Assembly: GCA_025201805.1 (NCBI GenBank)
Contig: MU619296.1
Location: forward strand, 108,865 to 172,864
Reading direction: 5' to 3'
Length of the DNA stretch: 64,000 bases
Source: Parasitella parasitica
Taxonomy: Eukaryota; Mucoromycota; Mucoromycetes; Mucorales; Mucoraceae
Part shown: piece after piece, positions 1 to 64,000 of the stretch
Numbering within the stretch: position 1 is the stretch's first letter
Layout of the letters: each line of letters starts with the position of its first letter
The notes under the pieces: generated by a model
What the model was told of the DNA's origin: nothing
What the model saw: the letters and a program-made list of their open reading frames with translations, nothing else
Databases searched by the model: none
Position numbers and translations under genes: made by a program

Positions 1-1897
1 TTCAGATAGATAGTTTTTACAGCTAAAAAGCAAGAAATTCAGCTTTGTGTGCCATTTTTCGATTGAATTTCATAAACAAAAGTGCCCTGAAATCACGAGA
101 AATAGTATCCATTGAGAAAAAACTATATTATATATGATTTTGGTGCATTTTGAGCATCATTTTTTTTTTCGATGCAAAATGACGGATTTGTTCGATTTTT
201 TCCTTGTATCCACACATCCAAAATCATCGATTCTGCATTATTCTCGATTTTGACCTCAAAAATGCAACTTTTTACTATAACATGTATTGGAGAAAAATGA
301 TCGTAAAAGACCATTCCTTGATCTGAAAGACTGAAAATGCGCTCTGGTTAAGCAAAATATTGACTTATCCCTCTTGATCTGTTTTTGAGGTTTTCTCGAC
401 AGAACTCCTTCAATAAGTATACGGGAATTACGAAATGATACCAGCGTGTAGAGCGTCCAAAAATACAGCTATTATCATAGACTGACAGCGGTGGTATGCA
501 TAGTGCCAGAAGATGATATCTTGTCTCAAAAGAGTAATTTTGATTTCTTAATGTCCAAATGGAGTTTCTGAAAGAATTTTTCCTTCCTGATTTTGGATGC
601 GTTTAATCTCCGCTATTAAAGAAAAATGGTGTCTTTTTCAAGAAAGTATTAGCTTTTGAGAAGCTATGGCTGACCCAATTTAAGAGCAAAACAATTGAAA
701 TTTAATTTATTCAAATTCTGTGCTTCTTGGCTTTTTGATGATAGTACTTGCATGTCTGCACCTGACCTGACGACCTCACGCTCCGATTTTGAAAAATACT
801 TTTCCGAAAAAAAGTCAGAAAAGTCGCTACCTTCATTTGATATCAACTTTAAAAATACAAAAATTTACTCTAATCTATGCAAATACGTAATCAAAAGATG
901 CCTTGTAGTCTAATGTATTACTTTTAATCACTTGTTTTTGTCCTTTTTCTGACAATAACACACTGAAATTCGTGTAGGCGCCTAAAATCTACACTGGCTA
1001 TACAAAGACACACACTTTGGAACTATTCCAATGCAATACTATGGAAAAGATGGCATAGATTTGACTAGCTGTTGTACTGTGCAACTTGATATAGAGAACC
1101 AAACTTAGTACTTATCTGACAAGGCTTCCTACACTAGAAGACGTCAGATCAACTGAAGGTATAACAAATTGCTGGAGAAAAGGAAACAACTTGCCACCAG
1201 GATAACACACCCATACATAAAAAATTATTTGTATAGAAATTTATGAAATCCCAAGGACATAAATGTGTTTATCTTTTCCACCTTATATCCTTTTCAAATA
1301 CACTCAATAATGATCTACACGTTGGAGCCACACTAGTCATTAAAAATGGAGCTTACAGCGAGACACGTCGGGTATTTGTCATTTTCAGGACAGAAACTGC
1401 AATGTAAATAAAGCTAGCTTTGCACGGTCTGCCCTCCCCTCCCCATTATGATAAGCGTTTGGTGCATCAATGTTTCTTGGTTCTTTGATTTCTTAATATA
1501 GACACGTATTTTAACTGTATTAAATAATTAATATATCTTACAATTATTTTAGCAGAAGTTGTGAGCAAATATCTAATATTTATAAATATTAAAAAATAAA
1601 ACTAATTTTGCAGATAGCATTGTTAATATTATTGTCAAGTTTATTTGAAGGAATATAGCGTAATGCGTTATTTTCTTGACTTGGGTAATATTTATCAACT
1701 AATACGAAGCAAAATTTCGTTTAGTCTCCACATATTATATAAAGTGTGTATTCAAACTGATTGTGAATAAAGACGCTTTTCTGGCCTATTTTGTAACCAA
1801 TATATCCGCGTACAATGAAACAAGATCATTTTATTGGAATTTAAGATTAAAAAGAAAAAGGAATATTAACATTGGTATTTAATCGGATGACTATCAC
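1..1897. other. intergenic, no gene recognised
   Basis: No reading frame here looks like a conserved protein. The short open frames (for example around 120-310 and 660-910) are low in complexity and have no recognisable family. The stretch is AT-rich, and its last part includes the 3' flank of the minus-strand gene that ends at 1898. I see no tRNA or terminal repeat. Confidence 0.5.
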
Positions 1898-4704
1898 TTA
1901 GAAGCATTCATCAGATTCGAACGAGCAATTTCCAATAGATAAAGCGCTTTCTTCAGTATCCTTGACACAACGGAAGCCAATAGTAGCACATCTATCTACG
2001 GAGGGAGACATCAACAAGTATTTACCATGTTGATCATTGCGATATGCTTGAGGGAAATAGTGTTGGCCATTCTTGGCTTGATAGTACGAGCCACCACGAA
2101 TTATAGCTAGATTGAAGTTTATAAAGTTAGCTAAAATTGTTATGTAGCTCATATAGTAAAATACTTTACCTGCTCTGGTATGGTCATCACGGTAAACGTC
2201 AGTCCATTGCCATACATTACCAACAAGGTCATAGACTCCCATACAAGCACGACCAGCAGGGAAAGCATCAACATCAGCAGGAGGATGATCAGGATAAAGT
2301 CTCTCACGACCAGTGTATACTTCAGGAACCTTGGTCTCGTCCCATTCATTACCCCAAGGGTAAGTACGATATTCATGACCACCTTGAGCGACGTATTGCC
2401 ATTCCCATTCATGAGGGAGACGTTTTCCAGCCCACTTGGCATAGGCTTTGGCATCTTCAACTGAGACATGAGTAACAGGTTTGTTGGCACGAGAGGCAGG
2501 ATAACAGCCACCACACCAATGCTTCAAAAAGTTTGTAGGATCAGCAGGCTTATAGCCACTTTCATCTAAGAATTTCTTAAATTGACTTTCTGTGACAGGA
2601 TAGGCGTCCATATAGAAAGGCTTGATTTGCATATGCTTGGTGGCATGATGGCGAGAAGGTTGAAATTCCCAAGGGTACTTGATATCAACACCAGGATACT
2701 CTGATTTGCTATGGGGATGAGCACTGAGACCCTTGATCTTGAAATCGTATGCACCACCTTCGATACGAACCATGCCGCAGATGTTCTCATTGGTATATTT
2801 GGTTACGACAATTTCCTCCAGCTCTTGCCATAGGACAGCACTGCAGATAGGGATTTTATACAAAGGAGTTCTTGAACGATGGTGCAATGTCTTGATAAGA
2901 GATTCAAAGTTGCCAGGCAAGGGAGACACATCGCTAGTAGCAAAGATACAGCCATAACCATAAGGTTCAATATCAAAGCTGAGAGTTGCAAGACCATCAC
3001 AGACGTCGGTGGGTTGGATTTCGACACCGTGCCATACATCGTAGAATTGAATACCAATATGGTAATTGACTACGATCTGATGTCCAGTTACATTGGCAGG
3101 GCCGCGGTTGACAAAAGTCCAGACAATTTGGTCTTCTACCGTACGGCTGGGGAACTTGCTAGAGAAAACTGTCTCCCAGCGTACGCAGGGACAGTGAGGC
3201 TCCCATTCAGGAGAGGCAAAAAAGTCAGGGCCAAAGCAGCGAAGGATACTGGTTGTTCTACGCAGAGCTTCAGAGTCACGAGGAGTAAGCTGATTCCAGG
3301 TACCGAAGATGTTTTCCCACATTTCAATGCCCAAACCTATTGCGATTAGTTAATATCATGCTAGTGTATAACATACAAATTGTGCGTTGTACATACCATT
3401 GAAGAAGGAGTGCTGAATCATGGCAGTTTTGTTTCTGGACCATTTGTCACAGCTACGAGTCATATGCTGAGGCTCAACGAACTTTCTTAACGCAACAGTA
3501 GGAATGCGGCTATATACGGTAGATGATAAGGTTTATCAGTGCATGCAATGAGCACCGTTTGTGTACGTGTAAACTTACGTATTAGAATCGTATTTAGCTA
3601 TTAGCACAAGATAAATTATGTTAATCAACTAGTGTATTAATGTCGTCTTTATGCACACATACCCATATCCATAGTGTTCCACTGCAAAATCTGCAGACAT
3701 TTGGCATTAAGAAATTGGTTAATGCGGCTAGTTCAGCGCCATATATTTGTCGTTGCTTACCAAAGAATCATCCAAGTCAGGAGCATCACCGAGTTTATTT
3801 TCACTGTTGGCTTGAGCTTGGAAGGCTAAAGGATGGCCAATAGCAACGGAATTCATCCAGTAATCTTGGGTAAAATAAGCAATTTCGCTTGACATGCCGT
3901 CAATATTGTATTCCTCTGTTGCGAAATATTAGTATTGCACATTTTAGCTGGTATTAATCAGCAACGTACTAAATAATCTAGGCAATATATAGCTCCAGGA
4001 GGCTCTGGGGTCTCGCTACAAGCGTCGCCATTAGCAGTGATCGTATTTATGCGTTTATATGAACAAACTTACTGTTCCGTTATCCCATCCAATGACAGGG
4101 AACAGGACCTTGATCTTTCTGGCATGAAACTCTTCAACCAAAGAACGGATCCCTAGAGTGCCTCCAGGGAGACATCTGTAGTAGTCTTCAGAATTGCGGC
4201 TATCGCAACCTAGATTAGGGAAACTTGGCCAAATCTATGGGGGAAGTTGTTTTTCCTTGTAAGACAAATAAACATGCAAACATCCCTTTTAGCTTGAACT
4301 AAAAGGCGCTAGATACTTACTACGATAGAGTCAATGGTACCGTAACGTTCGGTTACATCTGTATTTTGTGTATATTTGTGTGAGCACAAGTTTTATGCTT
4401 ATTGTACCATTTATGCTTCATTACCTTGTACATATTTATCAACAGTGTACTTGTTGGTTTCGGGATCAAACAAAAACAAATCATTGGCCATAACATGTGG
4501 CTGGACATAGCTACTTTGCACCCATTGAAGCTCAGGGATATCATGAGCAGAAGCGACATGAGATACCTTCTTGTTTTGTTGCTCAAGACGGTATTTTCTT
4601 AAGCGAGTATTCCAATCCAAGTAGTCTCTGGGAGAGGCAGGACCCTCGACCTGGTGAGGTCTGAATTTGAGGTCATAATCATCAGCAAAGGCCTTGACAA
4701 GCAT
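1898..4704 (-). CDS. TIM-barrel plus FGE-sulfatase/EgtB-like fold protein
   Basis: Start is the ATG at 4704 (MLVKAFADDYDLKF). Exons I can join: 4425-4704, 4321-4358, 4073-4234, about 3969-4014, about 3760-3914, one or two around 3480-3620, about 3397-3510, about 2171-3336 and 1898-2111. The N-terminal half reads like a glycosidase-type TIM barrel (segments KVLFPVIGWDNGTRDP and KEYNIDGMSSEIAYF). The C-terminal about 270 residues are the FGE-sulfatase/SUMF1-EgtB-PvdO fold: FYMDAYPVTESQFKKFL, LPHEWEWQYVAQGG, YDLVGNVWQWTD, IIRGGSYY and a final IGFRC. The paired cysteines of true formylglycine-generating enzyme are not visible in the segment after GGSYY, so formylglycine synthesis is unlikely. The substrate is unknown. 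The join around 3600-3760 is the least certain: the frame there requires an acceptor near 3620. The gene is divergent from the INTS13 gene, 445 bp away. Confidence 0.8.
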
Positions 4705-5149
4705 ATTTTGTTATTTTTCAATAGATTGGAGAGAAAGAGAAAGAGACGAGGAAGCAAAAAAAATCAATGCGATTTTATACTTGTTCGACGTAGACATCTC
4801 GTATATCAAGATTATTGATTTCCATAAACGTACATACATACTGTTACATATCCATTTGGCGCCGCTAGTGTGTATATGCTTGCCAAATGCAGCGTGTTCC
4901 GAATAAGAATTTAAGCTTTTTGGCTTTGATCGAGAACGCCATGACACAAGACAACAGAGAGGGAAAACGTGTCAATTTTACTTAAAAACATGAGTTCCAC
5001 CGGCGTATACAATATATATAGTATCATCGCAAAAGGATTTACGGCAAAAACTGCATTCTTGAAGTCTGCCCTTGAATTACACGAATTCTTGTGTTCAGTC
5101 TCGTATTACGCGGTGCTTTCATTTTTCTCCCCTCTTTCCTGTGGTAATC

Positions 5150-8100
5150 ATGTCGCATACCTTTATCATACTGGATGGCCATCCAAGCGCTTTTAACCCG
5201 ACCTCCAGAGTAAGCAAGCAGCAGGTAGATCCAACACGTACGTAGCAAGCAGCGTATCGAACATCCACGTATATTCCTAACACATCACTCCATCACTCCA
5301 CCATTAGAGCAATTACCTCTTTTCCCACTATGGACAAGCATGGTGCAAAGCTCAATTGAATTTTGTCGCGTTGCTTGGGATATCCAGCCTGCTCAAAAGC
5401 ATATTGTAAGACGTTGCAACGTTGCCACCATACTGATAACTCACAAAAACCGAGCATTTTAGGTAAATGTAATGGTAGCCGGGGCAACTCCAATTTTAGT
5501 AAACGACGCCACAAAGCAAAGCTTACAGACCTTGGAGCAGCAATTCCCACATGCTCAACCTCGACAGACATACGCCCACGACAGACTGCAGCCGGCAATC
5601 GAACATGGCTTAAAGACATTTCTAGACGACGATAAGAACATGGGCACTTTGAAGCGATGCCGTATCATCTTGGTTGTAATCGCAAAGCATTCAGCCGAGA
5701 AAGCCTTCGAGTATGTGCATATGCAACAAAATATTTGCAGCACATTAAACATGATCAAATGTTAGGTTCCATAATAATCCGAATGATCCAGTGCGAGATC
5801 TCAGAGCCATAGTGTACCAAGCGGTGGCGAATGTAGATCCAAGCTTAGACCATGTTCAAGTGGATGTTTTAAGACTGCTTCCCAACGCTGAATCTGCAGA
5901 ATATGATACTTTACCTACCAGCGTTATCTCCAGACAGGTCTCACCGCAGATTAACATGTCGATATATAACATTCCAAATGGACAGGATGATTTAAAGCAT
6001 GCAATGCGTCACTTGGCACAATTGTATTACAACATCAACGTACTGCATATATCTAACATTCCTATGAAGGTAAAAATGATTCGAGGTTCTATAATAATGT
6101 TTATATTCTAATCTTCTGTGCGGTTTCAGTCGGCCGAGCAGGCACAATCGACGCACACAGTAACGCTGTTTTACCAGGCTAACGGATACCACTTGATTAA
6201 TCAGCAAGAACCTCTCAGAAACCTTCGTATCCACGATCCAGCCTACCTGAAATATAGAGAAATCAAGCTGGTGTACTCCAAACGTAGCAAAAAGGCACTA
6301 CCAGGCAAGTGATTCAAATATTTGTTGTTGCGCTTGTACATGTATGCTCACGAATAGTTGGTAAATAAAGAATCTGAATGGTGCACTTGTATGCACAATA
6401 CATCCCCACTCAAGGCAAGTATGCTGTACAATTTGCATATGTCCCATGTCTAACAAGCACTCTATAGTTTCATGATATGGCAACAGAAGTTTATTTAGAC
6501 ATGACATTGAGAGGTGTGTGCAGTAGTGTGTTCATGGGAAACTCAATTTATCCTCATTATTCCATTCAGGCAGTATCTCCTATCTAGTGACACCCGAGAA
6601 AAGCCATACGAAGATGTGGACGCACATTTTAATGGCTCAAGAGGGTGCGTACTCACACCAGCACGGTTTATCACACACAAAAATGCTCACTGCTTGAAAA
6701 TAGGTGCCATATTTCTACATTGTTTGAACAGCCAGCTCCAGGAGCAGTTTGTTGAAGCCGAAAATAGCGCAATTCAGTCAGCAAATGTCAAAGTCGAAGG
6801 CTTTGTGAATCATCTGGATGTCGCTGGAAATATACCCAAAACAGCCGAGCTCTTAGACACACTCATACGACCCAATTTATACGAAAATGTAAAAGAGTAC
6901 TTGGAGGCATCCGTTAAAAACCACTTGTGCAGCTCAGTTACATTGAATCCCTCCAGATATTCACATCACCTGCCAATTATGCACTCGAGCTTAAGTGAGC
7001 GAGGATTGTGTACATCACGTTCTATTGAAAAGGCAACTCGTTGGCGCACTTGCTTCCGTGATTGCGAGGGTACAGACCGATTTCCCATCCTGTACGAAAA
7101 CAAAAGGTCGATTCAAGATCTAGCCATTGATATCCTGAATGGCATCCCAAAAAGCTGTGGATTCGGCGTCGCCTTTGGACTCATACACGACCTTTTTGAG
7201 CAGCTGCAGGATGTGCTATTGAAAGATGTCATTTACACCAAAGAGATAAAATCCACTAAAGAATTGATCACTATGATTGTGACCGAATTGGTGAATGGCA
7301 TGGAAGGATCTGGCCAGAAGCTGTTCATAAAGGGGTTGAGAAAAGACGATGCAAAGCTCATCTCCAAAAAGCTGCTAGTGGCCCTTTGCCTTGTTGGCAA
7401 ACGATTTGCAAAGGACAGCGCTAATCATCAGCAGGTAAGGTCATTTCAGAATTTCTGCTGATCCACCCTTACCATTTTTTTTATGCATCTTAAAGCTGTG
7501 CAGCTTTATTCATGATGTTATCGAGCAAAAAACACAGGCTTTTTTTGAACAAGACAATTCGGTGATGTCGATAAAATCAGAGGAGGTAGCAACAACCACA
7601 ACCACTTTGGATGCCGCGTGGAATCAAGTCAATAGATATGAAAACATGTCCCTTAGAGAACGAGACGATGCTGCACATGGCTTCCTCCCGGAATTAAAGA
7701 CAGAGAAGCCTGCTACTGAGAATTCTACAAACTTTGTGGGACAACTGCCAACAAAACCCATCCCGCGACACAACCCTAACTATAAACCTCGAAGGGGCGG
7801 AAATAATAATGCAACCGCCAACACAGGCAATAGCAACAGCAATGTAGCACCTGCATCATACCACTATCCTAAGAAACCTACCTATCCCGATCCCTCTAAC
7901 GCCAAACCTTATTTAACATACATAGCTCCCACACTAGAAGAAAAGGCGCAAGAGGAAGAACAAGAAGAAAAGAGTCTGGGCAAGCCAGGGAATTTGCTTT
8001 GGCTGTACTGGATGAATGACAAAATCAAAAAGAGAGGCAACCAAGATGAGGGTGATCTGAGTCTAGGAACTGAGCTAGTGTACAAGCATCAACACTGGAA

Positions 8101-8164
8101 GCGAGTGAAGAAAGAGTTTTTGGGCCGTTTAGCACAACCCGGAGAGAAGGGCGAGACGACTTGA
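5150..8164 (+). CDS. INTS13: Integrator complex subunit 13 / Asunder homolog
   Basis: The start at 5150 gives MSHTFIILDGHPSAF, matching the VWA-like N-terminus of Asunder. Further matches to the animal protein, in order: PLFPLWTSMVQSSIEFCRVAWDI (near 5310-5405), VNVMVAGATPILVN (5464), a long domain ending HISNIPMK (6070), HFNGSRGCVLTP then GAIFLHCL (6630-6725), and a basic C-terminal tail with NLLWLYWMND and a final FLGRLAQ (7990-8140), resembling the conserved C-terminal motif of INTS13. Exons are approximately 5150-5209 (or -5221), 5308-5410, 5461-5709, 5766-6068, 6128-6306, 6570-7435 and 7495-8164. The donor after PGK (GTGATT) is weak but keeps phase. In animals INTS13 belongs to Integrator, which cleaves snRNA and promoter-proximal Pol II transcripts. 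It is nuclear. Yeasts lack it. The family call rests on motif order and C-terminal similarity recalled from the animal protein. Confidence 0.82.
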
Positions 8165-8838
8165 ACATTTTGTAAATAAACGATTCAGTCGACCGGCAAT
8201 CATGAGTTGACGATGGTGTAAAAAAGATAATATTGAGATCATGGATGTAACATATACTATTGTGATTTGTATTCAATGCAAGTAAGCATTTCCCTCTTGT
8301 AATTTATAGCGAAAATAGGAACAAGATGTTATTTTTGAATATTATATTGACCATGATAAAAATTTCTCGGAAATATGGGGCATTAAAAGAGCATGCTGCA
8401 GACATCCAAAACCTCATTCTCGACCACATTTACGACCACGAGTATTCCTTAGATTGCAGATTTATAGTAGCGAGTTAGCTATATACATAGAATTCAAAAT
8501 TGTATCCAACTCTATGATTATCAAATGAATAAAAAGCCACGGTATCAGCATATCGGCTCTTTATATTGGGGATACCGGTTGGCAATATGAGATTCTCTTC
8601 TTAATAGATATAGAAGTATCGCAACTGGAAGAACGCGTAATTAAGCTTCGCAAGAAATTTAGTCTTGCAAGCAGTTTGCAGCATGGAAATACCAGTCATT
8701 TAGGTATGCTTTTGAAATCGTGGTTGTATAGATTATCATCTCTTTCCTTGACTTGATTTTTTACAAACGCCCCTTGATCAAATCTAGCGTGACAGGAAAA
8801 TAACAAAGGACGGCTTCTTGCAGTTCAAAAAAAAAAAG
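8165..8838. other. intergenic between INTS13 and U1 snRNA
   Basis: This holds the 3' flank of INTS13, including an AATAAA-like signal just after the stop (gtaaataaacg), and the upstream region of the U1 snRNA gene. No ORF looks coding. The last bases before the TATA box are an A-rich run. Confidence 0.5.
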
Positions 8839-8846
8839 TATAAATA
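8839..8846 (+). promoter_or_regulatory. TATA box of U1 snRNA gene
   Basis: TATAAATA preceded by an 11-A run (8827-8837), about 32 bp from its end to the inferred U1 5' end at 8878. This spacing suits a Pol II start. No other promoter element is recognised. Confidence 0.7.
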
Positions 8847-8877
8847 GGGGTCTTATTCCTGCAATCTTTTGTTCTTC

Positions 8878-9042
8878 ATACTTACCTGGGTCGTGTATCT
8901 GAGCTCACTAATCTTGGATATACAGCGAGAGTGGTTAACATTGCACAGCGTTGACTATTCATGCTGCGAACAGCCTTCGGGCTGTCTCGAGATCATAATT
9001 TTTGTTTGGGGGGAATAAGTGGTTCGCCGCGTGTTCCCCTGA
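8878..9042 (+). ncRNA. U1: U1 spliceosomal snRNA
   Basis: The RNA begins ATACTTACCTG, the conserved U1 5' end that base-pairs with 5' splice sites. It contains ATTGCACAGC closed by a GTTAAC/GTTGAC stem near 8936-8958 (the U1A-binding loop of stem-loop II). Next comes stem-loop III, ACAGCC-TTCG-GGCTGT (about 8969-8984), then an Sm site AATTTTTG at 8997-9004. Stem-loop IV follows as GGGGGAA...TTCG...GTTCCCCT (about 9008-9040). The order and total length (about 165 nt) match U1 of other eukaryotes. Stem-loop I can be drawn as GTGTATC/GGATATAC, but its loop differs from the usual U1-70K-binding GAUCANGAAG. The exact 3' end is inferred from stem IV. The only open frame over it is an accidental one. 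Confidence 0.93.
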
Positions 9043-9060
9043 ACACATTTCCCATTATAA

Positions 9061-9091
9061 ATTTTACACAAACGAAAAAACATTGTAAAAT
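9061..9091 (+). other. hairpin just downstream of U1
   Basis: ATTTTACA (9061-9068) and TGTAAAAT (9084-9091) form an 8-bp stem, about 18 nt after the inferred U1 3' end. It could mark 3'-end formation (RNase III-type processing or termination). No metazoan-like 3' box (GTTTN0-3AAARNNAGA) is obvious. The function is inferred. Confidence 0.3.
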
Positions 9092-10299
9092 CAATATTCT
9101 ACACCTAAAAATACATGATCTGTTTAAACTCTTTGCACATCTCTTGGTCGGTGATTTTCAGCTCCCCAAAACCAATCTCATGAAACACACAGTAGACCAT
9201 AGAAAGGGTTTTGTATCGTGTAAATGTAGCAAATAGTATGAGTATGGTTGGTGATTGCACAAACGCCAGCTAGGCCAGTAATGATAAGTTTAAATCCCGA
9301 CTTCTTATTTGTCTTGTTTTCTTTGGATTTGACCTCCCATTTGGCAAAATATCGCGATTATCACAACGATATTTGTATAGAGAAGCTGTAGCTTACGAAT
9401 TAAAGTTTATACTAGCGTTGTTTGCGCATCTAATGGTACCAGTTTCAGATTTTATTTTTTTTCACTCAAGACTTTTCAACAATCGCGAAAATCTAAATAT
9501 CAGGTTTTTGTCCGAAAGGCAAATTTTTGCATAAAAACACTGCCAAGCAGATGGCTTCACGTGAAAGAGCAAAGCTTCCTAGTTGATTTTCATTCAAAAG
9601 TGTTGTACTAAAAACTCTCGTTTTTTTAAGTTAAAATGCAGAAAAAGCAATTCCGAACGATTCGGCTCTATAGAAGTGTTAAGACTCTGACTTATTATGG
9701 TCTTTTGAAAAACGAAAAAAAATACTTACAGGGTGTAGTGCGTGATATGTGAACTGGTTTTAGCCATATCTGCGTTACAGAAATTGACAAATAGTCCCAA
9801 TAAAATCCTTCAGGGCGCTTGTTTTGGCTAGAGTTCAGTAATGGATCTTGCGCATGCTAATGCTAAACATACAAAGTCTATTTTGTATATGCTTTGCTAT
9901 AGCTTGTCTGTTCTAGACCTACAAAGGCAATAGTCTTGCTATATAATATATGGTTCAGCTTGAAGAAGGAGCGTATACCACTCATTCTGTTCCGTTCCTG
10001 AAAATTCATTTCTTGTGTTTTATACTCCAGTCAACTGCCATATATAATAGATGGCGGGATATGATGGATTCTGAATATTCAATGTTTTTTATATATAAAA
10101 ATGCAAAACCAGCCACATCTACAGCTACTACAACGTCTTCATGATGATACGAAATACATGTATTGATTTTTAATCATTATCTTTCATGTTACAAAATACG
10201 TCACATTACTTTGTTTTGAGCATAATATTCTAGCCTTTCCTGTTCTCCTTTCATTGTCCTTTTTCATCTCTCTCTCTTTCTCCCTCTCTATTTGCCTCT

Positions 10300-10362
<63 letters not shown>

Positions 10363-10663
10363 NNNNNNNNNNTACATTGGCACTTGACATTTCATTGAAT
10401 TGACATTCCGCGTTATCACATCCATCGATATTATACAATAGAACGTTCACGGAGAGGGGAATCCTGATTGACTAGTTTTTCCATCCTAAAGATAAGGCTT
10501 TCTGAAATAAATAGACACATATACACAATTTTTGGTAACGAACATAAAGAGATCAACTTGTCAACAAAAAAGATCTCGTGAAAAAATAAAAATAAAAAAA
10601 ACTAATCTGCCTGTATAATTTTAGCAAAGTTTATAATACATCAAATAAAAGGGGGGCATTAAC
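9092..10663. other. intergenic, with poly(T) tract and short gap
   Basis: No coding frame is convincing. A pyrimidine-rich stretch (10267-10302) runs into an uninterrupted 60-T run at 10303-10362, followed by 10 N at 10363-10372. The N run probably marks an assembly failure in the homopolymer. The last 200 bp are the A-rich upstream region of the kinesin gene. Confidence 0.6.
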
Positions 10664-13600
10664 ATGAGCGGAAATATCAAAGTTGTAGTGCGATGCCGAC
10701 CCCTGAACGCTAGAGGTTAGCAGCTTGATTCAAACTATGTGTGGTATTATAACTAATGTTAAATAAACAGAGAAAGCAAGAGGTGCAACCACTCTTATAC
10801 GAATGACTGGAAATCAGACAATCATCACAAAACCTGCCAGCCCAAACGCCATTCACCAAAAGAAAAAGGGTCAAAAAGACGAAGAAGAGAGTGTCAAAGC
10901 ATTTACGTTTGATAGATCGTACTGGTCTGCAGATAAAGATGACGATCAGTATGCAGATCAGGAATTAGTGTATAATGACCTTGGAAGAGAGCTTTTAGAC
11001 CATGCATTTGATGGCTACAACTGCTGTATTTTTGCATGTAGAGTAATGCACCATGACTGAATTGGGGGGGATCTGACTAACCTTTTTATCAATATGTAGA
11101 TGGACAAACGGGATCTGGAAAATCGTACTCAATGGTATAGGTATATTTACATGCAGCGTTTCCGACTCTACTGATGCCTTTTGATGAATTAGATGGGCTA
11201 CGGCGAAGATAAAGGAATCATACCGCGAACATGTTCAGAATTGTTTGAAAGAATATCCGACCTGACCAGCAACGTCCTAAAGTTCCAGGTAGAAGTGTCA
11301 TATATCGAAATCTACAACGAAAAAGTACGCGATCTGCTGAATCCTGGCAACAAGGGCAACTTGAAGGTGAGAGAACACCCCACCATTGGACCTTATGTCG
11401 AAGATCTCTCCCGCCTTGTCGTCAATTCGTTTGAAGATATTGACCACTTGATGAGCGAAGGAAACAAGGTAGCTACAAACAGGAATTCGGGATACACAAA
11501 CAGCCAGCCAACTAATGATTAATTGATAGGCTAGAACAGTTGCTGCCACCAACATGAATGAAACATCGTCTCGTTCTCATGCAGTCTTCACACTCTTCCT
11601 TACATCTAACCGGTTTGAAGAAGTAGCCAATTTGAACACAGAAAAGGCATCCCGTATTAGCCTGGTTGATTTAGCCGGCAGCGAGAGAGCAAACAGCACT
11701 GGTGCCACTGGCGCCCGACTCAAGGAGGGTGCAAACATCAACAAATCTCTCACCACGCTCGGTAAAGTGATCGCGGCTTTGGCAGAGCAATCATCACAAC
11801 CCAGCAACAAAAAATCGCCATCAGCCCACATTCCTTATCGTGATTCTGTACTGACGTGGCTCCTCAAGGACTCTTTAGGTGGTAACTCAAAAACAGCCAT
11901 GATAGCAGCGATTTCACCTGCTGATTACGACGAAACAATGAGCACCTTGCGCTACGCAGACCAAGCTAAGCGAATCAAGAACAAGGCCATTGTCAACGAA
12001 GACCCTAATGCCCGAATGATACGAGAGCTGAAGGAAGAGCTGCAAGCGTTGCGCGATACTTTGATGATCTATGCGCCTGAAGAGGTAGAAAAAATTACGC
12101 TACAGAAAAAGTCTTCAGGAACGAGGAGCAGTCGAGCCTCATCTCGTGCGACAGCAAGAGCCACATCTGCTTCACCCATGTTGCTCATGTCGCCCGAAAG
12201 CCCGATCACAAAGCAGCGAGGAAACAGCCTATTAACCAAGGAGCAAGTGATAGATCAGCTGCAGTCGTCCGAGAAACTGCTGTCGCAAGTCAACCAGACA
12301 TGGGAGGAAAAGATGAGCAAAACCGAAGCCATCCACAGGGAACGCGAGAAAGCGCTGGAGGAGCTGGGCGTCATTGTTGAGAAGAACAATATGGGTGTCT
12401 ATGCGCCTAAATCGATTCATTTGATCAATCTCAACGAGGATCCGCTGATGACAGAATGTTTGATGTACCAGATCAAGCCTGGAATCACCCGTGTAGGCAG
12501 GTTGGGAAGTCAAGTGCCTGCTGACATCCGTCTCAGCGGCAGCGAGATACTGGATGAACACTGCTACTTTGAAAACATGTCGATGCCATTGGAAGAACAG
12601 CAAGACGAACAAGATATGGTCAACAACGTGGTTACTATCCACCCTATGAAAGAATCAGTTACTCTAGTCAACGGCATGCGCATCTCTCAGCCAAAGGTGC
12701 TACACAGCGGATACAGAATCATCTTTGGGTCTGGTCTCCATCACCTGTTTCGTTTCAACAACCCCGATGAGGTGCGACGAGAGCGCGAGCAGCTGCAGCA
12801 GTGTGGAATGTCGCCAAAAATCAGCACGAGCATTTTTCCTAGCATGATGGAGCGTGGAGACAGCGCTGCTCTGTCTCCAACAGGCACTTTGACACACATG
12901 ACGGATGTTACGGTCGGCGGCAGCATCGTAGACTGGAGCTTTGCCCACAGTGAGGCGCTTCGGAAGTTTGGTGGCACAAGAAACACGGATTTGACTATTA
13001 TGACAGACGAGGATCTCAAACAGTTGTCGGACGGTATTACTAAAGTGCGAGAATTTCGAAACAGGAAAAGGATATCATCGGATAGTCATAACCTGCTATT
13101 TGAGGACCCCGATTCTATCATGACAACCACCACTGTGTCACCGCGAACGTCGATTAGTTCCTCTAGCAACAAGCGATTTAGCGCAATCTCGTCTGTCCCT
13201 ACCGTCTTTTCCGACCAAGACCAAGATAACGATGACCCCCACTTGCAGGAACATGGCAAAGGCTTTTTGTCTGCCTCCATGTCCAAGGAGGAGAAGGACG
13301 AGCTTGTTCGCATCGCAACAGAGGAAATGCAGCAGCAGCTAGAGCTTCAGAAGCAAGAGTACGAAGAAAAGCTCAAGCTTGTCGAGTCGTCCAATATGAA
13401 GACAGACGAGCTCAACCGCGAGCGCGATGAACTTGCGGCCAAGTACGCTCAGATCAAGCAGGACATGGAAAAGGTGCTTGAGCAGCAGAAGCTGGCCTAT
13501 GAATCCAAAATCAAACGGATCTCGGCACATCTGCCTCCAGGCACTGCCCTCAGCTGCGACAATCTGCTCGTGGGTTACACTGCTAAAAACGCAGCTGAAA

Positions 13601-16600
13601 GCTTGATGCGGGCCACAATTGAAAAGTGGCGCCAGCTGCGATTTGTCAAGATGGCCGAAGACTGTCTTATTAGCGCTGTGGTTCTCAAAGAAGCCAACAT
13701 CATGGCCAAGGAGCTGGGCAAAAACGTCGTCTATCAGTTTATTGTAGTGCACGACGACATCTCGTCAAACCCGCTATCGTTTTGGGAGTCTACATCTGCA
13801 TTGCAGCCATTCACACGAGAACCTGACACACATTTGATTAATGAGGCTAAACCCTGTTTAGCAGTGCAAGTGATTGATCATGTCCACCGCGCTGCGTACA
13901 TCTGGTCTATCCCCAAGGTCAAACAACGCCTAAGACGCATGCGTCGACTATACGACTACTCGGACCGGCCGCTATTCACAGGCCAGCACTTTAACAGAGA
14001 AGACCCCTTTTACGAAACACCGTGTCCACGGTTTTCTCTGATAGGGCTGGCCCGCATTCCTTTGAGGAATTTGACGCTGCAACTGCATGCCGACAATTAT
14101 GTCGACGTATACTGCAGAAACACGGGCAAAGTCATGGGCCAGATCCGCGTGCTGATTACACCAATAGCCCGGTCTGTGTCGAGAAAACTTCAACATCATC
14201 AGCAGCAGCTCTACGAGGATACGCCGCAGAGACCAAACCTGTTTTATCGAAAGAAATCGTCGTCCAGCATCCTGTTGCAGCAAGATCAAAAGCATGTACT
14301 GGGCGAAAAGTACCTGCTTCACATTGGGCAGCAGCAGGTGTTCGAAATACGTATACAAGAGCTCAGAGGTGTTTCAGAAAACAACTTTACCCAAGTCCAC
14401 GCTCAGTTCAGGCTGTCTTCCTTTGGCAACGTGGAACGCTACGCTACTGCTGACAAGATATACCAGACAGATCCCATCAGCAACTTTGGAGCGGACCCGG
14501 TTGTCTTTAACCAGTGCCAAACCTTGTCTGTCAATATCACCGAAAACATGATGGACGTCATCTTGAATCAAGGGCTTACCGTCGAAGTCTACGGCCAGGC
14601 ACAGGAAGACTACCTCTATGGGTTAGTAGAACATGTAAGTAACAGTAGCGGCGCGAATAGTAGAAATGCGTCACCCACGACACCGACATCTGAACAATCT
14701 GAATTATTTGCAAAGGCGGTTGCATCTGAAGTAGGCAACAGTGGCAATGTACCAGCCAGCAGAAGAGTCTCCATCGATAGACGATTTACAGAAGAACAGA
14801 GCACATACGACGGCATACTTATGGAAGAGAGACATGATGTTTTGGCCTGGATCCAGATCTGCGAGCTGAATTCTGACGGAGAATATGCGCCTGTCAAAGT
14901 AATGCATACAGAAGTCAATGACTACCAGCATCACAACCACCATGTCAAACACCGCCAAGACGTATTCTGTCTTCGCCAGGGTTTACAGCGACGTCTTGCG
15001 TTGACTTTGTCGCACGATTCCGGAAAGAAGTTCGAATGGCTAAGCATCACGCAAGCAAAGATCGGCAACATACGGTTAATAGACAGCAAGGGCCGCCTGA
15101 CAGACTCCCCGCCACATCCTCCCGTTGAAATCCACTTGTTCCCTGATCAAAGCGAAATCACGTATGAACGAAACGGAACATCCAAGATGACAGCTCAGGG
15201 CCCATGGGACAGCTCCCTGCACGATTCGCTATTCTTGAACCGAGTAACAGCTGCAGGCCAAAGGGTTCGGTTGACATTGTCGTGGCAGATTGAATGCGAC
15301 AAGTGCGTGGCGCCACTGCAGTTTGAGATGGACATTTCGGTCCAAATTCAGGCTCGAGATGCGACCATCAGTGCGTCGGCCTCATCATCGTCTGTGTTTA
15401 GACAATTCCTGCTGGGTGGAGGAGACTCTGACTCGAATGGACGTGTCAGCAAAACTGTGTATAAATCAAGTGGGCTGTTCACGGTGCAGCTGAAGCCACC
15501 TATGACTCGACAGGTACGAGAATTATGGCGACTGAATACAGCAAACAAATATGTGCGTGGCGAAGAGTTCATCGGTTCCTGGAAGCCCCGTGGTGTCTCG
15601 CTTATCACTGACTATCGGGCTGCACGAAAACGCATGTTGCACCGGGAAAGCGTGGCTGCATTTAGACATTCTTTGGTTTTGGCAGGGCATCCACAAACCA
15701 AGGTTATCCAGCGCAGCCAGTCTGACCATGCGCTTACGCTCCAATGCCATGGTGCTACTCATATTTCTAAAATCAACGATACTGATATTACACTCGCCAA
15801 GAAAAAGACAGAGCCTGAAGCATTGCTCAAGAAGGCGCTTGAATTATGGAGAACTCAATTTGGAATACGAGAAGAAGTAGGTGTACATTTGAAATGCGTG
15901 CTGCACAAAAATATTAACGCCTATAATTAGATTGTGTTTAGCCAAGATCCACCAAGCATCACGTCCCTGACCGGCTCTTCAAGCACAAACAGCATCAGCA
16001 GTGTCAAATCTTTTAGCAAAAAGTACTCAAAGATCAAGCTAACATCTGACATCCAGCAATTGCATCCTAGGTATGCTTTCTACGTAAGGAATAACGTCCG
16101 TTTTCTAACCATTCATTTGCAGCGATACAGTCACCAAGAAGGGCTATTTGCTACACCCTGAAAACGTGGACGATGCATGGCTAAAGCACTGGTTTGTGCT
16201 TCGACGGTAAGATATTGTTCAAAATATGGGTTGGTATTAGAAGCGCTGACTGTGTGCAATGTAACACGCATAGTCCGTTTATTATTATTTATCAAGATCA
16301 AACTGAATTGGAGGAAATTGGCGTGTTTAATCTATCCTCTGCCCGGGTAGATTACAAGTCTGATTTGGAAGAAATGCTTCAGGTACGTTCTTGTTTAAAA
16401 CTACAATGAGGGTTGTTTCCTCTATATTGAATTCTAAATTGGATTTTAATACCAAATTATTGCCTGCATAAATAGAAAAAATACACGTTTGCGATTTACA
16501 CCAACAACAATGCCTATTTACTGCAAGCAAGTGATTTTGAAGACATGAAAGATTGGATTTCAAAGATCGATCAGTTTTATCCTGTAAAGAAACTCGAAAA

Positions 16601-16613
16601 TTTAGCCTCGTAG
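10664..16613 (+). CDS. kinesin-3 (Unc-104/KIF1-type) motor with FHA and PH domains
   Basis: The ATG at 10664 begins [17 protein letters not shown]. Exons are about 10664-10713, 10772-11039, 11100-11132, 11193-11468, 11530-15876, 15931-16069, 16123-16207, 16274-16381 and 16475-16613, giving about 1,800 residues. The motor domain shows the P-loop GQTGSGKS (11102), switch [12 protein letters not shown] (11554), switch [11 protein letters not shown] (11665) and [19 protein letters not shown] (11827). An FHA domain follows at 12480-12770 ([16 protein letters not shown]), then coiled coils (13290-13510) and a KIF1-type middle with the C2-like regions of kinesin-3. The C-terminal PH domain is [10 protein letters not shown]...[10 protein letters not shown] (16129-16600). 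Such motors carry vesicles and endosomes toward microtubule plus ends, and the PH domain binds membrane phosphoinositides. Every splice join keeps phase. Confidence 0.95.
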
Positions 16614-16681
16614 TTTTTTGTATATATTATTATAAAGTGTCTGTTATTGTTATTATTACTGTTATTAAGGAGGCCTCTTTA

Positions 16682-16684
<3 letters not shown>

Positions 16685-16754
<70 letters not shown>

Positions 16755-16787
16755 TTTTTTTTTTTTTATTTTTTTTTTTTTTTTTTT
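16685..16787 (+). repeat. poly(T) tract, about 100 bp
   Basis: Nearly pure T from 16685 to 16787, with single A at 16753 and 16768, starting 71 bp after the kinesin stop. The kinesin transcript, if it extends this far, would carry a long U tract. The length is likely variable and error-prone. Confidence 0.95.
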
Positions 16788-17001
16788 CATTCTGTATATT
16801 GAAAATACTCCTATGATGCTGTGTTGAATAAAGCAATTTTACCTAATAGCATATTACCTTTTGTTGCTCCTCGTACACGTGAAATTTGTTTCCGAGTAAA
16901 TTTAGCGAGAGCTCATCTTTTAATGCAGGTATTTCTTTGGTTTCTCTCTTTTTCCTTTCGTTTATCTCTTTCCCCTTCTCAATTAATTATCACCAAAAAC
17001 C

Positions 17002-18709
17002 ATGACAGATTATCAATCAAACAATCATGTTCATGGTTGGCTAAAAGATGTGCCCGGTTACCGGGAAAATTATCGAAACCAGAGAGAGATGATGCAACAA
17101 GATGACTCAAAGAACTTCGTGTAAAGTGTATTCCAAAGTATATAAATATATAAAACTGCTATTGTTTTGGTCAGGATTTTAATAAAATGAGAAAAGAAAG
17201 AGAAAAAAAAAAGGGCATGAAAAAGGGGCTGTGTGTACAAAATCACAAAAGGAGAAAGCGTTTATTATATGTGTGTCAAAGGAGAAAAGCAGGGTTCTAA
17301 TCCATTTATTTCATGTACAATATATAGTTCGCCGCAGAAAGAAAGACCTTCATCATTAGCCTCCATCAGCTCTGCGGACAGCATAAATTTGGATGACTTG
17401 ATTAATGCCAACTTTACGACTGACATGGACGACGAAACCGATTTATCGGCATTGGCTTCATTGGAGCTGGATGATTCGAATGAGGATTTTTGGAAGATGG
17501 ACAATGTAAGCATTGAATTTCAAAGCATTTTATCGGTTAATTTACGACTTTCCATGTAGATTTTCAATCATCATATCCCTACTTCAGAGAAACCGAAAAT
17601 TCTGCTCGACAACGGTAATAGATCAAGATATGAAAGCGAGGAAGAGTCGGACTCTAACAATACTAGTGCAGAGGATCTGCATGAAAGCCCTCTTTATAAC
17701 AACGTATGTACTCTGATGCTCTTTACAAACTCTAAATGTATATGCTAAACTTCCATCTAGGCAACCGAGCATAGCTTCCTTGATCCACTTGATATAAACA
17801 CTCCTGCAGATTATGGTAACTGCAACATAACATGGCATACAGACACCGTGCTCATGCCCATTCATTATCATAGACGTGCGCTTTTCAAATATGCACCTAT
17901 CTTCGCCGAGTTCTCCGCTAAAGAGGTCCGATAGATTTGGAAGCTTTAGCAGTGAAAACAGTATGAACTCTCTATCGACAATTGTTGCGGCAAACCGTAA
18001 CGCTCAACGTCAAAATGTCTACCCAAGCGCATCGACATCCACGTCGTCTGTGAGCAGCCATTCAACGTGCAAAACAAGCCATTCCTCCTTCTTTTCTCGG
18101 CCTGCAATGACCAAATCTGAATCAAGCAAAATTAGCAGCAGCAGTAGACTGAATGGGCCAAGAAAGCCTTCACTAGTATCAAGCATTTCAGAAAATACAG
18201 GTACATCAGCATTAATGTCATCAGCGACTCGTCTTCCGTCTCGTTCTGTATCACAAATTGGTCTTGCTAGGCGTGCTACACATATACCAACACCATCTTC
18301 CAAGACAGCTAGTCAGTTACCATCGCCTACAAAAACAGGCCCTTCACCGCAACGAACCAAATCAACGGCATCTCTCGCGCATAAATCAAGTAATGGGAAT
18401 CTAAGCAAATCTACCAATCGCATTGGACAGCCTAGCAAACGAGCCAGCCATATCCCCTCGCCTAGTACTAAAAGAAGCACCACATCGCTTGGAATTTCGT
18501 CCATTTTCTCTCCGCAAAAGCAAGCGCAACCGCTGCAACAAAAGAATCAGCAGCCCAGTAGCAAAGAGTCTTATACTCGGCCAAACACTTCCATGAGCGC
18601 ATCAAAACCGTCGCCTACAAAGTCGTGCTTGCGCACGCCCACAGTGATAAGAACCCCTACATCTTCTAGATCTAACGGTTTAAAAGCACCCAGCTCTCGT
18701 GTCTTATAA
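17002..18709 (+). CDS. Ser/Pro/Lys-rich protein with SxIP-like EB1-binding motifs
   Basis: The start at 17002 gives MTDYQSNNHVHGWLKDVPGYRENY. Exons that keep phase: 17002-17120, 17328-17505, 17560-17703, 17761-17816 and 17873-18709. The N-terminus (about 40 residues) looks structured, and an acidic middle follows (DLSALASLELDDSNEDFW, SEEESDSNN). The last 270 residues are low-complexity Ser/Pro/Lys/Arg. Within it RRATHIPTPSSK and KRASHIPSPSTK fit the [ST]xIP consensus in a basic Ser/Pro setting, and ATRLPSR and ASQLPSPTK are weaker variants. SxIP motifs bind the EB1 cargo domain and recruit proteins to growing microtubule ends, so a plus-end-tracking role is inferred. No family is recognised. 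It lies in the same orientation 388 bp after the kinesin-3 gene. The first intron (about 207 nt) is the least certain. Confidence 0.7.
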
Positions 18710-18840
18710 AATAATGAATCTAATTAATTAATAATACATCATATAAATTGTTTCATTTTTGCCCTTTGGTTGTTTTGTCATGTGGCTCCATATTATGGTA
18801 GAGAATTAAACGTTTATTAAAATATAAAGGCAAAGATGAA

Positions 18841-20487
18841 CTATAAAGCGCTCCTCTTTGTCACATCCAGGTGACCATAATGAGCAGCCTTTTTATACCA
18901 TTTGGCTGCAATTTCCATTGATTTCGGCGTACCGATGCCATGTTCGTGATATATGCCTAGAGTGTAATAGGTCCTCGCAGTCAAAGACTTTGGTTCGATA
19001 TGCTTTGAAAGCTTGGCTGCTTTGCGAGCCCATAAGTATGCTTCTTTGTCGGACTGTGTGATCAAGTCTGTCTTAAGAGACCCAGTCAAATACCAACCGG
19101 AGAGCGCAAGACATGCTTCAGGGTACTCTTGCCGTGCAGCCAAAGAGTACCAGTAGATAGATTGCGACTCATCTTCTGGGCAGTGATAACCGCATTCGTA
19201 GCACTCGCCGAGCTTGGATTGGCTAGGCGCATAGCCCAAACGAGCAGCATTGTGCAAGAGCTTTATGGCGTACTTTGGGTCAGGGATCATGCTTGTGCGC
19301 TCACACTCCTTGGTTAAATGAACTATGGCAAGTGCATGAAGTGCATGAGGTAACGCAATACCTCCGTGACCTCCGATTGTAGTTGCTTTGGACTTGTCAG
19401 CAGGAGCCAGCGGAGCTATGGCAGTGCAAGCAGCACGCTGAAGCCATACAACAGCCTCACGTCGTGAAATGGGGTGGTCGCAATACCCTCTCATTAAAAT
19501 CACACCCAACCTGTACATGGCGGGAACGTGCATAAGGTGAGCAGCTTTGCGGTAAAAGGTCAATGCACGAGAACTGTCTTTAGATGTGCCAATGCCAATT
19601 TCATAGCACACGGCAGTGCGATAGGTTGCTTCAGGATGGCTATACTTTGATGCTTGGACATACCATTGAAACGCTCTCTTGTGGTTTAATGGCCAGCCTA
19701 GTGCGCCCATACCATAGCAATTACCGAGTAAAAATTGTGCTTCTGCTTCGGCTCCTTGCCCAGTATGTTTGCTTGAATGCGCCAATTGTTTTAATAGCTT
19801 TTTTGCCTCCATGACCATGGCTTCGCCGAGTGTCGTAATGGACGCAGCTGCAGTGCTATTGTGGCAAGTGCTCGTAATGGCTGTCAGCTTTAGATTGACG
19901 ATAATGTCGTCGAGCATGCGGTTGCTGTGGGTCGGCTTTTCTTCTTGGGAGAGTAAGATGCGGTTGTTTGGGTCTACTTGCCTCGCACTTTCCATTAAAT
20001 GCAGACACAATGCAAGCTGGGAGCTGGAATTCCCGGTCGTTTGTTCAGTTTCGCACAGCTGATGCACTTGCTCGATAGTGTCTGGAATTGGCCATTTATT
20101 GTGATATTCACTGCTGCAGAAGAATTCACTGGAAGTAGACATACCGCCCAACAAAGACATGTTCAAGGACTGTGCCGATTCAAAAAGCAGATCTGTGGGC
20201 AGGTTTTCCATGGACTCTGAAAATACTTTTTGCTGGTGCTGCTCAATCTCGTGCAGTGAGTCTGAAGATTCTAAAAAGTCTAATGATAACCCCAGCAGTG
20301 AACTTTCCCTATCGATGGAATCTTCGCTTCGATGGGTGACAACGTCGATGGTAGGCGACGCCTTGGCCCTGGTTTTGATGACTGATTTGAGCGCTGAATT
20401 GTCAATATCGTTTGCGGCCTTTGTGTCTGTTTTAACTGATGCAGAAGCGGACTGCCATTGCTTCCATATTGATGCCACTGATTGCAT
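18841..20487 (-). CDS. Sel1-repeat protein, Skt5/Chs4-like chitin synthase regulator
   Basis: Single exon, 548 aa, start MQSVASIWKQW at 20487. The first 200 residues are Ser-rich and probably disordered. From about residue 215 the protein is a run of Sel1-like repeats (for example AEAQFLLGNCYGMGALGWPL, YPEACLALSGWYLTG, YYTLGIYHEHGIGTPKS), preceded by the VDPNNRILLSQEE-type segment typical of Skt5/Chs4-like fungal proteins. Chs4/Skt5 activates and localises chitin synthase III at bud necks and septa. The C-terminus (KRSAL) lacks the CaaX box of yeast Skt5, so membrane attachment would have to differ. It is convergent with the SxIP-like gene (131 bp between stops), and its start lies 90 bp from the stop of the Yme2 gene. 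Confidence 0.8.
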   Translation of the reverse strand: MQSVASIWKQWQSASASVKTDTKAANDIDNSALKSVIKTRAKASPTIDVVTHRSEDSIDRESSLLGLSLDFLESSDSLHEIEQHQQKVFSESMENLPTDLLFESAQSLNMSLLGGMSTSSEFFCSSEYHNKWPIPDTIEQVHQLCETEQTTGNSSSQLALCLHLMESARQVDPNNRILLSQEEKPTHSNRMLDDIIVNLKLTAITSTCHNSTAAASITTLGEAMVMEAKKLLKQLAHSSKHTGQGAEAEAQFLLGNCYGMGALGWPLNHKRAFQWYVQASKYSHPEATYRTAVCYEIGIGTSKDSSRALTFYRKAAHLMHVPAMYRLGVILMRGYCDHPISRREAVVWLQRAACTAIAPLAPADKSKATTIGGHGGIALPHALHALAIVHLTKECERTSMIPDPKYAIKLLHNAARLGYAPSQSKLGECYECGYHCPEDESQSIYWYSLAARQEYPEACLALSGWYLTGSLKTDLITQSDKEAYLWARKAAKLSKHIEPKSLTARTYYTLGIYHEHGIGTPKSMEIAAKWYKKAAHYGHLDVTKRSAL

Positions 20488-20577
20488 TTTGGTAACGATT
20501 GAGGGAAAAGAGAGAAAGACAGCAGTTGTTAGGAAAATAAATAATTTATTACATGTATATTACACGCGGGATATTTT

Positions 20578-23500
20578 TCATTCATTATCATCGCTATCAA
20601 CCCAGGCCTTGGAGATCACATCCTTGCCTGTCTTGATGTTGTTATCGTATTCCTCAATCAGCTTTTGGATAGACGCTACTTTAGCAAGCAGAAATTTGAT
20701 TCTCGCTTCGATTTCCTTGGGTGGTCGGTTGGGCGAATTGATGTTTGTTAGTTTGTTGATGTTGTCCTCAAGTTTTGCAATGTCTGCCTCGGATTGTTTT
20801 TTCAGCGCCATGTTGGTTTCAACCTCCATCGACGCAGCAAAAATCGTGTCTGACACTAACCTGTTGAACACAGTATAATACACGGGCTTGCCAGGGCGGA
20901 TGGAGTTTGCACGCCCTTCTTTCTGCACAACAGTAATCATTTCGGCTCTCTCCAGTGCTTTTAGTGGCGCATCATTACCGAGGAAGGCAGGGCCCCATTT
21001 CAATTCATCGTAGTTGATCTATTCACATCAGATTAGATTAGATTCACACACTCGCCTGCACAGGCGCAATTCAAGTTCTTACGCTCATTCTGTTTGTAAA
21101 GTATTTTACAATCGTCCAGAACTGTGTAGGTGTCCATTCTAATGTACTACTCTCATCGGAAGAGTCCCCAAATCCGTATTTGCGAATTTCAATCAAATGT
21201 CGAGTGACAATGTCTTCGAAAGCAGCTGTAATTTGTAATTTGGAATAAAACGTCAGACTACGCCCAAGGCTTTCTATTCTCACGTCCAAACCTACTCTGG
21301 GCATCCATCTTCATCTTCATCTTTTGAACCAGCAGCTCCAGTTCAGTCAATCGACCACCAAGAGCAGCAACTACATTAGGGAGATCAGGATCTTGAACTT
21401 CAGAGCCGAGCTGTTTGTTGATAAAGGACATGGCCATTTCAGGAGGTGCATCCGAAAGCGCAATGTTGGAGAAGCTCTTTCCTGGAAGTGCTTTTCCAAG
21501 CGTCTTCATCACGCTTGCATTTGAACTGACAAACACAACATGAGCAATCTCGTTTTCAATCAGCAAGGCAGCCCATTCAGCAAGCTCTTCCCAAAGCTTA
21601 GCATTCTTTGCAGTCTCACGGTACATGTAGTTGTCGATGACCACAATGGGAATACTCTTTTCGTCCAATTTATCTTCGTCTGCGCTATCATTGCTCTTTT
21701 CATCTGGCACAGTGCTCGGTCTGCTTTTACGTCCAGTTATGATGCTCTTCAATCTTTCAAGAATGTTTTCACGCTGGGCCTTTTCCTTGGCTCTTTTGCG
21801 GGCTTCCTTTTCATTGGGCACGACATCTCTTAATGCGATGGCAACCGTCTCCAGGATGGCTTTGGTCTGAGAGTCTGGATTTGTGGAAAACCCAGTTTTC
21901 TGGCCTGTTGTTGCAGCGACGACGGTGTCAATTAAACCATTAATGGACGAGACCCAGGTGAACACAGGGAAATAACCCACCTCTTTGGCGAGGCTTTTGG
22001 TCATGTCCGACTGATGTCTACCGTTACCCACAGTCTCGCAATCAATAAACAGCTTATTTCTGGCATCATAAACTTGGTCAGCACAGAGGCTATGCTTAAT
22101 TTGACATATGCTATATACGTTACTTTCTGTCCTTGATTGCTGATTTCACCAATGCCGATTTGCCACTTCCTTTATGACCAGAAACAAGCACAAAGGTTTC
22201 TAAATGTCTAAGGATTCAGCAACTTGTGCTTGCATTTTTTTTTTTTTTTTTTATTATTATTATCACATTCTCAACCAACTTACCTGGCGTTTCGGCAAAC
22301 CATGAAATTAACTTTTCTGTTTTCTCAGTGTCGTCTGCCCAAACAGATGAGCCAACATTAGCTAAATCTCGAGTACCTCCTGGCATCAACCGGGCCCAGG
22401 TTTCATTACGCAGCCAGCGATAAATGGCATACTCTTGAGGATTGAATCTCTGGTTGATTTTTGATTCGATAAAGAATACACGAATTGGGTCAAACACAGC
22501 ATAGGTTATCCCTGCAAATACAGCTGCCAGTACCGGAATTGTGATACGAGGGTGATTTACGAGCCAGTCTTTTACAACGTTTGTGCGCTACAGATGAACT
22601 ATTATGAGTGCGTTGCATAACATATATATCCGTGTAAATATATATCCATATTACCAGCTGTTTTTCGTACAACATGTTCAATCGAGTCCCATCAATGTAA
22701 TGCCCATGCAAGCAATTGCGAGCGCTGGTAGCATGTCGGACTCTTGTGAATTGTGCAATTGCATAACGAGCTGGATCTTTGGCAACAATAGGGTTCGGGT
22801 AGAGCGCTATATCAAACACTCTTCCATATGGCCTCAAATGCTGATACAACCTCTCTACATTGACAGCTTCCCCTTGAAATTCAATTCGAAGCCGATTGGT
22901 TGGGTATCTGGCTATCATGTCTTCCATGAATGGCGATCCCTTGACTAAAAATGCTCTGACTGATCGAAAATTGAATGGCGCAACGATGTTATGCTGTGTA
23001 ATGTATTCGTTGACTCTGGCGACAATGTCAGTTGCAATATTGACTTTTGATCCATCAGTGCTTTTGAATGCGAATGTAACAATTGCACCACCATCCTTTG
23101 TGCTACAATTGAATGTGGATGGACGATCAGTTCTTCTGGTGTTTTCTATATAAATATACATGTAAAACATACCGCGCAAATATCTCCTTAATTGCAAAGT
23201 TGTATGGCAGATCTTCGGAAGGTATGGCTTGGTGTGCTTTTGATTCAAGAAAGTTCTTTGAGTTTCGAAAAAAGATTTGTCGTATGTCCAGACCCCCCAT
23301 TTTCAAGGGGAATACGTTGTCGAGATAAAGTTGGGCCGTTTGCTCTCTAGTGACTTGATTGATGGGGATTTCCACAATTGATGGCTATCTCGGATATGAA
23401 ATTACAGACTAGATGAAATGCACATCTGTTCTACATCTTACCTGAGACACGGGGTTAGGAACCTTCGTAGAAGACTCTTCTGCAAGTCTCGCAGACAAGC

Positions 23501-23645
23501 TTTTGAAACTTCGCGTTCTAGACGCTCTGTTGTGATGAGCAACAAAGTTTACTAGTGAAGTTTGTCTCGGTAGAATAGCACAAGATGCCTTTCTAATCGC
23601 TTGATTTCTGGGCCAAGCATTCGCTTGAATACGTGACAAAATCAT
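20578..23645 (-). CDS. YME2: mitochondrial inner-membrane Yme2/RNA12-type protein
   Basis: The start at 23645 gives MILSRIQANAWPRNQAIRKA, a basic mitochondrial presequence. Exons run 23442-23645, about 23173-23384, then about 22650-23115, 22290-22590, 22100-22205, 21300-22030, about 21080-21280 and 20578-21020 (inner joins approximate). An RRM-like region lies at about 22650-22950 (LRIEFQGEAVNVERLYQHLRPYG, RYAIAQFTRVRHA). A membrane segment follows (ITIPVLAAVFAGITYAVF, about 22500). The RNA12 domain carries a Walker A, GHKGSGKS, near 22160-22180 and PIVVIDNYMY near 21640. Yeast Yme2 sits in the inner membrane and affects mtDNA escape and nucleoid structure. The C-terminus is a helical segment ending VDSDDNE. 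Confidence 0.88.
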
Positions 23646-24079
23646 GTTGGGTCGAACGAAAAGAAAAAGAATGTGTTTTATGCGGGGCTTTTTTCATTTT
23701 GTAATTGTAATTTGCATGGAAAGGACTGGGTCGCAAATCACATTTTGACATTGGGATGACGGAATTCAATAGACACTTTGTGATAAAGAACTTTTGTATA
23801 CAGCTATTACAGCATTCAAATTTATGAATTGGTAGATAATATTACATTATACACGCATGATCTACCTTGAAAAAAGAAAGAAAAAAAATCCCTGCATTTG
23901 AGTTAGATCTCTTCTTTCTCTTGGCGATCAGCAAAATAAAACAAAAAAGCATAGGGGGGTGAAAAGCAAAGAGATGAAAATCATACAATTAAACCCTCTC
24001 CTGAAGCATATATAAATACCAAGTAATGTTCAATAAACAGATTCTTCTTCTCTTTCTCTCTTTTCTTTCCCATCTTGAA
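23646..24079. promoter_or_regulatory. divergent promoter region YME2/SFC1
   Basis: 434 bp between divergent starts. ATATATAAATA at about 24006-24016 is a good TATA box for the carrier gene (about 65 bp before its ATG), followed by a CT-rich stretch (24040-24075). Confidence 0.5.
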
Positions 24080-25287
24080 ATGTCCCGCAATAGCAATACC
24101 AAACAAAAGACACCTCTTGTCACACACTTAGTTGCTGGTGGTGCTGCTGGTCTTATGGAAGCATGCACTTGTCATCCATTAGATACAATTAAAGTGAGAA
24201 TGCAGCTCTCGAAATCCGGATCAAGAAGCGCTACGGTAAGCCTTGTCTCTTTGTATATTCCAGGTCATTTGCTAATTGGAGCTTCAGGGTCAACGTCTTG
24301 GCTTCTTGGGCGTTGGTGCCAAAATTGTAAGAAATGAGTCGTTTTGGGCATTGTATAAAGGTTTAGGTGCTGTTGTGTCTGGCATTGTCCCAAAGATGGC
24401 TATCCGCTTTTCTTCTTTTGAGCTTTACAAGTCTTGGATGGCTGATGAAAATGGCGTAGTGAGTACCAGCTCCGTATTCTTGGGTAAGTTAGAGACATAT
24501 ATCTACCATGGAAGGATGATATATTAATCGCATCACGTACATACATACAGCTGGTCTCGCTGCAGGAACTACAGAAGCAGTTTTGGTCGTTAGTCCTATG
24601 GATTTGATAAAGATTCGTTTGCAGGTATGTTTGCCAATCAACAAACTTTATTTGTGATACTCAAGATGTAAACACAGGCACAACGTCATTCCATGGCTGA
24701 TCCTTTGGACATCCCCAAGTATCGCAACGCACCTCATGCTGCTTATACCATTGTAAAGGAAGAAGGTGTTAGAGCATTATATAAGGGCGTTACATTGACT
24801 GCATTGAGACAAGGTAAATATAACCACTACGAGAAGCGGTGCGCATATATTAATGTTGGCTGTATATGCGCCTGTGTCTTTAGCTACGAATCAAGCTGCA
24901 AACTTCACTGCATACCAAGAAATGAAGAAATTTGCTCAAAATGTTCAAGACTTGACCGAGCTGCCTTCATACCAACACTTGATCCTGGGTGGTGTTTCAG
25001 GTGCTATGGGTCCGCTTTCCAATGCCCCTATCGATACTATCAAGACTCGTATCCAAAGATCCTCTGCTCCCGGTAGTGGTTTCGAAAGATTCAAGACCGT
25101 AACCTCTGAAATTATGAGAAAGGAAGGCTTCTTTGCCTTTTATAAGGGTTTAACTCCTCGTTTATTGAGAGTTGCACCAGGCCAAGCTGTAACCTTCATG
25201 GTTTATGAAAGAGTTAAAAGCATTATTGATAGTTTCTCTGAAAAAGTGCAAGATGGAGAAATTACCACCAAATTGGTCACCAAATAG
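24080..25287 (+). CDS. SFC1: mitochondrial succinate/fumarate carrier
   Basis: Exons 24080-24235, 24288-24483, 24551-24624, 24678-24813 and 24884-25287 join in phase. I chose the ATG at 24080 (MSRNSNTKQKTPLVTHLVAGG). An upstream in-frame ATG at 24026 would add a hydrophobic stretch unlike the family. Three mitochondrial carrier repeats are visible with PxD/E-x-x-K/R signatures: HPLDTIKVRMQ, SPMDLIKIRLQ and APIDTIKTRIQ. Each has a following aromatic/G motif (FWALYKGLGAV, VRALYKGVTLTALRQ, FFAFYKGLTPRLLRV). The sequence pattern (GGAAGLMEACTCHPLDT, TNQAANFTAYQEMK) is that of Sfc1/Acr1, which exchanges cytosolic succinate for mitochondrial fumarate and is needed for gluconeogenesis from C2 compounds. 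Confidence 0.93.
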
Positions 25288-25771
25288 ATTCACCCATTAT
25301 TATCATATAGTCTTACATTAAGTATAAATAAAATTAACGCGCTAAACTCGAAAATGGCAACATAGGCACAGAGTGTACTGTATCTCCAAATATTACGAAA
25401 TTTAGCAAGAGTGATATTTTTATGGAGCTACCACGATTGAAATTTTAATTAGACTTGCCCTAAACAAAAGGTACAGAAAGAAGAAAGGTTATGTTGTCTG
25501 TAAATTTTCAACATACTCGAGAAAAACAATAATGTACTGCAGTAATAATATAAATGCAATTATGAAGACCTTTAAAATAATTCAAACAATTTAGTGGTCT
25601 ATTTCAGTAGGAAAGTGTTATAATATCATAATAAGCAGTACTTTCTTCGAGCAGAAATGCTTTCCTTGGCTTCTTTACCAAACATGAGCATTGATGATAG
25701 GGCTTTTATTTATATAAGAGAAAACGAACTTTAGCAACAATATAAATATCAAATGTGGCCTAATAGAAGAT

Positions 25772-27256
25772 CTACATATTAAGTCTTTCAAAAACGTATT
25801 CCTTTTCATCGCCTGTAAAAGGAATGCCCAATTCAATCAACTTCTTGAAGGCATTTGCAAAATCTTTAAAGAAAGCAGCAGTATCCTTTGCATACAATTC
25901 AAAGTAGGGTTTCAGCTTGTCATCTTCCAACATGGTGATCTCAATAGGTAGCATCATGACTTCGGGATTCGCTTTATCGACCCACTGCCATAGACCATTA
26001 GGGAGGTCTTTCTTTACCCACTCACGAGAAGTAATTGCTTTAAAGTACTCGTTGGAGAAGAAGGTGGGGGCTTCTTGCCAAGGTCCATCGTACCCACTGC
26101 GATCAAGGTGACATCTGCCTAAAGAATGAGCACCAACCAATGCAACGATTTCGCGATCGTTAAAACCCTAAGCAAAACGACATGTTGTTAACCATAATAT
26201 ACACAAATTCCGAGGCTTATTTGGCTGCCGTACCATACGATAAAAGATTTCACGAACATGATCTGCCTTCTTGGATCCATCAGGAAGACGACCGTCAGGA
26301 GTACATTTGTTCTCGCCTTGATCTCGGCGGCCAGGTTTCCACTTAATATCAGGGCCACCCTTTCGAATAGAATGTTAAAATAATTTCCGATATACATATA
26401 CAATAGTCAAAACTTACAAGCTCTTGAATAGCAACAACGCCCCCTAATGTATACATGTCGCCATAGCTAAGGTCAGGGTATTTAGGCTTGATGTGTTTCT
26501 CTAGAAGATCACGAGCGACTTCCAACCCGTTGTTGGCGCTATGCTGTGCTTCCGCTCTGAACCGCATTGTGCCGCCGTTACTACCACCAGAACCGTCCTC
26601 AACATTGTAAGTACCAGATGAATGCCAGGCTAAACGCAAAAGGACGGGTCCATAAGATCCATCATCATAACTAAGTTATATACACACAATCAGATGGCTT
26701 GGCGTAATAACTTTTAATATTATGGAATTACTCACTCTTCATTGGAATCCAATAATTCAGCAATATCATTGTAGACTTGTTGATAGTTGATTTCTTTTTC
26801 GGGTGCTGTCTTTTTAGAGCTGTCAGGCTTGTTGGTAGGCTCTTTCCTCGTGTCGTTTTTTGGTTTTGAGGTGCTTTTAGGTCCTGGCTCCATCTCCTGA
26901 TCCTTTGTGGTAGCTGCAGCTGCAGTATTCTCGAGCTGCTCTTTATGGACGACCTCATCGATTTTATCTGCTCTCTTTTTTTGATAATATGTGTATGCGG
27001 CGCCGAGAGAGATACAGCCTAATTAAACGGGCATGATAAATAAGAGTAGGCGTAATTTATTGCACGTATAAGGTGGATTACCAATCCATAACAAAGGGTT
27101 CGAGCCTGAACTATGATTTCCTGCAGGAGGGACAGTAGCAAAAGAACGACGCATAATGGTGGATGTACGGACATTGACTGTCAAAGCTGTAGGTCGAATT
27201 GACTGACGTGCGCCGTAGCGAGATGCAAGACAGCCGAGTGTACGCAAGGAAGACAT
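25772..27256 (-). CDS. CCP1: mitochondrial cytochrome c peroxidase
   Basis: The start at 27256 gives [23 protein letters not shown], an Arg/Ser-rich presequence, then a membrane segment ([16 protein letters not shown]) and a long charged linker ([17 protein letters not shown]). The peroxidase domain begins [14 protein letters not shown]. Catalytic residues are visible: distal [10 protein letters not shown] (near 26630), [20 protein letters not shown], proximal-His loop [12 protein letters not shown] (near 26130) and the GPW tryptophan (SGYDGPW). There are five or six exons; introns at about 27080-27020, 26734-26667, 26417-26357, 26235-26168. The enzyme reduces H2O2 with cytochrome c in the intermembrane space. 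The membrane segment suggests anchoring before Pcp1-type processing. Confidence 0.95.
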
Positions 27257-28111
27257 TGTTTAAAGTTTATTGTAAGATCAAATTGGGAAAAACAAAGTAA
27301 ACAAATTATCATACCAAAACATTCTCTGTTATTTCTTTCATAATTAGCAGGGGTTTCAAAGGCTATTATGTAAAGATGACTACAAATTTATGCTTGCGCC
27401 TTAAGGAATCGGAGCAAGTTTATTTTAGAAAGAGATCTATGTGATATTAGTTACAATTGCTATTAAGGTACAATGTCGCTATATCTACCTCCATGATACC
27501 TTCTTTTTTTTTTCGTAGATAAATGGTCTTGTGCTTTAATATACATCACCTGTAATTGAGGATTTAGTAAAATTAATCTTGAACAAATGTGTTCAGATTC
27601 TTGGGACATTTTGCGCATATGTTTGGTGGCAGAGTGTTCACTTAGTGGCCTTTTGAGATTGGGTTTTCAGATCATAAAACTTTATTTTCCACTCGTAGAA
27701 GGTTTTCTCAGCATATTTAAGCTTTTATTTTTTTTTGATAAAGCATTGCAATGACTGTAGACACTCGGCCCTAGAATCTTTAATTAAGCCTGACTGGTAC
27801 GATGCAATACTTCATACGGATGAGCTACGAGATAGTGTGCTAATCGATACAGATTCAGTTGGAGACGCTGGTTGTGCTGAAGACCTGAACAACGATAGCA
27901 ATGGCATAGGAAATTTGCGTCCACCCCAATTTTTATATGCTGATGGAAAGCGCTTTTTTGTTTAGTGGGCGAAAGAGAGATGATGCACATAAGAATTAGT
28001 TCTTACTCGTATGTAATACTCTAATATTTTATTACTGCTTCATTGTACATAACAGGCCTCTACAAACGCATATTTTGTAGTATATCGTTCAACTGCTTGT
28101 ATACGTTTGTA
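27257..28111. other. intergenic with an orphan 76-codon open frame
   Basis: 855 bp between divergent genes. An open frame at about 27735-27965 (+) reads SLIKPDWYDAILHTDELRD and ends RPPQFLYADGKRFFV. Its composition looks protein-like, but it has no ATG in frame near its start and no recognised family. It could be an exon of a missed gene or a gene remnant. Confidence 0.3.
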
Positions 28112-28148
28112 TTGTTAAAACCCCACAACTTTTGGGTGGTTTTAACAA
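28112..28148. repeat. perfect 11-bp inverted repeat
   Basis: TTGTTAAAACC (28112-28122) and GGTTTTAACAA (28138-28148) are perfect complements around a 15-nt spacer. The element lies 73 bp upstream of the ATG at 28221, followed by a run of 14 A just before that ATG. It could be an operator-like site or an mRNA leader hairpin. Confidence 0.6.
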
Positions 28149-28220
28149 AAATATTTTTCTGCCCTGTTTATTCAAAGATTCCCCTTTTCATTATTCTATT
28201 CTAAACAAAAAAAAAAAAAA

Positions 28221-29567
28221 ATGAATGGCAACGTAGATTTAAAGGATTCTCGCGTGCCTACCTTTATTCCATTTGAACGAAATGTAGATAAGTCAGCGAC
28301 AAACCCTGCTACCAAAAGAAAAAGAACCGCAAAAAGCGACAACACGACTAAACCTCAAAAGAAAAAGACATCAAAATCTGTTAAAAAAGGTAGCCTCATA
28401 CCGTTGCCATCGTTACAACTTATTTATTCTTTGGTTTAGTCAAGCAATCTTTCAAAGAAGAGTCTAGTCAAGAGGATATTGAGGTAAGCTATACGCTGAT
28501 ACAAGAGAGGGGAGGTAACTGATTTCCTACGTAACTGAAAAGGAACCTATTGTTCATCATGTTTGGATTGGTGCTGCAACAAATGAAAAAAAGGGTGCTT
28601 TTGCCATCTATCACGGCGAAAAGGATAAACGAAACTACACTCATGTCTTCGAGAAGAAAGACGCACTTGAAGACTTAGAATACGCATACGTTTTGGTCAG
28701 TATAGTAACATGAGTACAGCACTCGATTGCATAATACTAAACGAGGCGTCTATTAAAGGGTGCCTTGAAAGCCGTTAGGTTGTCCAAAAATGACAATACA
28801 CCTGTTATTGTAAACACCACTTGTAGAGATTTGCCAAGAGCTATTGCTGGTAAAGCAAGGGCTTTCCATTATGAGAACATGGCCCACGAAATTCGTGATA
28901 TTATAGATAAAAAAGAACAACTTTTGTCTGTGGTAAAATGCAAATATCAAACAAAAATTCACATTGAAATGTAACACGGTTTTTTATTATTAGCGCCATA
29001 ATTCAGATAGACATGCCACTAATAATCAAAAGGCAGCTTTGGCTCTTGCAGAAAAAGCTTTGGATGGAAGGTAACTAATAAGTATTTATGGTATGCTATC
29101 CAGTTTATTCAGTGGTCTTTCATTTCCAAATTTTCAGCAATCAAGACAAGCAAGAGATCGAAAACTTGACTGTGGGAGAGCTAACGCGAGTTGTAGAGAA
29201 AGAAACAGAAGATGCGACTTTAGTTTCTTCGACCACTAACGAAGATCAGTTAAACCTCATTGTAGAGGGTGCGATTAATACTGCTGCAGAAATTGATGCC
29301 GAAACGATTCAAGAAGCTGTAGAGTCTGCCATCAATTCTAATGCATCAGTTGACAAGGATGTTGTCGTGGAAACGCAAGTTGAAACTTCAGTGGAGACCA
29401 CAGTTGAAGTCAAAGTCATTGAAAATCAAACAGAAACATCAGCCTTTGAGCCGATGGACTTGGTACAAGAAGAAGCACAGGCACCCAAGTCATCCTGGGC
29501 CACTGTGTTGGGTCTTCAAAGCATTATCAATGTATTAAGCTCTCCTTTCAAAGCACGTAGAAACTAA
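28221..29567 (+). CDS. degenerate RNase H-like domain protein
   Basis: The ATG at 28221 follows a 14-A run (MNGNVDLKDSRVPTFIP). The exons 28221-28388, 28440-28481, about 28542-28695, about 28759-28932, 28994-29070 and 29140-29567 are approximate. A Lys-rich nuclear-type segment (NPATKRKRTAKS) is followed by a domain resembling an RNase H fold: HHVWIGAATNEKKGAFAIYHG, then DLEYAYVLGALKAVRL, TPVIVNTTCRDLPRAI, HEIRDIIDKKEQL and SVRHNSDRHATNNQKAALALA. The second acidic position (E) is plausible, but the first Asp and the TDS Asp are replaced, so nuclease activity is doubtful. The C-terminus is acidic, with Val/Glu/Thr repeats. The fold assignment is an inference from pattern. Confidence 0.65.
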
Positions 29568-29598
29568 AAATGTTCACTTATCCAAGATTCTATATATA

Positions 29599-29914
29599 CT
29601 AATAAACATTTTCGTCATTTCCAACAACCTGCATTTTGATTCTGTACCCATTTCTAAATGAAGGCGTGCAAAATTTATCGAAATCAAACGTTGAAAACAT
29701 GCCCTTGATCCAAGTACTATCGCTGACGGAGATCGCAAAGGCTTTTCTGAATGTATGTGCATACAGATCTGCATTGGGCAAACAGATTACTTGGTTATAA
29801 GGATTGTTGGTACGCGTTATATTGGCATCTGTCCTGTTGCCTCGTTACGAGGAGAGCCAATCAGTGTCATCTAAAACAGTGAATTTTGCATGTTGTACTG
29901 GTGAATGTTTTTCT
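29599..29914 (-). pseudogene. broken ORF of unknown family
   Basis: On the minus strand one frame runs VQHAKFTVLDDTDWLSS, then a TAA stop, then continues in the same frame with NQVICLPNADLYAHTFRKAF, a Trp/Phe-rich segment and a final GYRIKMQVVGNDENVY before its stop at 29599. Composition on both sides of the internal stop is protein-like. No start codon or intron that would remove the stop is obvious: the nearest GT and AG are 15 nt apart. It may be the remnant of a small gene. Confidence 0.35.
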
Positions 29915-30915
29915 AAAATTATTACGACGTCTCATACATGCTCGAATGTTTAGTGCAGCATCGTTTATTAGCTCATGTTCTGCATATATCAGCGACTGGT
30001 ATCGCTTGGATTTTCTTTGTTTGCAAACGTGATGCAATTAACAAAGCCCATTCATTATTAATCAAACTTTATTTATGAATAAATTATCCAGCTGTCAATC
30101 ATATGTTTACGCAATATTAACAGTGAGTTCATCTTCTAGTAAATATGAATAGCATTTTTGGCCTAAGTAGAAAAATGTGTCAAAATGTCATTTTCACTGG
30201 GCGTTTTCCAACCATTAAAATAGTTCTTAATTCATCCAGACATAAACACTATAGTTTTGACAGACATTACTACACAAGCATTTAGTAATGGATGCTCAAA
30301 ATTTCTTCTGAATTTGATTTTCACACTTATCCGGAATAGCTAGTTAAACATGTTCCTTGGACTAGACGTGACCAGATTACGACGTTTGCGTAATACTTAC
30401 CTTTGAGTATCCGCATCATGGGTATTGTGTTTCAAACAAACTGCACATCCACGGATATAGTATAATGCACAGAGGCGCTAACGTAGTACACAGGCTAGCA
30501 AGGTATGAGAATAGATCTTTGTGACCATCGTTCGTCTTAGTAATCAAGTGCATTGCTGAAGTGTTGGTACTGTGGCAATAATGTGAATAGCCGTTGATGG
30601 AGTGAAATTTATATAGAAGAGAAACAAATCATTAATGTATGATGGACTTTACAGAATAAATACATCTCGGGATCTACTGATATGTAATGCTGCGCTCATT
30701 TTCCTGGAGAAGACGCCATTGCGATCGACTTACGACAACTGCCATTTATAGTCATTATCTCGGGGTCTTTTCATGTGTTGAATTAATAATCACAGCAAAC
30801 TTCTCAATGCCTTGTACAGCTATATAATAAAATCATTATACAAATTAAGCTTCCTTTGCTTCTTTTTTTTATTTTTATTTTTATTTTATTTTTTTAACAT
30901 CTTCGTTGGAAAAAA
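29915..30915. other. intergenic upstream of bZIP gene
   Basis: No gene recognised. A TATA-like tatataataaaatc lies near 30820-30835, and a T-rich stretch (30864-30895) directly precedes the bZIP start. Confidence 0.4.
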
Positions 30916-31692
30916 ATGGATAGCATCTTTTCATCGTCCCAATCTCCTCTAGACTCGCTTGTATTTGATTCAGTGACAGATCCTCTTAAACCATTGGATA
31001 TGGAAACAAAAGAAAACCTTGAATTATGGGTATATACATGCTTTTTTTTCAAAGAGATTAACTATCCTGGATACTCATCTATCCCATAGACAAATGTTCA
31101 ATTTACACACGATGTTCAGCCAGGAAGTGGTCTTTATAATGACTCTATAAAATCTCCACTCTCATCAGTATCAAGCCAAGAATCTACCAGTGCTGCTTCA
31201 AGTAATAGTCTGTCAAATATAACTTATGAAAGTCTTGCAAATTACTTGGATTTCGAGCTTCCTAAACAACATTTAACAGTACAAATTGATGATCAAAATA
31301 AACAACAGCAACAGCAATCGAGACGACAATTACTATTACCCAAAATTCCATCTAATGCAACCCTTGAAGAAATCACCAAAGTTTTATTCTCGAGTATACC
31401 TAATACAGCAGCAGCTACAACTACCACTAAAATCCCCATCACATCTACAACAGCCAAAATAAGCAAAGAAAAATCGGCGGTTGAAGAAGAAAAAAGAAAA
31501 AGAAATACAGCCGCAAGTGCAAGGTTTCGCATCAAGAAGAAACAAAAAGAGCAATCCATGGAACAAACTGTTCGTGAATTGACTCAAAAATCAAGTGGAT
31601 TAGAGAACCGTGTCAAAGAATTAGAGCTTGAAATCAAATTTTTGAGAGGTCTCTTGATTGAAAAGAAGCAAGACGAAGAAAATGCCAACTAG
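30916..31692 (+). CDS. bZIP transcription factor, Cys-3/GCN4-like
   Basis: Two exons, 30916-31029 and 31090-31692; about 238 aa, start MDSIFSSSQSPLDSL. The N-terminal part is Ser/Gln/Thr-rich (activation-type). The C-terminal bZIP begins about 31475: the basic region EEKRKRNTAASARFRIKKKQ matches the N-x-A-A-S-A-R-F-R signature typical of fungal Cys-3/MetR and related factors. It is followed by a leucine-heptad coiled coil (LTQKSSGLENRVKELELEI). Cys-3-type factors activate sulfur assimilation genes, but the target here is not shown. The gene stands alone between two long intergenic regions. Confidence 0.88.
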
Positions 31693-34600
31693 CCTTTTTT
31701 TTCCTTCTGTATTAACTCCTATGCTATGTTATGATTTATGCTATACCTTCTGTAAATAAACGTTATTTATTGATCTCTAGATGACTTCAGGAATATACAA
31801 TAGCCATTGTTTACTTGTATTCCGTATATTTATCAATGTCCCATGATATAATTCTCGGATCATGCGCTGTATTTATATGTACATTTGTAAACACAACCAA
31901 AAGATAAGCTCAAAAGTTTCCCAAATTTATTTGCAGGAAGCTTATATTTCATCTCAAAACTTCTCTATCTCCAGTTATCAGCCGTCTGAGATGCATTAAT
32001 GCGAATTGCCGGTTAGCACATGAGAATTAGCGGTACCAATGCCATCTAGAACGTGTTAATACATGCTCATACACTAAAATGCCGTTTTTATTAGTAAATA
32101 ATAAGACTTGGATAGTTGTGAGTGACACTTTCTCTGGATGAGTCTTATTCATCAAGCGGTAATAACCGTTAAATGACGAAATCGATGTGGTTACCATTAC
32201 CTTCATTAAACAGAGACCAAGGGGTAACTATATACTGTAGGTCGCATTTGGATAATTGCGATAATTTTTTGGTTATCCTGTTGTTGCTTCAAGTGATGTC
32301 TATCTTAAAAAAGTCACGTCTTGTCGCCGTTGAGCATGTATGCCACCAAGTACTCGAGCCTTAGGATTGAGGATGTGCTTATATGTCCTTAAAGGTTTCT
32401 GGGGACATCCAGGATACAGTTGGTTAGTTCGAAAAATTCATTGATGAGGAACACATCAAGATCATGTTTTTGAGAAAAAAGTGACACCCAACGCCACGAA
32501 TTGACTCATGATATCTTGCTATGAAGGCCGACCAATTCCCATGATGCATATAGCCTCAGTAGCTTCTCACTCAATCTTATCAACTCTTGATTTACGTTCA
32601 GATTGGTCAACTTAAACCCAAACCTATCATCCTCTATGCAGAAACTAACGATTAATCATTTGCAGATGTTTAATGATAAATAGCAATCTTATACAATTGC
32701 GTCTGCTTGTGAACGAGTTATGCTGCACTGTGTAAATTGTTGCTGCATTTTGCTGTGGTAGCAACTTAGAGTCTTGCAAAGAAATCTGTTAAGAAGATAG
32801 CCTTTTGCTACAAGGTAATCATGGTATGTAAGGATGGCTCACCAGATATTACTCTTTTAATTGACTTAAATTAAACATTTATGTAATTTATGTATCTTGA
32901 TTTAAGGAATCGCGAAGGCGTGACATGATATTTTAGTCGAGTTTGCAAGCTGCTAATATCTTTTGGTTAAAACAGAGTGCATGCAATAGCCATACGAATA
33001 AATACTTTACTACAGAAGTAGTCTTCGACAAGATGTAAGCACCCATGTTGATATGGATAGTTTAGCGAAGCCCAAGAAAGTAACGACAATGCGGGTAGAT
33101 ATGTGAGTATGGCAAGTGCATGTCTCAATGCCTGAAACATCAGTTTGCAAATTTACGACAAAGTTTTTTGTTCTAACTTTCAAACAGCATTCACTAAATA
33201 GTGTGCAGGAAAATGACTAGGGAGAAGCTATAACAGTTAGTATTACTACTCAAACTACCTGCTTTGCTCAAGGTTTTGCTCATGTGTCACACTAAGTCGG
33301 TAGTACGTAAGTAATCCCAATTTCGACAGGAAATAACATCCAAACAAAATATCATGCATGGTACGGGAAGATGAATTGATTTTAGCCTGAAAACCAATAA
33401 TAGATTTGCTTAAGAATTACACCTTATATGGGTATATCCATAACATTTATTCGAGAAGAAGTGAGATTTTTTGGCAGATTTATTTAACATTGACTTTTGA
33501 GATAATTTTAGCGTACGTTTAATAATAATTTGATTAATTGTCACTACCAGGTGTATTAACAATATGCATCTAATACTTGGTTTTTTATAGAGCCTTAAGC
33601 ACTGTTGTGCTTCCAAATCCTTCGCGATATACCCTATTTACGCGCTATTTCTTCATTAATAAAGCCAAATAATTGGTATATTAACGCAAAAAAAAAACTC
33701 TAAACATTACTAAGTTTGACGGTATGATTGTCATATATTTTACTCGAGGCGCAGAGATAACGCAATTGCACGCCCCTGAGCGGAGCTGACCTGTCAAATG
33801 TTTTTATCAAGACAATCTCGGTATTTTGCGGAAACTTAGCGCCAGAAGCAAAGTCTTGTTAGTAAAAACTTTAAGATAAAGCTGTTAATATGTGCAAATT
33901 GTGAACATAAAATATTTTCGAAAAACTTGGCTTTTTTACAAAATACAATGGATTCTTCAATTTTTACACTCATTTGACATAACACCACATCTTTTCTCAA
34001 TACATATTTCAAATACGTTATACAGGCGACCTCCTTTTGACAGGAATTCAGTTTATACACGAACTGAGCAGATAATCGTCTGATACAGGACAATCAATGT
34101 TTCATGTTTACTTAAGAAGATGTCATATTTTCAGCTCAAGCTCAATACGACTCTCTCTTCATGAAACTCCTTGGTATCATAATGGCTGGAAATATCTCTT
34201 GCTGACATTTCAAATATGTTCAACAGGCACATTTTTATAGGAATAGATTACTCGATTCAAGTCAGACTGACTCCAGTTAAGTCAAAATCTTCTAGCTATC
34301 ACTATTTTTAGACAGTAGCAATCATTGATAGCATTTAACCATCATTTAATTCAAAAATATTATAAAATCTGATTATAAAATTCGAGTTAAAATATCGTAA
34401 TGTGTTGACTTACAAAGTTTAAGGTTTATGTGAAACAAACACATGCACTTTTTCACAAAAATAAATTAGTAGAACGAGATTTTTATTATTGATTAGAGTA
34501 CAAAATAAAAGGTGGAAAGGTTAAATATAAAGAAAGTAGACGATTATATGAAAATATAAAATGTATAAATGTAAAATATTAAAAGAAAAAATTGTACTTT

Positions 34601-34736
34601 CAAGAAAAACAATACAAATCTAGTTTTTTTTTTCTGGTTTTGGATGAATTGTTTCAAAAGGAGCTTACAAATTATTGTGAATGGTAGATGCTGAAAGTAA
34701 AATAATGATAATATAACGCGAAATCGCCTCTTTCAT
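31693..34736. other. 3-kb intergenic region, no gene recognised
   Basis: Open frames are short and without family resemblance on either strand. No tRNA, terminal repeat or snRNA-like element was seen. Base composition is strongly AT-rich, especially 34340-34640, which includes the 3' flank of the minus-strand gene ending at 34737. Confidence 0.45.
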
Positions 34737-35908
34737 CTACATACAGAAGCACTTAGATTCCTTCTTTTCCTCCTTCTTGGCTACATTGGGTTTGGGAGTT
34801 GTGGGTACAGTGGTAGAATTTTTGTCTTCTGCAACATCAGGTTTTTCATTAACTTTAGGTTTAGACTCGGAATTGGGCACTTCCTTAGCGGGAACAGGTT
34901 CTATATCTTTTGCTGCAGCGGAAGGAGTTTCGTGGCTGATAGGGTTAGCTTCAGAAGCTGGAGCGGTATCGAGCGAAGTTGTAGTGGCATCAATAGTAGG
35001 GGCAGCAGCAGTAGCAGGAACAACTTCCTCAATCACGTTGACCTTTTTGTTGTCATCAGCAAAGCCCAAACCACGATGGAAAATATTCAAGAGCTTGGCA
35101 AAGTTTTCGCCCTGAGTACTAGCAATCTCGAGTTCTTTCGTAGTAGGTTCACGTGATCCATCACCATTAGCTACAAACAGAAAATGTTAATAACCAAATC
35201 AAATGATCGATTGCAAAAACTTACCAATAGTACCAGCGCCATAAGGAGATCCTCCGATAACTTCAGTGTTATCAAATAGATTACTATTAGCAAAACCCAA
35301 AGGAACATAATTGAGTCCATGATGAGCGAAATAAGTCAACAATGTGTAAGCGGTAGTTTCTTGACCACCGTGTTGAGAGGCAGTAGAAAAGAAGGTGCCA
35401 ACGAACTTGCCAGATAATGCACCAGTAGCCCAGAGAGCACCAGTGGCATCCAAGAAAGATTTCATCTGCGCAGGTAAAGTGCCAAAACGAGTAGGTACAC
35501 CTAAACAAATATTATACATGTCAATCTTTAACCTGTTTCGCGCGGATGGAGAAGGCGCGTGCGCACGTTGTATACAAGCACAAAATGACACACGATCGCC
35601 CATAACCCAGTATATATTTACCAAACAAAAATGCATCAGCTTTAGTAAGAGCATCAACAGTGATAATGGGAATATCAGGCTTGGGAGGCGCATGCAATTT
35701 CTCAAGGATTTCATCGGATAAAGTTTCTGGGACCTAACGCAACAATACATTGATCAACTAAATGTTCAGTTTGCAAAATGTCAACTGTTTGTTTTACCTG
35801 AAATAACTCGACAGTGACGCCTTGGGATTCGAGACCTTTTTGGACATCCTTGGCTACTTTGTAGATGTGATGGTAGAGAGAGTAAATGATAATGTAAACG
35901 GTAGGCAT
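34737..35908 (-). CDS. WrbA/Ycp4-type flavodoxin-like NAD(P)H:quinone oxidoreductase with CaaX tail
   Basis: Start 35908 (MPTVYIIIYSLYHHIYKVA). Four exons: about 35801-35908, about 35620-35735, about 35225-35500 and 34737-35172. The flavodoxin-like fold is clear: YSLYHHIY (FMN phosphate loop), GVPTRFGTLPAQMKSFLD, STASQHGGQETT and GGSPYGAGT. After the conserved TQGENFAKL the protein carries a tail of about 110 residues rich in Ala/Pro/Thr/Lys, ending KKESKCFCM. CFCM fits a CaaX box and the adjacent Cys could be palmitoylated, so plasma-membrane anchoring is likely, as for yeast Ycp4. These enzymes are two-electron quinone reductases with FMN. It is divergent from the intronless paralog at 36519. 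Confidence 0.9.
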
Positions 35909-36518
35909 TTCCTGGGTTTTTTTTTCGAATTAGAATGAAAGAAGAAAGAAGAAAAAAAGAAAGAAAAATGTGTCGAAATCTGTCTTTTTTCTATTATGAT
36001 GTTTTTATTTTCAAGTACAGAGGTTGAACAATGACTGGATTATTAATGATGGAGCACTGCCATTACAACTCATACACATACAATCTGCATCAAGATTGAA
36101 AATAAGCAGAAACCAAGGGAATGAGGAATCATTATTCCATATAACTTGGAACAACATTAGTTTATCGTCTTATCCTTCGAATACATTGTGTGCATAGAAG
36201 ATGCCATAAATATACACTTTTAAAGGTAGCTCAAACAACATGTTTATGTGACAAATACAGCTGCAAACTCTAAATGTAAGCAATGACTAACAACTTAATA
36301 ATGCAAAGCAGTCGCATTATTAATGTACAAGTACAGGATGAATTTCAAAGCATGACAAACTGATCGCTAATCAAAACAATCAAACTCCCTGAAAATATGG
36401 TGTGCATGTTATTCCCTACTTCCCAGAGGTCTGCCACATTTTTCCACTATAAATATCAGCAACACGACTTATTCTTTTCTTTCAATTTCTTTCATTACCG
36501 AAATCTCAATTATAAAAG
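35909..36518. promoter_or_regulatory. shared upstream region of the WrbA pair
   Basis: 610 bp between divergent starts. TATAAATA at 36448-36455 is the probable TATA box for the plus-strand gene, 71 bp before its ATG. A purine-rich stretch (35935-35966) precedes the minus-strand gene. Confidence 0.5.
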
Positions 36519-37133
36519 ATGGCTGCCAAGGTTTATATTATCATCTACTCTCTCTATCACCACATTTACACTCTTGCTCAAGAAGTCCAAAAGGGTCTTG
36601 AGGCCTCTGGTGTTGATGCTAAGATCTATCAAGTCCCAGAGACTCTCTCTGATGAAATTTTGACCAAGATGCATGCTCCTGCTAAGCCCGATGTTCCCGT
36701 CATCACTGTTCAAGATTTGAGTGAAGCTGATGGTTTCTTGTTCGGTATCCCTACTCGTTTCGGTACTATGCCTGCTCAAATCAAGGCTTTCTTGGATTCT
36801 ACTGGTGGTCTTTGGGCCTCTGGTGCTCTTGCTGGCAAGTTTGCTGGTACTTTCTTCTCTACCGCCTCTCAGCATGGTGGTCAAGAAACCACTGCTTTCA
36901 CTACCGTCACCTACTTTGCTCACCACGGTATGGTCTATGTTCCTCTTGGTTTCAGCCATCCTCACCTCTTCGACAACACTGAAGTGATTGGTGGTTCTCC
37001 TTACGGTGCTGGTACCGTTGCCAATGGTGACGGCAGCCGTCAAGTCTCTAAAAAGGAAATAGAAATTGCTCTTACTCAAGGTGAGAATTTTGGTAAGATC
37101 ATCAGCACCTATGTCAAGGGAAAGACCGCTTAA
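36519..37133 (+). CDS. WrbA-type flavodoxin-like NAD(P)H:quinone oxidoreductase, intronless
   Basis: Single exon, 204 aa, start MAAKVYIIIYSLYHHIY. It has the same motifs as its neighbour (GIPTRFGTMPAQIKAFLD, STASQHGGQETTAF, GGSPYGAGTVANGDGSR) but lacks the C-terminal tail and CaaX box, so it is presumably cytosolic. Codon use is strongly biased (many GGT, GCT, TCT, AAG, GTC codons), unlike the neighbouring copy, suggesting high expression. A strong TATA box lies upstream. Loss of all introns relative to the paralog suggests an mRNA-mediated copy or intron loss. Confidence 0.95.
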   Translation: MAAKVYIIIYSLYHHIYTLAQEVQKGLEASGVDAKIYQVPETLSDEILTKMHAPAKPDVPVITVQDLSEADGFLFGIPTRFGTMPAQIKAFLDSTGGLWASGALAGKFAGTFFSTASQHGGQETTAFTTVTYFAHHGMVYVPLGFSHPHLFDNTEVIGGSPYGAGTVANGDGSRQVSKKEIEIALTQGENFGKIISTYVKGKTA

Positions 37134-39137
37134 ATCACACCATCATCTTATATCATTTAATTAACTTAACGGATCAAATCAATAAAAACCGTGTATCATA
37201 TTATAACAAGGATAGGGTGGGATGTTGAGTTGGTTTTGGTTTCACGGGAATTCCGGATTGGGGCTTTGTGAGCAAGATTAAGCCTATTATTGAATCGTAG
37301 CCAATGAAACAATTGACAGAGTGTAAACGCGATATGTGTTCCGACTTTTGTATAGAAATTCAATTACGGGAGAGGGTAAATTCTATTAAAGAATTTGAGA
37401 GTTTCATGTAATGAACGGTACATCTTATTAAGACATTGAGCTCTCTTTGCCTTTAAGTCGCTAAGACGTGATCTTTGTTTGAAACCTTGTAAGCTTTTAA
37501 AATAACAAAACTAGCGACTACGTTGCACCATCCTAAACTCGATATTCGAAGGTAAAGCTTATTAAGATTATAAACCGTAATAAAATCAATATATAGACGC
37601 CTACAATCTATAAATAAAATAATGGTATGTTTGAATCCATGGTTTACTAGGGGTGTGTTGAATTCGACGTCTTGAAAATTTATGCGTTTTCACGGCTTTC
37701 GCTTAATTTCACTACTGTACATATTGTACAGCCAGGCGAATGTTATTGTGGATAATGCAAAAAGTAATACCTGTGGTTGATTCATCATTTCATCAGTCGA
37801 AATGTTGAAAGTTATTTTAGAAAACCAATAGGACATTTCTCTATGCACATAAGTTTTGGATTACGTTTCTGCACGATTGATTTATTCAGACACTTGTAAT
37901 ATCCAGCAGCTATAGAAATAGCTAAATTGGTGTCAAACTGCATATCTGAACGCTTTTAAATTTTTCAGTCGTTCTCTACCATTTTCGTAGTTATTATATG
38001 GTAGATACTTTGAATATATTTGATATATAAGTATCTTTCATAGGAGTGATAGCATTTGTAATTGTTAGTAGAAATTTTGACACATTAAAACGAGAAATAT
38101 AAACTTGCAAAGAAAACAAATTATTTGTGTTAGTCATGACTGTAGCTTTTTATTAACTTTTCACCAAATGTATTTTCTTAAGATTGTTTGGCATGAATCA
38201 TATTCAGTAACTATATACTATATATGTCAAAAGATGCATGTTTATTGTATTTTGCTTCAAAGTTCATCAATCAAGTTAGCCACATGTTTATTTTATTTAT
38301 TCTTCGCCATTTTCATTATTTCCTTTCGAAACGCAACGATAAATTATGATCAATATGTTTGTCTTATGCATCTACAGACATTGATTTGATTCATGAAGGA
38401 AGTTGTTAATTGGCACACTAAGGAATAAAAACGTGTTTAGGCTATTCATGAAATAGGCCAATAATAATGATTTGATGCAGTATAATTCCCCATATAATAA
38501 TTGTTTCAATTGCATTGTCCCTTAGCTGTAAGCAATACTCTGCAATCCATGTTATTTATAACTTAGGATATGTAAACATTGCATTTTTTGATATATGGTG
38601 TACACTATTTAATCAATTATTGGTAATATACTTAAATCGAGTTGTTTGTAGAAGATTATATATGTGCAAATGAAACTTTTACCATTCAAACTTTCCTGGA
38701 TTCCCTGACTGGATGTCCTCTCTTTTTCATTTTAGCCTCATGAGCTATTGGAATATTGTTTTCTCTGACTGTAATCACGACTCATGAATTACATTACCAG
38801 CTTCGTATCATCAAAATTTCCTAATGCAAAAACGCCAAATGCAAGTAGTCAATTCATAGCCTTAAGCATATCCATCTTCAGATACAATCTCGTGATTGGT
38901 CAATTTCCTGAATACTCTATTATCCAACTTTCTTAGGATCTATTGATGTGTTGCCCATAATGAGCATTATATCGCCGAAACTTGGATAGATACATCTATA
39001 AACCAGTTAATTCGATAGTTATTATATTAATTCTATTACAATGAATCTGTACACTCAACTGATAAGAGCCAAATATATATATAAGAGCATGATTTCTTGC
39101 CATCATAAAAATTATTCAACTAAAATCTAAATCAAGA
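37134..39137. other. 2-kb intergenic region, no gene recognised
   Basis: AT-rich. The longest open frame (about 38105-38389) is hydrophobic and rich in Tyr/Cys/Ile, as expected of random AT-rich sequence. A short palindrome CTGTACATATTGTACAG lies near 37715. TATATATATAAG near 39074 is a likely TATA box for the gene starting at 39138. Confidence 0.45.
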
Positions 39138-39709
39138 ATGAACTTTTCAATACTTCCACCAATTGTTATATTTATATGGCTGTTTATAATTCAGGTCGAC
39201 GCTTTTTGTGTTTACAACAAAGTAGAGCAACCCCCAGGCACGCCTGAAACTACATTTCAGTTGAGACAAGAGCCTTTGCATGCAGGATTCAACTATTTCG
39301 CGTATGTAGTATGCTAAAAACCAGTTTATCAAAAAAAAAAAAAACTAACAATATACCATTAATAGTCGTTTTTTCAGAAAGAAATTGGAATTCGGTGGAA
39401 AGGCATGCTGCCCGTTCGCTAGTGGAGATTGTGTCAAATCAAAAACTAGCAATGAAATACTCTACATGGCTGTATGTTAATAACAAAGATTCGCACGATT
39501 GCACAGATATATCTAACGCTGTATGATAGGTAACAAGAACCACAGGAATTCTTGAATATGGTACTGTTCGTATAAGTTTTCCAGCTGGAGGTTGGATCGA
39601 ATTTCATGGCGATGAAAAACCCGAAAATTATGAAATTAAAGTATTCAATGCAAACGGTTCTCCGTTTAAGTATGAATGGAAACATAACTTTATGGCAGGA
39701 ACTCAATGA
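39138..39709 (+). CDS. small secreted cysteine-containing protein, three exons
   Basis: Exons 39138-39301, 39378-39471 and 39530-39709 join in phase to 145 aa. The start MNFSILPPIVIFIWLFIIQ is a good signal peptide, with likely cleavage after VDA and mature protein beginning FCVYNKVEQPPG. The mature part has Cys residues in FCVYN, KACCPF and GDCVKS, then a beta-rich C-terminal half (TGILEYGTVRISFPAGGWIEF, YEIKVFNANG). Exons are too short to appear as long open frames. The exon model is supported by phase, three canonical splice pairs, the TATA box and a secretory leader. No family is recognised; a host- or environment-facing extracellular role is only an inference. Confidence 0.8.
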
Positions 39710-40578
39710 TATTATAATCTACTTTACACCTTACAAAAATCATAGAAAAGGAATGGAAGTTTATTTAAATCAATAAAGAAATTTTGGGTAAAATCCTGGT
39801 GCACCTAATATGTGTCAAATTGTTGTTTTTATTACTATCATAAATGCAATTTCTTTTTCTTTTACATTGCTTTTTTTATCTCTACATCTGTTCATTAACA
39901 CATTAGTCAGGTCATTTTATAAGAACTCAGCATTAAGTATCGTTATTTCCAAACTTAGTTACTTTTATGAAGCCAAGTGCTACTCTAAAACTCTTTGGCA
40001 AACATTTACTTGCACAAAAATCCACCTTTATTATCTATTCACCCTAATTTGCCAATAAATTTTGTTTGAATTATTTTATCTTATTCTTTACTTGACAAGT
40101 TGTACAACTATTAGCCTGGTGGTCACTACAACATAGAAACTTTTTTTTCTGGAAACGCATTCTCTATTTACACATTGTTTATTTTACTACACTACGGTCG
40201 TACTATTTTCGTTCATTGGACACTCATGTCAATCTCAGTTAGTACTCTCAATAGTCAACATAGATCTCTGATATGAATAGCAAATCACTTGTAAAATTAA
40301 TAAAAATCATGATCCATTAACTGATATATAATTTATCTTATTGAAGTTAATAATATCACGACATCTTGTGCAGAGATGTGTTAGTTTTGTGTTATGTTTA
40401 AATAAGTGTATATAAGTATAAAGTAAGAGATAAAAGAAAGATGATGTTCATTCTTTTGTGTTTCAATTGATATTTATAATAACTAAAAGTGTTGACACAC
40501 AGACTTTGTGTGTACCTCACAACGACAAGAACAATAACCAGAAACGTTTCACAATTTGTGTATGCAAAAAAAAAAAAT
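39710..40578. other. intergenic, no gene recognised
   Basis: It includes an AATAAA signal at about 39771-39776 for the secreted-protein gene, then AT-rich sequence. A hydrophobic open frame at 39810-40058 is not supported by any motif. Confidence 0.45.
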
Positions 40579-40652
40579 CGCTCCCGGGTGGGCTTGAACC
40601 ACCAACCTCCTGATTAACAGTCAGACGCGCTAGCCAATTGCGCCACGGAAGC
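40579..40652 (-). tRNA. tRNA-Asn (GTT)
   Basis: 74-nt cloverleaf on the minus strand: acceptor GCTTCCG/CGGGAGC, D-arm with GGCTAGCGC, anticodon stem-loop GTCTGACTGTTAATCAG..., T-arm GGTGGTTCAAGCCCACC. The anticodon GTT reads AAC/AAU. There is no intron. A run of 12 T on the sense strand follows the 3' end (40566-40577 as A on the plus strand), a Pol III terminator. Confidence 0.95.
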
Positions 40653-41259
40653 TTATTTTTTTGTCAAATGTAGAATTTAATAATAGGTAACCAGCAAGTA
40701 TAATATGGAGGAACAACACGTGATATACACCATGCAATGTTTGGGCAAATGTTAGATAAGAGAGAATATAATAGGTTTTGATTAACAGAATAAAGATGAT
40801 GTTTATTTAATAAATTTTATGTTATATTTATACTAATGGTAAACTATTTCCAGAAGTTACCATGGTTTTGTATTTGTCTATCTTGGTTTCTAGAAATTGC
40901 TATCTATTTATATATAATATAAGTAAGCTTATGTTTCTTGAACTTTCTGGAAAGAGGTACTCTTGGCTTGAACTTAAGTTTGCCCGGCTTGGCCATTGCT
41001 ACCTCCGGAATACCTGTCGAACCAGTGCTGACATTTTCGTAACAGATATAAATTATTTTTCATGGTGCTAATTGATTATCCGCACGTGATCAGAGTCTGA
41101 GCCAATTGAAGCTACGTTCCTGAACCTGATGTTGAATTCTGGGAACGTCTCATCTTAGATATATATATTATACTTATCTGACCCCATTAAGCCGAGGACA
41201 TGCCCGAGGACTCCTGCTTAAAAGTGTCCCGATGACAATAAATAACTCCTACAAATAAG
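40653..41259. other. intergenic between tRNA-Asn and solo LTR
   Basis: No gene recognised. Short frames lack family resemblance. Confidence 0.4.
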
Positions 41260-41264
41260 GCTAT

Positions 41265-41799
41265 TGTCATGAACCATGTTCAAGTATCCCAAGTATCTCA
41301 AGTATCTCCCAAGTATCTCAAGTATCTCCCAAATATTTCAAGTATCTCCCAACTATCTCAAGTATCTCCCAAATATTTCAAGTATCTCTCAAGTATCTCT
41401 CAAGTATCTCAGTAACTCACGTCACCAAGTAACTCACGTCTTCAAGCAACTCACGTCATCAAGTAACTCACGTCATCAAGTCTAGAACATCTGTAGTTTA
41501 GGTTCACCCGTAAACCTATTTACAGTATAGTCTGTCGGCACCTAACTCCGTGTCTCACCATGATAAGGATTAGTCATTGAGATTACTAATCCTTCCTCAC
41601 GTAATAATGAATAAGCAACGTTTCCCATGCTAATGTCGCGGACATGATGTCCGCACTCATGTCTCCAAAAAGTATAAATAGTCCACGTTCTTCGTCTCTT
41701 TCCTTTTCCCAGTGTGGATTATCTTGTATTCTAAATAATAAAGATAATCATCTCTTCTTACAAAACTATTTGATTATAACCGTCGCCAAGTTCCTGACA
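41265..41799 (+). mobile_element. solo LTR of an LTR retrotransposon (5-bp TSD GCTAT)
   Basis: The 535-bp unit begins TGTCA and ends TGACA, a 5-bp terminal inverted repeat of the TG...CA type. It is flanked on both sides by the identical 5-bp direct repeat GCTAT (41260-41264 and 41800-41804), the target-site duplication size typical of Ty3/gypsy and Ty1/copia elements. Inside are a TATA box TATAAATA (41673-41680) and AATAAA (41737-41742) in the order expected of an LTR promoter and R region. No internal polyprotein adjoins it, so it is a solo LTR left by recombination. Orientation is by the TATA/polyA order. Confidence 0.85.
41278..41480 (+). repeat. tandem repeats within the solo LTR
   Basis: The left half of the LTR is built from about 10-19-bp units of the form CAAGTATCTC(C) (about 41280-41410), then from units CAAGTAACTCACGTCAT (about 41408-41480). 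Tandem repeats in LTR U3 often hold transcription enhancers; that role here is inferred. Confidence 0.85.
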
Positions 41800-41899
41800 G
41801 CTATTTAATTGGCCATGATCCATCTTTACTGTCCTGAGTGTGTTTGTTGTGAGTGTTTGTTTAATTTTTGGCATTTTGTGATTCAAAGTATACATTTCA

Positions 41900-42199
41900 N
41901 NNNNNNNNNNNNNNNNNNNNNNNNNNNNNNNNNNNNNNNNNNNNNNNNNNNNNNNNNNNNNNNNNNNNNNNNNNNNNNNNNNNNNNNNNNNNNNNNNNNN
42001 NNNNNNNNNNNNNNNNNNNNNNNNNNNNNNNNNNNNNNNNNNNNNNNNNNNNNNNNNNNNNNNNNNNNNNNNNNNNNNNNNNNNNNNNNNNNNNNNNNNN
42101 NNNNNNNNNNNNNNNNNNNNNNNNNNNNNNNNNNNNNNNNNNNNNNNNNNNNNNNNNNNNNNNNNNNNNNNNNNNNNNNNNNNNNNNNNNNNNNNNNNN
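41900..42199. other. assembly gap (300 N)
   Basis: Exactly 300 N. It removes the 5' part of the Crypton-type recombinase remnant that resumes at 42200. Confidence 1.
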
Positions 42200-42961
42200 A
42201 CAAGAATTTCTAGCTTTTTGTGATCGAAATTTTGGGTTAGAAGATCCCACAAGGCATACTGTTACTGGATCCAAGGTTGCGTTTTACATCGAAAAAGAGG
42301 TATTAACAAAACTATAAGCATTTGTTCAATGTCTAATGGTTTTCTTTCACCACAGCTTTCTCAACGCAAGAAATTAAGACTTAAGCATGGCGAAGATCCC
42401 AATGCAACTCTCAGTGCAAATACAATTGAGATCCATCTTGCAGCAATTGTCGATCTTTGGAGAGATCAACGAAACAAAGGCATAAATAGTTTCCCTCATC
42501 CTCGAATTGAATGTGAACAATTTATGGATACTCTCGCAAGAAAAGAGAACAAGAAGAAGAGAGAAGAGTATCAAGACCGTGCAGCACTAACTGTTGGTGA
42601 TGGATACACGACGGTCGAGGAGTTGACGGCTTTGATTGATCACTACATCGCTCAAAATAGCGAAGAAGGCTTGCGTAATGCCTTAATTTGTTTACTCTCA
42701 CATTACATGTATCTTCGTGGAGCTTCTGCTCGTCAAGCTGAATTAGCGGATCTTCAGTCGCTAAATTTTGCTGCTGAAGGGCCTACACCTTGCCCTGCCT
42801 TGCTGTTTCTAATGACTGATAGCAAATCAAACAAGCATGGAGCCATTCAGATATCTGGATGTATGCGAAGCAAGTGCACTGAGATTTGTCCGCTCATGAT
42901 GCTCTCTGTGAAATACATTCACCATGATGATCTGCATTCCACTTCTAGATTCATCCAGTAA
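42200..42961 (+). pseudogene. Crypton/Ndc10-type tyrosine recombinase remnant
   Basis: The frame resumes after the gap as QEFLAFCDRNFGLEDPTRHT...TGSKVAFYIEKE, then an intron (about 42300-42354) and LSQRKKLRLKHG. Further segments are TIEIHLAAIVDLWRDQRNKG, ALICLLSHYMYLRGASARQAE and GPTPCPALLFLMTDSKSNKHG, then MRSKCTEICPLMMLSVKYI. This is the N-terminal SAM-like plus Ndc10 domain II pattern of fungal Crypton tyrosine-recombinase elements, related to yeast centromere protein Ndc10. The frame ends at 42961 before the catalytic C-terminus with the RHRY residues, and the last residues diverge. It is therefore truncated at both ends (gap and decay). Its upstream flank was hit by the solo LTR. Confidence 0.7.
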
Positions 42962-43396
42962 TCTTAAATTGATATAAACTACAAATGCGCACAGATAATA
43001 TGATGTGCAATACAGATTTATACTATATAAGATATAAGCTAGAGACGGCACCATTAGGATGGAAGACGCTATAGACGGTAGATACTTATATCTCGACACG
43101 AGCCTTTCAATATCATATATTTGCTCGTAACTTGTGCTAAAATGACCGTAGAACCATGATCTAACTTGGAAAACTTAGCGTTGACTTGGCGCTATCTGGA
43201 AACAACATTGGCGGAGTTTCAAAATTTCAAACTCAGATTCAAACTCCGTGATATTATTTTTGTCTCATTGTGCGATTAATGGATTATTTTTTACGCCTTA
43301 TTGAATTTTTTAACATTTAAAGTCTTTCACCGGAATTTTGAATATTACTTTCTCTGTTTGGAGAGGTTTTATTTGAAATAAAAATACATGATAGTT

Positions 43397-43815
43397 TATT
43401 TCTTGCTTTGAGTCATAAACAGAGACGTGATCTATTGGCAAATGCTCGTGGGTTGTGTTCAGGATTGAGTTTGACTTTCGATTGGGAAATGAACACATCC
43501 GTCGTGGTGATTGATAGTAATGGCGGTGGCTTTTAATTTGTTAAAACGCTGCAGATGTCAGAGTAGTATTGTTTTATCCAAGTTGATGTATCAATTCTAA
43601 AACCGGATGTCAATATAATATAAACTCATCCTGAAGAGTAAAACATCAGATCATAAAATAATATAACTTGTTGTGCCAGTGTCAAAGGGCGCAGCGTAAT
43701 TGATGTGTCAATTTCCCAACCGGAAGTCAAACTCAAGTAAACTCAATCCTGAACACAATTCAGGAACATATCCCAATGGATCATGTTCCTTATTTATAAC
43801 TCAACATGACATGTT
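43397..43815. repeat. diverged inverted and direct repeats of about 70-110 bp
   Basis: The plus-strand arm at about 43702-43815 (GATGTGTCAATTTCCCAACC, then AAGTCAAACTCA, ATCCTGAACACAA, CAATGGATCA) matches the reverse complement of about 43397-43503 with roughly 75-80% identity and a 10-bp indel. A third, direct, more diverged copy lies at about 43583-43640 (TGATGTATCAATTCTAAAAC...ACTCATCCTGAA). These look like remnants of one repeat family inserted in both orientations. Confidence 0.7.
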
Positions 43816-43968
43816 CATGGATAATAGATACGATCTATCGTTCCATTCTCTAAATCACACCATGTCTCACACTTGTATCTTATCCTCCCATCAGTCCACT
43901 TAGATTCACTAGTATATAAACCATCATTTTTTCCATGTAATAAACGAGATCTTTACCTGATTAAAAAA

Positions 43969-44050
43969 TGATTTATCAGAATGAGAAATCATCTTTACCT
44001 GATTAATTCACAACTGTTTTATTTGAATAATTTCTCATTCTGATAAATCA
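43969..44050. repeat. perfect 21-bp inverted repeat
   Basis: The left arm 43969-43989 (TGATTTATCAGAATGAGAAA plus T) and right arm 44030-44050 are exact reverse complements around a 40-bp spacer. ATCTTTACCTGATTAA is also directly repeated at about 43950-43965 and 43992-44007. It could be the end of a small foldback/MITE-like element. Confidence 0.85.
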
Positions 44051-44798
44051 GTAATGTTATGTAAATAAGATTTGTATAAAGTAATAAAGACTTTCTGAAT
44101 AAAACCAGATACAAAACTGAAGACTTTTATTGACATAAGATATGATCTCTATTTATACTAAAATATATCCTAATCTATGTTTATCCACATAACATCTGAT
44201 GTTTGACAAGAAGTGCCAAACCTTATTAAATCACAGCATTTCCAGGACAGACCTATCTTTCTATTTTACATTAAAGAGAAGATTGGGTAGGATGTCTTCC
44301 CGACATCCCGCGATCTGATCTAGATGTATTCTTTGAATAAGCCTGGAACCTTACAAGAGGTCCAATTACAACTTGTAGTTTATTCCTTATTTGTAAAAGA
44401 ATTACCAACAATTAATATCATGATCCATGCATTATGACTAAGTTAGATATGACATATGTAGCCTTTATATGGATGATACAACAATATTTTTTCCGTGAAT
44501 CCATAGATCAATTTATACCGATTCCACAAACATGAAATATACAGATTATATTTTATATAAATACATCCCAGATCTTTCAACTTGATGGATCTTGGCTTAC
44601 ATTTTTAACTTTGAATAAATATCGAAGAGTTATAATTGTATATCCTTTCCGCTTTTTTATTATATTTCTTTATCGCATATGGCATGATTGTAGTGGTTTC
44701 TTGCTTGATTTATTGTCTTTCCTAATAGCCGTTTAATGATACGCAATTCTTTGTTTATTAATTATAATTCTATTAAAAGTCTACTGCTGCTCTAACAT

Positions 44799-47700
44799 CT
44801 ATTCTCTCTTCGACCAGCCACATTCAGCGTTCGAATCTTTCACCATGTCTACCAATGGGAAATAATGATTCACCATTTTTACAGAAAGCATTATTGGGAC
44901 ATTATCAAAACTAAGACAGCGTACACGGACATAAGTGTTATCTTCAGCATCCTTAACAGCAACGATGAGATCATCCAAGGTTACTACTTTCTTTGAATTA
45001 ATGTGGGTAATCCACATTGTAGGCACCAAGCCATACATGTATGCAGGGGATCCCTTTGAGCGCGCAGAAATGTAGATTTGAGTTGGCAACGTTTTGCTTT
45101 GCTGTAAGACAGCTTTATGGGGTTCTGAATCAAGAGATAAAGCTTAGAAACCACATGTATACCTCTTTTGTAATCTTTTACTTGAACTTTACCATGTAAT
45201 GCTGCACCTGCCCAAAATATAACTCTGCTTGTTCCATCGCCTGAAACTGGGCTCGTTTTGACCTTGACAACCATTTCCTTCTTAGCACGTAAGATGGTCA
45301 TTTCAATTTCTTCTGAATCGTATTGAACGTCCATCTCAAACATGCGAGTGATCACTTTTCCATTCACAGACAGAATCAAATCCAGTTCTTTCAGCACTTT
45401 TGAACTTTCCGATGCTGCTTCTGTTCTACGGATCATAAACAGTTGGTGTTTTGATGGATTGGCTTGCTCTACTTTACGAATCCAGCCATCTGATAAACCC
45501 ATAGCTGCCGCTTGCGCCATTTGAACAGGCATTAGCTCGACATTGATGCTACAGAGCGCAACATGTTCTTCTCCACTTCGCAGACGATCCAAAACAGTGC
45601 GCACGGTCGAAATATGGATACCGAGATGATATTCATTATCATGTCCATTCATATTGCGTTCTCCCAAAAAGTTCATCCACAAGCCTTGTACAAGCCCATC
45701 AGAACCTGCTAAAATACCAGAGGAACATTGAAGCGCTAATGGTGTATCCAGAGTAATAGCATCCATGTTGATACTTCGGAATCGAGGTGTCTATAACAAT
45801 ATGCGTTAGTTTTGTTTTGACTATATAGAAAATTAGATATATGCACTTTACTCCATTGTGTGGTATTGTTACACACGTAACGTCGGTGATGACAGTGTTT
45901 AAACAGACTGGTCTTTGATTGTGATTATTGGCTACCAAGGTTACTTTATGCCCTTGTGACAATGTCTTTTCACTAAAAGGAGCACTCAAAACATCTGTAT
46001 CACCTAATAGCTTAGGATCATACTGAACAACTGCAAAATTGTGTGTGGGATGCAAAAACTAAGCGACAACATCAGTATCTTACGCAAAAAATGTTTGGTT
46101 ATTTTCAACTTACTAGCACCTTGGCAGGGATGACAAGAGAGTCTGCTACATTCAGTGTCAAATCACCCATAGACGTAGGCACGATGCTGCGGCTTACAAT
46201 AACGAGGCCCTTTTCTTTATCGACAACGACACCAGTGCCTTGTTTACGATTGCGAGGAAAGCCGTCTAAACGGCAAGGCATATAGAAGCTGACTTTGACC
46301 AAGCAGCGGATTAGGTTCTTTGCAGGACCAAGACTATCATCCAATTGAATAAAGTGTTTAGTGGATGGTTTGAGAGGTTTGGGAGGCAATGGCTCCCCTA
46401 AATCAGTGAAATCCCATAATCCAGTATTGTCGTTTCTTACAGCTAGTCTAAAGCTGGACCAATGTCTTTCAACTTGCACCACAGCAACCAAGATGGTGTG
46501 AGTATCAGCAATTGAATAGTAGACAACAGGTACACGCGCACGGTCAGGGATAGACTTCATGACTGAAATAAATGTATCGAGGTTGGGTGTATCTTTATCG
46601 TCGACAGATTTGATGATCCAGCCGTTGTCAGGTCCGTCAAGACGGAACACTAAATCACGGGTTAAATTATGAATGACAGACACTATCCTCGATGTAACAC
46701 TTACTGCCCGAAGGATCAGCAACATAAACGCCTTTGCAAGGGATACAGTAAGCTCTGGCTAGTTGATAAGAGACTTCATTTAATTTGGATCCACCAATCT
46801 CGACATAACGGTCAGGGGTACTATGATAAATAAAGTGGCAGGGTGAATACGCATGTTAGCTGCTACTTTGACTTTCCAATTGCTTACATAGCATGAAGAT
46901 CTCCCACTTCAATATTGAATTCCATAGGTTTACCTCCACGCTCAACACAGATAGTAACCTCGTTTCCAACATTCGAATCAAGCATGGATTCGAAAGGTAC
47001 AAATTTGGTGATATACTCGCCATTGATTGTCAACAAAATATCACCTTCCTCTAATTTCTTATAGGCAGGACCGTCAGGCAAGACAGTTTCTGTTACGAGA
47101 AGACCAATTTCATCGGGATACAGCTTTCTCAGTTTTTCCTCAGTTTCTGGGCGTAAACCTAATCTGCGTGCTTCATCAAATGGACGGTATCTATGGAGAT
47201 GTCAGTTTTGTTTCGTGTCCAATTGTGCAGTACTTACGTAAATTGTGTCTGAATATCACCACGAGGCACAGGTTCACCTCTTTGGATGAAACCCAATGCA
47301 TGCTTAATTCTATCTAAAGGCAAGAAAAAATCGGTGGCAGCTTTTGTATGGCCACCTGCTTGTAATGCCACAGCATTACCCTCAATATCAATGACAGGTG
47401 AGCCTGAACTTCCACCACTAGTGCTTGAAGCAGCTTGCCTATCATTGAAATTAGTAGCTATAGCAAGCGCTGCCTCCATACTTTACTTACAGATAAAAAG
47501 TATTGAAATCGTTATATGTCAAATCGCCATACTCAGGCGTATTGCGGTCCAATCTCGAGATTGAACCAGCCAAAATACTGAGCTTCTCGCCAGCGTCGTT
47601 ACTATCGACAGACATTGAGCCGTTAGTTCTCCTCAACGCCATCTTACCATTACACATCCTTACCCAACGACTCGAATATCCAAACCCACTTTGGCCAATT

Positions 47701-48399
47701 CAGGTCGAAGTTCGACTTGGGACAATGGCATGTACTTGATTTTCTTAGGATCAAATCTAATTAAGAGAGATAGATCGAAGAATTAGCGTCGGATAGCAAG
47801 AATGAAGCTACCACTACATTTACTTTAAGAAGCCAAAATCATGGACAGGATCACGATAGATAGGATAAACATCTACTTCCTCGTGGTCATGACAAATTGC
47901 TTCACCTACAAACGGACCAGCACAGGCAACATGTCGATTCGTCAAGATGATGCCCTTCTTTGCATCAACTATGAATCCAGAGGCTTCAGAAGTCTCAGGA
48001 CCTATGAAGAACAAACAAAAAAAAAAAAAAAAAAAAAAAAATTAACTCTTCAATGCCCTCATGTCATAATACTAGTGGTAACCAACCTTCAGTGTCGAAT
48101 GCGGCTACCTGGCTGAAGCGGATAGAAACGATAGCTTTGACTACGTTATTAATGGTTCCTTGCCATCTGGAGGGCTTCAGTTCAGGAATGATGGGCAATG
48201 CATCAGTCATTGCAGCAGCATCTTCTAGCAACGCGTCCTCCTCTTCTTGATGTTGATGGGACAAAGAATCCACCTTTCTCCGTTTGGCTGGATATGTCGA
48301 TGTAGTTGATGCGGGTGAGTCACCTCCCTCAAAATTGCGATCTTTGGGCAGCAAAGGTAAGGAAGAAACCTTTTCTGGAGTCAATCGAGTGTTGTTCAT
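44799..48399 (-). CDS. NMA111: Nma111/HtrA-like nuclear serine protease with PDZ domains
   Basis: Start 48399 ([20 protein letters not shown]). About ten exons. The N-terminus has a basic cluster PAKRRKV (nuclear signal). The trypsin-like domain shows the triad: TNRHVACAG (His), [11 protein letters not shown] (Asp) and SGGSSGSPV (Ser). A PDZ domain follows ([32 protein letters not shown]). A second protease-like half lacks the triad ([31 protein letters not shown]), with another PDZ-like segment ([15 protein letters not shown]) and a final GWSKRE. This duplicated, degenerate second half is characteristic of fungal Nma111 (yeast pro-apoptotic HtrA homolog, with roles in lipid homeostasis and heat survival). 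One intron contains a run of about 22 A (48018-48039). The gene is head-to-head with HDAC (224 bp). Confidence 0.95.
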
Positions 48400-48623
48400 C
48401 GCCGATTATTTGGGTAGGAAGAGTGCAAGGATGCTGCAAGATGCTTTCCTTTCCATTGTTTTAGCTTGACATTGAACCGTTTTCAGAGTATTACCGGTCA
48501 CATGGAAAGCCTAGTTTTCAATCTTTTTCGCAACAGGAGCCATTGAAAACGACACAAAGCGCCAAAAGAGGGAAGCGTGTTTTTTTTCTCTTGCAAAATA
48601 TACGAGAAAAAATACCCAAATCC
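48400..48623. promoter_or_regulatory. bidirectional promoter region NMA111/HDAC
   Basis: 224 bp between two divergent ATGs. The open frame extends upstream of 48624 only through non-ATG codons, so the HDAC start is set at 48624. Confidence 0.5.
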
Positions 48624-50166
48624 ATGAAACGAGCGAGCGAAAAAGAAGTAACTTCTGTCCACAAAAAGCCCAAAAGCGATGCCATCCAACTTCGTTCTGT
48701 ACGAATTCTTCCAAACGCTACCCAGAATCAGCTTGTCAGCAAGAACAAGACCAATGGAGAGATAGAGACCATTGTCTTATCCTCTGACGAAGAAAACGAT
48801 GATCCAGCACCGTCACTCAAGGCCAAGGCAAGAGAACTGCTGCCCTCCTCCAGCACTTCTGATAGTCAAGATTTAAAAAGTTTGGAATTCACCATCACTA
48901 AACAAGCGACGTCTGCTCTTAAACAATCACCTGCCTCTGCTCGCCAAGTCCCTGTTGATAAATCGACCCAACCGCTTCCCATGAGACTTAACACCCAAAA
49001 GAAGCCAAAGGTTCGGATTCCCATAAAGAAAACGTCGATCTCAGCCAGCATAAACGAAAGTAGCGACGACGAGGGTGTGAGCAATGCGAATCAAGATATA
49101 GAGGCAATGTCGGCTGAGCCAAAACTAAATTCTAGTCTCGAAGCAATCGATGATGACGACCAGGAAAAAGAAGAGGTGGATGAATTGGACTCTGACTCGG
49201 ATTTGGATGAATCCACCTTGCAAAAAGTGTTTCCACTTGCACCACAAACAAATCACCAGCAAACCAAACTGCCGTACAGCCAAGCATTAAGCCATCTGCA
49301 AGAAATCTCAAAACCGCTCGACACAATTGCTCACCAGGAAGAACTCGTAAAATCAGCCGCTTTGATGAGAAAGCTTCCTGCGCGCGAAAGCCGAAATAAA
49401 GTCACCACTTACAACGACATTGCCAATTCGCTTGATCCGAGCCAATTTGCAGTTGATTATCTATCGTCAGCAGACGATGAGAGCGAAATAGATGCCTTCA
49501 GCTATGGCAACGCATTTAGCCACAACGACGACTCTTTATCTGCTGTCTTCACCAAATACAGCAAACAGGCCAATTTATCCCGCCCACGCAGATCACTAAA
49601 GACTGGGTTTGTCTACGATACTGCCATGTCATATCATGCCACTCCTGATGACACCGAAATTCATCCTGAAGACCCCCGGCGTATCTTTAAAATCTTCAAC
49701 ATAATAGAGCGTCGCGGTTTATTATCAGAGTGCAAGCGCATAAAGAGCAGAAGAGCAACTAAAGAGGAGATCTTGCTTGTACACAACATTAACCATTACA
49801 GAACGCTAAGAAACACCTCAGGTATGGTAACCCCCTACCAAATGCTGGTTTTCTTTTTATAACATGATTTCATACAACAGACTTGAAGAGCCGTGCTGAT
49901 TACATGAACATGGAAAAGGACTACGACTCAATCTATTTGAATTCCAACTCATTCGAAAGTGGCCTTTACGCTGTAGGGAGTCTGTGTAATTTGATTGAGG
50001 CAGTTGTGCGGGACGAAATCAAGAATGCGTTTGCTATTATCCGGCCTCCTGGCCATCATGCCGAATCAGACGTACCCATGGGCTTTTGTCTGTTTAACAA
50101 TGTTGCTATCGCTACCAGATACTGCATGAAACGGTTGAATGTCAAAAAGACGCTTATTGTTGATTG

Positions 50167-50211
<45 letters not shown>

Positions 50212-50883
50212 GGACAAGATGCAGGCAGATGGGAATTTAACTAGACGTAATTTCAGGGACATACATTTCGGAAATGGCACTCAAAACATTTTTTCTGATG
50301 ATCCAAATGTATTGTACATCTCATTACATCGATTCGAAGACGGCTCATTTTACCCTAGCGATCTAAAAGGATGTGCTTCATACACTGGTCATGACAAAGG
50401 ACTTGGAAAGACTGTGAATATACCATGGCCTTGTGCAGGGATGACAGATGCCGATTATATTTATGCATTCCATGAGATTGTTATACCAATTGCCATGGAA
50501 TTCAACCCCGAAATCGTTATTGGTAAGTGAAATACATGCTTTGGGCGGTGAATGTGCTGTTCAACTATCTGATAGTGTCCGCTGGATTTGACGCTGCTAT
50601 CAATGACCCAATTGGCAAATGTAAAGTGACGCCAGCAGGCTATGGACAAATGACACATTTGCTGAAAGGTGTCGCAAACGGTAAACTGGCTATAGCATTG
50701 GAAGGAGGATACGACTTGAACTCCATTGCTATTTCGGCACTTGCCTGTATGAATGTGTTGCTTGGCGAAGCACCTGAGCCGATTCAGTCCACGCTATTCC
50801 CTCAGAAGCAATGTGTACAAACCATTGAAACTGTGAAAGAGATCCAAAGACATCACTGGAAATGCTTTTCCCAAGAGTTTTAG
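48624..50883 (+). CDS. class II histone deacetylase (Hda1/HDAC-like) with long N-terminal extension
   Basis: Exons 48624-49821, 49881-50166, 50257-50522 and 50576-50883, about 685 aa; the first ATG in frame is 48624 (MKRASEKEVTSVHKK). The first 330 residues are disordered, acidic and Ser-rich (SSDEENDD, DDDDQEKEEVDELDSDSDLD). The deacetylase domain starts about 49600: KTGFVYDTAMSYH, IIRPPGHHAE (active-site HH), MGFCLFNNVAI, zinc-site DIHFGNGTQN (Asp and first His kept, second His replaced by Phe), SAGFDAA (Asp ligand) and LEGGYDL. It removes acetyl groups from histones. The C-terminal Arb2-like domain of Hda1/Clr3 is absent: the stop follows soon after LEGGYDLNSIA. The intron at 50167-50256 is in frame and contains a (GT)19 repeat. 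Confidence 0.93.
50171..50208 (+). repeat. (GT)19 microsatellite at a 5' splice site
   Basis: The donor GTATGTG at 50167 runs straight into GT repeats within the 90-nt HDAC intron. The intron has no stop in the reading frame. Confidence 0.97.
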
Positions 50884-50919
50884 ATTTTATATATGTATTT
50901 TTTCATTTTTTCATTTTTT

Positions 50920-50921
<2 letters not shown>

Positions 50922-50995
<74 letters not shown>
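50922..50995 (+). repeat. 74-T homopolymer between convergent genes
   Basis: Uninterrupted T from 50922 to 50995 fills most of the 117 bp between the HDAC stop (50883) and the POLD3 stop (51001). On the POLD3 sense strand it is an encoded A74 tract 5 nt after the stop codon. The true length is uncertain. Confidence 0.95.
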
Positions 50996-51000
50996 CATTT

Positions 51001-52557
51001 TCAAGCCTTTTTAAAAAAACTAAACAAGTTAGATTGACCAGTGGGTTTTTTAGCGTTTTTAACTGCTTTGCTAGACTTTTTGGTATTTTGCTGTGCTGTC
51101 AAAGCTTTAGAGGGCAAAGCTGCAGTTGGAGTCGATGATTTGATCTCGTCTTCATCGACTGTTTCCCATTCCCAAACTTCTTCTGTCACTGTTTATAGTG
51201 AGTGAATTTGTCATTATTAGTGGCAAGATCATCCTTTGCATGCAACAAAATGAAAACGTACCGAGGAAACCACGGCTGTTCTTTGTGGTCTTTTTCTTCA
51301 GAACCTTTCTTCTCGCTTTCCCAGAAGGTGCAGCTGCAGAAACAGGCGCTGAAGGTTCTCTTTTTTCTTCATCCGTGTCCATGTTAACATCTTCTTTCTC
51401 TTCTTCAACCTCCAAATCTTCTTCAATCTCCAAATCTTCTTCTGGTTCAGGCTCCCTCACCTCTTCTTTCTCTTCCTCTTCGTCCTCGTCTTCCTCGTCT
51501 TCCTCGTGTTCTTCTTCGTCAGAGAAAATATCAGACGCCTTGATCGAAGTTTTGGCCATACGAACGTCTAAATCATCTTGATTCTCATCAATGCCATACT
51601 TTTATCACAATCGCCCAACCGAATTTTCTTACCATGTTCGTTCTTGGGCTTCATCTTAGCAATGGATTTCTTGGCTACGGGTTTGGAAACGGGCTCTTCC
51701 ATCTTGGCTGATGAAGCAACCGCTTGTTTCTTGGTGATGGAAGGCCCGAAATTCAAAGTGCCCTTTCTTTTAGCTGCGGCTGGTGTGTCAGAAGATGGCT
51801 TTGATGGCTTTGATGGCTTTGATGACTTTGCGTTTGATTTGGTTTCGTTGCTGACGATATTCGTAGTCGGAGCGGCAGGTTTGCTTGATATATTGGATGT
51901 CAAAGGCTTGGTCTTGGAAATAGTCGATGTTTGGGTTTCATTAGTTGCTTTGCGAGCTGTCGATGCAGTGTTTCGTAAGGCAACATTCGAGTTCTTTAGA
52001 ATACCGCATTTCACTCGATCCTCAATAGTGAGCTTGGGGGCATCTCTGCATGCACTGTAAAATATCGAGAAATCCTCAGGGTCGAATGAGGTGATGCTGT
52101 AAACATGAACACCAGAGATCTCTTTATATCCCTTTTTGGCGTCTACATAAAGTATTTTTTATGTTATATTTGAGGTACTGCGGGGGAAGGGGAGGGGAAC
52201 GGGTTTCTTGAAAGACTCACCTTCCAATTTGGCATCTTTCACCAATTGTATGTTGAATTGATTGCTTTTCAGCAATATGCCAGTGATGCAATAAATCGCT
52301 CGAACATCTTGGTGAGCCTCTGAAAATTCATACAAAACCCTTTGTGTCAGGATTAGTAAAACATGTGCCTACAGCATTTAGACATGCCGTACTTACTGCT
52401 TGGCCTTATTGACGTGGATGCCAACAGCTCGTGCTAAAGATTTATAGGTTACCTGTGTTTTGATTAGGCTCATCCCGTTTCTAACGAAATAATGCAGACT
52501 TACAGGCTTATTTTCCTGGAGTACAGCGACGTCTAAATACTCCATGTAATCTGACAT
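51001..52557 (-). CDS. DNA polymerase delta subunit 3 (POLD3/Cdc27/Pol32)
   Basis: Start 52557 (MSDYMEYLDVAVLQENKP). Several short N-terminal exons continue VTYKSLARAVGIHVNKAKQ, then LYEFSEAHQDVRAIYCITG and KEISGVHVYSIT, matching the conserved N-terminal domain of Cdc27/POLD3 that binds the second subunit of Pol delta. The middle is Lys/Ser/Pro-rich (tandem KPSKPSKPSS near 51800) and strongly acidic (51430-51540). The C-terminus TGQSNLFSFFKKA is a PCNA-interacting PIP box (QxxLxxFF). It is a structural subunit of the lagging-strand replicase, needed for processivity and for break-induced replication. It is in the nucleus. It is convergent with HDAC. Confidence 0.9.
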
Positions 52558-52720
52558 GATTGCTCAGCAAAGATAAAGGGGGGGGGGTTTCTTTTTTACA
52601 TGCGCGGAATTGGATTTCCATGCAAAAGCTGCACGCGTTTTTGTGACCATCCTGTAGCAGCAGCAAGAACATGCACAGGTCCTGGGTACTATTACGGTAC
52701 CGTATATGGCAAATGTTCCT

Positions 52721-54674
52721 TTAAATTTTGGATTTATTTTGGCCAAATTTACTAAAAGCATCCATGTTCAACTCCTCATCCGTCCAAGGTATCAAGTCGA
52801 AATCAGAAGCCTCCTCAGAACTGTCGCCATCATTGCTATAATTGACACTGGCGCTCGGAATGACCGAGCTGCCGTCTTTGCCATGTTCGTGCTCTTTGGA
52901 TCGAAGGCAGGCAAACAGGCTGTCAGAAGCCGGCTTTTCTTGCGCAGTCTTGTCCTTGTCGTCTTCTACGACAACGAATGATTTCTGGCGTTCGCGACTA
53001 TTCCATTGAAGACAGGTCTGCACAGACGAAAACCAATCGTTGCTGGAATCGCAAGAGCAGAAGGTTTTGACAGGATAAGGAGACACTGTGATTTTGACAT
53101 GGTCGCCCTGCTTCAGCTCTGTCCTGTTTCTGCCATCAAAGCTACAATAAGCTGAATGCCTCGACCCGAAAGGAACAACGATGCGAATCACCATCTCGCT
53201 TGGTAGGAGCATGGGCCTAAAACTGAGTGTATGAGGACAGATTGGGGTTACAAGTGTACATTGCATATCAGGATGTGTAAGGGAACCACTTGCAGAAAGC
53301 TTGAAACAAAAAAAAAAAAGGTTAAGTAAAATTATATACTATGTGGAGGGAGAGGGGGGGGGGGAAATACTAGGGCATTTTACCGAGTAAGCAGTTGATC
53401 CAGTCGCTGTAGCAATGCACAATCCATCAGCTTGCACAGTGGTAAGATGACGCTCATCACCAAACAGCTCAAGCATAGAAATGTTGGAGCTTGGGCCTCG
53501 GTCCACGACGATTTCATTCAAAATGTGGAAATTCTGCGTGGGTACAGTTGAATAGCACATTACTTTCTCATCCATTAGATTTATAATGCTCTTGTCTCTT
53601 TTGGATTCCTGCTCAAACGCTTTCCTCATCCATGCTGTTTCCATCAGCTCCCACTTGCTCTGATCATCTGCCAACGATGCCCCATCAGGGTCGTCCATGG
53701 TCACAGATTGTGTCCATACTGTATCGCTCTGCGAGCCTCTCCTTGCACGCATTAAACAGTACGGGTCTTGTTTGTAGCGATACACTGTGCAGCTAAGACG
53801 CATGCGATTAGTATGCTTCAGACGCCCCTCAAATAGGTTTTTTAGCTCCTCCTTGTAGGTGGTAGACAAGAAGGGTGCAAGGAATCCCAACGAGCCCAAG
53901 TGGAATGGCATAATAGGAGGGACAGTGGTCTGGAACATGGTTGAAGTGAATAGGATAGTGCCGTCTCCACCAAGCTGCATGGGTTTTAGCGGCCGTTAGT
54001 GTTGTCATCTCTGCTTATCCGATGCATATTTTACCGTGATAATGAGACTGAATAGCTCAGGCTGCTTATGACAGAGTTTGGGCGTCCAGAATTTGAGATG
54101 TGTTCCATAGACGCAATCCTTTTCCACAAGCTTGCTGTACCCAAAGCGTTTGGAGTTCAGCAGATGTGCATCTACGTAGCTAAAAGACGCATATATTTTT
54201 AATAACCATACAAGCTGTAATGCACAAGCGCTGTTATTTACACTATAAAAGGATTCTTCTTTCCAAACCGAGGAGTAAATATCAGCCATTCTGCTAATTG
54301 ACGCGTAAAGGAGACCAGTGTGTTGTCCTTGGCTTTGGTCATGACCAAGATTCCATTGTTTTTGGGGTCCCAAGTGTCCATAGTCCGAGAAAAAGCTAGC
54401 AGTAATAATCAATGGGTATTTTCGGTAGAGATTCGAATAAAGTACCATACCTTGCTTTTTATTGGGAGGAGGAGGAGGACTTGACCCCGCGTTAGCTTCT
54501 CGCTTCGTACCACCTGGCTGCATTGATATTATAAAGCAGAATAATTATCGTCAAAAGGAAAATCAAAGAGATGCGAAAAAAAAAAATACCTGAATGTTGT
54601 TTCATATCGTCAGTATCAACGACTTGATGCTTATCTGTCTTCCAAATCACCTCGCTGAAAACAATGGTATACAT
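52721..54674 (-). CDS. NAD kinase (ATP-NAD kinase)
   Basis: Start taken at the ATG at 54674 (MYTIVFSEVIWKTDKHQ); a spliced upstream exon cannot be excluded because an acceptor-like TTTTCAG lies just inside. Catalytic motifs: LGGDGTILF (near 53970, GGDG loop), FHLGSLGFLAPF, HILNEIVVDRGPS and TATGSTAYS (near 53395), then TPICPHTLSFRP. A linker about 90 residues long (SVTMDDPDGASLADDQSKWE) is inserted in the middle, and a Ser/Asp-rich C-terminal tail follows the catalytic core (SSVIPSASVNYSNDGDSSEE). The enzyme makes NADP+ from NAD+ and supplies the NADPH pool. Family members usually are 400-550 aa, and this one fits. Confidence 0.92.
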
Positions 54675-55485
54675 CAGTTTTATATGAACGAGTTTCGGGC
54701 AATGTTGATGTAGCACATGCCTGTATATGATATTTCACTAACCAGCTTGTTATACATGGACACAGATCTCGTCTTGCATATCTATCGTCTAATAAAATTG
54801 AAAATTTTACAAATCCTATCGCAGCTCGACCACGACCACGGCAAATTTGGTCAGAAGGCGTTATTTTGGCGCCTTTCTCTTACAGCATTACAACGTATTG
54901 GTGAGCATTTGTAGAACATTTGCTCAGCAGATTGAATCAAACAGGCATGTAAATTGTGCTTTTCTATCTCTGCTTTTCAAGTGTTTTTGCTTCCTGCTAC
55001 TGCTGACCGACACGTATTATTACCAACTATGTTTCTAAATTTGTGAGCAAAGGGCATATACCTGTATTTTCCTATTTGATTCGATTGGTTGGATGGTCAC
55101 CATGGGCACATCATTGTAACCATTTTCTCGGCTTTGACATCTCGGATGCTACGGAGTAATGTTTTAAGTAGCACATCATGGGACAACTGACACTTGTAAG
55201 GTTTCTCATATTAATAATCATAACGAAAAGGATAATTGGGTAAAATAATGTGTGGAGATATTGAACTGCTGAAAGGCATCTGCTTGTAGGGATCGCCAGT
55301 TGGTCATGGAAGATGAAGCTTACTAATTAAATTAATAGGTGAATGCCCTGCACTTCGGTAATTTGATTTTGCCGCAATTTGATGTTGTATCGATGCGGGT
55401 AGACAAAAAGTTTATACCTTGCTTTTCGGTATTGCTGTTTGGTTTTTTTTTTCCTTTCAGTTTTGCACATGTGGTCAAAAATACT
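54675..55485. other. intergenic region between divergent genes
   Basis: 811 bp between the NAD kinase start and the Zn2Cys6 factor start. Short open frames only. A T-rich leader with ttttcag at about 55453-55460 lies just before the start at 55486 and could be a 5'-UTR intron acceptor. Confidence 0.4.
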
Positions 55486-58400
55486 ATGATGAACAATAAC
55501 TATTTTGACGTGAAAACACCAGACAACATTTCAGAAGCTGATTTGAGCTCTTCAGACAAGAAACGATATAGAATAACTCGTGCCTGGTAAGTGTTAATAT
55601 GTCGAAATAGAGTTTTTTTTTTTTTTACTGACGTCTGTCTCCTCTATCAGTGATTACTGCAGAAAGAAAAAAGTGAAATGCTACTTTACGCCAGGACAAG
55701 CCTGTTCAAATTGTGTTTCAAGTGGAATAAGATGCGAATTCAACGATGGGTAAAACTCATATATATATGTAAATTGCGAGGATGGGAGACTCATTTGAAA
55801 TAAATCTACTTGCTAGTGCCAAAAAACGTGGACCACCAAAGGGGTAAATTAGATATATGTGGGTAATAGTTTGTTTGAGATGGCTGATGAGTTGAAACAG
55901 TTATATCGACGCATTGGAAAAACGCATCCGCAGGATTGAGGAATCACTACAAAACGGCCCTCAAGCAAACACAGCAGCAGCACAGCAATCACCAACACTG
56001 CTGCATTACGATCGTCAGTCTCCATCTAGATTTGATTCAATGCAGTCAATGAGCACAGCCAGTGCAAGTAAACGGCCTCAAGGCGCATCGTCCGACAGAG
56101 TTCAATATTTAGGCGATATGTCAAGTTTTCAGTTCTTTTCGAATAAAATGCATTTGGATGGCAAAGATACGAAATGGAAAGGCCATCATATACGTAAATT
56201 CGGGAAGCAAGTTGTTTTAGTCGAGGACGGTAAAGATGAGCAAGGGGCAGACCCTGAAAATCCACAATTGCAACTACTGCCGTATGTCAAACCAATCCAT
56301 TATTGGATCTACTCCGTCACTGGCGTAGATAGACATACAAGCGACCGTTTACTTAAAATGTGAGTGTTCGGATGCATTGGCTCATAGATGAACATAATCT
56401 AATTGCGCCGCATACAAATATGATAGCTATTTCGCCAATATTCATCCAGTATTACCAGTGGTCAACAAGACTCGATTTCTACTACAATACCGAGACCAGG
56501 CAGATACGTACCCCCCAGCCGATTTATTGAATGCAATGTTTGGTGCTGCTGCAAGATTCGTTGAATGCGAAGCCCTGATACAAAAGTCTAAATCAAATCA
56601 ACCTCCGGATGTTGTGTGGGATGTCCCACTGGGATGGTCGGACCAGTTCTTTGACCAAGCCCAGGGTATCATCACCACTTCTGCTGCAACACCTACTATT
56701 TCCAAAGTACAGGCCATTATCTTGATTCACAACCACAGCGGCAACCTCGACTCCAAGTCATCAGCATGCTGGTTATTGGGCGGTTTGGCCATACGATTAG
56801 CTCAAGGTCTGGGGCTCAATCGGGATTGTGAGGAATGGGACATCCCTGAAAGCGAAAAGCAAACAAGAAAAAGAATCTGGTGGTCTCTGTATGTCGCAGA
56901 TCGATTCCACTCTGCCTCTTTGGGAAGGCCCATCAGCATTAGAGATGAAGACAATGACGTTGGCTATCCTGATGCAACCGCCACATGGAAAGAAGTACTA
57001 GACGAACCCGACGAGGAGCAGACAGCGCTGGAACCCTTGGCAGAGCCTAGATTTCCTTCTGCCATGAGCAGGCCGAAACAGCAGCATCGGCAGCTTGATG
57101 CAAAAGTTGGCATTTATCAATTGTTCCTTGAGCTCATCAAATTGTCTGAAATATTGGGCCGCATCCTCCAGGGACTCTATACGCCCAAAGCCAAAAAAGT
57201 GGGGCTGGAACAAGGAAGCGATGCAATTGTAACTCAACTCGACCACCAGCTAACTGAATGGCGTTTTGGGTTCCCCGAAGCATTACAAAGGGCAAACTTT
57301 GAAGATTTTGACGAAAGCAAGGGCTATTTGGCCCCTGTTACAGGTAAAAAAAACACTTTTCACACTGTTCTAAGACTTGTACCCGATATGCTCATCTTTT
57401 TCTCTAACAGCATCTGTATTGCTGTGTTATTTCAGTCTGTTGATTTTGCTTCATCGCCCATTCATCGAGGCTGTCGCAAATGGGAAAAAGCCAAGACCTT
57501 CTTATTCATCATTCAGAATTGGTACTAGTGCAGCCACTCGCGGCATTCGGATTGCCTCACAAATGACGATTCGTGATTTCTTGATGTTTCCATACTCTTT
57601 TAGCTTGTATCCAGTGCTTCAATGCTGCTTAATCCACATGTATAATACAAAGAATCTTGATGCACGAATATCAGCACCTGCAAAAGCTGATTTAACAAAG
57701 GGCATAACACTCATATCTCGACTAAGAGCCATGTCAAGCACAGCAGAGAGGTTATATCGACTACTAAAGACTATCATGAACAACAAGGAAATCGAAGTAG
57801 CTGTACCACCTTCTGACTCGGAAGAGTCTGTGCGTTCCAGAGATAACAGTATCGATAGTACGACAATTCCATCTCGTTTGTCTGATGTTGGGCGAGGGGC
57901 TAACACGAGAAATGCAATGCACTCACACCAGCAGCAGCAAATAGCACCACAAGCCCCATCAGGCAGGATAACGCCTGTTATTGCTCAATCACCTCAAGAG
58001 CAGTACTATCCTAAACGACAATTTCAGCAATCTCTTTCCGAAGTGATAGCACCTCCCACAATGGATGGATCCAGTAAGTGCGCTAATCAACTGCCGATGA
58101 AAAAAGCTAACCTTTGTCTCTAGTGTCTCAATCATCCGCACCTTCTCCTACATCCATGTCAGAAGCATTCAGTTTAAAGCAGTTTGGATTCAACAATACG
58201 CTTGGAGATCCGAATCAACTAGATTACACTATGCAAGACGTATCTGCATTTTCCAAGATGGAAACCTTACCCCCTATGCCCATGTACAGCAACGGCAACA
58301 GCAACAGCAACAGCAACAGCAGCAGCAATCTATTTCAGCAGCCTCAAAATCACTCTGTGAATACATCATCGCAACTATTATCATTTGTACCTAATACTAG

Positions 58401-58605
58401 CACATCCATCCCACCTCCTCAACAGCCTCATGCTCCTACATCAATGCCTCTTGCACATCCGCTATTAGACAGTAGCAATGAAGGTTTATTCAGAAATAAT
58501 CCAAATAATCCCTTTTTTGGGATACCCACTTCAATGGATTGGACCGAATGGAACGAATGGAGTCAAAGCAATCAAGGAAACACAACTTGGCAGCCACCTG
58601 CTTGA
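55486..58605 (+). CDS. Zn2Cys6 transcription factor with fungal_trans domain
   Basis: Start ATG at 55486 (MMNNNYFDVKTPDN). The binuclear cluster C-DYC-RKKKVKC-...-ACSNC-VSSGIRC spans the junction of exons 1 and 2 (55580-55740). A basic linker (KKRGPPKGYIDALEKRI) and coiled coil follow (to about 55950). The middle-homology (fungal_trans) domain runs about 56430-57700: SYFANIHPVLPVV-type opening (here YFANIHPVLPVVNKTRF), WLLGGLAIRLAQGLGLNRD, RIWWSLYVADRFHSASLGRP. The C-terminus is Gln/Asn/Ser-rich (NSNSNSNSSSN at 58290-58330) with many Pro. Introns at about 57344-57410 and 58073-58122 keep phase. Linker and domain type resemble XlnR/Cat8-class regulators of carbon metabolism, but the target is not determined. 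Confidence 0.92.
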
Positions 58606-58739
58606 AGCCCTACACCAGTTGTGCAATAAAATATGTGACCATCATGTAAATTTTAAGCCTATATCTCAATGAATGTTTTTCGAACCAGTGGGTGTTCTAC
58701 TTCTTCTTCTTCTTTGCATGCCTAGTATATTGCTTATTG

Positions 58740-58772
<33 letters not shown>
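58740..58772 (+). repeat. A33 homopolymer upstream of UVRAG-like start
   Basis: 33 A, followed by two TAGCAAAAAA units and the ATG at 58792. If transcribed, the 5' leader would be an A-rich tract abutting the start codon. Confidence 0.95.
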
Positions 58773-58774
<2 letters not shown>

Positions 58775-58791
58775 GCAAAAAATAGCAAAAA

Positions 58792-60983
58792 ATGGCAGAT
58801 ACGAAAGTTTCGTTGGAACCGAGGCAGGTAAAAATAAAAGAGCATTAGTGCCCGCATTACTCTGTAATTAACAACGGCAATGTGCAGAAACGAATACGAC
58901 ATTTACAATCAATAGCAGCTCGGAACATTGTATGGAAAACCATCCAAGACCACGATCAGGACGACTCTCTGTGGCCATCGTCGGCAAGCAGTATGAAGAG
59001 GTCTGAAAGCACGACATCAATAAACACGGCAACTGCTGTAGAGGACTCCTCGTTGATGAAGAGAGCCTATCAAAAAAGCGAGCATGCATATAGTCTAGGT
59101 CTTCTAGACGCCTATTTCACCCTTTCTACTGGCAACATTTGCCAGCCTGCATTTTACAAAAGCGAAATGATACCCAATACTCTGAATCCCACATTTCGAT
59201 CGCTGCCATGTCCGTTTGATTGGATGAATTGGTACGACACTGCATCAAGTACACTCATCATCCGTCTTTGGACAAGACATTCCATACCTGAATCCGCTGG
59301 CCAACACACCGAACCCGTCCTGGGCTATGCAGACGATGATGATGATGATGATGATGATGCCGATGATGGATTCCAGTTATTAGTCGAGTGGCAGGTCGAT
59401 TTGAACGCGTTAGTATGGATAGGGAAATCAATGCAGCTCAAGTTTCCGGAAAACACACTTTTGGTCGAATTAGACGACGGATTTTATTCTGCTCCAGACA
59501 TCAAGACATTCACTACTACTGGCCAGAGTAAAAGGTCCAGCTTGTTGGGTACGGATTGTTCACAAGCAGAGACTTGCAGCATCCACACAGTGAGTTCGAT
59601 GCACAGAAACAAACGATCTTACACTTACAACAATATCATCAAGTAAGAAATTCTGTCCACTTGTGGTTTGCGCTGCTCATTACTCTCCAAATAGACTAAA
59701 CACTTTTATCGACTGCATATTTGATACTCAAACGTCGTCAAACGAGATCAAGCAGAACATCCAGGACATTCTAGACCAGGAAGACAGAGGATTTCGATTA
59801 AGCCGAGAACTAAACCAACACAAAGCAAACCTGATTGAAAAGGAATACAAATTGATGCAGCAAAAGAAGCTGATGGTGCAAAAGAGAGAGAGCATAAAGC
59901 AAAAAAAAAGGGAGATAGATGCTCGTAAAACGGACTTGCTGGATTCGGTCCAGAGACACGATGAGGGCTTGAACGATTTACAGGAAAATGAGCTCGTGCT
60001 GGAAAAGAATATCAAAATGCGACAAAACATGTTCCACACGTTGAGCAGAAGAAAGAAAGAATTGATTGCTGATTTATTCTCTATATACCCCATAGAACAG
60101 GTAAGAAGAAATTCCATTTTTTTAACCTCTCCCCACCTTAAACTATATGTTGATATCTATATAAAAAGTCATATGATGATTCGCAACAGTTTCGCATTCG
60201 AGGTATCTACTTGCCAAACTCGGTGTACGATGGTCAAAATGACGAAATGATAGCCACGGCACTCGGCTTCACTGCTCATTTGGTGTCCATGTTGGCTTAC
60301 TATCTTGAAATTCCCCTGAGATACCCAACCACGCCCATGAGTTCGAGGTCAACCATAGCAGACTTGGTTTCCTTGATCAGTGGTTCGAGAGAGTTAGTAT
60401 CTGCATGTTACAGAAACATTATGCGATGTTGAATGGATTACTTAGGTTCCCGTTGTATGCCAAAGGCGTTGATCGTTATCGGTTTGAGTTTGGCGTGTTT
60501 TTGTTAAACAAGAATATTGAGCAGGTAAGAATCATACGATTTTAACTAGACAGTGAGAAAAAAAAAAAACTAAGCTTCTTGACAAAGCTAATGAACGCCT
60601 ATGGTCTGATTGTCATTGATCTGCGACATACACTGCCAAATATACACTACTTTATTCAAGCTATTCTCACGACATCAGTGACATCTAAACCTACTTCAAT
60701 GTCTGTGCTGTCAATATCATCTTATGCCAACGGTGGACATGCAACGAACGATGAAAACGGTGCGATACGACAGGACCATAATCATCTCACTTTACAACCA
60801 AATGCACTGCCCCAACCTCCTTCCCCTTCCATCTCTACCCAATCTATTAATACCTTTACTCATTCACCAAAGTCATCCATCAGTTACCCCTCTGCCAAAT
60901 TTTTAAATACGCCTCAAACATTGGCCGCTCCAGCATTGTTGGATGCAATAACTACGTCTTCAAGTAGCCACTCGACATTTTGA
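58792..60983 (+). CDS. UVRAG: UVRAG/Vps38-like subunit of PI3-kinase complex II
   Basis: Exon 1 (58792-58827) encodes MADTKVSLEPRQ, then exon 2 from 58888 continues KRIRHLQSIAARNIVWKT, the signature of UVRAG. The C2-like region follows: LLDAYFTLS, CQPAFYKSEMIPNTLNPTFR, FQLLVEWQVDLNALVWIGK and ELDDGFYSAPD. An Asp repeat (GAT)n at 59335-59358 lies inside it. A long coiled coil lies at about 59740-60080 (RELNQHKANLIEKEYKLMQ, IKQKKREIDARKTDLLD). The UV_resistance/Atg14 region follows (FRIRGIYLPN, FTAHLVSMLAYYLEIPLRYP, FPLYAKGVDRYRFEFGVFL, LLNKNIEQ, LRHTLPNI). UVRAG/Vps38 directs Vps34 kinase to endosomes. The stop is at 60983; an open frame at 61006-61191 could be a further exon. Confidence 0.92.
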
Positions 60984-61347
60984 AATAAAACAAAAGAGAT
61001 TTTCTTTGAATAATAGCAGCGAATCAATCGATCAGCTTGAGAGCTTGATGAATACTACATTGCTGGGACTTGCTACCACTGCACATTGTAGGTACACATG
61101 GAGATGTTTAGCCTGTAAAATAGCGCTTCAGTCCAATATGAACTTTAAACAGTGCGAAGCTTTTGTATCAGATTACCTAGTTGATTGGTAAAAGCATTTA
61201 TGCTGGTGATGACTATTACTTGGTAGTACCTAGTCCATCTCAAAAGAATCTAATTTCATTTAACAATCCGCAAAATGTTTTAAATGTTTTATTGTGCTAG
61301 GGTGGGTTCTCTTGAATGATGGATCTCATCTCTTTCGCTTGTTCATC

Positions 61348-62662
61348 ATGGTTACTGTTGGTATCGTCGGCGTCGGCCTTGTAGGCTCTGAATTAGTCTC
61401 TCAAATCTTGAAGTCATCCTACAAGGACGTATTTAAAGTTGTCGGTTTGGCCACTTCTCAAAAGATGGTTGTTTCTGATGCCCAGTATACGTCATTGTCT
61501 ATTGATCAAAAATCTGAACTTCGCTCTACTGTAATTGCCAGTAACGTTCAAACAGATCTCGCTCAATTCGCAGACTATCTTGCCAAGTCAAGCGAGCACT
61601 CTGTGATTGTGGATTGCACTGCTTCGGAAGACGTTGCTAACCTTTATCCCACATGGCTCCGTGCTGGCCTCAGTGTTGTGACACCCAACAAGAAGGCTTT
61701 CTCCAGTTCCCTTGATCTTTTCAAAGAAATTCAGGATCTTGCCGTTAACACCAGCCAGACAAAGAAGGGAAGGTCTCCGTTGATCTACCATGAAACTACT
61801 GTTGGCGCTGGATTGCCCGTGCTGTCTACGTTGACTGATTTTGTTAGAACTGGTGATGAGATTGAGAAGATTGAAGGTATCTTTTCAGGCACCTTGAGTT
61901 ATCTCTTCAACAATTTCTCCACTTTGACATCTACTGCCGCTACTCCTAAACCATTCTCGGAAACCGTTCGTGTGGCCAAGGATTTGGGCTACACTGAGCC
62001 TGATCCTAGAGATGATTTGAACGGCATGGATGTTGCTCGCAAGGTAAAGTTGTCATTGCAGACTTATAGAGCGGGGGGTGGAGGCGGAGGAAATGTGCAT
62101 CTCAACATTTGCAACTAGGTTACTATCTGTGGTAGATTGGCTGGTCTCGAACTGGATTTATCCACTCTTCCTGTCGAAAACATTGTGCCTAAAGAACTCC
62201 AATCGATCAAATCAACCGATGAATTCATGGCCAAATTACCTGAATATGATGGCCACTTTTCCAAATTAAATGCTGAGGCTTTAAAAGAGAATCAGGTTCT
62301 CCGTTACGTTGGTTTGGTTGATGTTCGAGGTGGACAAAGTGGTGTCAAGTTGGCCAAGTAAGCGCTTTTCATCCATGTGATTTTGTAAATGTTGATTTTT
62401 TTTTTTTTTTTTTTTCTCAGGTATCCTGCCACTCATCCTTTTGCCTCTCTCCAAGGCAGTGATAACATTATCAAATTTACCACTAAATATTTCCCCAACG
62501 GTGTTATTATTCAGGTATGTTCTGCCAAAGTAGGTGTATTGTAAATAAGAGTAATAATGGTAACAATGTATGTAATAGGGTGCTGGTGCCGGTGCTGCAG
62601 TTACAGCTTATGGTATTTTCACTGATCTTTTGAAGATTCAGGAACGTGTCGAAGGCTTTTAA
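61348..62662 (+). CDS. HOM6: homoserine dehydrogenase
   Basis: Exons 61348-62043, 62119-62357, 62421-62514 and 62579-62662, all in phase; about 370 aa. The start at 61348 gives MVTVGIVGVGLVGSELVSQ with the GxGxxG NAD(P)-binding loop. Catalytic-domain motifs: VVTPNKKAFSS, YHETTVGAGLPVL, GIFSGTLSYLFN, DLGYTEPDPRDDLNGMDVARK (substrate-binding and catalytic Lys region), TICGRLAG and a C-terminal GAGAGAAVTAYGIFTDLLKI. It reduces aspartate semialdehyde to homoserine for Thr, Met and Ile synthesis. There is no fused aspartate kinase, as usual in fungi. Its stop lies 14 bp from the stop of the convergent RHO3 gene. Confidence 0.96.
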
Positions 62663-62675
62663 AATAAACGAGATG

Positions 62676-63469
62676 CTAGAGTATATTGCAATTGGTTTCA
62701 CGGTCATGTGAAGAAGAATTCAATTTAACTAGATTTGTACAAGACAATAATGTTTAAAATTAGTAAGACAGTAGTGGGATGATTTTTTTTTCTTTTCCTG
62801 GTACCTGAAAGTGCTACCTTGGCTGTTTCTTGGAAGCACTCTTTGACACCACGTTTATGCTTAGCAGAGCATTCTAAATATCTCAACGCATTAATGCTTC
62901 TGGCCATTTCAACACCCTGTAATATGTAATCAGAGAAGATGCAATGTCAAATTTTACTCTGCTGGCTGTGATTTCAAACCTACCTCTTCATATAATATTG
63001 TATTTCTCTTTTCTTCTCTTAAATCACATTTCAAGGCAACGAGAACGATTTTAGCGTGGGGCCCTCCATGCTCTGTCACTTCATCCAGCCATTTATCAGG
63101 TATGTTTTGAAACGAATCTCGATTTTCTACCGAGAAGCACAGCATAAACACATGTGTATTTTCATAAGACATTAGTCGAATCCTATCAAATTCCTCCTGC
63201 CCTGCCGTATCATACAAAGAAAGATTGATCGTTTGCTGATCTACAGTGATTTCCTGGACATAGTTTTCGAATACGGTGGGCTCATAAACCTGAACAACAT
63301 AGATGATATTAGAACATGGAAGGGATTTCGCATAATAAGGAACCCGAACCTGAGGGAAATAATCTCTAGTAAAGACATTTAGCAACGACGTCTTCCCGCA
63401 GGCACCATCTCCACATACAACAAGTTTTCGATTTTCTGTTTTGATTTCGTTTTTTCCGCACAACAACAT
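62676..63469 (-). CDS. RHO3: Rho3-type small GTPase
   Basis: Start 63469 (MLLCGKNEIKTENRKLVVCG), a short N-terminal extension as in Rho3. GTPase motifs: GDGACGKTSL (P-loop), YEPTVFENYV (effector), DTAGQEEFDRIR, LVALKCDLR (G4) and ECSAKHKRGV (G5). VALKCDLR and NALRYLECSAK are typical of fungal Rho3. Reading straight on after VALS gives KRKKNHPTTVLL...LYKSS without a prenylation signal. Splicing a 76-nt intron (62729-62804, donor GTACCA, acceptor AATCTAG) instead gives VKLNSSSHDRETNCNIL, ending in a CaaX box (CNIL, geranylgeranyl type), so I prefer the stop at 62676. Rho3 controls polarised exocytosis and actin at the plasma membrane. Confidence 0.9.
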
Positions 63470-63690
63470 CTGACTTGGTCTGTTGCGATGAGAAAAAGAG
63501 AAAAGATGCTTCTAATAGCGGCAGATTTGAGTCTTGTTCTTAACATACTGTTACTAATGATTTGGCCAGCCGCTAATGAACACATTCTGATGACGGCATC
63601 TTGCTTGTTTCTGTTTATAAAAATCTTTACATTTTACCAAAAAAAAAACCCTTTTTGTTTTTGTACACATACAGTTTTATACACATAAAA

Positions 63691-64000
63691 ATGTCTGCTA
63701 CAACAACTGTTTATGTTGGTAACCTCGATCAAAGGTACAAATCAGATTGAAAGTAGGCTGTATTTTACTGAACTTGTCTTGTAGAGTGACTGATGACATG
63801 TTGCTTCAGTATTTCGCACCCATGGGTGCTGTAGCAAGTACTAAAATTGTCGCTGTAAGTTGGGGTATGCAAATTAAAATGCAAATACGCGTGCTCATTG
63901 TAAAATTGTCCATTATAGATGCACAAACACGGTCATTTTGTACGTTTCTATTCATCCTGTCATTTTGGGACCAAAATCCAGTAGTTAACATGTCCCTTTT
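63691..64000 (+). CDS. RRM RNA-binding protein, N-terminal part (runs off window)
   Basis: The ATG at 63691 gives MSATTTVYVGNLDQ. Exons 63691-63734 and 63785-63854 continue RVTDDMLLQYFAPMGAVAST, then a short exon from about 63919 (MHKHGHF). TVYVGNLDQRVTDDML is an RRM RNP2 start of the TIA1/Pub1/SF3B4 kind. Which of these it is cannot be decided from about 50 residues. The gene is truncated by the window end. Confidence 0.7.

Follow-up and report, generated by a model that had tools for sequence, protein, structure and literature searches.

A very probable INTS13/Asunder subunit of a retained Integrator complex in Parasitella parasitica (Mucorales)

Introduction

Together with INTS14, INTS13 (Asunder) constitutes a nucleic-acid-binding tail end linked to the INTS4-INTS9-INTS11 nuclease, as described in excerpts of PMC7347597 and PMC11062913. 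The human cleavage-module-binding motif (CMBM), residues 649-694 of INTS13, suffices to enrich INTS4-INTS9-INTS11 (PMC7347597, in part) and comprises two helices, the first of which lies on the INTS9/INTS11 CTD1 surface (PMC11062913, in part). Structures exist for human INTS13 (PDB 6sn1, 8pk5, 9eoc) and for the metazoan cleavage module (7cun, 7pks, 7bfp), and a homologous nuclease pair, CPSF73/CPSF100 (Ysh1/Cft2), serves the mRNA cleavage complex. Reviews, as far as their excerpts go, describe Integrator as absent from yeast or as restricted to animals. The INTS13 family and its automatic names in fungi are already known, and a description of the complex in fungi was not found: no title among the matches listed concerns a fungal Integrator, subscription papers and supplements being outside the scope of the search, and the accessible portions of PMC7471841, PMC7980224, PMC2942849, PMC2647740 and PMC10406608 do not describe one.

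We analyzed a 64-kb stretch of the P. parasitica genome (contig 60, positions 108865-172864; hereafter the window) and searched the whole assembly (30.7 Mb, 232 contigs) for other subunits. One gene in the window very probably codes for INTS13/Asunder, as a subunit of an Integrator complex that this fungus would have retained, a reading based on homology to INTS13 in the VWA and beta-barrel regions, an INTS13-like predicted fold, and separate INTS4, INTS9, INTS11, INTS7 and INTS3 genes.

The INTS13 gene

The hand-built model has ten exons on the plus strand, from the start ATG at 5150 to the stop at 8164, and encodes 825 residues; splice sites were picked by reading frame and by likeness to INTS13. 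Its product is identical (100% identity, 100% coverage) to NCBI protein BD408DRAFT_418575 (P0001), a hypothetical protein of P. parasitica, and this identity supports each of the following exons:

5150..5237, plus strand: exon 1, with the start ATG; the VWA domain begins
5308..5405, plus strand: exon 2, where PLW..SSIEFCR matches LWT..SSMEYCR of human INTS13 (also solved-chain alignment)
5463..5710, plus strand: exon 3, VWA domain
5766..6069, plus strand: exon 4, end of the VWA domain and ISNIPMK (also solved-chain alignment)
6130..6304, plus strand: exon 5, followed by a GC-AG intron (donor AG|GCAAGT, acceptor AAG)
6371..6414, plus strand: exon 6, SEWCTCMHNTSPLK; the intron after it is again GC-AG
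6468..6513, plus strand: exon 7, FHDMATEVYLDMTLR
6570..6644, plus strand: exon 8, GSISYLVTPEKSHTKMWTHILMAQEG
6704..7434, plus strand: exon 9, AIFLHC and the putative alpha-helical domain (also predicted structure)
7496..8164, plus strand: exon 10, linker, conserved C-terminus and stop

An earlier note, made from the letters of the window, had placed the same start and stop on the same strand in an intron-containing gene. Its splice at 6306/6570 is replaced here by the path 6304|6371-6414|6468-6513|6570-6644|6704, exons 6 and 7 being absent from the earlier proposal, and the FNGSRGCVLTP motif that it reported comes from a wrong frame (that of 6571). Read in the correct frame, the junction of exons 8 and 9 gives GSISYLVTPEKSHTKMWTHILMAQEG|AIFLHC and aligns with human INTS13. 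The GC-AG introns 6305-6370 and 6415-6467, both with AG|GCAAGT donors, flank the 44-base exon on either side; since the deposited protein matches the model, both agree with it. AAG is the acceptor of introns 6305-6370 and 7435-7495.

Identity of the protein

The product matches PF10221 (INTS13/Asunder) at E 7.2e-19, with 68.4 bits where the cut-off is 25, and this is its sole Pfam match at 0.001; a sequence search against chains of solved structures returns INTS13 only. Residues 36-370, from the VWA domain through NIPMK to IFLHC, align with human INTS13, and hhalign covers this range only. NIPMK, one of the motifs on which the INTS13 identification had originally been proposed, is in frame at residues 242-246 and pairs with NIPMK of the human protein. 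In the beta-barrel region that follows the VWA domain the sequence alignment runs to residue 392 of human INTS13, and the structure model is poor at 298-337.

The predicted fold likewise bears out the proposed VWA-like start, showing an N-terminal VWA domain of the INTS13 type. In a search with this fold, INTS13 chains rank first at E 1.2e-20; next come, at 5e-7, the partner chain in the INTS13-INTS14 entries, presumably INTS14, and, at 7e-5, 8rbx_f, which we take to be INTS6. The alignment range, to residue 617 of the model and 564 of the chain, marks the first and last aligned residues only, at an rmsd of about 8, and the sequence match ends earlier. Helices at 538-624 are confident; away from the VWA and helical domains the model is weak (mean pLDDT 62.7 overall, 308 of 825 residues below 50). 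The fungal protein differs from human INTS13 in length (825 versus 706 residues), and the LxPF interlock loop described for the human protein (PMC7347597, in part) was not seen in it by eye. An invariant proline, residue 416 in IRPNL, would be a candidate counterpart.

A protein search collected 23 proteins, P0001 included, from Mucor, Parasitella, Cokeromyces, Pilaira, Blakeslea, Pilobolus, Benjaminiella, Rhizopus, Mycotypha, Sporodiniella, Fennellomyces, Apophysomyces and Circinella; the genera of the other 22 presumably all belong to Mucorales. P0005, from Mucor ambiguus, is already annotated "Protein asunder." Fifteen of the 23, P. parasitica included, were aligned, leaving out eight fragments or near-duplicates (P0003, P0004, P0010, P0012, P0013, P0015, P0016, P0022), and 14 of these 15 match PF10221 at E 0.01. 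N242 to M245 are invariant in the alignment; K246 is not, being N in two proteins, and one protein lacks the stretch. The mean majority fraction is 0.60 in the VWA domain, 0.62 in the barrel, and 0.48 both at 371-460 and at 461-640. A profile built from the 15 returned the same 23 proteins and none further, and it also missed animal INTS13; because the search needs shared 5-residue words, it sets no bound on the distribution of INTS13. One of the 15 also weakly matches CRAL_TRIO_2 (0.0093).

The C-terminal segment

7976..8161, plus strand: residues 764-825, a conserved segment at the C-terminus, beyond the variable linker and in the position of the cleavage-module-binding motif

The LLWLYWMND...FLGRL sequence noted earlier is present, in frame, at the C-terminus; its supposed resemblance to the human module finds no statistical support. 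In pairwise comparison of the fungal and human C-termini, 390 of 2000 shuffles score as well; in profile comparison, from which P0021 was omitted as its end is diverged, 67 of 500 and 40 of 498 do so, and hhalign against human INTS13 stops short of the C-termini. The human CMBM thus shares no homology with the fungal segment that is recognizable by score. The two are alike in architecture: each is a conserved end that follows a variable linker (in the fungal proteins the mean majority fraction is 0.71 at 764-825 versus 0.39 in the linker at 661-738), and two helices are predicted in the fungal segment at a pLDDT of about 75. Since the sequence likeness is within chance and hhalign does not reach the end, we infer binding to the cleavage module only from position and conservation.

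The annotated INTS13 C-terminal segment of P0021 (Apophysomyces sp.) is diverged and continues into other sequence, probably through a gene-model fusion.

Other Integrator subunits in the genome

Searching the genome with the beta-CASP family yielded four matches, which fall at three loci. One (L001) is INTS11, with 719.7 bits (2.1e-215) to INTS11 versus 313.1 bits to CPSF73; its metallo-beta-lactamase and beta-CASP motifs, HxHxDH among them, are intact and identical to those of solved INTS11 in alignment. The other two are CPSF73 (L002) and CPSF100 (L003), so that the mRNA cleavage pair is encoded by genes of its own. Four further loci were found with human queries and confirmed against solved sequences, the assigned subunit being the sole match at E 0.001:

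contig C9, 281657-282880: INTS9 (L005), 8.6e-58, matching INTS9 only
contig C40, 37452-38952: INTS4 (L007), 5.6e-45 for one exon
contig C8, 194495-195781: INTS3, 1.4e-53 for 213 residues
contig C93, 91437-92182: INTS7 (core), 4.3e-23 for three joined pieces

All three subunits of the metazoan cleavage module are therefore encoded in P. parasitica. The INTS9 frame has ANSESML at about the place of HFHLDH in INTS11, HxHxDH being missing by eye, and human INTS9 likewise lacks it (PMC7980224, in part). An animal-type pair of one active and one inactive nuclease thus seems to have been kept. INTS3 is weaker evidence for Integrator than the others because it is also part of the SOSS complex. SOSS factors are mentioned alongside INTS3 in excerpts of PMC11062913.

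INTS1, 2, 6, 8, 10 and 14 gave no genome match to human queries, several of them partial, nor did genome searches with the PF12432 (INTS1) family or, at E 10, with PF19435 (INTS14). The same kinds of search missed genes that are known to be present: PF10221 failed to find INTS13 in its own genome (E 0.001), human INTS13 missed it at E 10, and INTS9 escaped the beta-CASP search. The missing subunits are therefore no evidence of absence, and the PF10221 result marks the limit of an exon-by-exon search. Of the partners that the earlier note had named for a genome check, INTS4, INTS9 and INTS11 were recovered and INTS10 and INTS14 went unmatched. Its suggestion of a cleavage machinery in this fungus agrees with the INTS11, INTS9, INTS4, INTS7 and INTS3 genes that share the genome, whose products would form a complex with cleavage activity. 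By analogy with metazoans, the cleavage module would associate with INTS13; most core and tail partners went undetected.

snRNA genes

8878..9040, plus strand: U1 snRNA gene (RF00003, 84.3 bits, E 2.1e-19), a putative Integrator substrate
8833..8844, plus strand: AAAAAGTATAAA, a putative promoter element that starts 45 bp before the U1 gene

The U1 gene begins 713 bp past the INTS13 stop, an adjacency that may be due to chance. The genome also holds two U5 genes and one U4 gene over the family cut-off (the U4 search gave five matches, of which four weak ones were dropped). Neither RF00004 nor a 24-base pattern with up to three mismatches found U2 snRNA in the genome; its gene is perhaps absent from the assembly or interrupted. 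In all four snRNA genes found (U1, U4 and the two U5 genes; the last three are L018, L011 and L012), the predicted 5' end is preceded by AAAAAGTATAAA, which begins 45-48 bp upstream of it and is likely a promoter element common to them. A second copy in the window, at 41667-41678 on the plus strand, has no Rfam match downstream and possibly marks an unrecognized small RNA gene or a chance occurrence.

The metazoan 3' box, GTTTN0-3AAARNNAGA, is missing from the 60-base 3' flanks of U1, U4, U5a and U5b: the best matches have 3, 3, 3 and 4 mismatches, which 256, 309, 345 and 500 of 500 shuffles equal. A shared 3' motif did not emerge from the four flanks either, 19, 17 and 13 of 60 dinucleotide-shuffle sets reaching the score at widths 8, 10 and 12. 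The RNA fold of 9036-9120, in the U1 3' flank, is unexceptional (z -0.31, 65 of 200 shuffles as good). That of 8990-9080, which spans the U1 end with its terminal stem-loop, has a z of -2.45 (2 of 200 as good) and pairs the Sm-site region with the 3' flank; it may merely reflect the known U1 stem-loop.

A model for the fungal complex

We propose that INTS13 pairs with a divergent INTS14 to form a nucleic-acid-binding "sting," which the conserved C-terminal helices of INTS13 would tether to INTS4-INTS9-INTS11. INTS11 could then cleave Pol II transcripts as they are being made, whether precursors of snRNAs (that of the neighboring U1 gene, for example) or promoter-proximal RNAs, and the cut would bring transcription to an end. 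A link between INTS13 and snRNA processing is no more than plausible.

The complex might be smaller. With INTS1, 2, 6, 8, 10 and 14 unmatched in the same genome, and with nematodes reported to lack INTS14 (PMC7347597, in part), Integrator could be reduced here to INTS4-INTS9-INTS11 plus INTS7, INTS3 and INTS13, the last as a solitary adaptor without INTS6 or INTS10/14. We consider this doubtful: searches that missed INTS13 itself would be expected to miss divergent subunits, and in humans the INTS13 and INTS14 chains interlock physically (PMC7347597, in part), making a solitary INTS13 less likely. The complex could also exist and serve other transcripts, terminating promoter-proximal or non-coding ones, with the 3' ends of fungal snRNAs arising by another route, for example through RNase III. 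The lack of a 3' box or of any shared 3' motif beyond shuffles speaks for such a role, as does the human INTS10/13/14 module, which affects post-pausing termination more than snRNA maturation (PMC7347597, in part); yet the 3' motif comparison covers only four genes with predicted 3' ends, and the U1 flank holds no obvious hairpin of the kind an RNase III route would suggest. We hold this alternative to be possible, if on the unlikely side.

Misreading of another VWA protein (INTS6, INTS14, Ku, TFIIH p44 or an Rpn10-like protein) as INTS13 is very improbable and was rejected on the INTS13-only matches among solved chains and in Pfam and on the INTS13-first ranking in the fold search; a profile match to INTS13 and further Integrator subunits are both at hand, and no other VWA family fits better. 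Contamination of the assembly or a foreign insert, in whose favor nothing was found, is hardly credible and was likewise rejected, given that the 64-kb stretch carries other eukaryotic genes, that the protein is deposited under the name of P. parasitica and that its 22 relatives bear names that are presumably all those of Mucorales.

INTS11 across fungi

In a protein search with INTS11, 6285 of 7987 scored candidates pass 1e-30. Many of the best 120 of these 6285 are already named Integrator complex subunit 11; by eye, 98 carry an organism name and 22 do not. All 98 named organisms are, we assume, non-Dikarya fungi, which we would assign to Mucorales, Umbelopsis, Mortierellaceae, Endogonales, Glomeromycotina, Calcarisporiella and Dimargaritales, the last belonging to Kickxellomycota. 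Integrator thus appears to survive in early-branching fungi, and the six or more subunits encoded by one mucoralean species, together with INTS11 in many early-branching fungi, correct the picture of a complex confined to animals and absent from yeast. In the scenario that we favor on balance, the common ancestor of animals and fungi already had a working Integrator, which zygomycetes and arbuscular mycorrhizal fungi have preserved; there it retains the nuclease and the INTS13 tail and recognizes its RNA targets without the metazoan 3' box, and the line leading to Dikarya lost it. Mucor laboratory strains and similar fungal systems could serve for gene-removal tests of what Integrator does in early termination and in the maturation of snRNAs.

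Neighboring genes

The rest of the window contains the following:

11530-15927, plus strand: kinesin-3-like protein
42224-42958, plus strand: frame encoding an NDC10_II domain (7.1e-13); it may belong to a mobile element and not to a centromere protein gene
48465-49859, plus strand: possible histone deacetylase (24.9 bits, below the cut-off of 27.9)
53342-53995, minus strand: NAD kinase
61264-62115, plus strand: homoserine dehydrogenase
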